This document shows positions 1 to 43,715 of a stretch of 43,715 bases of DNA, in pieces. The DNA lies in NCBI GenBank assembly GCA_025454975.1, contig JALONK010000028.1, positions 1-43,715 on the forward strand. The letters are read 5' to 3'. Under the pieces are notes generated by a model that did not search any database, was not told the origin of the DNA, and saw nothing but the letters and a program-made list of their open reading frames with translations. Position 1 is the first letter of the stretch, and every line of letters begins with the position of its first letter. This DNA is from Bacteroidia bacterium. GTDB lineage: Bacteria > Bacteroidota > Bacteroidia > UKL13-3. A program made the position numbers and the translations under genes.

Positions 1-47
1 TGTCTATTTTTTTTCCCCTTCACTGTTTTTATTTCGTTAAGGGGATG

Positions 48-77
48 CAAAGGTAATGCTTTACTTTATTTTGTCAA
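48..77 (-). promoter_or_regulatory. Promoter P2, probable stable-RNA (rRNA) type
   Basis: On the minus strand TTGACA (TTG at 77-75) is followed by a 19-nt spacer and TACCTTTG (55-48), a perfect Bacteroidota -33/-7 pair. The start of the transcript reads GCATCCCCTTAACG, nearly the same as at the second promoter about 170 bp upstream. Tandem strong promoters with this initial sequence are typical of rRNA or tRNA operons in the phylum. The transcript runs left off the window, so the identity of the downstream gene is inferred. Confidence 0.75.
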
Positions 78-219
78 GTGTTATTTTATTTTTTTTATCT
101 CGCGCTTCCTTATCTCCCTCATCCTCACTTAACTTTTTATCTCCTAAATCCCTCCCACAGGCTTTCCTTTACAGAACTGTTTTCCCTTTCCTATCATCCG
201 CTTCTTCTTTAAGGGGCAG

Positions 220-249
220 CAAAGGTAGACCTTATTCATTCCGTTGCAA
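220..249 (-). promoter_or_regulatory. Promoter P1, tandem with P2
   Basis: On the minus strand TTG (249-247), a 19-nt spacer and TACCTTTG (227-220) are followed by GCTGCCCCTTAAAG. Spacer length, -7 box and initial transcript match P2. The stretch 1-288 holds no credible gene; the open frame across it on the plus strand has no coding character and overlaps both promoters. Confidence 0.72.
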
Positions 250-288
250 ATTTTATTTTATTGATTATTGAAGTCCTTTAAAAATGAG

Positions 289-1497
289 CTAATTAATTTT
301 TAAACGTTGTAACCTTGCCATATAAAATCCGTCGAATCCGGATTGTTCAGGACTTACAATTTTTTCTTCAATTAAAGTATAATCCGAATTACTTTCCATA
401 AAATTTAATACCTGTTGCTGGTTTTCACTAGGCAAAATACTGCAGGTTGCATATACCATCATACCTCCGGGTTTTAACATTTTACTATATTCTTGCATAA
501 TTGTTTGTTGAGTTTCTTTGATCTGTTGAAGAAAATCAACCTTCAATTTCCATTTGGCATCCGGGTTGCGTTTTAATACACCTAACCCTGAACAAGGAAC
601 ATCTAATAATAAATAATCAGCCTTACCAATATATTTCTCAACTTCTTCGGTGCTTGCCAAACAAGTAGTGATATTATGAACACCGGCACGTTTTGCTCGT
701 TTTACCAAATTATTCAACTTCCATTCTTCTGTATCCATAGCAATTATCTTTCCTGAATTTTGCATTAATGCACCAATATGAAGTGTTTTACCTCCGGCTC
801 CTGCACAAGCATCAATAACTATACTCCCTTTTTCCAGTTGAAGAAATGGTGCGACCAATTGCGAACTTGCATCTTGAATCTCGAACAAGCCATTTTGAAA
901 CTCCGGCCAATTAAATAAATTTATCTTTTGATTAACAACCACAGCCTCCGGATGCTTATCAGATAATGTAAATGCTATTTCCTTTTCGCTTAGTATAGTC
1001 GTTATTTCTTTCAAAGTTGATTTTATGGTATTTACCCTTAATACCATTGGGGCCGTTTTATTAAGTTCTATTATTTCCCTTTCCCATGAGTTGGGCAACT
1101 CTTGCTTAATGGTGTTAAATAACCAATCGGGAAAGGCATTCACAATAGCCAAATCTGTTATGGTTTTACGCAAATGTTCAATCGCCTTTGGGTTAATATG
1201 TTTAAATTCAGGCCAATCTAACATCAACTCGTGCTTTACCCAAAACCAAGTACCCACCATTTGCCAAATATCTCCTAAAGTAACTCGTTGTTCATTTACA
1301 GATGATAAAGCACCAATATATCTCCACCACCTACATATATCGTATGTATTTTCTGCGATAAATGCTCTATCACGGGAGCCCCATTTTGGATTAGATTTTA
1401 AAGTAAACTCAATTGCTTTATCAGCATATTTTTGTTTAATAAATATTTGCTCTAGTGTTTTTACAACAGCTTGAACAAGAACTTTATGCATTTTCAT
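289..1497 (-). CDS. NOL1/NOP2/Sun family RNA m5C methyltransferase (RsmB-like)
   Basis: Predicted cytosolic, SAM-dependent methyltransferase that makes 5-methylcytosine, most likely in rRNA. The SAM loop DACAGAGGKT is at residues 229-238. The two family cysteines are in PCSG (Cys302) and in the TCS motif (Cys352), the arrangement in which one acts as nucleophile and the other releases product. The N-terminal 140 residues are helical and could play the role of the NusB-like part of RsmB, though similarity there is not obvious. Its start overlaps the end of the upstream methyltransferase gene by 14 bp, which suggests translational coupling; an in-frame ATG two codons later is equally possible. 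The exact target base cannot be read from sequence. Confidence 0.88.
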   Translation of the reverse strand: MKMHKVLVQAVVKTLEQIFIKQKYADKAIEFTLKSNPKWGSRDRAFIAENTYDICRWWRYIGALSSVNEQRVTLGDIWQMVGTWFWVKHELMLDWPEFKHINPKAIEHLRKTITDLAIVNAFPDWLFNTIKQELPNSWEREIIELNKTAPMVLRVNTIKSTLKEITTILSEKEIAFTLSDKHPEAVVVNQKINLFNWPEFQNGLFEIQDASSQLVAPFLQLEKGSIVIDACAGAGGKTLHIGALMQNSGKIIAMDTEEWKLNNLVKRAKRAGVHNITTCLASTEEVEKYIGKADYLLLDVPCSGLGVLKRNPDAKWKLKVDFLQQIKETQQTIMQEYSKMLKPGGMMVYATCSILPSENQQQVLNFMESNSDYTLIEEKIVSPEQSGFDGFYMARLQRLKIN

Positions 1498-2899
1498 GTT
1501 TTATTTTTTGCAATTCATCCATTGATTTTAAAATTCGGTATGCAGTTGGATAATAATTGTTGAACCGATGTTGGATCATATTTATCCAACCTAAACTTGC
1601 TCCTTTATAAGTAACCAACATAAATCCTTTACCCGCGATATCAAGTTGGAAAGGTTCTTTTTTTAGATAACGAATAGCTTGTTCCCAATGAAGTTCAATC
1701 TTTTGAATAGCTGTTGAATGCCCATGCAACCATGCTAATTGAGTATCCGGAATGAGTTTTTGATTTATCCACTGGCCTAATGTAACGCCGGCCAGTAGCA
1801 CATTTAACTTACTGCTTAACTTTTGCATATCAGCCGCATGCTTGATAGGATATGCAACTAATTGTTGGTTGGCTTCAACACATATAAAATCTTCGGGATG
1901 ATGCAGCCACGGCGCAAGTAATTCACTTTTAACAGATGTAATATTTTTTAAGCTATTCTTATTCTTGATTGATTCACGCTCTTTAATTTCACTAGCATCA
2001 TCATATTTCGGTTTTCGAAGAACTGAACAAACAAAACCTTCTCCTTCAACTTTATGAGGTAAAAAACGATAAACCAAAATATCATCAGTAACCTGCTGGT
2101 GAATATTAAATGATTCAGGTATTGGATAATGAATAGGTTCTAATCCAAACTTATGTTTTGCTTTTATTAATACATCTTCATTTTCTTTTCGATTGAAGGT
2201 GCAGGTTGAATAAATTAAATACCCACCCGGCTTTAATGCAGGTAAAATATCATCTAATATATATTGTTGTCGCACTGCACATGCATTAACATTTTTCTCT
2301 GACCATTCTTTGCGGGCATCTTCATCCTTTCTGAACATGCCTTCACCTGAACATGGCGCATCAACTAAAATCACATCAAAGTAATTTGTTAGTTTATTAA
2401 AATCAGCAGGTTTATTATTGGTAACAATGGTTTGACTTCGCCCCCACTTTATAATATTATGATGCAACACTGTTGCTCGTGCTGGAGAAATTTCGTTAGC
2501 AACGAATAAGTCGTCATCTGTGCATAATGACAAAATTCCTAAAGATTTTCCTCCGGGTGAAGCACATAAGTCCAGTATTTTTTTAGGTTGAGGTAACTCA
2601 AGTTTGATCTGTTCGAACAGATAATCAACAAACATAGAAGAAGATTCCTGCACATAATATGCACCGGCATGAAATAATGGATCTGCTACAAATGAAGGTC
2701 GGTTTGTTAATGTTTTTCCTGTTTGCGACCAAGGAATATTCTTTTCCAAATCCATATTCATGGGCGATTCAATCTTTACTCTAGGATTGATTCGCACAGA
2801 TGTTTTGGGCTGTTTTAAAATAGCCTGCAAAAATTGTTCGGATTCATGCATTGGATACATGGCACGAACAGATGCCATAAATGCTTCGGGCAAATTCAC
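1484..2899 (-). CDS. NOL1/NOP2/Sun family RNA m5C methyltransferase (RsmF-like)
   Basis: Second methyltransferase of the same superfamily but a different subtype. The N-terminal lead-in (residues 1-100) precedes the SAM loop DLCASPGGKS (110-119), PCSGEGMF (Cys183) and the STCTF motif (Cys233). The roughly 200 residues after the catalytic domain resemble the C-terminal PUA-like RNA-binding part of RsmF/YebU proteins. It probably modifies 16S rRNA, but the position is unknown. It lies 9 bp after a small coiled-coil gene and overlaps the next methyltransferase, so the three probably form one minus-strand operon. The two neighbours differ too much to be a recent duplication. Confidence 0.88.
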   Translation of the reverse strand: MNLPEAFMASVRAMYPMHESEQFLQAILKQPKTSVRINPRVKIESPMNMDLEKNIPWSQTGKTLTNRPSFVADPLFHAGAYYVQESSSMFVDYLFEQIKLELPQPKKILDLCASPGGKSLGILSLCTDDDLFVANEISPARATVLHHNIIKWGRSQTIVTNNKPADFNKLTNYFDVILVDAPCSGEGMFRKDEDARKEWSEKNVNACAVRQQYILDDILPALKPGGYLIYSTCTFNRKENEDVLIKAKHKFGLEPIHYPIPESFNIHQQVTDDILVYRFLPHKVEGEGFVCSVLRKPKYDDASEIKERESIKNKNSLKNITSVKSELLAPWLHHPEDFICVEANQQLVAYPIKHAADMQKLSSKLNVLLAGVTLGQWINQKLIPDTQLAWLHGHSTAIQKIELHWEQAIRYLKKEPFQLDIAGKGFMLVTYKGASLGWINMIQHRFNNYYPTAYRILKSMDELQKIKHENA

Positions 2900-2908
2900 C
2901 CGACAAAG

Positions 2909-3298
2909 TTACAGCGTACGGGCTAAAAAAGTGTTATACTCCATTTTTAATTCCCTAAACAGTTTATTAAACTGTTGCATCCTATCATTCAATGTATCAT
3001 CCAGAGCCAGTTTACGGTGATCGGCAGCTATTGGATTCTCTTTAATATTATTTTCGATAATTTTCTCAGCTTCTTTTACATCATGGGTTAATAGTTGTAA
3101 CTCATTCAGGTGTGTAATAAATTTATTTTGAAACGACTCAACAAAGGCAGTTACTTCAATTTTGTTATTTGCTGTTGCAACCGTTTCAAGGTTTTTACGG
3201 AAATAGGCAATTTCATCTTTACTTAAGGCTAACTCATTTAGCCAGTTTTTGTAGATATTGTGTAAGTCGTAAATGTAGGTGGTGTTAATTTTGTTCAT
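2909..3298 (-). CDS. Small coiled-coil protein, unknown function
   Basis: I do not recognise the family. The product is about 129 residues, strongly helical and charged, with heptad-like spacing of Leu/Ile through the middle and a final stretch containing MQQFNKLFRELKMEYNTF. It has no signal peptide or membrane segment, so it is probably cytosolic. ATG at 3298 is chosen because the open frame extends upstream only to a TTG with nothing to support it. A possible promoter lies just upstream on the minus strand (CAACTTTG with a TTG 20 nt before it). It is the first gene of the methyltransferase operon, but that gives no firm functional hint. Confidence 0.65.
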   Translation of the reverse strand: MNKINTTYIYDLHNIYKNWLNELALSKDEIAYFRKNLETVATANNKIEVTAFVESFQNKFITHLNELQLLTHDVKEAEKIIENNIKENPIAADHRKLALDDTLNDRMQQFNKLFRELKMEYNTFLARTL

Positions 3299-3467
3299 AA
3301 CTTTAAAATTGATAAACAAAGTTGGTTCAAATTGTATTGACTAACAATGACATCCTTCAACGCTTGATTTGACACATATCAGGTTGTATGCATAAATTTT
3401 TCATAATTCATTACTGTTTGTTAAAATCAGGCATAGTTTTTAGTACTTTTACCGCAAAAAAGTAAGT

Positions 3468-4877
3468 ATGATGAAGTTATCATTTTCAATATTTTTAATT
3501 TTATCTTTTGTAACAGTTAATGCATACCAAATCACCATTAAAATTAAAGGTATGCCTAATGCTAAACTTTATTTAGGTAATTATTACGGCGATAAGCAGT
3601 ATCTAAAAGATAGTAACAACACAGATGCTGACGGCAAAATTGTATTTAAGGGGAAAGATAAATTACAAGGTGGTATTTATTTGATAGCAACGGCCAATAA
3701 AGAGTTGTTGTTTGATTTTGTGGTAACTGAACAAGAATTTTCACTCGAAACTGATACCAGTAAGTTATTAGGTAACATGAAGGTGAAAGGTTCATTAGAA
3801 AATCAGGTATTTTTCGACTATTCAAGATATACCATTGATATTAGCAACAGGGCTTCGGTAATTGAGAAAGAACTAAAGCAGGCTAAAGAAAAAAATGATA
3901 CCGCTGCCGAGCGTATTGCAAAAGAGAAAATTATAAAAATTGAAACTGAATTAGCTGATTACAGATTAAATGTTATTAAGCAATACCCCGGGTTATTGTT
4001 AAGTAAGGTATTTAAGATGATGAGAGATGTAGAAATCCCTGAGACACCTATTTTACCAAATGGCAGAAAGGATTCATTATTTGCATACAATTATTATAAG
4101 GCTCATTTTTTCGACAATTTTGATTTTAATGACGACAGGTTAAGTTACACCCCGGTATTTCATTCAAGGCTTGAATATTACATTAAAAAAGTAATTCCTC
4201 AAATTCCCGACAGCATTAACAAAGCTGCAGATATGCTAGTTAGTAAAGCCATAAAAAGTAAAGAAAATTCTAAATGGATTATCTATTGGATTGCCGACCA
4301 TTATGAGCGTTCGCAATACATGGGAATGGATGCTGTATTTGTGCACATGGCAGATAAATATTATGGTGATGAAAAAATTACTTTTTGGGTTGATGAAGCA
4401 ACTCGATTTAAAATCAAAGACCGTGCAGATAATCAACGTAATAACTTAATTGGTAATGTTGGTCCTAACCTAACCATGCCCGACACTTCATTTGTTATTA
4501 GAGAATTACACCAAATTAAATCTAAATATACCATATTAATATTTTGGGATGCAAATTGTGGTCGCTGTAAAGAGGAAATTCCACGACTTAAAACTTTATA
4601 CGAAAAATTAGAGAAGAAGCCTTTTGCAGGCGGTAAATATTTAGAAGTATATGCGGTGAGCCTTACACCAAATGGTGATGAATGGATTAAATTTGTTCGT
4701 GAAAATAAATTGAAGTGGATTAATGTAAGTGACTTGTACAACAATTCTAAATTCAGAAAACTTTATGATGTGTACAGCACTCCTGTAGTATATCTACTTA
4801 ATGAGAAAAAAGAAATTGTAGTAAAACGTTTGAGTATTGAACAAATTGAAGAGGTTATTGAAAGGGGTATTGAATAA
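3468..4877 (+). CDS. Secreted DUF4369 / TlpA-like thioredoxin-fold protein
   Basis: Envelope thiol-disulfide protein of a type common in Bacteroidota. A signal peptide (about residues 1-19, ending VNAY) is followed by a DUF4369-like beta-rich region (about 20-100), a helical middle region and a C-terminal thioredoxin fold (about 330-469). The active-site motif CGRC is at Cys364-Cys367, preceded by the usual FWDAN strand. A cis-proline candidate lies in the segment containing YSTPVVYLL. Such proteins are usually periplasmic reductases or cytochrome-maturation relatives; the partner here is unknown. A second ATG lies one codon after the first. The stop is 2 nt before the permease gene, so the two are probably cotranscribed. 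Confidence 0.85.
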   Translation: MMKLSFSIFLILSFVTVNAYQITIKIKGMPNAKLYLGNYYGDKQYLKDSNNTDADGKIVFKGKDKLQGGIYLIATANKELLFDFVVTEQEFSLETDTSKLLGNMKVKGSLENQVFFDYSRYTIDISNRASVIEKELKQAKEKNDTAAERIAKEKIIKIETELADYRLNVIKQYPGLLLSKVFKMMRDVEIPETPILPNGRKDSLFAYNYYKAHFFDNFDFNDDRLSYTPVFHSRLEYYIKKVIPQIPDSINKAADMLVSKAIKSKENSKWIIYWIADHYERSQYMGMDAVFVHMADKYYGDEKITFWVDEATRFKIKDRADNQRNNLIGNVGPNLTMPDTSFVIRELHQIKSKYTILIFWDANCGRCKEEIPRLKTLYEKLEKKPFAGGKYLEVYAVSLTPNGDEWIKFVRENKLKWINVSDLYNNSKFRKLYDVYSTPVVYLLNEKKEIVVKRLSIEQIEEVIERGIE

Positions 4878-4879
4878 TC

Positions 4880-6178
4880 ATGAATAAGGTATTTTTAATT
4901 GCTAAACGTGAATATTTATCTAGGGTTAGGAAAAAATCATTTTTATTAATGACCATTCTAGCGCCGGTGTTAATTACTATATTTTATGGTTTGATATTTT
5001 ACTTTGCCATCAATAGGGATATAGGAAGTTCGAAAAAAGATATTTATGTTATTGATGAAGGTAAGCAATATGCCAATCAACTTAAAAGCAACAATCAAGT
5101 AAACTTTATCATTGGCGATACAGTTATCTATAACCCAACAATTTTCTTAGTACAAACCTCTTTTTATGGAATACTTACTATTCATGATACTAATTATCAA
5201 GTTAAACCAAAGGTTACTTTAATTTCAAAAGATGAGGTTAGCTTATCCACCATTAGTCAGATAGAAAAACAACTTACTGACATCATTAAAACCGTGCGAT
5301 TAAAAGCATCCGGCATTGATGAATCAGTATTAAAAATTGTAGAGAAAACATCGGTTTCTGTACAAGCCTCAAAAGCCACTTCAACTGTAATTAAAGACAG
5401 TAATGTAGGTGCTAATACTATTATTGGCTATGTTGGTGCAATCATAATTTATTTCTTCATTTTTCTGTATGGTGTTCAAATTATGCGTGGGGTAATTGAA
5501 GAAAAATCAAACCGAATTGTAGAGGTTATTATTTCATCAGTAAAACCTTTTGAGCTCATGCTTGGGAAAATTTCAGGCATTGCACTGGTGGGATTAACAC
5601 AATTTGCTATTTGGGTAATTTTAGGAGCTGTTTTTTCAGGAAATGTAAGCGGTTTAATTTTAGCAGGTATGGAAAATAACGTTGCGTTGGAACAACTAAA
5701 TAAAAGTCCTGATGCAGGTGAAATTGGAGGTATATTGGTTGGACTAAGTGGTTTTGATTTTTCTTACTACATAAGCATGTTTGTGTTTTACTTTTTAGGC
5801 GGATATTTATTTTATGGTTCATTATTCGCAGCAGTTGGTTCGGCCGTTGATAACGAAACCGACACCCAACAATTTATGTTTCCACTAACATTACCATTGA
5901 TATTTTCACTAGTAATTGCACAAAGCGCAATCACTTCCGACCCTCATGGTTCTCTTGCGGTTTGGTTATCTATTATTCCATTCACCTCCCCTATTGTAAT
6001 GATGGTAAGGTTACCATTTATTGAACCGGGCTGGCAGTTATGGATATCAATGATAAGTTTAATTGCCGGCTTTATCTTCACTACCTACTTGGCTTCTCGT
6101 ATTTATCGTATTGGCATATTAATGTATGGACAAAAACCAAGCTATAAAAAAATATGGAAGTGGATGTTCAATTCATAA
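4880..6178 (+). CDS. ABC-2 type transporter permease (NatB-like)
   Basis: Inner-membrane permease of the ABC-2 / NatB (YhaP) type. One membrane helix near the N terminus (about residues 22-44) is followed by a large extracytoplasmic domain (45-175) and then a cluster of five or six helices to about residue 412. The segment containing GVIEEKSNRIVEVIISSVKP is the signature these permeases carry after their second helix. The substrate is unknown. Oddly, no ATP-binding partner is adjacent; the upstream gene is thioredoxin-like and the downstream gene is ruvB. The ATPase must be encoded elsewhere, or this copy works with a shared one. Confidence 0.85.
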   Translation: MNKVFLIAKREYLSRVRKKSFLLMTILAPVLITIFYGLIFYFAINRDIGSSKKDIYVIDEGKQYANQLKSNNQVNFIIGDTVIYNPTIFLVQTSFYGILTIHDTNYQVKPKVTLISKDEVSLSTISQIEKQLTDIIKTVRLKASGIDESVLKIVEKTSVSVQASKATSTVIKDSNVGANTIIGYVGAIIIYFFIFLYGVQIMRGVIEEKSNRIVEVIISSVKPFELMLGKISGIALVGLTQFAIWVILGAVFSGNVSGLILAGMENNVALEQLNKSPDAGEIGGILVGLSGFDFSYYISMFVFYFLGGYLFYGSLFAAVGSAVDNETDTQQFMFPLTLPLIFSLVIAQSAITSDPHGSLAVWLSIIPFTSPIVMMVRLPFIEPGWQLWISMISLIAGFIFTTYLASRIYRIGILMYGQKPSYKKIWKWMFNS

Positions 6179-6208
6179 ATAATTGTTGCTTCAACCTATA
6201 TTCGTAAG

Positions 6209-7231
6209 ATGCGAAATTCACCAGTTAATCCGGAAGGAGAACAATTATCAGGTGCCGAAAAGGAATTTGAAAAAGCTTTACGGCCTAAAACATTTGATGA
6301 TTTTACCGGTCAAGAAAAAATTCTTGAGAACTTAAAAGTATTTGTTCAGGCTGCCGTGCAAAGAGGTGAAGCACTTGACCATGTTTTGTTACATGGCCCT
6401 CCCGGCTTAGGTAAAACCACTTTGTCATATATAATAGCCCAAGAATTAGGAAGTAATATTAAAACTACCTCTGGTCCGGTTCTCGAGAAGCCAGGTGATC
6501 TTGCAGGTTTATTAACCAATTTAGAAACCGGTGATGTATTGTTTATTGATGAAATACACAGGCTAAGTCCGGTTATTGAAGAATTTTTGTATTCGGCAAT
6601 GGAAGACTATCGTATAGATATTATGATAGATTCGGGCCCCAATGCAAGAAGCATACAATTAGAAATTAATCCATTTACCTTAATAGGAGCTACTACACGT
6701 TCAGGTTTATTAACCTCACCACTACGAGCCAGGTTTGGAATTAATGCACGATTAGAATATTACGACAAACATTTGATGCAAACCATTATCAACCGTTCTG
6801 CTGCAATTATAAATACACCAATTGAAGAAGATGCTGCTTTTGAAATTGCAAGAAGAAGCAGAGGAACCCCGCGTATTGGGAATGCTTTGCTTAGAAGAAC
6901 ACGCGACTTTGCTCAAATTAAAGGAAATGGTGTTATAACACTTGAAATTGCAAAATATGCATTACAAGCCTTAAATGTTGATGCGGAAGGATTAGATGAA
7001 ATGGATAACAAAATTTTGAAAACCATTATTGATAAATTTAAAGGAGGACCAGTTGGAATAAATACCATTGCTACTGCAATAGGGGAAGAAGGGGGAACAA
7101 TTGAGGAGGTGTATGAACCGTATTTAATTCAAGAAGGTTTTATGATGCGTACTCCAAGAGGTAGAGAGGTTACGGAAAAAGCTTACCGACATTTTGGTGT
7201 GTTACCGGGATTCAGAGGCTCTTTATTCTAA
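6209..7231 (+). CDS. ruvB: Holliday junction branch migration helicase RuvB
   Basis: ATPase motor of the RuvABC complex, which drives branch migration of Holliday junctions during recombinational repair. The 340-residue length is normal. Walker A is GPPGLGKTT (63-71) and Walker B is in FIDEIH (112-117). The sensor-1 segment [18 protein letters not shown] and the arginine-finger region follow, then the C-terminal winged helix ending in the family motif [15 protein letters not shown]. It starts 30 bp after the permease gene and ends at a bidirectional hairpin terminator. Confidence 0.97.
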
Positions 7232-7242
7232 AAATATTGCAT

Positions 7243-7275
7243 AAAAAAAGGATTCGTTAAGTGAATCCTTTTTTT
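7243..7275. terminator. Bidirectional intrinsic terminator between ruvB and the prc-like gene
   Basis: A perfect stem AAGGATTC/GAATCCTT with a 7-nt loop is flanked by A7 on one side and T7 on the other. It can stop both the rightward ruvB transcript and the leftward protease transcript. Confidence 0.9.
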
Positions 7276-7281
7276 ATTTTA

Positions 7282-9285
7282 TTATTTGATGGTTTGAATA
7301 TCTACTAAAATTTCTAATGCTTCATCTAATATCAAATCAGGATTGGATGCATTCCTTAGTTTTCTTTCATCGGCTCGTTTTTTCTTAGCTGATTCAGCAT
7401 CTTCTAGTTCTTTTTTGTATCCATCAACATTTAAGGTTTGATACTTTTTCTCATTTAAAACTTTAAATTGTTGTATATCTTCCAATAGGTATTGGTACTC
7501 TTTACTGGCGGTCATACGTTGAGAATGTAATCTTTTAAATTTTTCAACACGCTCGGTATACAAGTTAACTCTTTCAAAAGGTACCGAAGCAATTTGATCC
7601 CAAGGTAACGCATAAGGGCTAGCGTCTTCGCCAAACTCGTCGCCATCATAAACACCCGGAAACTCTATATCAGGAATTACCCCTTTATGTTGTGTACTGC
7701 TACCTGTTACACGGTAAAATTTTGCTATGGTTAGTTTAACTTCTCCCAGTTGTTTGTCGTCAATTTTTATAAACTCATTTAGGCCTACCATATTTTGAAC
7801 AGTACCTTTTCCAAAAGTTTTTTCACCTATAACTACTCCTCTACCATAATCTTGCATAGCGGCTGCAAAAATTTCTGATGCCGAAGCACTAAAGCGATTT
7901 ACCAACACCACTAAATCACCATCATAAAACAACTCCGGATTTTTATCTATTTCACTTCCTGTATTTCCAGTTGCGTCTCTTACTTGCACTACAGGACCGC
8001 TTTTAATAAATAATCCTGTAAGCTCCACTGCTTCTTGTAGCGAACCTCCACCGTTGTTGCGTAAATCAATTATTAATCCGTCTATTTTTTGTTTCTTTAA
8101 TTCCGTAATTAATTTTTTAACATCACGTGTTGTACTTTTATAATTAGCATCGCCTTTTCTTGCTGCAGCGAAATCAATATAAAATGTAGGAATTGAAATA
8201 ACTCCGTATTTATATGTTTTTCCTTTTCGAGAAACTTCTTTGATACTACTTTTAGCTGATTGATCCTCAAGCACAATTTTATCGCGTTTGATTTCAACAA
8301 TACGTTTTGCAGTTGGGTCATCAGCCGGAATAATTTCCAATCGAACAATAGTTCCTTTTTTTCCTCTGATTAAACTTACTACATCATCAATTCGCCAATC
8401 AATTACGTTTACAAAATCACTGTCGCCCTGCGCTACTGCGGTTATACGATCACCGGCATGTATCTTTTTACTTTTATCGGCAGGTCCACCTTTTACAACT
8501 TCCCTAACTTTTGTGTATTCATTTTCTGTTTGTAGCGTTGCCCCAATCCCTTCTAATGATAAACTCATAGAAGTGGCGAAGTCCTGACTGGCACGAGGTG
8601 AATAATAATTAGTATGTGGATCAGTAATTTCAGTTAGTGAATTCATGTACAGTTGAAACACATCTTCGCTCTTAGTTTTCTGACTTATCTTCTTTAAGTT
8701 CTCGTATCGTTTTTTAATGGTTTCACTAATCTCTTTAAAGGATTTCCCGGCTGCTTTTTGACTCAAACATTCGTATTTTAGGCGTAAAGCCCACAAAGCA
8801 TTCATTTCTTGTTCAGTTTTTACATAACTTGATTTTTCCCTATCTATTTCGATAGAATCAGCTAAGCTAAAATTGAAATTAGTTGAATCATTTAATAAGG
8901 TAAGAGCATAATTGATTCGTTCCATTAAACGAGATTGATAGGTATTAAATACCTCATAAGCAAAAGTCAAATCGCCTGAAAAGATGGATTCATCTATTTG
9001 ATATTTATATTTTTGAAATGAAGCTATATCACTATCATAAAAATACACCTTAGAAGCATCCATATTTTTAAGGTAGCTATCAAACGCATCGGCAGAAAAT
9101 TTATCGGCCAATTGTGGTTTTTGATAATGATATGAAGCAATCAATTGCATGGAAGTACTGTAAACAGCACTATGTTGTTTTTCCGGAACTATTTTAAAGT
9201 TATTTACTTGACTGGTATCGCCTGCACAAGCAGTTGAGAGGCTAAGCAAACCAACAGCAATTACCGGAAAAATTTTATTTAGCAT
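7282..9285 (-). CDS. Carboxy-terminal processing (tail-specific) protease, lipoprotein
   Basis: Periplasmic serine protease of family S41 (Prc/Tsp group). ATG at 9285 is chosen over an upstream start because it gives a clean lipoprotein signal peptide with Cys20 (SLSTAC). After an N-terminal helical domain come a PDZ domain (about 245-320) and the S41 catalytic domain. By alignment to E. coli Tsp the catalytic pair is the Ser in RFSASASE (about Ser468) and the Lys in TFGKGT (about Lys493). The C-terminal 130 residues correspond to the DUF3340-like region of Tsp. The length matches Prc homologues. It starts 13 nt after the deiminase gene and may be cotranscribed with it. Confidence 0.93.
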   Translation of the reverse strand: MLNKIFPVIAVGLLSLSTACAGDTSQVNNFKIVPEKQHSAVYSTSMQLIASYHYQKPQLADKFSADAFDSYLKNMDASKVYFYDSDIASFQKYKYQIDESIFSGDLTFAYEVFNTYQSRLMERINYALTLLNDSTNFNFSLADSIEIDREKSSYVKTEQEMNALWALRLKYECLSQKAAGKSFKEISETIKKRYENLKKISQKTKSEDVFQLYMNSLTEITDPHTNYYSPRASQDFATSMSLSLEGIGATLQTENEYTKVREVVKGGPADKSKKIHAGDRITAVAQGDSDFVNVIDWRIDDVVSLIRGKKGTIVRLEIIPADDPTAKRIVEIKRDKIVLEDQSAKSSIKEVSRKGKTYKYGVISIPTFYIDFAAARKGDANYKSTTRDVKKLITELKKQKIDGLIIDLRNNGGGSLQEAVELTGLFIKSGPVVQVRDATGNTGSEIDKNPELFYDGDLVVLVNRFSASASEIFAAAMQDYGRGVVIGEKTFGKGTVQNMVGLNEFIKIDDKQLGEVKLTIAKFYRVTGSSTQHKGVIPDIEFPGVYDGDEFGEDASPYALPWDQIASVPFERVNLYTERVEKFKRLHSQRMTASKEYQYLLEDIQQFKVLNEKKYQTLNVDGYKKELEDAESAKKKRADERKLRNASNPDLILDEALEILVDIQTIK

Positions 9286-9298
9286 AAATATCGAATTC

Positions 9299-11164
9299 TT
9301 AATGTTGAACAATAAACTTTCTTGTAGCAATTATACTGCCATTTAAGAAATAACTGTAAAAATAAATACCAGACTCAATATCGGCCGTATTTACATGAGC
9401 TTCATTCATTCCATAAGCAACCTGAGAGTGTTTAATACGTTTAACTTCTTTACCTGTCAAATCGGTTATCACCATTTGAGCCTCTCCAACTTGTTCAGCA
9501 AAAAATGGAATCGTTAACTTGTCGGAAGCAGGCACAGGATAAGCAGCAAACAGATAATTTTTGGTTTCAACTTTATATTCATCAAAACCTGTTCTTGGGG
9601 TAAAGTAAATTTGGTAATTGCCTTCCGGCGCACCAATTGGTTTAAATGCAGTTTTGCCATTATTTGTTGTGGCTGATAAATAATATTCTATTTCATCAGA
9701 TTGGGTTAATGAACCTGCATTTATCTTACCGATAAAATATCCTGAACTATCCGTTAATACAACTTCATTATATTGTGTTGTGCCTTTTTTACGCCAAAAA
9801 CATGAAGCCTTTTGGATGCCGCTTTTATTTGTAATTTTAGCAATAATATTAAAGTTACTTTGAACAGATGAATATAATCCATCAACACTTGGATGCCAAA
9901 ATAACACCGGATTTTCGGCCGGAACCTGCATGGTTACACAATGCAATTCACCTCCTAAAATACTTAATAACCTCGAATCAATATCTACAATATTATATCC
10001 CGGAAAAATCTTTGAATATAAATTTTTAACCTCTGCAGTTTGTGTCGTATTTCCGCTGGTTGCGTTAGAATACGAAGGGAAAATAAATGTTTTATTAACC
10101 GTAAGTCCATTAATAAAAGTGCGGGCATCATCATTCATTTGTGTACAATTAACCCTGTTGTAAGTGCCATTATTTGAGGTTGGATGAGGCACACGAAACA
10201 CACGAAAAGGACGATTGTATGTTGAGTTAAAAGAGGCAATATATTGCATATTATCCTCAATAGTTTGTCTGTCACTGGCTGTAATCACTTGAGGATATTG
10301 CGCTGCAATGATGGTTTGTTCATCAACCATTTTTAAATATAAATCAATATGTCCTGTACCACCATCGCATAATAAATGTTGCAACATTACATTTTGTTTT
10401 GAGCCAAAAAGTGCTGAAATGGTATCTAACATGGAGGCTGTTGTAAATGGAGGATTTACAATTTCCACATCAGTATTTGCCGAATCAAACACACTGCTGA
10501 AAAATACAGTTCCAAAACCATCTGTCATTAAGTTTCCTCCTTCTCCATTCAGACGTGAAGTAAATATTGGTTTACCTATAGATGTAGCGAACAATGGCGC
10601 AAAAACATCATCGTTATCCCTGCCTTCATAATATTTCAAATCAATAAAACCAATACTGTCTGCATCTCCGTAATAAATGCCATGTGGACCAAAATCACGC
10701 ATCCACCATGCATCACCAAGCTGAATAAAGAAACTATAATTTACCAATGGCGTACCTCTATTTTGCATGAATTGTTTTATTGGAATGGTATCGGCTGCCG
10801 TATCAACTCTTATTATACACAACGTTGATTGTTGAATGGCATGCGCCAGTTGAGCCCATAAATTTCCGTAGGTGTTTGAAGTATCAATAAATACATTTCC
10901 ATTGTTATCAAAATCATAAGGCCAAGAAATAAGTACGGCCTGACTTTCTTCAAACTCTCCGGGATAGCGCAGATTTGGCGGAACCAGAGCAGTTTTTCCT
11001 AATGTTTGCGTTTGTGGTAAACTTTTACTGTTTATTCGTAACCTAAGTTCTTCTGCTGTTTGGTAAGCAGGTAAAATGCGTTTTGGTTTTTGGGGAGTTT
11101 GAGCAAATGAGCTTAAGGCTGAAATTGCTAGTGCCACAAAGGCTACATATCTTTTTAAATGCAT
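9299..11164 (-). CDS. Secreted agmatine/peptidylarginine deiminase with Ig-like and T9SS C-terminal domains
   Basis: Guanidino-group-modifying enzyme exported by type IX secretion. Order: signal peptide (1-21, ending SFAQ), deiminase catalytic domain (about 60-415), an Ig-like domain (about 420-525) and a type A sorting domain (about 540-621). Catalytic residues are visible: Asp157 in WMRDFGP, His272-Ile-Asp274 in GGTGHIDLY and Cys409 in GGELHCVTMQ. The signal-catalytic-Ig-sorting order is the one seen in Porphyromonas gingivalis peptidylarginine deiminase. Ordinary agmatine deiminases are cytosolic and have neither extra domain. Whether it acts on agmatine, free arginine or protein arginine cannot be decided from sequence. 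Confidence 0.88.
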   Translation of the reverse strand: MHLKRYVAFVALAISALSSFAQTPQKPKRILPAYQTAEELRLRINSKSLPQTQTLGKTALVPPNLRYPGEFEESQAVLISWPYDFDNNGNVFIDTSNTYGNLWAQLAHAIQQSTLCIIRVDTAADTIPIKQFMQNRGTPLVNYSFFIQLGDAWWMRDFGPHGIYYGDADSIGFIDLKYYEGRDNDDVFAPLFATSIGKPIFTSRLNGEGGNLMTDGFGTVFFSSVFDSANTDVEIVNPPFTTASMLDTISALFGSKQNVMLQHLLCDGGTGHIDLYLKMVDEQTIIAAQYPQVITASDRQTIEDNMQYIASFNSTYNRPFRVFRVPHPTSNNGTYNRVNCTQMNDDARTFINGLTVNKTFIFPSYSNATSGNTTQTAEVKNLYSKIFPGYNIVDIDSRLLSILGGELHCVTMQVPAENPVLFWHPSVDGLYSSVQSNFNIIAKITNKSGIQKASCFWRKKGTTQYNEVVLTDSSGYFIGKINAGSLTQSDEIEYYLSATTNNGKTAFKPIGAPEGNYQIYFTPRTGFDEYKVETKNYLFAAYPVPASDKLTIPFFAEQVGEAQMVITDLTGKEVKRIKHSQVAYGMNEAHVNTADIESGIYFYSYFLNGSIIATRKFIVQH

Positions 11165-11243
11165 ATAAATATTTGTGTATGTCCGAAATTAGACCATTAA
11201 TTCTACATTTTAGTTGCCGCTCATGTAAAATTCAATTAAAAAT

Positions 11244-11266
11244 AAAAGGCTGCTTATCGCAGCCTT
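11244..11266 (-). terminator. Intrinsic terminator after pruA
   Basis: On the minus strand the stem AAGGCTGC / GCAGCCTT with a 5-nt loop is followed by TTATTTTTAA. It lies just beyond the pruA stop and separates it from the deiminase gene. Confidence 0.85.
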
Positions 11267-11270
11267 CGTG

Positions 11271-12899
11271 TTATTCTTCAGCTAGAAAAGGATAATCAAC
11301 TGATACCGGTGGAACAAAAGTTTCTTTAATGGTTCGCATGCTTACCCATCTTAATAAGTTTACCATTGCTCCGGCTTTGTCATTTGTACCACTTGCTCTT
11401 GCTCCTCCAAAAGGTTGTTGGCCAACTACCGCACCTGTAGGTTTATCATTGATATAAAAATTTCCTGCGGCATTTTTCAATTTTGTTGTTGCCAATTCAA
11501 CAGCATACCTGTCTTGCGCTATAATTGAACCGGTTAAAGCATAATCACTTGTTTGGTTTACTAAATCTAAAGTAGCTTCAAATTGATTTTCGTCGTAAAC
11601 ATAAATGGTGAGTACCGGACCAAATATCTCTTCACACATGGTGGTTGATTTAGGATTTTGGGTAACAATAACAGTAGGTTGTATAAAATAACCAACTGAC
11701 TTATCGTATCCACCTCCTGCAATAATTTCACAATTAGGGTCAGCTTTTGCTTGTTCAATGTAAGAAGCAATTTTATCAAATGCCTTTTCATCTATTACCG
11801 CATTTACAAAATTGGTAAAGTTTTCGGTAGGCCCCATCTTCAATTGCGATAAGGTTTGTTGAATTTTTGGTTTAACCTCACCCCATAAATTTGAAGGAAC
11901 ATAAACCCTTGAAGCAGCCGAACATTTTTGTCCCTGAAATTCAAAAGCTCCGCGTACAATTGCCGTAACGCTTTCATCCACTTTGGCTGATTTATGCATC
12001 ACAATAAAATCTTTGCCACCTGTTTCTCCTACAATTCGAGGGTAGGTTTTATATTTATGAATATTTCCTCCAATGGTTTTCCAAACATTTTGAAAAACTC
12101 CGGTTGAACCGGTAAAGTGAATCCCTGCAAAATCAGGATGGTTAAATATTACCTCTCCGGCTGTTGGTCCATCAACATAAACCAAATTAATAACTCCATC
12201 AGGCACTCCTGCTTCTCTGAAAATTTCCATCAACACATTGGCTGAATAAATTTGAGTATTGGCTGGTTTCCATACAACAACATTTCCCATCATGGCGGCA
12301 CTTGTTGGTAAATTACCAGCTATGGCAGTAAAATTAAATGGGGTTAGTGCAAATACAAATCCTTCTAGCGGACGATATTCTATTCTGTTCCAAATTCCTT
12401 TAGCCGATTGTGGTTGGTTAGCATAAATCTGACTCATAAAAGCCACATTAAACCTTAAAAAATCAATAATCTCGCATGCACTATCAATCTCAGCCTGAAA
12501 TGCATTTTTACTTTGACCCAACATGGTGGCAGCATTTAACTTAGCCCTATATGGTCCGGCAATTAAATCAGCAGCTTTTAAAAATATGGCAGCTCGTTGT
12601 TCCCAAGCCAAATTTTCCCAAGCCGATTTGGCAGCAAGTGCCGCATCAATTGCTTGCTTCACATGGTTGGCATCTCCGGCCGAAAAATAACCCAAGGTAT
12701 GTTTATGGTCGTGAGGCGGCGACATCCTCACCTTTTTGTCGGTTCTAACTTCTTTACCACCAATATACATAGGAACATCAATTTCTTTGCTCCTTGCTTC
12801 ATTCAATGCAACTTTTAATTCTGCTTTTTCTTTGCTACCCGGTGCATAATTTAACACCGGTTCGTTTACAGGTACAGGCACTTTAAAAAAACCATTCAT
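11271..12899 (-). CDS. pruA: L-glutamate gamma-semialdehyde (1-pyrroline-5-carboxylate) dehydrogenase
   Basis: NAD-dependent oxidation of glutamate semialdehyde to glutamate, the last step of proline (and arginine-derived) catabolism. The 542-residue length is that of the single-domain PruA type common in Bacteroidota. The aldehyde dehydrogenase fold is clear: TPFNFTAIAG (186-195) and WKPANT (210-215) at the NAD site, base Glu292 in VGETGG and nucleophile Cys326 in GQKCSAAS. No proline dehydrogenase gene lies in the window. It has its own promoter (12925-12955) and terminator, so it is probably monocistronic. The neighbouring deiminase might feed the same arginine route, but that link is only inference. 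Confidence 0.95.
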   Translation of the reverse strand: MNGFFKVPVPVNEPVLNYAPGSKEKAELKVALNEARSKEIDVPMYIGGKEVRTDKKVRMSPPHDHKHTLGYFSAGDANHVKQAIDAALAAKSAWENLAWEQRAAIFLKAADLIAGPYRAKLNAATMLGQSKNAFQAEIDSACEIIDFLRFNVAFMSQIYANQPQSAKGIWNRIEYRPLEGFVFALTPFNFTAIAGNLPTSAAMMGNVVVWKPANTQIYSANVLMEIFREAGVPDGVINLVYVDGPTAGEVIFNHPDFAGIHFTGSTGVFQNVWKTIGGNIHKYKTYPRIVGETGGKDFIVMHKSAKVDESVTAIVRGAFEFQGQKCSAASRVYVPSNLWGEVKPKIQQTLSQLKMGPTENFTNFVNAVIDEKAFDKIASYIEQAKADPNCEIIAGGGYDKSVGYFIQPTVIVTQNPKSTTMCEEIFGPVLTIYVYDENQFEATLDLVNQTSDYALTGSIIAQDRYAVELATTKLKNAAGNFYINDKPTGAVVGQQPFGGARASGTNDKAGAMVNLLRWVSMRTIKETFVPPVSVDYPFLAEE

Positions 12900-12924
12900 A
12901 TGTTTTTATGATAATAATTGATTG

Positions 12925-12955
12925 CGAAAGTACAGTTAAAATTGAACTGCACAAA
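12925..12955 (-). promoter_or_regulatory. pruA promoter
   Basis: On the minus strand TTTG (12955-12952), a 19-nt spacer and TACTTTCG (12932-12925) lie just upstream of the pruA ATG. There is one mismatch to the Bacteroidota -7 consensus TAnnTTTG. Confidence 0.65.
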
Positions 12956-12997
12956 TGACATAAAACAGCACTTTGAAATAGAAGTTGTTAAACACTT

Positions 12998-13651
12998 TTA
13001 AATCAATATATCAGGCGCTTGAATAGCAGTTTTTATTTTGGTTACCGGATGTTCAAACGCCAAGTAATTACACATCAATGCAATACTTCCATCAGTAAGG
13101 GCTTTTGATGAACCGTACTTAATATCACCAACAATAGGGCTTCCAATAGCCGCAAGCTGCGCCCTAATTTGATGTTTCCGTCCGGTATGAAGTTTAATAT
13201 TAAGTAGCGCCTCATTACCTTTAGTGGATTTAATTTCATAACTCAAACTTGCTTTTACAGCTTCGGGCACCGGTTTTTTAAACACTTTACTTAATTTACG
13301 TTGCTCGTTAACTACCAGCCAGTGTTCAATTGTAGCATTACTTAATGCAGGAATAGGATTCACCCGTGCCAAATATTGTTTCTCTATTTTACGTTCTTTA
13401 AATATTTCGTTCATACGTTGTAAAGCTTTGCTTGTTCGTGCGAATAACACCAAACCACAAACAGGCATGTCTAAACGATGAATAACTCCAAGAAATACAG
13501 CTCCGGGTTTGTTATATTTTATTTTAATGTATGCTTTAACTTGTTCTTCGAGACTTGTTGGTTTTCCCGGTTCGGGTTGAACCGTATACCCGGCACGCTT
13601 GATTACTGCAATCAAATGGTTATCTTCATATACCACTTGCAAATCACTCAT
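12998..13651 (-). CDS. RluA-family pseudouridine synthase
   Basis: Isomerises uridine to pseudouridine in rRNA or tRNA. Motif HRLD (58-61) contains the catalytic Asp61, and the segment with TGRKHQIRAQL is the conserved basic motif of the RluA/RsuA fold. At 217 residues it lacks the N-terminal S4 domain of RluC/RluD, so it is of the short RluA/TruC-like type. Its ATG overlaps the panB stop codon (TAATG), so translation is probably coupled to panB. The target position cannot be predicted. Confidence 0.9.
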   Translation of the reverse strand: MSDLQVVYEDNHLIAVIKRAGYTVQPEPGKPTSLEEQVKAYIKIKYNKPGAVFLGVIHRLDMPVCGLVLFARTSKALQRMNEIFKERKIEKQYLARVNPIPALSNATIEHWLVVNEQRKLSKVFKKPVPEAVKASLSYEIKSTKGNEALLNIKLHTGRKHQIRAQLAAIGSPIVGDIKYGSSKALTDGSIALMCNYLAFEHPVTKIKTAIQAPDILI

Positions 13652-14466
13652 TAATATTGCTCCTTTTCATTAGGAAAATCAAGGCGTTTAATATCACTTA
13701 CATAAAGTTCAACAGCTCCCTTTATCTCATCATATAAGTTTAAATAGCGCCTTAAAAATTTGGGCGAAAATTCTTTATTTATTCCTAACATATCGTGGCT
13801 CACCAAAACTTGACCATCAACATGCGGACCGGCACCAATGCCAATGATTGGAATTTTTACTTGCTCGGCAACCTGTTTGGCTAAGGATGAAGGTATTTTT
13901 TCTAAGACTATTGCAAAACATCCGGCTGCTTCCAGTAATTTAGCATCTGCCATTAACTTTTGAGCCTCGGCTTCTTCTTTTGCACGCACTTCATACGTTC
14001 CGAATTTATAAATACTTTGTGGTGTTAAGCCTAAGTGTCCCATCACCGGAATACCTGCAGTTAAAATCCGTTTTATACTATCTACCACTTCTTCTCCTCC
14101 TTCTAGTTTTACTGCATGCGCCTCTGCTTCTTTCATAATTCTAATAGCTGAATTAAGTGCTTCTTTCGAATTGCCTTGATAGGAGCCAAAAGGCAAATCA
14201 ACTACTACTAAACTACGCTTAATGGCGCGAATTACAGCAGCAGCATGTGAAATCATATCATCTAAAGTAATAGGTAAGGTTGTTTCATAGCCATGCATTA
14301 CATTACTTGCCGAATCGCCAACCAACAGTACATCTACCTTTGCATCATCAAAAATGCGAGCCATTGAATAATCATAAGCTGTTAACATTGAAATTTTTTC
14401 ACCCCTAATTTTCATTTCCTGCAACACATGGGTGGTCACCTTTTTAACCTCTTTATAGGTACTCAT
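13651..14466 (-). CDS. panB: 3-methyl-2-oxobutanoate hydroxymethyltransferase
   Basis: First committed step of pantothenate (coenzyme A) synthesis: transfers a hydroxymethyl group from methylenetetrahydrofolate to alpha-ketoisovalerate. The 271-residue TIM-barrel protein has [15 protein letters not shown] near the N terminus, the metal-binding [13 protein letters not shown] (Asp51), the [11 protein letters not shown] loop and the [15 protein letters not shown] segment, all diagnostic of the family. The strong promoter at 14485-14516 drives it, and it is followed by the overlapping pseudouridine synthase gene. No other pan gene is present. Confidence 0.96.
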
Positions 14467-14484
14467 AACGTATTAATTGAACTC

Positions 14485-14516
14485 CAAAGGTATAGATTAA
14501 GGTTTGAAACATGCAA
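14485..14516 (-). promoter_or_regulatory. panB promoter
   Basis: On the minus strand TTG (14516-14514), a 21-nt spacer and TACCTTTG (14492-14485) form a perfect consensus pair about 20 bp before the panB ATG. Confidence 0.8.
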
Positions 14517-14585
14517 CCTAATCACAAAAATGAGTTTCTAAAGGAATGTTATCGCTATAAAACTAAATATTATATTCGCAGCCTG

Positions 14586-15563
14586 ATGAAAAAATTAAAC
14601 TATCTGATTATATCAATTGCAATAATGCTAAGTGCTTGCGATAATACTGTTGATATTAACGCACCATGGAAAGAAACTCCGGTTGTATATGCAGTGGTAG
14701 ACTTAGGCTCAGATACTCAAATTTTCAGGATACAAAAAACTTTTCAAGTAAAAGAAGGTACTACTGCCGAACAGATAGCCAAAATTGCAGATTCGATTTA
14801 CATGAAAAATATTACGGTTACGGTTACTGATAATAGCAGCCAGGCTACCCGCACATTTACCAGGGCAGGACTAACAAAGCAATCAGGTTTTTTCACCAAT
14901 ACCGATTCAAGTTATTGGCAAGATGTAGCACCAGTCGGATTTTACAATCCTTTACGCACCTACACTTTTCGTATTAAAAGCGCAGAAACCAATGAAGAAT
15001 ATACGGGCGTTGCAATTATGGTTGGCAGGGCATCAATAAACACAAGAAATATTGACCTGGTTGACACTTCTGTTAACCGTCAAACATTCCCTTTCTCGGT
15101 TCAAAACACCGGTGCAAATAGTGCATTATACGACCAGTTTATCAGGATATTTTACGAAGAATGGCCTGTAAACAATCCTTCACAAGTAATTTTAAAGTAC
15201 CATGATTTTATGGTTGAAACAAATGTGGAAGTACCGGCAGGATCGAATAACGGAGTTGAAGCCAGAAGGTTTACCGTTTTTAAAGTAAGTGTATTAAACT
15301 CGTTAAGAAAAGCAATTAAACAAGATAATTCTGTTCAACGCAGATTTGTTAATATCGCTTATGGTTTAACTGCCGCTAACCGTGATTTTGTTGATATGAT
15401 TAACACCAACAGACCAAGTGAAAGTATAGTTCCTAAAGTTGGTGATTACAGTAACATCAAAAATGCTATAGGAATTTTTGGATCTAAAACCACTACCCTA
15501 CAAAACCAAACATTAAATTCGGCAAGTATTGACTTTTTAAACAATACTATTCTTAACCCTTAA
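14586..15563 (+). CDS. Lipoprotein of unknown function (DUF4249-like?)
   Basis: Lipoprotein of about 325 residues. ATG at 14586 is preferred because it gives a short lipoprotein signal peptide ending in the lipobox LSAC. The more upstream ATG (14511) would overlap the divergent panB promoter and would put an unrelated leader in front of the signal. The mature part is mostly beta-strand and begins NTVDINAPWKETPVVYAVVD, which resembles the start of DUF4249 proteins (outer-membrane-linked, Bacteroidota-specific), but I cannot confirm the family. A -7-like TATATTCG lies just upstream. No TonB-dependent receptor partner is next to it. Confidence 0.7.
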   Translation: MKKLNYLIISIAIMLSACDNTVDINAPWKETPVVYAVVDLGSDTQIFRIQKTFQVKEGTTAEQIAKIADSIYMKNITVTVTDNSSQATRTFTRAGLTKQSGFFTNTDSSYWQDVAPVGFYNPLRTYTFRIKSAETNEEYTGVAIMVGRASINTRNIDLVDTSVNRQTFPFSVQNTGANSALYDQFIRIFYEEWPVNNPSQVILKYHDFMVETNVEVPAGSNNGVEARRFTVFKVSVLNSLRKAIKQDNSVQRRFVNIAYGLTAANRDFVDMINTNRPSESIVPKVGDYSNIKNAIGIFGSKTTTLQNQTLNSASIDFLNNTILNP

Positions 15564-15607
15564 CACTGACAAAATTTACAGGTAACCTTCGTGTTCGACA
15601 GATTAGC

Positions 15608-15632
15608 TGACAATTAATCGGCGAAACTGTCA
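15608..15632. promoter_or_regulatory. Inverted repeat upstream of the dnaK promoter
   Basis: TGACA and TGTCA, separated by 15 nt, form an inverted repeat that ends 10 bp before the sigma-54-like element. It could be a regulator-binding site. The arms are short, so chance is possible. Confidence 0.3.
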
Positions 15633-15642
15633 TTTTTAGCGG

Positions 15643-15659
15643 TTGGCACTACACTTGTT
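15643..15659 (+). promoter_or_regulatory. Sigma-54-like promoter of dnaK
   Basis: TTGGCAC, 5 nt, TTGTT resembles the sigma-54 -24/-12 consensus (TTGGCACN5TTGCW) with one change, T for C at the -12 GC. It lies 27 bp before the dnaK ATG. No TAnnTTTG box with a -33 partner is visible in the dnaK upstream region. Confidence 0.5.
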
Positions 15660-15686
15660 AGACAAAAGCAAAACACCAAAAATTAT

Positions 15687-17600
15687 ATGAGCAAAATAAT
15701 TGGAATTGACTTAGGAACTACCAACTCATGCGTTGCCGTTATGGAGGGTAACGAACCGGTAGTGATTGCAAACAGCGAAGGACGCAGAACTACCCCTTCT
15801 ATCGTAGCGTTTTTGAAAGACGGAGAAAGAAAAATAGGTGATCCGGCCAAACGTCAAGCCGTTACTAATCCAATAAACACAATCTACTCTATTAAAAGAT
15901 TTATGGGTAGAAGTTTTGAGGAATCAAAAAATGAAGTTAGCCGAATTCCGTATTCGGTTGAAAAAGGCGACAATAACACACCACGTGTTAATATAGAAGG
16001 TCGTTTATATACACCACAAGAAATTTCTGCTATCATTTTACAAAAAATGAAAAAAACAGCAGAAGATTATTTAGGTCATGAAGTTAAAGAGGCAGTTATT
16101 ACAGTGCCTGCATATTTTAACGATGCTCAACGTCAAGCTACCAAAGAAGCAGGCGAAATTGCAGGATTAAACGTTCGCAGGATTATTAATGAACCTACTG
16201 CTGCTGCACTAGCCTATGGCTTAGATAAAACCGGTAAAAAAGATTTAAGGGTTGTGGTTTTTGATTGCGGTGGTGGAACACATGATGTATCAGTTTTAGA
16301 GATGTATGAAGTAGAAGGAAACTCTACCTTCGAAGTAAAATCAACTGATGGTGATACTCACTTAGGTGGCGACGATTTTGACCAAGTGATTATTGACTGG
16401 TTAGCAGATGAATTTAAATCAGATGAAGGTTTGGATTTACGTTCAGATGCAATGGCATTACAACGTTTGAAAGAAGCAGCAGAAAAAGCTAAAATTGAAT
16501 TATCAAGTTCTGCACAAACTGAAATTAACTTACCTTATATTACGGCTACTGCGTCGGGCCCAAAACACTTGGTAAAAACATTATCTCGTGCAAAATTCGA
16601 ACAATTGGCCGACAGCTTAATTAAAAGAACCATTGAACCATGCAGAACGGCTTTGAAAAATGCAGGATTAAGCACTTCTCAAATAGATGAAATTATATTG
16701 GTTGGAGGATCAACACGTATACCTGCCATTCAAAAAGCTGTTGAAGATTTCTTTGGTAAAGCACCATCAAAAGGTGTTAATCCTGATGAGGTAGTTGCCT
16801 TAGGTGCTGCCATTCAAGGTGGAGTATTAACCGGTGAAGTGAAAGATGTATTATTACTTGACGTTACTCCATTAAGTTTAGGTATTGAAACAATGGGTGG
16901 AGTATTTACACGCCTAATTGAAGCGAATACCACTATCCCAACAAAGAAAAGTGAAGTATTCAGCACAGCAAGCGACAACCAACCTTCAGTAGAAATTCAT
17001 GTGCTTCAAGGTGAACGTCCTATGGCAAGAGATAACAGAACCATTGGCAGATTCCACTTGTCAGATATTCCACCGGCACAAAGAGGTGTACCTCAAATTG
17101 AAGTTACATTTGATATAGATGCTAATGGAATTTTACAAGTTAGTGCAAAAGATAAAGGAACAGGTAAAGAGCAAAAAATCAGAATCGAATCTTCAAGCGG
17201 ATTAAGCAAAGAGGAAATTGAAAAAATGAAGAAGGAAGCTGAGGCTAATGCAGAAAATGATAAAAAGGCAAAAGAGGAGGCTGAAAAATTAAACATGGCT
17301 GACAGCTTGGTGTTTCAAACCGATAAACAATTAAAAGAATACGGTGATAAAATTCCGGCTGAGAAAAAAGAAGCTATTGAAAAAGCTGTTGCCGAACTTA
17401 AAAAATCATACGAAGCTAAAGATTTGGCCGGCATTGATACCAATATGGAAGCTTTAAACACAGCTTGGGCTGCTGCTAGTGAAGATATGTACAAAGCAAC
17501 TCAAGGAGCTGAAAATGCTAATGCCACTGCAAACGCTGATGGTGGCGCAACGTCAGGTGCAGAAAATGTACAAGATGTAGATTTTGAAGAAGTAAAATAA
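15687..17600 (+). CDS. dnaK: Chaperone DnaK (Hsp70)
   Basis: ATP-driven protein-folding chaperone. The 637-residue length is normal. The nucleotide-binding domain starts [18 protein letters not shown]; the phosphate-2 loop is DCGGGTHD (193-200), where most DnaKs have DLGGGTFD. The His form is known in Bacteroidota, but Cys194 is less usual. The linker motif [15 protein letters not shown] leads to the substrate-binding domain and a helical lid. The C-terminal tail is Ala/Asn/Gly rich and ends DVDFEEVK, the usual EEVK-like end. No dnaJ or grpE is adjacent. It is transcribed alone, from a candidate sigma-54-type promoter to a strong terminator. Confidence 0.98.
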
Positions 17601-17620
17601 TTCCATTATAATTAATAATT

Positions 17621-17655
17621 AAGGGCTGTTTCCTATGGATTCAGCCCTTTTTTTA
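17621..17655 (+). terminator. Intrinsic terminator after dnaK
   Basis: Stem AAGGGCTG / CAGCCCTT with a 13-nt loop is followed by a T run, 20 bp after the dnaK stop. Confidence 0.88.
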
Positions 17656-17815
17656 TTAGAACATTCGTTGTTTTTTCCTTAAATTCTAAGGCTACTTAAT
17701 AATAATTGTAACCAATGATAACAATAATTATTAACCCAAATTTGGCATAAGGTTTACTACCATAAAATTTATCACAATTAGTTATAATGGTAAACCGTTA
17801 ATCTATGCAATCAGC

Positions 17816-19303
17816 TTAATATGTTTTACGCTGTTGTATCCACCGAGATGAATTAGTAGATGGTTGATTAGAATCCTTAACATCGGTAGCTGTATTATTA
17901 TTAAATAAAACACCTGCTGCCAGCGCTGCTTGGGCGTTATGGGAATAAGAAGGCACCAAAGACTCAGGATTAAAATGTTTTTCTATAAACTTAGTATCAA
18001 AATTTCCACTAAGAAAGGCGGGATGTTGCATTACATATTTACCAAATGACAGTGTGGTTTGTATCCCGGTTATTTGATAGTCGTCAATCGCGCGTAACAT
18101 TCTATTAATTGCTTCTTCTCTTGTAGAACCGAAGGTAATAAGTTTAGCAATCATAGGATCGTAATGAATAGGAATTTCCATTCCTTCTTCAAAACTATCA
18201 TCAACCCTAATGCCATAACCTTGTGGCGTTTTATAGGTATTTAATCTACCAATATCAGGTAAAAAGTTATTTAACGGATCTTCAGCACAAATACGCAATT
18301 CCATGGCATGTCCGTTAATTTTTAAATCGTTTTGGGTATAACCTAATGCTTCGCCTTTGGCAACTCTAATTTGTTCTTTTACTAAGTCTAATCCTACAAT
18401 TTGTTCGGTTACCGGATGCTCAACTTGCAAACGGGTATTCATTTCAAGGAAATAAAAATTCAACTGTTCATCAACCAAAAACTCAACAGTTCCGGCACCG
18501 GTGTAGTTACATGCCTTAGCAACGTTAACTGCTGCCTCACCCATTGCTTTTCTTATCTCAGGGGTTAAGCAACTTGAAGGTGCTTCTTCAACCAACTTTT
18601 GATGTCGGCGTTGTATACTACATTCACGTTCGAACAAGTAAACGATATTACCGAAGTTATCGCCTAAAATTTGAATTTCGATATGACGAGGTGAGCCCAC
18701 ATACTTCTCAATAAAAACAGCATCATCACCAAAAGCAGATTTTGCTTCACCTTGTGCTAATTTTATTTGCTCTTCAAACTCTTCTTCTTTGTTAACAACC
18801 CTCATACCTTTACCGCCGCCGCCTGCAGATGCTTTTATTAAAACCGGATATCCAATATTTGATGCAATTTTTTTCCCTTCATTAATATCACGTAAAGCCT
18901 CTTTTGTACCCGGAACCATTGGTACGTTAAACTTTTCTACTGCTTGTTTAGCGCCTATTTTACTTCCCATGGTACGCATGGCATCACCTGTTGGACCAAT
19001 AAAAGTGATTCCTGCGGCTTTAACTTTATCTGCAAACACAGGATTTTCACTTAAAAATCCATAACCCGGATGAATTGCATCTGCATTTAACCTGTTCGCC
19101 TCATCAATAATTTTATCCATCAGCAGATATGATTGAGAAGATGGTGGCGGCCCAATACATACAGCTTCATCAGCATACCTTACATGTAATGCTCCTCTAT
19201 CAGCTTCGCTGTATACTGCAACTGTTTTTATTCCCATTTCCTTTGCAGTGCGCATCACGCGTAATGCAATTTCACCACGATTAGCAACTAAAATCTTTTT
19301 CAT
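17816..19303 (-). CDS. accC: Acetyl-/propionyl-CoA carboxylase biotin carboxylase subunit
   Basis: ATP-dependent carboxylation of the biotin carrier, first half-reaction of acetyl-CoA carboxylase (or propionyl-CoA carboxylase). ATP-grasp fold with the glycine-rich loop KASAGGGGKGMR (157-168) and the active-site segment EMNTRLQVEHPVTE (287-300). At 495 residues it is about 45 longer than E. coli AccC; the extra C-terminal tail is Asn/Ser/Gln rich and probably disordered. No biotin carrier or carboxyltransferase gene is adjacent, so whether it belongs to the acetyl- or propionyl-CoA enzyme is open. A -7 box TATATTTG lies 18 bp upstream (19328-19321), without a well-spaced -33. Confidence 0.92.
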   Translation of the reverse strand: MKKILVANRGEIALRVMRTAKEMGIKTVAVYSEADRGALHVRYADEAVCIGPPPSSQSYLLMDKIIDEANRLNADAIHPGYGFLSENPVFADKVKAAGITFIGPTGDAMRTMGSKIGAKQAVEKFNVPMVPGTKEALRDINEGKKIASNIGYPVLIKASAGGGGKGMRVVNKEEEFEEQIKLAQGEAKSAFGDDAVFIEKYVGSPRHIEIQILGDNFGNIVYLFERECSIQRRHQKLVEEAPSSCLTPEIRKAMGEAAVNVAKACNYTGAGTVEFLVDEQLNFYFLEMNTRLQVEHPVTEQIVGLDLVKEQIRVAKGEALGYTQNDLKINGHAMELRICAEDPLNNFLPDIGRLNTYKTPQGYGIRVDDSFEEGMEIPIHYDPMIAKLITFGSTREEAINRMLRAIDDYQITGIQTTLSFGKYVMQHPAFLSGNFDTKFIEKHFNPESLVPSYSHNAQAALAAGVLFNNNTATDVKDSNQPSTNSSRWIQQRKTY

Positions 19304-19342
19304 GAATTTTCTACTTGTCGCAAATATATGCGCTTAACATAA

Positions 19343-20701
19343 TCAATACACCCTGAGTTCTTCTTTTATTCGATGCCATGCAAAATTTACCCCGAAACGG
19401 AAGGCTACATACTGCATAGTTTCAGGCATGATATACGCCATTACATTATCATGTATCATATAAATTTGGCAAGGCCCCAACAAGGCAGTAAAACCTACAC
19501 CTACATTATTGAAGGTATTATTAATAATACTGTAGTTAGCTGCTAAATCAAATGATGAACCTAATCGTTTGGTGTAATTAAAAGTATATGCAGTTAAGAA
19601 TTTCTTATCAACTTTTAAGCCTTGAAACATAAAGTTAAACACGTTACGTTTATTAAATTGGTAAGTAAATCCGGCAGCTACTCGAAAAGGCAATCCGGTA
19701 GTAAATGTTTTTGAGGAAACCTGAGGAGTAACCAAGTTTAATAAACTATCAGCATAGGCGTTTAACAGGCTATCATTTTCTAACTGTTCATAAGTAATAC
19801 CTCCAAACATTACATCAACTTTATTAATGCTATATTCTCTTGAATTATTGTTCCAACGAATAAAACCTAAATCACTAATAGATGCTTGAGCCCTCATTCG
19901 GTTGCTGATGTCGTACTCTAAACCTAAGTCAATGCCAAAGCCTGTATTTAGTTTTGGGTTGCTAATGATATCATTAAAATCCTTTTCATTTTCAGTTGCG
20001 GCTCTTCCATCAACAGAATCTAAAAATAAAGGCACATTTGATGTATAGATTTTACCTGCTGCCTGCACCGCAATTGGGTCGGTTGGTTGTAATGGTGTAT
20101 TAAATCTAAAATCAAATTGTTTCATCATCACCAAGGCATTACCTAGAATCAACTTCGGACGGATACCAAAGTTAAACCGTTTGTAGCGCTTAGAAATACT
20201 TACACCTAAATCTTGATAACTAATTACATAAACATTAGGTGATGACAAGTCGGCAGATTTACCACGAAAGGCTTCGTTGCCATTTATAAAGAAATTTAAA
20301 AAATCATTGCTTAATGTAAGGTCTGCAACTGTACGAGTAGTGGATGAAATTCCCCAATACCAACGATTACTTTTAAATCGAACATGAAACAATTCAGTAT
20401 TTCCATTCAACATCAAGTTTAAATCATTACCTGCTAATGAGCGATAAAAGGTGTTTAAATTAAATCGTTCGTTATTAATGGCATCAACGAATTTTCCTGT
20501 TGTAATACCGTAAATACCAACATCGGCAGAAACCCCACTTAGTCCGGGTAAGCCAAAAGAAGATTCAAACTCAGGTGTATACGCAGGATTGATGTACGAA
20601 GCCTGATGCAGTCCTTTTAAAAAGGGAATGGTAGTATTAAACTGAGCCATTAACTTACCGGTTAAGGCTATAAAAACAAAGCAAAATATTAGTAGCCTCA
20701 T
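19343..20701 (-). CDS. DUF5723-family outer-membrane beta-barrel-like protein
   Basis: Predicted exported protein: signal peptide (about 1-19, ending KLMAQ) followed by alternating beta-strands to the C terminus. The mature start contains GLHQASYINPAYTPEFES, the QAS..NPA pattern of PorP/SprF-like and DUF5723 barrels. The function is unknown; relatives are annotated as outer-membrane proteins. Its ATG overlaps the stop of the upstream lipoprotein gene (ATGA), so the two are probably translated together and may work as a pair. Confidence 0.78.
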   Translation of the reverse strand: MRLLIFCFVFIALTGKLMAQFNTTIPFLKGLHQASYINPAYTPEFESSFGLPGLSGVSADVGIYGITTGKFVDAINNERFNLNTFYRSLAGNDLNLMLNGNTELFHVRFKSNRWYWGISSTTRTVADLTLSNDFLNFFINGNEAFRGKSADLSSPNVYVISYQDLGVSISKRYKRFNFGIRPKLILGNALVMMKQFDFRFNTPLQPTDPIAVQAAGKIYTSNVPLFLDSVDGRAATENEKDFNDIISNPKLNTGFGIDLGLEYDISNRMRAQASISDLGFIRWNNNSREYSINKVDVMFGGITYEQLENDSLLNAYADSLLNLVTPQVSSKTFTTGLPFRVAAGFTYQFNKRNVFNFMFQGLKVDKKFLTAYTFNYTKRLGSSFDLAANYSIINNTFNNVGVGFTALLGPCQIYMIHDNVMAYIMPETMQYVAFRFGVNFAWHRIKEELRVY

Positions 20702-22332
20702 GGTGTTCTATATTTAGCTTTAGCCCTAACAGCAACTTTCATATTCACGTTTGCAGATTTATAAATAGTTACAAATGGTTGAATGCCTGCGTTATCTTCT
20801 GCGGTTCGTAATCGTACGGTATATAAATATTGATTTGCCTTTCGTACTCGCTGATATTTTGGATCATCTACCAAAGTTGAAAACTCGGCTACCGTTGGGG
20901 CAACTACATTTCCATTTGCATCAATCTTAGCGGCTGCAATGGAATATGGAGAAGTAAATAAGCTATCAAGTGTAGTATTTGTAATTGAATCTCGGAAGTA
21001 TAATTGAACAAATGCATTCAGCGGTATTTGGTTGGTTACTTTAGATAACAACTCGGCATATTCAACAGTTAATCCTTTTACTAAGGTGGAGTCTGAATTT
21101 CCTAAATCAAAAGGCTGGCGATCTTCCAAACCATAATTAATAACCCTTATATCAAAAGGCAGAATAAAACTTGCATCAACCTTTATTGTACTAAAATCAT
21201 ACAAAATATTTGAAGTTACTTGTTCAGAACGATTTGCTATAAACTCAACCTTATATACAAACTTACTTGGTGCCTGAGTCAACACCACATCAATATTAGA
21301 ATTGGTTTTGTCAATTACATATTCAGTTACCTTTTCTTGATTAATTACTGTGGTATAATCAATGGTAAAAGTATCTTTAAATGCATCAATATTCACTGGG
21401 GTTCTAGCGCCTGAAGGACTTTCAATATACATTTCAGTAATAACACCGGTAATTGGTAAACCAATTCTATTGGTAACTTTTAAAATTAATTTAGGGTCCT
21501 TTATAAAAACATTACCTTCCACTCGTTTATCAAAAAAGGCTAGTTTCGAATCTTCAGATAGTTGTAACAAGGTTAATTTTCCAAAATATCCTTCAGCACG
21601 CGCATATTCATTTACGCCAATATTTACATCTACTGCAATGCGGTCGGTTGGTAATGTTGTACTGCCATTTACTTTTGTCATTTGCACTTCAATACTATAC
21701 TCAAACTCATTAAATGTAGTTCCATTCCTGGTACAGTCAACTTCGTAGTCGTTTATATCAATTCGTCTGTTAATAGGGGTGTGATTTACACCTGTATAAA
21801 TAAAATCGAAGCTATCTACTAATGAGATTCCATTTTTACGAATACCGGTGTAAGTAATTTTGATTTTACAATTATGCCTGAAGCTGTTACTGACATTTAC
21901 ATTAATGGCTCCATCTTTAACAAGTACTCGTTCAATTCGCCTACTATTAGGTAGCGCAATGGGTATGGTTTGATTGATTTGTTCACTAAAGGTACCTAAT
22001 GATTCAAAAACAATAATTGCCGGTGCAGGCAAACTAAACTCCTCATTAACCGTAATGGGATCTAAAGAAAACAACTGACGTGGAGGAAGACTATCAACAC
22101 CAAAAAAATTAAGCAACAATCTACCTGTACTATCAGTTTGTATTTTTACATCATTATCTAATGCAGTAATGGCTTTATCTAAACCTGCTGTTGCATTAAT
22201 GGCAGGCAAAGCCCAAGCGGCATCGGCCTCAAAACCATCAACTCCTGTTACCTTGTCAACAATGTCTTTCACACAACTTTGCATGGCTGCCGACATCGCA
22301 AACACCATCAACAGTATTGCAATTCTTTTCAT
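20698..22332 (-). CDS. Lipoprotein, unknown function, partner of the DUF5723 gene
   Basis: I do not recognise the family. The product (544 residues) has a lipoprotein signal peptide ending AAMQSC, then long beta-rich stretches with few charged helices, suggesting several immunoglobulin-like or beta-sandwich domains. It is probably held in the outer membrane. Its 4-bp overlap with the DUF5723 barrel gene suggests a lipoprotein-barrel pair. A -7-like TATCTTCG (22358-22351) lies upstream without a clear -33. Confidence 0.7.
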   Translation of the reverse strand: MKRIAILLMVFAMSAAMQSCVKDIVDKVTGVDGFEADAAWALPAINATAGLDKAITALDNDVKIQTDSTGRLLLNFFGVDSLPPRQLFSLDPITVNEEFSLPAPAIIVFESLGTFSEQINQTIPIALPNSRRIERVLVKDGAINVNVSNSFRHNCKIKITYTGIRKNGISLVDSFDFIYTGVNHTPINRRIDINDYEVDCTRNGTTFNEFEYSIEVQMTKVNGSTTLPTDRIAVDVNIGVNEYARAEGYFGKLTLLQLSEDSKLAFFDKRVEGNVFIKDPKLILKVTNRIGLPITGVITEMYIESPSGARTPVNIDAFKDTFTIDYTTVINQEKVTEYVIDKTNSNIDVVLTQAPSKFVYKVEFIANRSEQVTSNILYDFSTIKVDASFILPFDIRVINYGLEDRQPFDLGNSDSTLVKGLTVEYAELLSKVTNQIPLNAFVQLYFRDSITNTTLDSLFTSPYSIAAAKIDANGNVVAPTVAEFSTLVDDPKYQRVRKANQYLYTVRLRTAEDNAGIQPFVTIYKSANVNMKVAVRAKAKYRTP

Positions 22333-22360
22333 GATTTTTTATTTATGTTCCGAAGATACG

Positions 22361-22383
22361 AAAAACAAACTATTTTAGTTTGT
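22361..22383 (-). terminator. Probable terminator overlapping the end of the DUF3352-like gene
   Basis: On the minus strand ACAAACTA / TAGTTTGT with a 3-nt loop is followed by TTTTCG. The stop codon of the upstream gene lies inside the stem. The stem is AT-rich, so efficiency is uncertain. Confidence 0.5.
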
Positions 22384-25105
22384 ACAAGAAAATATTGTTC
22401 CTGTTATCGCCACCTAGTATATAATTCTTGCCATCATTATAAAAGCCACTTACCGTAAACACTGAATAACCACTAATTGGGCAATCAGGGTGAAGTTTAC
22501 CATTATTACTATATATAGAATAAGCTTCTTTTGCCGGCTGAACTACGCCGAGAATAATTCTTCCAGAAAAATCTTTTAACAATAATGGAGCATAGGTATT
22601 GGTATCTTTTGACTCAAAGTTGGAAACCGGACGCAAATCATTATCTAATAAAGTAGTACCCGCCAATTGTTTGAACAAATAATATCGTTTTTCGGTGGCA
22701 ATATCTTTTATATACTCCCATTGTAAGATTCCTGAAATACCTTTTGACAATACTGAAGTTTGTTTAAACAGCGAATCAAATTTTATTTCAATTAATTGGC
22801 TTGAACTATCAATGGCTTGAAAAACAAAAGTTGTGGTATCTGATAGTTTATCCTGAGTAGCCATAAATTGATAAGCTATTGTTTGTTGTTTTATGTTTAC
22901 TGTCTTGCCTTGCTCATCGCTCATCATCAATTTCCCGCTGGTAGATGTACAATAATACAACTTTCTGCTTCCGGCAATAAATGATTGAATACCTGTTAAA
23001 GGCTTAAATGGCCAATGTTTTGGCATCCAACCTTTAATTGATTTGCCATTGGTATAATATCCAACGGCTCTAAAATTTTCGAGGTTAACATAAAAGGTAG
23101 ATAAGGTATCTCCAACTGTATAATTAACCAAAGGTGCACCAATGGCTTTACCGGGATATTGAATAGGAAATCCTTGCGCGCTTACACCTGCCTCATCAAT
23201 TATAAATGCCTGCTTATCTGTGCTGAAAAAATATCTTGATTTAGTACCTGTTTTTTCTTCAAGATGAATGAAATCGCCAAGCACTTTTCCTGTTAATTTA
23301 CTGCGCCATAACAAAGCTCCTTGTTGAGTTAAACAGTATAGGGTGTTTTTTATATCCTGCACAAAAATAATTTGCTGCCCGGTGGAACGCTGTGGCAAAA
23401 CCTGAGGTTTAATTGCCACTGTTGTGTCTAACTTATAATTCCAAATTTGCTGAGAAGCACCGGAAGTAGACGCTTGATATTTAAAATAGACTTGGGTATA
23501 AAATGATTTATTACCACTTGCAGCATATTGTATGGTGAAGTAAGATAACTTTTTTAAATAAGGCTGATTTAAATTAATCCAACTAAATACCTGGTCATTT
23601 ACATAACCCGCCGGCATTTGGGTAAGCTTATTAGGAAATAAGGTGATATTTATGTTTTGGCTTGAAGCAATTTCTTCTTCATAACTGATAAATGTGGCAT
23701 CACTTCCCAAAATATTCTTCGCATAATAATCATCAATCAAAAATTTGAGGTTGGTTAAGTCGTTAGCAAATACAAAAAAATCATCAAGTTGAACTACATA
23801 AGGATTAACAATTTGTTCCATTACCTGACCATAGTACAACTTTAAAAAATTATTCAATTTGATATGTAATATTTCTTTCCCTTGGTGTTCAAATTGCGCT
23901 GAATCCAATTCCCCTTTCCGTTTCATGAGATCAACTGTTTGGTGCAGAAAAGTATTCATCCCTACCGGATTTTTAAACCTGATATAAGCTGCCATTTTTT
24001 GTATGTTTTCTCCTGCGGCAGGTTCAGTCATCATTAAGGCAGCTTCACCATCTATTAACGGTATAACCTGAGATATCAAGTTGATATTGTAACGGGTGTT
24101 GATACTGTCGTTAAATTGCTGATATGATTCAAATTTTTTGTGTAATTGAAGGTATTCATTTAAATCAGTATTGAATCTTGGATAATCAGTAAAACCCATT
24201 TGCAAACAAAACGCGGTATTTTTGGGCATAACCTTGTGCAAGGTTAAGGGTTTTGGTGCTTGGTTTCTAAAAAGATCCAAGAATTGAAAAACAGAATCAT
24301 CAGTATAAGAAGCACCTTGTAATGAAATGTTGGAGGTATTGATACCTACTTCCAAAAATCCCCAATTAGCAAAGCCTGAAAAGAAAGAAAAAAGCTGTTG
24401 ATGCTCTGTTTTTAAATATTGATTCATCAAGTTATTCAACTGATGGTAATTAATAAATAAATTGGCATCATTCCCTGCTTTGGCTAATAATTTTACTTGT
24501 TTAAAGCCTTTAGTTACTGACGGTATTTGATAAACAACTCGCCTGTAACTTTCTTCAATTAGATTCGACTTATTGGTAATTAGCAATGCCTTTTGTTGGT
24601 AGCCAATGGCGAATAATGTTTCGCCTGTTGGTTTGATAAATTCATAGATTGGTAATTTTTCAAAATACCTCTTAATAGATTTTGTTCCTGTAGATATACG
24701 CAAGTAATCAATAAATCCCAATTCGGTTTCATCTAAATTTCCATCCACTATTCCTAAAATACCTAACCCTGTTGATGTAGCATGTAATGATAATACTGAT
24801 GCATTATCCATTAGTAGGTCTTTAATCTGATTATCGCCGGCAATAATTGATTGGATTTTTTCAATATCCTTAAACGTTTGGGTAGCTTCAGTATTCTGTT
24901 TTAAATCTTTCCATAAGTCGGTCCCCTCTAAAGTTTTCCATGATTCGACCATATTGCTACTTTCGAAAATAAATACCGCATCATTGGGCACAGCATCGGT
25001 TATTTCAGTTGTTTTTTGTTTGATATTAAAAAAATAAAAATATATTGCGATTGCTGTGAACAAAAGTAAAGTACCGCTTATCCCTATCAGTAATGATCTA
25101 TTCAT
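22370..25105 (-). CDS. Membrane-anchored DUF3352-like protein with C-terminal propeller-like region
   Basis: Large envelope protein of about 911 residues. ATG at 25105 is preferred to the one at 25126, because a -7 box (TATTTTTG, 25135-25128) ends next to the upstream ATG and would leave no leader. One membrane helix lies near the N terminus (GISGTLLLFTAIAIYFYFF), then a periplasmic part. Its first section contains VPNDAVFIFESSNMVESW, as in DUF3352 proteins. The last 300 residues have repeated strand-turn segments with Trp and Gly, such as GALLWRSKLTGKVLGDF, resembling PQQ-like beta-propeller blades. The function is unknown. Divergent from the DUF423 gene. Confidence 0.72.
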   Translation of the reverse strand: MNRSLLIGISGTLLLFTAIAIYFYFFNIKQKTTEITDAVPNDAVFIFESSNMVESWKTLEGTDLWKDLKQNTEATQTFKDIEKIQSIIAGDNQIKDLLMDNASVLSLHATSTGLGILGIVDGNLDETELGFIDYLRISTGTKSIKRYFEKLPIYEFIKPTGETLFAIGYQQKALLITNKSNLIEESYRRVVYQIPSVTKGFKQVKLLAKAGNDANLFINYHQLNNLMNQYLKTEHQQLFSFFSGFANWGFLEVGINTSNISLQGASYTDDSVFQFLDLFRNQAPKPLTLHKVMPKNTAFCLQMGFTDYPRFNTDLNEYLQLHKKFESYQQFNDSINTRYNINLISQVIPLIDGEAALMMTEPAAGENIQKMAAYIRFKNPVGMNTFLHQTVDLMKRKGELDSAQFEHQGKEILHIKLNNFLKLYYGQVMEQIVNPYVVQLDDFFVFANDLTNLKFLIDDYYAKNILGSDATFISYEEEIASSQNINITLFPNKLTQMPAGYVNDQVFSWINLNQPYLKKLSYFTIQYAASGNKSFYTQVYFKYQASTSGASQQIWNYKLDTTVAIKPQVLPQRSTGQQIIFVQDIKNTLYCLTQQGALLWRSKLTGKVLGDFIHLEEKTGTKSRYFFSTDKQAFIIDEAGVSAQGFPIQYPGKAIGAPLVNYTVGDTLSTFYVNLENFRAVGYYTNGKSIKGWMPKHWPFKPLTGIQSFIAGSRKLYYCTSTSGKLMMSDEQGKTVNIKQQTIAYQFMATQDKLSDTTTFVFQAIDSSSQLIEIKFDSLFKQTSVLSKGISGILQWEYIKDIATEKRYYLFKQLAGTTLLDNDLRPVSNFESKDTNTYAPLLLKDFSGRIILGVVQPAKEAYSIYSNNGKLHPDCPISGYSVFTVSGFYNDGKNYILGGDNRNNIFLYKLK

Positions 25106-25188
25106 TGATGGTGAATTATATCCCATTCAAAAATACATGAACATGAGTTGGAATAGTGTACACTTTTACACAGCAAATTTGTGAACTT

Positions 25189-25659
25189 ATGACAAACGCT
25201 ACACTACAAAAACAAATTTTTCAGGCTGCTTGTGCTTTTATAGGACTAGGAATGATTGCAGGTGCTTTCGGCTCACATCTATTAAAAGGCCACATCAAAG
25301 ACAGCGAAATGCTAGGATTTGAAACAGCCGTTCGATATCAACTATTTAATGGAATAGGATTATTGATTATTGCTATAGGCATCCGTCGCATTAAGGAAGA
25401 TGTAGCCAAGGTTGTTTTTGCATTAATTGTGATTGGAATTTTGTTGTTTAGTGGTAGTTTATACTTGCTAACAACTAGTATTATATGGGCAAATGTTCGT
25501 TTAAAATGGTTGGGGATAATTACGCCATTTGGTGGTTTGTCGCTCATCTCAGCTTGGTTATATCTGGCATATAAAGGATTTAAACCCAGTTCAAATGGAA
25601 GTTCAGGAGATAAGATTATGAAGATGCAAAGAAGAACTCAACCCTCTGATGAGGAATAA
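25189..25659 (+). CDS. DUF423 (YgdD-like) membrane protein
   Basis: Small inner-membrane protein with four hydrophobic helices. The family pattern is clear: GMIAGAFGSHLLKGH in the first helix region, ETAVRYQLFNGIGLL in the second, FSGSLYLL in the third, and TPFGGLSLISAWLYL in the last. ATG at 25189 replaces an upstream GTG; it puts the first helix at the usual distance. A hydrophilic tail of about 30 residues, longer than usual, follows the last helix. The function of the family is not established. Confidence 0.85.
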   Translation: MTNATLQKQIFQAACAFIGLGMIAGAFGSHLLKGHIKDSEMLGFETAVRYQLFNGIGLLIIAIGIRRIKEDVAKVVFALIVIGILLFSGSLYLLTTSIIWANVRLKWLGIITPFGGLSLISAWLYLAYKGFKPSSNGSSGDKIMKMQRRTQPSDEE

Positions 25660-25660
25660 A

Positions 25661-25960
25661 CTATTGGCGTATTGAATCCTTCTTCACAAAAACAAACACA
25701 TCTTCATCTTCTTTTTTCATCAAGTATTTCTCTCTTGCAAACTTCTCTAAGTTCTTATTACTTGTAAATAATTCTTCTTTTTGTTTTTTAGCTTCCTCAA
25801 TCTTTTGTTTAAAAAACTCGTGCTCTTCTTGGGCTTTATTTAGTTGCTTGCGCAATTTATATTGGTCGAGGATTGAATTGCGATCAGACAAAAACAGCAT
25901 AAGTATAAATGCAAGCGTGGCGATTATATATTTATTGGTAACAATTTTTTTCCAATTCAT
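25661..25960 (-). CDS. Septum formation initiator (FtsB/DivIC-like)
   Basis: Small bitopic cell-division protein: short cytoplasmic N terminus, one membrane helix (IIATLAFILMLFLS), then a periplasmic coiled coil (about residues 35-75), and the family end motif with FAREKYLMKKEDEDVFVFV. About 99 residues, the usual size. ATG at 25960 is used because upstream residues in frame would place a second unrelated segment before the helix. The strong eno terminator lies between it and eno, so it needs its own promoter or readthrough; a weak candidate is GAAATTTG with a TTG 20 nt upstream. Its stop is only 1 bp from the convergent DUF423 stop. Confidence 0.85.
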   Translation of the reverse strand: MNWKKIVTNKYIIATLAFILMLFLSDRNSILDQYKLRKQLNKAQEEHEFFKQKIEEAKKQKEELFTSNKNLEKFAREKYLMKKEDEDVFVFVKKDSIRQ

Positions 25961-26027
25961 CTTTACAAATTTCAACCAATTTATCACTTGGTACAACAAC
26001 GGGTTTACACAATTTAATAGCACATTC

Positions 26028-26061
26028 AAAAAAAAAAGACACCTTTTTAGGTGTCTTTTTT

Positions 26062-26063
<2 letters not shown>
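26028..26063. terminator. Intrinsic terminator after eno
   Basis: GACACCT / AGGTGTC with a 4-nt loop is flanked by an A10 run and a T8 run, so it can act on both strands. It directly abuts the eno stop codon and separates eno from the ftsB-like gene. Confidence 0.9.
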
Positions 26064-27354
<1,291 letters not shown>

Positions 27355-28458
27355 TTATGCTTGCATTAGTTTAATAAATTCATCAAATAAATATCTACTG
27401 TCGTGCGGACCTGCAGCGGCCTCGGGATGGTACTGCACTGAAAATGCTTTTTTGTTTTTAACACGTATACCTTCAATGGTATCATCGTTTAAATTAATGT
27501 GGGTGATTTCGATGTTTGGATTATTTTTAACATCTTCGGCCAATACACTAAACCCATGATTTTGTGAGGTAATCTCACAAGTGCCTGTAAGTAAATTTTT
27601 CACCGGATGATTAAGACCTCGGTGACCATTATGCATTTTATAGGTCTTGATTCCGTTGGCTTCTGCCAGGAGTTGGTGACCTAAACATATACCAAAAATA
27701 GGAATATTTTTATCTAATAACCTGCGAATGGTTTCAACAGCATAATCCATACTTGAAGGATCACCGGGACCATTGCTTAACATAACACCATCCGGCTTAA
27801 ACTTAAGTAAGTCATCTACAGTAGATTTTGCATTATAAACTCCCAAATAACAATCCCTATCCACTAAATTTCTTAAGATGTTCTTTTTTACTCCAAAATC
27901 AAGTACGGCTACACGCTTAGAGGCAGCCTCATTGCCAACAAAATATGCCTTATCTGTAGAAACCTTGGAAGATAGTTCTAGTCCTTCCATTGAAGGTACA
28001 GCTCTCAATTCTTCTAATAGCTGCTCAACGTTTTTTTCTTCAGCAGATATTATGGCATTCATGGCTCCTTTGTTTCTTATGTGCCTAACCAGTTCTCGTG
28101 TATCAATATCAGTGATGCCAACAATATTATTTAAGGTAAAATATTCCTGAACACTCATATCAGCCATCTTTCTTGAATACGGAACATTAAATTGCTTACA
28201 TACTAATCCGGCAATTTTTATGGTATCCGATTCAATTTCTTCGTGATGTATTCCATAGTTTCCGATATGCACATTGGTTTGCACTAAGATTTGGCCATAA
28301 TAAGAAGGATCGGTAAATACTTCTTGGTAACCGGTCATGCCAGTATTGAAGCAAATTTCTCCGGTAGTAGTACCTATTTTACCTATTGAGGTTCCTTTGA
28401 ATACTGTACCGTCGGCCAATACAAGTAGTGCGGGGAATTTGTTGATTGACTTATTCAA
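27355..28458 (-). CDS. carA: Carbamoyl-phosphate synthase small subunit
   Basis: Glutamine amidotransferase subunit that supplies ammonia to CarB for arginine and pyrimidine synthesis. N-terminal CarA domain (LLVLADGTVFKG... CFNTGMTGYQEVFTDPSY) and C-terminal class I amidotransferase with nucleophile Cys258 in FGICLGHQ and His344/Glu346 in YHPEA. The start codon appears to be TTG at 28458: there is no ATG near the expected N terminus, an in-frame stop lies four codons upstream, and the transcript starts only a few nt before. carB is not adjacent. It probably forms an operon with eno. Confidence 0.95.
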   Translation of the reverse strand: MNKSINKFPALLVLADGTVFKGTSIGKIGTTTGEICFNTGMTGYQEVFTDPSYYGQILVQTNVHIGNYGIHHEEIESDTIKIAGLVCKQFNVPYSRKMADMSVQEYFTLNNIVGITDIDTRELVRHIRNKGAMNAIISAEEKNVEQLLEELRAVPSMEGLELSSKVSTDKAYFVGNEAASKRVAVLDFGVKKNILRNLVDRDCYLGVYNAKSTVDDLLKFKPDGVMLSNGPGDPSSMDYAVETIRRLLDKNIPIFGICLGHQLLAEANGIKTYKMHNGHRGLNHPVKNLLTGTCEITSQNHGFSVLAEDVKNNPNIEITHINLNDDTIEGIRVKNKKAFSVQYHPEAAAGPHDSRYLFDEFIKLMQA

Positions 28459-28475
28459 GGTAGTTCAGATTTGGG

Positions 28476-28507
28476 CAAATATAAAAAAAGATTTAAGATA
28501 ACTACAA
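28476..28507 (-). promoter_or_regulatory. carA-eno promoter
   Basis: On the minus strand TTG (28507-28505), a 21-nt spacer and TATATTTG (28483-28476) match the consensus fully. The predicted leader before the TTG start codon is only about 10-15 nt. Confidence 0.8.
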
Positions 28508-28585
28508 TAAATGGCGGCCTCTTAATTCTTCACATTTTTCGAACCATCACTAAGCACCTAAATACTATCTGATAATACTCTCAGA

Positions 28586-28605
28586 ATTTTGGCATCACCC
28601 AAAAT
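28586..28605. repeat. Small inverted repeat between divergent carA and membrane-protein genes
   Basis: ATTTTGG / CCAAAAT arms of 7 bp with a 6-nt spacer. It could be an operator in this 240-bp divergent region; it is not followed by a T run. Confidence 0.3.
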
Positions 28606-28719
28606 ATAATAATAATGATGAACCTAAAAACCCATTCGTTTAAACACTAATTTTAAAGTATTAATAAAATCAATACTTATCCTTCCTAAATATTTATTTT
28701 ATTGCGAAAAAAATCCTAT

Positions 28720-29400
28720 ATGAAACCATCAAATTTCATCCAATTTATTTGTATACTTTTATGTATAGCCTTTACAATAACCGAATATCAAACCGAAGTA
28801 GAAGTACTCGACGAAGGTAAAAAAGACTTGCGTGTTGCCTTATCATATGCTCAACATAATGCAGCAAAAATGCCCAAAGATTCTATTTTACGCAGTGAAA
28901 TTAAACGAATGAAAACTGAGCTTCAAGATTACCCACTAAAGTATAGTGAGCCCAAAACCAGTATGCTTTACAAATTATTGTTCATCTTTATTATCGGAGG
29001 GATTTCATTATACCAACTGTCAAGATATTTTAAGATTTCGTTTGATGACGAGGAAGACCAATTAATAGCTTCGCAATACATGAGGACCAACTGGCTGATT
29101 GCTTATCTTCATTTGGTTACTGTTGCTTTATGGCTTGGTATAATTAAAGAACAATTTGGTGCATCAGCTTTGTTTTATTTCCTTTCTATTGGTTGTACAG
29201 TTTATGCGCTCATTTTATCAAACAAAATTGGTAAAATGGCGAAGGATAAGGTGACTTGGCGTTTTAAAATTACAAATGTTTTGGCAGGATCAATTTTGTA
29301 TTTTAACCTTTTGATTTTAGCTATATTACAAATTTATGCGATAGTAGAAAAGAAGAACTTACTAACCGTATTAATTAGTATAATAAAAGAGGAAATTTAA
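28720..29400 (+). CDS. Four-helix membrane protein, unknown function
   Basis: I do not recognise the family. About 226 residues with an N-terminal helix (FIQFICILLCIAFTITEY), a short extracytoplasmic loop (about 20-75) rich in Lys/Glu, then three more hydrophobic segments (about 80-100, 122-165 and 188-212, the second long enough to be two helices). ATG at 28720 is preferred to an upstream TTG. No enzyme motif is seen. It stands alone and converges on the DUF3467 gene 12 bp away; a small GAGGAA/TTCCTC hairpin covers the stop. Confidence 0.6.
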   Translation: MKPSNFIQFICILLCIAFTITEYQTEVEVLDEGKKDLRVALSYAQHNAAKMPKDSILRSEIKRMKTELQDYPLKYSEPKTSMLYKLLFIFIIGGISLYQLSRYFKISFDDEEDQLIASQYMRTNWLIAYLHLVTVALWLGIIKEQFGASALFYFLSIGCTVYALILSNKIGKMAKDKVTWRFKITNVLAGSILYFNLLILAILQIYAIVEKKNLLTVLISIIKEEI

Positions 29401-29411
29401 TTCCTCCCTTA

Positions 29412-29723
29412 TTAGGCTTGGGCAGTAGGACCACCAAAATTCATTGGAAACGGCGGCGCATCTTGCGAATCAATCGAGCCATAAGCATCTTCATACTTCA
29501 TTACATTATCACCTAATGCCGCCAATAATCTTTTAGCATGCTGAGGTGTTAAAATAATACGAGATTTAACTTTAGCCTTAGGTACCCCGGGCATTACCCT
29601 TATAAAATCCATTACAAACTCGGCATTACTATGAGTTATTATAGCCAAATTGCTGTAAATACCTTCTGCTAACTCTTCGCTTAGCTCTATGTTTAGGTGA
29701 TTATTATCTTGATCGTTTTCCAT
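29412..29723 (-). CDS. DUF3467 protein
   Basis: Small cytosolic protein of about 103 residues. The segments EGIYSNLAIITHSNAEFVMDF and RIILTPQHAKRLLAALGDNV are the family signature. The function is unknown; it is widely conserved in Bacteroidota. ATG at 29723 is used rather than an upstream TTG. A near-consensus -7 box (TTATTTTG) with a TTG about 23 nt upstream lies just before it. The tail is rich in Pro/Gly and ends PMNFGGPTAQA. Confidence 0.88.
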   Translation of the reverse strand: MENDQDNNHLNIELSEELAEGIYSNLAIITHSNAEFVMDFIRVMPGVPKAKVKSRIILTPQHAKRLLAALGDNVMKYEDAYGSIDSQDAPPFPMNFGGPTAQA

Positions 29724-29744
29724 GTTCTTATTTTGAACACGCAA

Positions 29745-30076
29745 AATAAATCATTCAATCCTAATTACCACTCAACAATAAACTCATAGATGAATTAATC
29801 GTAAATAATCATTTCATCTGCCATGTTTTATTCCATTAAATTGACCTGGAACAATTTTAAACAATGGTAATCATTTCTTTAAGTTGATTAAAAAACTATC
29901 ATTTAATTTCAGGATTATTAAATGCTATTTTGAGTTTCGCAAAGATACTTTTGAAGCAGCCCTTAATATGTATGATGATTCGGCAATATTACCAACTTAA
30001 TTTTTATCGGTAGATGGGGTTTATTCATCAGTAACCTAGTAAACTAATACTGCATACAAACGGCCATTGACCTAAT
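29745..30076. other. AT-rich intergenic stretch, no gene seen
   Basis: No credible open frame on either strand. A consensus -7 box (TATCTTTG) occurs on the minus strand at about 29947, without a -33 partner at the right distance. Very short frames here have no coding character. Confidence 0.6.
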
Positions 30077-30112
30077 AAAAAAAGCCCCTTATGCTTGCGC
30101 ACAAGAGGCTTT
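30077..30112 (-). terminator. Intrinsic terminator after katG
   Basis: On the minus strand a 14-bp stem (AAAGCCTCTTGTGC against GCATAAGGGGCTTT, with two G-T pairs) closes a GCAA loop and is followed by a T run. Confidence 0.88.
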
Positions 30113-30144
30113 AATCATGTTTTACTATTGAAGAATTATTGCTA

Positions 30145-32325
<2,181 letters not shown>

Positions 32326-32508
32326 TTAGTTAAATGTTGAATTTAAATTATTAATTATACTTTGTTTTATTTTAGTTTTCTTAAACAATTTTTGAACGAA
32401 TCCACACGCAATTTAAATACTAATAATAGGTAAACAAGTGTAACATTCGGTTAATACTTAATGCGTTTAATTAATTTAACCTTGAAAACGTTCGAAACCA
32501 TTGAAAAT

Positions 32509-32524
32509 ATTGAGTGAACTCAAT
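32509..32524. repeat. Palindrome between katG and the broken PH-like gene
   Basis: ATTGAGT-GA-ACTCAAT, 7-bp arms. It lies about 190 bp before katG and 35 bp after the extended PH-like frame. On the minus strand it is followed by ATTTTC, so it may be a weak terminator for the upstream gene or an operator. Confidence 0.35.
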
Positions 32525-32558
32525 TTTGTAATAAACATAAAATAATAACCACTATTAG

Positions 32559-33002
32559 TTAAAGTAATTTACCTAGTTCTCTTAGTTCCCTTACAATATC
32601 TTCATGCCAATAATCAGCATCAGTTACATTTATCCAATATCTTGAATCATTATATAAACAAATGATTACATAATGTAAAACGTGCCTATTATGAAAATAC
32701 TATTTCGAATAACTTTTAATTGCTTTTACTTCTTCCCATTTAATAGTTCGCTTATTTTTAAGGATAATGGTTTCTTCATCTGCTTTGATAAGAAAACGAT
32801 TTGCTGTGCGAATAATATATATGACATACACTGTAAGAAAAGTACTTAGTAAAGCTAAAATTAATAAAGCCTTCGAAACATCATTCCAATTTATTGATTC
32901 ACAAATTACAACTGTAAAGAAAAATAATACCATTAAACTTAATAAGAAATAGTATACGTGATTAGTATTTTTTACGTACAATATTTTATGGCTTGAATTC
33001 AT
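32559..33002 (-). pseudogene. Two-helix membrane protein with PH-like C-terminus, interrupted by an in-frame amber codon
   Basis: From ATG 33002 the frame encodes two membrane helices (YYFLLSLMVLFFFTVVIC and ALLILALLSTFLTVYVIYII) and then the start of a PH-like beta domain (ADEETIILKNKRTIKWEEVK). It stops at TAG (32702-32700). The same frame stays open for 46 more codons to TAA at 32561-32559. That part looks coding and continues the domain: HVLHYVIICLYNDSRYWINV, then a helix ending DIVRELRELGKLL. The layout (two helices, strands, closing helix) fits a small bacterial PH-domain protein of about 147 residues. So either it is a recent nonsense mutation, a sequencing error, or readthrough. The function is unknown. 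Confidence 0.68.
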
Positions 33003-33041
33003 ACTTAAATATACAATATAGGTAATGGTATTTGAACACAA

Positions 33042-33482
33042 GAAAGGATTTCCATTTCACTATTAACTGTTATAAAACGTATCCTTTTTTTTTAAATATA
33101 TTTAGAAATGCAAAGAAAAACTTGAGATGGATTAATGATGAGTTTTATGGCTTAAGCAGCATCATATAATTTCATTTTTAGTATTTTATTCGATTATTAA
33201 ATACTACTAAAATGTTTTTTTTAAAAAAAAATCCTATCTAGGAATGTTTGCACTATTTCGAATAAATATTGTTGAATATTTAAAATATAAATAATATTTT
33301 TTACTAAAAAAGCATTACGTTTGTAATGAATAAACAAAAAGATTCTTGCAGGTCTATCTGCATAAAAAACATAAAACTAAAAAAACATATAGAGAGCCAT
33401 CCTGATATAGTTGATGGCTCTTATCTTTAAAATAATTTCAGTTTTTAGCAAACCCGAATTAGTTATTTTCAAGCATAGTTGA
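33042..33482. other. AT-rich intergenic stretch with small hairpins
   Basis: No credible gene. It contains a small hairpin at 33347-33362 (TGCAG/CTGCA, on the minus strand followed by AAGAATCTTTTTG) and the terminator listed separately. A consensus -7 box on the plus strand (TACGTTTG, about 33315) has no -33 partner. Confidence 0.55.
33383..33421 (-). terminator. Terminator after the DUF2167 gene
   Basis: On the minus strand AGAGCCATC / GATGGCTCT (9 bp, 11-nt loop) is followed by a T-rich run ending in T7. Confidence 0.75.
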
Positions 33483-34442
33483 TTATGCTTTTGGCTCCTC
33501 TTCGTTATTAGTTGGTTCTTCATTAACCGGGGTAATGGTTTCTTCTTCCTTCTTTCTAAACATCCCAATAATGCGTTTACCAAATCCACCAATAAGTGCA
33601 ATACCTCCCAATACAATCAGTTTGATATATTTTAATAAAAAAGCAAATACACCAACTTTCGCCAAAACCTTACCTGCAATTAATCCTCCTACTGTATAAG
33701 CTGCTACTTGATCAACATCAGGATTAAAATCTTTGTACTGGTTACCTTCGGTAAAAGTTGCAATTTTTATGATTTGATTAATATGCGATTTGATGTCATT
33801 TAACTGACCAATACTTCCAACTGCATTCAAACTTAAAATTCCTCTTCGTCCAAGTATTCGTACATCATAATTTAAAGTTGTATCGCCATTTTCACCAAAA
33901 ACCATTGATTTTGCCCAATGTAAAATATGTTGCTCCTGATCGTAAAATGGCTCAGATGCCCAACCTAAAACATGGATAGCATCATAACCGCGTGCTACAC
34001 GTTCTTTGTTTTCTTCTACTTCACTAGCTTGAATTTCTTTCATAAGTTCAGTGTAATCTACATCTGAGGCATCATCATCCTTAACATATCCAGAGTTTTC
34101 ATAAGAAACAACAAAAGCCCAATCTGTTATATTTGTTACTCTGTAATCTTCTTTAACTATCATCCCTAAAATACCAAGCGTACTTGGATTTCCCCAAATT
34201 TCAAATACTATCATTTCAGCATCTTTTTTGCCGATAAACTTGTATCCTTTAGGAATATTTAATGTTATTTCTTCACTTGCTTGTATTACTCCTGTTTGAA
34301 AAGTTACAGTGGAGTCGGCATGTAAAAGTTTGTTTAAATAATTTAGTTCATCACTATTTAATGAGCTTGAATCTGATGAATCGGCATAAGTTGCAGCAGT
34401 TAAAGCAACGGATAACAATAAAAATAAAAAGAATCTTTTCAT
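33483..34442 (-). CDS. DUF2167 membrane-anchored protein
   Basis: Exported protein of 319 residues: signal peptide (about 1-20, ending ATYADS), a large soluble domain, then a hydrophobic C-terminal segment (KYIKLIVLGGIALIGGF) and an acidic tail. DUF2167 features are clear: LNIPKGYKFI, WGNPSTLGILGMI, and the segment with VLGWASEPFYD followed by LHWAKSM. The function of the family is not known. It has a consensus promoter (34459-34487) and its own terminator. Confidence 0.87.
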   Translation of the reverse strand: MKRFFLFLLLSVALTAATYADSSDSSSLNSDELNYLNKLLHADSTVTFQTGVIQASEEITLNIPKGYKFIGKKDAEMIVFEIWGNPSTLGILGMIVKEDYRVTNITDWAFVVSYENSGYVKDDDASDVDYTELMKEIQASEVEENKERVARGYDAIHVLGWASEPFYDQEQHILHWAKSMVFGENGDTTLNYDVRILGRRGILSLNAVGSIGQLNDIKSHINQIIKIATFTEGNQYKDFNPDVDQVAAYTVGGLIAGKVLAKVGVFAFLLKYIKLIVLGGIALIGGFGKRIIGMFRKKEEETITPVNEEPTNNEEEPKA

Positions 34443-34458
34443 CGAGGTGAGTTTTATT

Positions 34459-34487
34459 CAAAGATATTCTTTAATAGAAATTTACAA
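34459..34487 (-). promoter_or_regulatory. Promoter of the DUF2167 gene
   Basis: On the minus strand TTG (34487-34485), an 18-nt spacer and TATCTTTG (34466-34459) match the Bacteroidota consensus and lie 17 bp before the ATG. Confidence 0.78.
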
Positions 34488-34745
34488 CCTTTTCCTAAAA
34501 ATTTATTTTACCATAAACTTACATGCTAGTTTAATGCTCCAATGAATTTTTAAGCGGCGATAACATTTAAGCTTTAATGCATCACTTTTTTCGTAAATGA
34601 AATCAAATGTAAAAGTCTAATATGACAACCAATGAGTTTCTATTCATACATAAGTAGAAGAATTGATAGGATAAGAAATGGATGTATACTGTTAAAATAT
34701 ATCAAATTGAAATAGTTATGATTAATGGTCAAAGAATTGAATGAT
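34488..34745. other. Intergenic stretch, no gene seen
   Basis: AT-rich, with stops in all frames at short intervals. Apart from the upstream promoter and the downstream hairpin I see nothing in it. Confidence 0.6.
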
Positions 34746-34778
34746 AAAAACCACTAAAATTTATCTGATAAGGTTTTT
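34746..34778 (-). terminator. Possible terminator after the PKD-repeat gene
   Basis: On the minus strand AAAAACC / GGTTTTT with a 19-nt loop, 20 bp beyond the stop codon. The loop is long and the stem short, so this is tentative. Confidence 0.45.
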
Positions 34779-34798
34779 ACGTACTACGAATAATGAAG

Positions 34799-37700
34799 CT
34801 ATCTCAACAACGTTACATTACCATTTAATTTAATAACCCTCTGGTTAATATCTTTTCCAAATGCTGTGTATACATATACACCATCAGGCGCTGGTTCTCC
34901 GTTAATTGTACCATCCCAACTGTTATCAATATCATTACTGCTAAAAACTAAACTACCCCAACGATCATAAATACTTACTGAAAACTGCTCAATAAATATT
35001 CCCTTAAATTCAAACTTATCATTTAAACCATCATTATTAAGTGTAAAAACAGATGGTGCATATAAAGTGGGATTTATTTCAACACAGGCAATATTTGATT
35101 TGCTGGTTTGACTAAATCCATCTTGTTCAAAAGCGGTTATCTGATAACAAAATACACGTTGGTTTAGCGCTACCTCCTCATGAAAATAAAAAGTATCACT
35201 CGGTAACAAATTTGTTAAATGAGCTGCCGATTGGTAAGTTGGATTTATAGAAAATAACTCATATCGGGCAACACCAATTTTCCATTGTTGATAAGGATTA
35301 AAATAAACATAAGGATCAAACTGTTGCGATGAATTTGCCTTAAGCATGGCTCTTAATAATATTGTTTGAGCTTCATTGCTTGGCAAGCCCAATCCACCGC
35401 ATGCATCCTTTATATAAACAACATAAATATAACTCACTTGATTAATATTCACACCTTCGTCCAATACAAATGTATCTGAGGTTTCTTTTAATATGGAAAA
35501 GGATTGTTCACCTACATTTTTTCGATATACCACATAAGTAATTGGCATGTTATGTTTGCGACTTTGCCACTGCACCAAAACTTTTTGTTGATCGGTAACT
35601 GTTGCACGCAATATATATGTATTTGGTGCGGTTGTCACAAAATCAGGCGTAGCATCGCTGATGTTACTCCAGCTTTCTTGACGATCGCCTCCTTGCTCTA
35701 TTGATTTTATTTTGTATTGATAGCGGGTGAAACAAGTTACAAAACTATCTACATAACCCGAAGCGTTTACTGTAGAACCGATATAAAAATAACTGTTTCC
35801 CGAATCAGGATTATTGCGCCAAATTTCGTAACGGAGTACGGTATCAAATCCTAAATAAGGCGACCAACTTAAATCAATTCCATTTTTAAGCGCAAAGGCT
35901 TTGAGGTTAACCGGGCGACTGATAATACTGCGTTTCGAGGTATTTTTACATGCGTCGGTTGAAGCAATGCTGTATTGATACAAGTTTGAAATAGTGTTTA
36001 TGTTCGACTGATTAAACAAAGTGTCATTTTTTTGATGAAACATTATTGAATCATGCGGAATATTTCCCGAATAATTATAATAGATTTTATAAGCATCAAA
36101 GTCAGTTTCTTGATTTGCTCGGTAGTAGAATGAAATATCGGTATTACTATTAACTGTTGCATACAGTACATTAGGTATAGCCGGTGGAATGGTATCATCA
36201 CTTACTTGTATATAAGCAGGTTTTAGTAATGAATCAATACAACCATTTTTATCAGTAGCTGTTAAAGACACATCATATACACCCGAAGCCGTGAAATAAA
36301 AAGTAGGATAACTTAACTGTCCCGAGTCGCGCTGATTTATTCGCCATCGCCATTTTACAATTTCATGTTGATTAGCTGTGGTATTGGTAAATACTACCGA
36401 CGAATTCACACAAATAGTTGATAAACTTGCAGTAAAATTAGGCTTAGGTAATTCATATACAGTTATTGTATCAATGGTTGAACTTCCAAACTCACATGTG
36501 CCACTGCTATCAACTAGGGTAAGCCTTGGATAATAAATTCCGGGTAAAGTGTAACGATATGAAAAGGTATCTGTATCAACAGTATCTACGGTACCGTCTG
36601 CTAAATCCCAAATATAATATTTTGCATTCGGCGATTCAGTTTTAAAGTTTACATAGGTTGGAGTACATCCTTTTTTTGGATTAAAAGTATAAGAGCCTAA
36701 CGGACCACCTATGGTAATATATTGTTGTTTCATTAATGAATCAACACAACCTGCCGAATCTGTAATATTCAATTGTACATAAAATTTACCCGGCGTATTA
36801 AAGGTTAATTGGGGGTTTTTAAAATTACTTGTATTCACAGGGGTTTTCCATTCCCATTTTACAATTGGAGTTGAACCAATTGTTGTAGTATCAAATAAAG
36901 TAATTGGTATGATGGGTTTATAACAATTCAACTTAGTGTTACTTGCATTAAATCCAATTTGTGGTGCTTTATTTTTAATTTGTAAAACAGTATCAGCGTT
37001 GGCAATACAACCATTAGAATCTATTACGGTTAATGCTATTTTTATTGTGGTATCAACTTGTGTGAAAGTTTTTCCAACTGTTGCACCTTTAAGTGTATCA
37101 TGTCCATATAGCCAAATATAGCTTGCTGTTTTATATACATCTGCCAATGATGTTGGAGCTTCGGTAGAAATGAATTGACTTTGACAAGACAAATTTCTTT
37201 GCAATTCAATTTTCGCTTTTGGCTTACTTGGTATTACCCTTTTATTAGTTTCATAAGTGCAACCAAATATATCTGTAACCCTCAACCTTATTGTATATCC
37301 TACCCCTTGCACCGGAGTTGGTGCCGTGTAAGTGTAAGGAGTAACTTTATTATTATTAATCAAACTATCACCATTCCCCCAAACCCATTTGCGTGAAGCT
37401 ATAGGTGTGTTTACTGAAGAACTATCAATGGCTTGCATTTGAAACGGAACACAGCCTTTGTTGGCTGTAAGTCCTATTTTTGCCGAACCACCCGACACCC
37501 AAATACCGGTATCCTTTTGAACCATGTAGGTGCACCCTCGCGAATCAGTTATTGATAAACCAATTTTGTAAATCCCGGGAATATTAAACGTATCCTTATG
37601 CACCAAACTATCATGTATAATTTTTCCGTTAATATTCCAGCGTGATGAAACTAAATTTATTCCATTTACACCTGTTACGGTTGCATTGGTAAAAACAGGA

Positions 37701-39811
37701 TATAGTGGTGGACAACCGGCACTGTCTTTAATAACTATTTTTATAACCGGTGCAGGAGGAATATTTACATAACTAATGAAAGTATCAACACAACTGGTAA
37801 TGGTATCAAGCGCAACTAACGTTACTTGAAAATTACCGGTTGATGGAAAACGATATTTAGGTTCGATAAGTGTTGATGAATCGGAATTGTTAAAAAACCA
37901 TTTGTAGCGATTTTCTCCGATTGATGTATTCACAAAAGTTAACGTATCACTGCTACAGTTAACAATTGGTGTTGGAAAAAAAGCTTTTGCCGGTTTTAGA
38001 TAAACTAATTTTTGTTTGCTTGTATCACTTATACATCCATAATGATTGGCTGTAAAAAAAACATCAAACCAACCCGTATCACTAAACAAACTAAATGTAT
38101 TTTTGCCTTCCGCTGATCCACCTCGCCATAACCATTTATAAATTATTGGAGCAACACCACTATTCTCAACTCCATTTAAAGGAATGCGATTAAATCCGCC
38201 ATAACAACCATTTACCGGGTTTGCCTGAAAACTGACAGGAACCTTCATACCTACATATACAGTATCCAACAAATCAGTTAAACAACCGTTTGAACTCACC
38301 AACCGTAGCGACACCACATGTTTTCCTGTATCAGTAAAATTGTAATAAAATGATGAATCAGTACTGATAATATTATTTTTATAACGCCAAGTGAAAGAAG
38401 TAAACTGAGAGGCTTGTCCCGGTAATAAGGTGAAAAACGAATTATATGGTTTACATCCCGACTTTTGATGTTGTTTATCAATAGTTACTGTTGGTTGCAA
38501 AGGTTGAACCGCTGTAATTAAACTATCTTTACATCCAAAATTATTGGTAACTACTAATTTAACATCATGCTTTACTAAATTGGTAAACAAAGTTGAATCG
38601 TGATATGAGTTGGATGTTTGATTGTTACCGAATGTCCAACGATATGAAAAACCTGTACCTGTTGAAGAAGTATTTGTAAACCTAACATTAACCGGAACAA
38701 AACAAATGGAGCCTGGCTGTGCATTAAAGGCAACGGTTGGCTTGGGATGTACTGTAATGGTAACCGGTTTTATTGATTGACAACCTAAGGCATCAATAGT
38801 TAATTCAACTTGATGATTACCTTGAGCTAAAGGTGGAATTTGCAAGTGTTTATTGTTATTAACTACATTTCCATTTATCCGCCAAGTATAATTAGCCATA
38901 TTGGTATCAGGCACAGATGTATTTAAAAAAGTGAGTGAATCTAATACACAAGCTACACCTCCTTTTAATACAAAATTGGCAGCTACACCAACTACCTGAA
39001 TGTATCTAAATTTCGTTAAGGTTTCGGCGCAACCCGCACTGTTAGTAACCCTAAGGGTAACATCTACTTGTCCGGCCATGTTAAAATTAAATGTTGGATT
39101 GGACTGGGTTGATGTTAAACCATTGCTTAAAGTCCATAAATAAGAATAAGTTCCTACCGGAGTTACTGTTGGCGATAAAGTGGTTGATAAAGGAGGTGCA
39201 CAATTAAACAAATTATTACCTGTAAAATTTATTTGCTGTGTTTGATTAATTACAACGGCATTAGAAACCGTAACTGCATTTTGACAACCATTGGCATCGG
39301 TTACTGCTAAGGTAACCGTACGATTACCGGAAGTAGCATACGTATGATTATATGAAACACTATTACTTAACGTTCCATCACCAAAATCCCATAGATACTG
39401 AGTTATAGGTGCCGAACCTTGTGCTGAAGTATTAACAAAATTTACGGGTAATGGTGCACAACCTGAACTTATGCTTTGCGTAAAGGCTGCCACAGGGTTA
39501 GCAAAAACGGTTATGTAAGAAGTTCGAACCAAACTATCAATCCCGCTTGCATTGCTTACTATTAGTGTAACTGTATATGTACCCGGTAAAACATATGTAG
39601 CCGAAACATTATTTTGAATAACAGAAGTATTACCATTACCAAAGCGCCAAAAAAATGTTGTTGGATTACCTGTAGATTGATTAGTAAATTGAACGGTTAA
39701 TGGACTACACCCCGAGGTTCTGTTTGCAGTAAAGTTTGCAATGGGTTGAGCATTTACCCAAGAACAAAAAAATAAACAAATACAGCAGATATATGGGGTT
39801 AGTAATCGCAT
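34799..39811 (-). CDS. Giant PKD-repeat surface protein with gliding-motility C-terminal (T9SS type B) domain
   Basis: Exported protein of 1670 residues. A signal peptide (ending SWVNAQ) is followed by about 14 PKD-like repeats of 75-95 residues to about residue 1210. Most start with the pattern xxFxxxxxxGCxPLxVxFxNxS and contain WxFGxG or a variant; each usually has a Cys near its start. Next come three or four fibronectin-III-like modules (YEIWRN, YVVYRKN). The last 90 residues are a CHU_C domain (SVFTLNNDGLNDKFEF, IYDRWGSLVF, DGVYVYTAFGKD). It is probably an adhesin or sheath protein secreted by T9SS and attached at the cell surface. No enzyme domain is seen. Not linked to other motility genes here. 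Confidence 0.9.
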   Translation of the reverse strand: MRLLTPYICCICLFFCSWVNAQPIANFTANRTSGCSPLTVQFTNQSTGNPTTFFWRFGNGNTSVIQNNVSATYVLPGTYTVTLIVSNASGIDSLVRTSYITVFANPVAAFTQSISSGCAPLPVNFVNTSAQGSAPITQYLWDFGDGTLSNSVSYNHTYATSGNRTVTLAVTDANGCQNAVTVSNAVVINQTQQINFTGNNLFNCAPPLSTTLSPTVTPVGTYSYLWTLSNGLTSTQSNPTFNFNMAGQVDVTLRVTNSAGCAETLTKFRYIQVVGVAANFVLKGGVACVLDSLTFLNTSVPDTNMANYTWRINGNVVNNNKHLQIPPLAQGNHQVELTIDALGCQSIKPVTITVHPKPTVAFNAQPGSICFVPVNVRFTNTSSTGTGFSYRWTFGNNQTSNSYHDSTLFTNLVKHDVKLVVTNNFGCKDSLITAVQPLQPTVTIDKQHQKSGCKPYNSFFTLLPGQASQFTSFTWRYKNNIISTDSSFYYNFTDTGKHVVSLRLVSSNGCLTDLLDTVYVGMKVPVSFQANPVNGCYGGFNRIPLNGVENSGVAPIIYKWLWRGGSAEGKNTFSLFSDTGWFDVFFTANHYGCISDTSKQKLVYLKPAKAFFPTPIVNCSSDTLTFVNTSIGENRYKWFFNNSDSSTLIEPKYRFPSTGNFQVTLVALDTITSCVDTFISYVNIPPAPVIKIVIKDSAGCPPLYPVFTNATVTGVNGINLVSSRWNINGKIIHDSLVHKDTFNIPGIYKIGLSITDSRGCTYMVQKDTGIWVSGGSAKIGLTANKGCVPFQMQAIDSSSVNTPIASRKWVWGNGDSLINNNKVTPYTYTAPTPVQGVGYTIRLRVTDIFGCTYETNKRVIPSKPKAKIELQRNLSCQSQFISTEAPTSLADVYKTASYIWLYGHDTLKGATVGKTFTQVDTTIKIALTVIDSNGCIANADTVLQIKNKAPQIGFNASNTKLNCYKPIIPITLFDTTTIGSTPIVKWEWKTPVNTSNFKNPQLTFNTPGKFYVQLNITDSAGCVDSLMKQQYITIGGPLGSYTFNPKKGCTPTYVNFKTESPNAKYYIWDLADGTVDTVDTDTFSYRYTLPGIYYPRLTLVDSSGTCEFGSSTIDTITVYELPKPNFTASLSTICVNSSVVFTNTTANQHEIVKWRWRINQRDSGQLSYPTFYFTASGVYDVSLTATDKNGCIDSLLKPAYIQVSDDTIPPAIPNVLYATVNSNTDISFYYRANQETDFDAYKIYYNYSGNIPHDSIMFHQKNDTLFNQSNINTISNLYQYSIASTDACKNTSKRSIISRPVNLKAFALKNGIDLSWSPYLGFDTVLRYEIWRNNPDSGNSYFYIGSTVNASGYVDSFVTCFTRYQYKIKSIEQGGDRQESWSNISDATPDFVTTAPNTYILRATVTDQQKVLVQWQSRKHNMPITYVVYRKNVGEQSFSILKETSDTFVLDEGVNINQVSYIYVVYIKDACGGLGLPSNEAQTILLRAMLKANSSQQFDPYVYFNPYQQWKIGVARYELFSINPTYQSAAHLTNLLPSDTFYFHEEVALNQRVFCYQITAFEQDGFSQTSKSNIACVEINPTLYAPSVFTLNNDGLNDKFEFKGIFIEQFSVSIYDRWGSLVFSSNDIDNSWDGTINGEPAPDGVYVYTAFGKDINQRVIKLNGNVTLLR

Positions 39812-40182
39812 GAATCTACCAAATATCTAATTTTAAGGCGATAAAAAAAACATCTAACTTTTTTATTGCATCAAAACTGATATGAAATACTTCATATATA
39901 CTGTTTGATTACTTTATATATAATAGGTAATAGACAAAAACGGAGTGATAATAAATGAAAAATATACTGTATAGAAATAAAGTAAGCTAGCATTAATAAT
40001 TATTTTAATAAATCATGTATCAACAACTTTATGTTAACCTCTACTATAAAAAACCCAATCAAAACATGAAGAAATGTATCCGCAAGAAGCCTAATTATTT
40101 ATGATAGGTTCATGCTAATCTTAAGCAATTAAAAAATGACAATTAACGACGCACCTTAAATAAGAAAATATTTTCTGAAGTG
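39812..40182. other. Intergenic stretch, no gene seen
   Basis: AT-rich. The only structure is a perfect small palindrome at 39880-39897 (ATATGAA-ATAC-TTCATAT). It lies about 70 bp upstream of the PKD-repeat gene and could be an operator. Confidence 0.5.
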
Positions 40183-40317
40183 TTATCAAAAAAAAGACCT
40201 GTGAGCTGATCTTACGGGAAGCAACACAGGTACGGTTAGGTCAAAGGTAATATGATTTTAAGGACTTGTACAAGTGATCAACCTAATTTATAGAAAATTA
40301 AGTGTTTTACATGATTA
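40183..40317 (-). ncRNA. Small structured RNA gene, copy 1 (downstream of the Abi gene)
   Basis: Read on the minus strand this is a complete small transcription unit: TTG (40273-40271), 21-nt spacer, TACCTTTG (40249-40242), then an RNA of about 50 nt ending in a hairpin and eight T (40195-40188). The hairpin is ACCTGTG (40231-40225), a 21-nt loop and CACAGGT (40203-40197). The loop can form a small inner stem (GCT/AGC or CTT/AAG). The 82 bp 40183-40264 are identical to copy 2; the remaining 53 bp are about 81% identical. Structured RNAs have been described next to abiF-type genes (abiF motif); I could not test membership. No open frame lies inside. Confidence 0.72.
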
Positions 40318-40407
40318 CTTGCGGTTATAATACTTCAATTAATGAGGGAAGGTTTCAATTGAAGAAGGGCATTCCTGCTGCATGTTTCATGAAATGTTTA
40401 ATAAGTT

Positions 40408-41301
40408 TTAGCGCCAAATTGGTTCGTTTCGCCAATTTGATGGAAAGCCCATTTTACTCAGTTTAATATTAGGAAACTGGTCGAATAAAGTAAAAATTTC
40501 ATCTTTAATATGGTGCCCGTAGCTTATTTCATTGTTTAAATAAATCATTGCTGATAGGATTGGAAAAATCTTTCTTCTTTGATAATTATTGGGTATGTAT
40601 GATAAAATTGGTCGAGGAGTTGCAGGCGGCCAATCATATTTATTGATAATAATACGATTCCAAATTCTGCTGTGATGTGCAATGATGTTTCTGATTACAG
40701 TTATGGTTAATAACCAACTCACCAGGTATTTTTGATTATTAAGTCCAAACTCATTTGCAATCCTGTTCTTTTCCGGTAATTGATGTTTTAGGTTGCTATA
40801 AAGTTTTGATAGTGTACCTAGTGTTAATACTTCAAGTGATTTCCAACTTTCAGGCATTTCATTGGGATGATTTTCAAAATGTTTTACGATAAACTCTTCA
40901 CTGCTTTTGCTCATATCTATGGAAATCTTTCCGCAGAAGGAAACATATCGTTTCGGATCTTGAAATATTGCCGGCAATAAATACCAATGTGGTCCGTAAG
41001 TTTGTGATAAGGTATAAATAAGTTTTGTTCGTAAGGCTATTTCAATACGTTCAATAGCATTGAAAATGATTAATCGAAAATGCCTGTCAAAATTGTATAG
41101 GTCTACTACGTCTTCAAAAAATGTATTGGGAGCAAAATGATGATTAACTGTGTTGTCTTGCATTTCCCACCAATAACCTTTTAAACGATAATAACTGATA
41201 TTATTTAAAAAATAAGCAGCATCTCTAATATTTTTAAATTGCATATCCCTGCTCTGCAACAGGGCTATTTGCTCGTGGATAGTTTTAGATGGTTTAGACA
41301 T
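40408..41301 (-). CDS. Abi_2 family (AbiD/AbiF-like) abortive-infection protein, HEPN RNase type
   Basis: Predicted phage-defence or toxin protein of 297 residues. The N-terminal motif SYYRLKGYWW (36-45), the segment YNFDRHFRLIIFNAIERIEIALRTKL (69-94, quoted in part as FDRHFRLIIFNAIERIE) and IRNIIAHHSRIWNR (203-216) are those of Abi_2 proteins. The last contains the HEPN catalytic pattern R-X4-H (Arg204, His209), so RNA cleavage is likely. It is flanked by two copies of a small-RNA gene in the same orientation; copy 2 ends about 70 bp before its ATG. No good TAnnTTTG box precedes it. It is the only defence-type gene in the window. Confidence 0.88.
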   Translation of the reverse strand: MSKPSKTIHEQIALLQSRDMQFKNIRDAAYFLNNISYYRLKGYWWEMQDNTVNHHFAPNTFFEDVVDLYNFDRHFRLIIFNAIERIEIALRTKLIYTLSQTYGPHWYLLPAIFQDPKRYVSFCGKISIDMSKSSEEFIVKHFENHPNEMPESWKSLEVLTLGTLSKLYSNLKHQLPEKNRIANEFGLNNQKYLVSWLLTITVIRNIIAHHSRIWNRIIINKYDWPPATPRPILSYIPNNYQRRKIFPILSAMIYLNNEISYGHHIKDEIFTLFDQFPNIKLSKMGFPSNWRNEPIWR

Positions 41302-41372
41302 AAAAATTATTTAAAACCAATAAATCTTACTAGTGGCGATAAGTTTCAATCGGTTGGTTATACGTAATACAA

Positions 41373-41507
41373 TTATCAAAAAAAAGACCTGTGAGCTGAT
41401 CTTACGGGAAGCAACACAGGTACGGTTAGGTCAAAGGTAATATGATTTTAAGGAATTGTACAAATGCATAACCTTATTTAAAGAAACATAAGTGTATTAC
41501 ATGATTA
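41373..41507 (-). ncRNA. Small structured RNA gene, copy 2 (upstream of the Abi gene)
   Basis: Same unit as copy 1, on the minus strand: TTTG (41464-41461), 21-nt spacer, TACCTTTG (41439-41432), RNA of about 50 nt, hairpin (41421-41415 with 41393-41387) and eight T (41385-41378). It ends about 70 bp before the Abi ATG in the same orientation, so readthrough of its terminator would transcribe the Abi gene. This is the order of RNA antitoxin, terminator and toxin in type III systems, but with a single RNA unit instead of tandem repeats. Confidence 0.74.
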
Positions 41508-41729
41508 AAGAAGTGTTTAACAACCAACAGTCATATCTAAGAAAAGTGATTTCCCAAATGCTACATTCAATTTACACATGCATTAGTTCGCCTCAACCGA
41601 TTGAATATTTATGATATTAAAGTTGTTTGAGATGTAAGAATTACAAAATTAAAATATACTTATAATTCATTTTTATGGCTGTAAACATCTTATATAAATG
41701 GAATAATGATTTTATTTAAAATTAAAGTA

Positions 41730-42134
41730 TCAAAGCTTTGTATCATTCGGACTAAGAAACCAAATGATTTGAAATAGTATTGCGCCAATAAAGGTCCATA
41801 TAATGTCGTGCCAATCAAAATACCCTTTTGAGCTGAATTGTTGAAGATACTCCCAAACAACTAATCCTGAAACCGAAACTAAGTTTGCAGTGAAGTGCCG
41901 CTTGTTTGTCATCCATTTGCGAGTAGAACCTAATAAAGGAAACAATAGAATAAATAAACAGGGAATACCAATAGCCGGAAAAAAATTTGGAGCCACACCT
42001 AAAAGATACTCAACAGTTGTACTCATGTATGAATACTTAGGACGAATGTACACTTGTACCAATTCATAGGTAACAAAATTAATTGCGAATAAAACAAACC
42101 AATACCATGAATGTATAAATGTATTTTTAGTCAT
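41730..42134 (-). CDS. VanZ-like small membrane protein
   Basis: About 134 residues with four hydrophobic helices. The segment WEYLQQFSSKGYFDWHDIIW followed by a glycine-containing helix resembles the E-x2-Q ... D-x2-D motif of VanZ-like proteins. ATG at 42134 is preferred to an upstream GTG. The function is unknown; VanZ relatives are sometimes linked to glycopeptide tolerance, but nothing here supports that. It stands alone between the small-RNA/Abi module and a broken gene. Confidence 0.65.
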   Translation of the reverse strand: MTKNTFIHSWYWFVLFAINFVTYELVQVYIRPKYSYMSTTVEYLLGVAPNFFPAIGIPCLFILLFPLLGSTRKWMTNKRHFTANLVSVSGLVVWEYLQQFSSKGYFDWHDIIWTFIGAILFQIIWFLSPNDTKL

Positions 42135-42197
42135 TTGATGTGTTAACACCGGCTTAATTTATACTAAACTATTGAACCTATGTTTTAAATTTATAAG

Positions 42198-42569
42198 TTA
42201 AAAACTTCCTTTAAACACCTCCACTCCTATGCTATACCCATACACTTTGCCATTAACATTTTTATATAAACGAATTTTATTACAAGCTCTTCCTAAATTA
42301 ATAGGTTTCCAAGTAATACCACCATCTCTAGTTTCATAGCCACTATTCATGGTTCCAACAAAACCATGTTTTTCATTAATAAATCCAATACCAAATTCAC
42401 GTGCTGCATGATCTTCTACTAAGTTAATTTCTTGCCAACTCTCGCCGCCATCGGTAGTTTTTGCAATTCGTTGTTGCTTTATATTCGTATCTGGATGATA
42501 AGATTGAATGGTAACATAACCTACCCTTTCGGTTGGAAAAGATACCTTCCATGTAGTTTCAAAAGAACA
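42198..42569 (-). pseudogene. C-terminal fragment of a BNR/YCF48-like repeat protein
   Basis: The minus-strand frame ending at TAA 42200-42198 is open for 124 codons with no start. The repeats TTDGGESWQEINL and TRDGGITWKPINL, separated by about 45 residues and including FINEKHGFVGT, are BNR / photosystem-II-stability-factor (YCF48-like) beta-propeller blades, normally in exported proteins of 300 or more residues. The frame meets a stop (42572-42570) exactly where base composition changes. So the N-terminal part is missing, either because foreign DNA is inserted or because the contig is wrongly joined there. Confidence 0.8.
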
Positions 42570-42572
42570 TTA

Positions 42573-43715
42573 CTTGTTTAGCGGACGCTGATTGTCGGAT
42601 GATATCGACATTAAGTCTATCGATTTGCGCGACCCGAAAACATACGGTAAGAAGTTGGAATCTTATATATACCTGTCTTGCAACTCGAGAGATAGCAAAT
42701 TCTGGCATTCCAGTCAGTTGCCTTATCCAGTAGTAGCTAGGTCATATGATGTGAAGCCGTTTTGATAATTCTTCTTTGTGTAGGAAAACTTAACTGAATA
42801 CGCGGCGAAATTAAAAGGGAACGACTTCGGTTGTGTTGAACTTAAAATGATTTGATTTTGATAACACAGTCTCCAGAAAGAAATACGTAACTATGGCACC
42901 GTTTCCAGCGTGATCACTTGACCGGGAAGAGCTTTGACAGTTGGGTCTAACAAGTATTTTAGAAAAGTCATAAAATTTCATGACAGTATCTGAAAAGATA
43001 CCGAAGTTATTAACAGAAAGGAGTACTGATGGATAATTCACCCTTTCATTCACGAGCAGGTCGGCGCCTATCCTCATACAGGCCTTCGTAACTCGAGAAC
43101 GGCTTCATATTTTTTCATCGGGTTTTTTATTCGTCAAAGTAGAGATTTCCCCCACGTTCTGCTGTATGGTATATTTTACAGTGGCGCCACCTAGTTTATA
43201 AAACATCGGGAGACTAATTTCGTTCGATCTCCATCAGCATCCGTGTATAATACAGGGCGGAAATTCAAAAGACATCAACATATATTCCGGACAGCCTATA
43301 AATTGTACGTGGTGACCGATGTTGTGCGGCCTCTGGCGACACCTCAAATCAACAGGGCAGTAAAATGTGGACACCGCCAACCGGAAGTAGTAATAACTCC
43401 GAAACGGTAAATGATAAATGAAAAATTCGAACTGCGATTCACAAATTTTCCAGATAGTCCGACACAGCGGAAGTATGTCCGACGTCGTGCAATCTACTGC
43501 AACACCGCAAATCGATAGCAGCTGTCGTAAACTGGAAGTAGTAGTGTCTTCGGCATGGTAAATGATAAATAAAAAAAATCGAAATGCTAAACGTACACTT
43601 TCAAGGTCACCGGACACAATGCAAGTATGACCGACGTGGCGCAACCTCAGATATTATTTTCCGTTCTGAAGTTCCGCACTTCCAGTGGGCGACGGCCTTC
43701 CTTCGCTGTAGCTAT
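42573..43715. other. Foreign-looking right end, possibly eukaryotic DNA
   Basis: The sequence is visibly richer in CG dinucleotides and less AT-rich than the rest, and it lacks Bacteroidota promoters and credible bacterial genes. A plus-strand frame at 42592-42765 (58 codons, containing SIDLRDPKTYGKKLESYIYL) could be an exon end; I do not recognise it. From about 43300 the sequence is repetitive. The longer minus-strand frames (42811-43077, 43234-43644) look accidental; the second lies across the repeats. Confidence 0.6.
43316..43715. repeat. Diverged tandem repeats, about 155 bp period
   Basis: Units start at 43316 (CCGATGTTGTGC), 43479 (CCGACGTCGTGC) and 43631 (CCGACGTGGCGC). Within units the segments GGTAAATGATAAAT (twice), GGAAGTAGTA (twice) and ACACAGCGGAAGTATG / ACACAATGCAAGTATG recur at matching offsets. 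A partial unit may precede the first. The third unit diverges after about 20 bp or is cut by the window end. Confidence 0.65.

Follow-up and report, generated by a model that had tools for sequence, protein, structure and literature searches.

The window analysed here, a 43,715-nucleotide stretch of DNA that makes up one whole contig (C73) of the 83-contig, 3.44-Mb genome of a Bacteroidia bacterium, very probably (about 0.85) carries an AbiF-type toxin-antitoxin pair in which one promoter would serve both partners, a single hairpin would be at once the RNA antitoxin and the terminator, and readthrough of that terminator would yield the toxin mRNA. The pairing of gene and RNA, the promoter, the hairpin, the terminator, the promoter-free gap and their conservation are shown at the level of sequence and comparison; readthrough in this organism, toxicity, neutralization and the trigger would follow what is described for relatives. 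By these sequence features the locus is a new member of the already known AbiF/RNA-antitoxin kind. Particular to it are a hairpin that itself appears to be the terminator, the subtype of the RNA, and, downstream of the toxin gene, a second copy whose promoter-RNA core is identical.

Organization of the locus

The features of the locus are collected in Table 1. Each of two direct repeats reads, on the minus strand, as an AT-rich region, a −33 box (TTTG in copy 2, CTTG in copy 1), 21 nt, the −7 box TACCTTTG, a stem-loop of the form GACCTAACCGTACCTGTG-loop-CACAGGTC and a run of eight T. Bacteroidota promoters span about 40 bp, and the spacing of the two boxes in copy 2 agrees with this. Folding a 60-nt RNA from this region on its own gives the hairpin as expected (−12.3 kcal/mol, z −2.1).

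Table 1. Predicted features of the RNA-abiF locus (window coordinates)
Feature	Position	Strand	Basis and remarks
Abi_2 / AbiD-AbiF HEPN RNase toxin gene	40408..41301	−	297 aa, RNIIAH motif (R204...H209); ATG at 41301
U-tract-to-ATG gap, 76 nt	41302..41377	−	Without promoter-like site by scans
Copy-2 terminator U-tract, 8 T	41378..41385	−	Direct reading
Copy-2 hairpin	41387..41421	−	Antitoxin-like fold, also the putative terminator stem-loop; fold prediction and covariation in 24 sequences
Predicted gene for a small RNA of about 53 nt, copy 2 (ends inferred)	41378..41430	−	Model R1 match 75.3 bits; −7 box register in homologues
Copy-2 −7 box TACCTTTG	41432..41439	−	TAnnTTTG, same register in 21/23 homologues
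Copy-2 −33 box TTTG	41461..41464	−	Direct reading and promoter score
135-bp direct repeat, copy 2	41373..41507	−	Repeat comparison within window and genome
135-bp direct repeat, copy 1, downstream of toxin	40183..40317	−	Repeat comparison within window and genome
Predicted small RNA gene, copy 1	40188..40240	−	RNA identical to copy 2; model R1 match 75.3 bits; no Abi gene behind

Upstream of copy 2 lies a small gene for a VanZ-like membrane protein (41730-42149; PF04892 below cut-off), which is present in one other genome of the genus only, at 54% identity. The contig end (42560-43715) has a G+C content of 0.39-0.44 compared with about 0.30, holds a 47-nt imperfect repeat with a spacing of 151 nt and no long open reading frame with a family match, and has no second occurrence in the genome; a YCF48/BNR-like gene is truncated by it at about 42560. 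This stretch is possibly foreign or chimeric.

The gene encodes an Abi_2 HEPN protein

The Abi_2 domain of Pfam (PF07751) covers residues 31-215 of the product with an E-value of 4.5e-54, PADLOC calls the gene AbiD, and the protein matches the solved structure 8vz6 ('Abi family protein') over its full length (residues 3-297, E 8e-46). Sequence matches in Pfam and the PDB were to Abi_2/AbiF only. The HEPN RxxxxH motif is kept, its arginine and histidine are invariant in 23 aligned homologues, and they align with the catalytic R210 and H215 of PbAbiF. As summarized in PMC12373285, PbAbiF is an AbiF homodimer bound to its own ncRNA, and R210 and H215 are required for its activity; a review (PMC12737573) gives its structure entry as 8VZ6. 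Compared with the nearest homologue (L024), the window gene has a pN of 0.105 and a pS of 0.80, with synonymous sites saturated. Strong purifying selection acts on the abi gene. A whole-genome search found this one Abi_2 gene in the genome.

The RNA is conserved together with the toxin gene

Searching genome contigs with the protein recovered 23 homologues, almost all of them from Bacteroidota. A protein query does not select for the RNA; the RNA was nevertheless found directly upstream of the toxin gene in all 23, and in 21 of them TAnnTTTG lies exactly 12 nt before a conserved AAY. The first-pass annotation had remarked that the RNA promoter is aimed at the toxin gene, and this order of promoter, RNA, terminator and toxin is present on the minus strand of the window and conserved in every homologue examined. 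The stem is kept as well: across 24 sequences 95.8% of its cells are paired (shuffles 82%, slid controls 26-42%), and five of its ten pairs have changed on both sides. The loop, GCTTCCCrTnAGAnCAGC, is nearly invariant across the homologues, as is a 5′ stretch AAYnGTAC. RNA distance rises with protein distance (Mantel r 0.74), as expected if the two have been inherited jointly as a unit.

In the converse search, a covariance model built only on the RNA, blind to the protein, was run against 394 Bacteroidota genomes. It returned 26 matches outside the window. Directly behind 16 of these lies an Abi_2 gene, in some cases cut by the contig end, and four more (L060, L069, L074, L076) are followed by a remnant of Abi_2 or a partial match to it. 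One match lies at a contig end (L067), and one (L083) is an additional RNA that precedes an RNA-Abi pair by 570 bp. The remaining four (L070, L075, L081, L085) have another gene behind them: hsdR in L070, a PLD/SNF2 helicase-like gene in L075, and small toxin-antitoxin-like genes in L081 and L085. The two RNA copies of L083 (1501-1562 and 2071-2132) are near-identical and in tandem, the second directly before the Abi_2 gene, and are a further case of RNA duplication.

In at least seven homologues (L024, L027, L028, L030, L031, L034, L036) the RNA-abiF unit is hosted by a type I restriction-modification operon, where hsdS, confirmed by Pfam, immediately precedes the RNA and/or hsdR begins 0-35 nt behind the stop codon of abiF. 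The window locus lies outside such an operon, and hsdR-like genes are found on other contigs of the genome. Abi2 proteins embedded in restriction-modification operons were described in 2013 (PMC3710099).

An RNA that sits directly upstream and has the form of a terminator could also be a leader acting only in cis, that is, an attenuator or riboswitch-like terminator for abi that does not bind the protein as an antitoxin, and cis attenuation alone would account for the conservation of the stem. However, termination does not need the loop and the 5′ AAYnGTAC stretch to be nearly invariant, and copy 1 precedes no Abi gene yet keeps an identical RNA. Furthermore, the RNAs of relatives bind their toxins directly and neutralize them in trans, and the solved structure of PbAbiF, as these sources summarize it, includes its ncRNA (PMC12373285, PMC12737573). 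We consider a leader of this kind improbable.

Predicted readthrough of the terminator

The first-pass annotation proposed that the Abi gene may depend on readthrough from the RNA gene. It counted 71 bp from the copy-2 terminator to the ATG; the same count is obtained from the end of the repeat, and the distance from the U-tract is 76 nt. It also saw no convincing TAnnTTTG with a −33 partner in the gap, and none was found: TAnnTTTG is absent from the 76 nt, a scan for sigma-70-type promoters gave zero minus-strand sites within them, and the best combined −33/−7 score, 4/6 + 3/4, is reached by 96% of first-order shuffles and lies below the shuffle mean. The copy-2 promoter, scored by the same simple consensus for the −33 and −7 boxes, is perfect at both (6/6 + 4/4), which 0.2% of shuffles reach.

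In seven of the 23 homologues (L037-L043) the ATG follows the U-tract by 5-9 nt, and in 12 of the 23 by 34 nt or less. A gap of 5-9 nt is too short for a promoter, so in these seven the toxin would be transcribed through the terminator; going by this spacing, its transcript must start at the RNA promoter or further upstream. For the window toxin gene, readthrough is likely by homology, the 76-nt gap alone being no proof of it. The proposal gains support from the conserved order, from the short gaps in seven of the 23 homologues and from a distant relative in Clostridioides difficile. In the RCd22-AbiFCd locus of the latter, no promoter was predicted between terminator and gene, and a short abundant RNA shares its start with a rare 1,086-nt readthrough transcript detected by RACE; deletion of RCd22 together with its terminator raised abiF RNA 17-fold, and RCd22 neutralizes AbiFCd both in cis and in trans (PMC12373285).

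The alternative is that the toxin has a weak or non-canonical promoter of its own within the gap, the RNA acting only in trans and readthrough being incidental. The window gap is among the longer ones, and the promoter test was a simple consensus, which leaves such a promoter some room. Neither of the two scans found a promoter-like site there, however, and in the seven homologues with 5-9 nt the RNA promoter retains its register; with readthrough shown in C. difficile (PMC12373285), a separate toxin promoter seems quite improbable.

RNA subtypes

The Rfam abiF model RF03085 did not match the window RNA, even at an E-value of 10, and an Rfam scan of the window gave nothing at the gathering cut-off and only an unrelated lncRNA family (E 5.5) at loose settings. 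RF03085 describes one hairpin type only; therefore this mismatch lowers the case for the RNA being RF03085, not that for its pairing with the toxin. Below the cut-off, the model matched a second hairpin in L024 (2930-2986), L025 and L028, located after the first RNA and before the ATG; L027, L029 and L031 have second hairpins like it. In these loci, and upstream of abi in L049, L051 and L052, the RF03085-related hairpins carry their own U-tract and lie either between the first RNA and the ATG or alone before the toxin. Within the taxonomic family of the window, L052 scored 37.4 bits (cut-off 37), L049 (34.3) and L051 (26.2) scored below it, and the window-type loop is present in L048 and L050. 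As judged by these matches, one position is served by two hairpin types, sometimes both in tandem. The 76-nt gap of the window may be a decayed second abiF hairpin.

The published abiF RNA (Weinberg et al. 2017, as cited in PMC12373285) is likewise a short hairpin beside Abi_2 genes, with an outer stem, a small GC inner helix and a conserved loop. It differs in that loop, CUCUCAACGAU rather than the TTCCCGTAAGATCA of the window RNA, and in having 6 nt rather than 1 nt on the 3′ side. In our alignments the 3′ side of the stem has 1 nt in the window subtype versus seven to eight in relatives of the first type, from many other Bacteroidota genomes. The Prevotella-group RNAs found in this analysis have a 3′ bulge and the window RNA has none; according to a review (PMC12737573), PbAbiFr inhibits via C32 and U38 in a single-stranded bulge, which may be the same one. 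The window RNA is an AbiF RNA subtype without a match to the Rfam abiF model.

The direct repeats

The toxin gene is flanked by the two 135-bp repeats, which are 93% identical, lie in the same orientation and are the only two copies in the genome. All ten differences between them fall in the first 53 of the 135 positions (P about 5e-5 if evenly spread), and the other 82, which include the −7 box and all of the RNA, do not differ. This difference-free part fits selection on the copy-1 RNA, or gene conversion. Beside copy 1 an Abi gene or remnant was sought and none was found. Searched as DNA against the taxonomic family, the repeat had two short chance matches only, one in a promoter and one in a gene; genome contigs contained no exact match to the stem-loop pattern.

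In another reading, the repeats would be sites of recombination, either like integron attC or a mobile repeat, that brought in abi as a cassette, and the hairpin would have no RNA role. One gene lying between two direct repeats in cassette-like orientation would suit this, but it is highly improbable, given that the genome has two copies only and that, across genomes, a single copy carrying a promoter and a covarying stem is kept before Abi_2. An integron attC cassette was rejected by direct reading for RYYYAAC/GTTRRRY pairs: ACCTAAC occurs at one end of 41373-41507 with no GTTRRRY partner, and the hairpin runs into T8. A mobile repeat was rejected on the two copies only, the terminator end and the lack of a partner site.

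More speculatively, within the preferred toxin-antitoxin pair, recombination between the repeats would delete the toxin and keep one working antitoxin, a harmless exit from addiction. The orphan RNAs (L070, L075, L081, L085) and the extra L083 copy would then be such losses or free-standing anti-AbiF RNAs, and an RNA of the window type would inhibit AbiF via its loop, without the 3′ bulge, and double as terminator. We regard this joint reading as tentative and rather unlikely as a whole. An empty site was sought in the genus; no relative had both neighbouring genes together.

Discussion

Type III systems (ToxIN, CptIN, TenpIN) consist of a promoter, an RNA antitoxin, a terminator and an RNase toxin, with the terminator setting the RNA-to-toxin ratio. 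The first-pass annotation likened the locus to this design. The likeness holds for the order of promoter, RNA, terminator and toxin and for the proposed mechanism. It fails for the class: the type III antitoxin RNA is a series of tandem repeats whereas the window has one hairpin between promoter and U-tract, and type III toxins have the ToxN/CptN/TenpN fold whereas the window toxin is HEPN Abi_2 by its Pfam and PDB sequence matches.

A close likeness is to AbiFCd/RCd22 of C. difficile (Saunier et al. 2025, PMC12373285), which also has an Abi_2 HEPN toxin with RxxxxH and an upstream RNA gene with its own promoter and terminator and no promoter between. Readthrough was shown there and would apply to the window by analogy. 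RCd22 differs in having two abiF motifs and a separate terminator within 132 nt, where the window RNA has one hairpin, its own putative terminator, in about 53 nt; RCd22 also matches RF03085 and the window RNA does not. The Prevotellaceae pair PbAbiF/PbAbiFr (Zilberzwige-Tal et al., Cell 2025, as summarized in PMC12373285 and PMC12737573) is alike in the full-length protein match and the aligned catalytic residues; in these summaries it binds one ncRNA per monomer. Its protein is distant from that of the window, with below 40% identity for most of the length by eye.

The proposed mechanism is as follows. One Bacteroidota promoter would drive a short RNA whose single hairpin would be both the antitoxin fold and an intrinsic terminator. 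Most transcription would end at this hairpin and the minority reading through would form the toxin mRNA, the efficiency of termination keeping RNA far in excess of toxin. Bound by this RNA, the HEPN RNase, probably a homodimer, would stay inactive. If RNA synthesis were lost, the RNA consumed or termination weakened, for example in phage infection, the toxin would be freed or overproduced and the cell would arrest. Several points count against it: the 76-nt gap could fit a promoter type outside the scans, the RNA has no RF03085 match and no 3′ bulge, and copy 1 and four orphan RNAs exist with no toxin behind them.

The finding links a locus of the Bacteroidota with the AbiF/RNA-antitoxin kind, which is thought to be ancestral to Cas13. 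It would be a very compact case, one hairpin RNA of about 53 nt being antitoxin, terminator and, in some relatives, nearly the whole leader of the toxin mRNA, and the RNA-to-toxin ratio would be testable by point mutations in one stem. In the restriction-modification operons, hsdR may need readthrough too if abiF does, and restriction would then be linked with the antitoxin terminator. The duplication of the RNA and its orphan copies, in turn, pose the testable question of whether hosts can lose the toxin safely.
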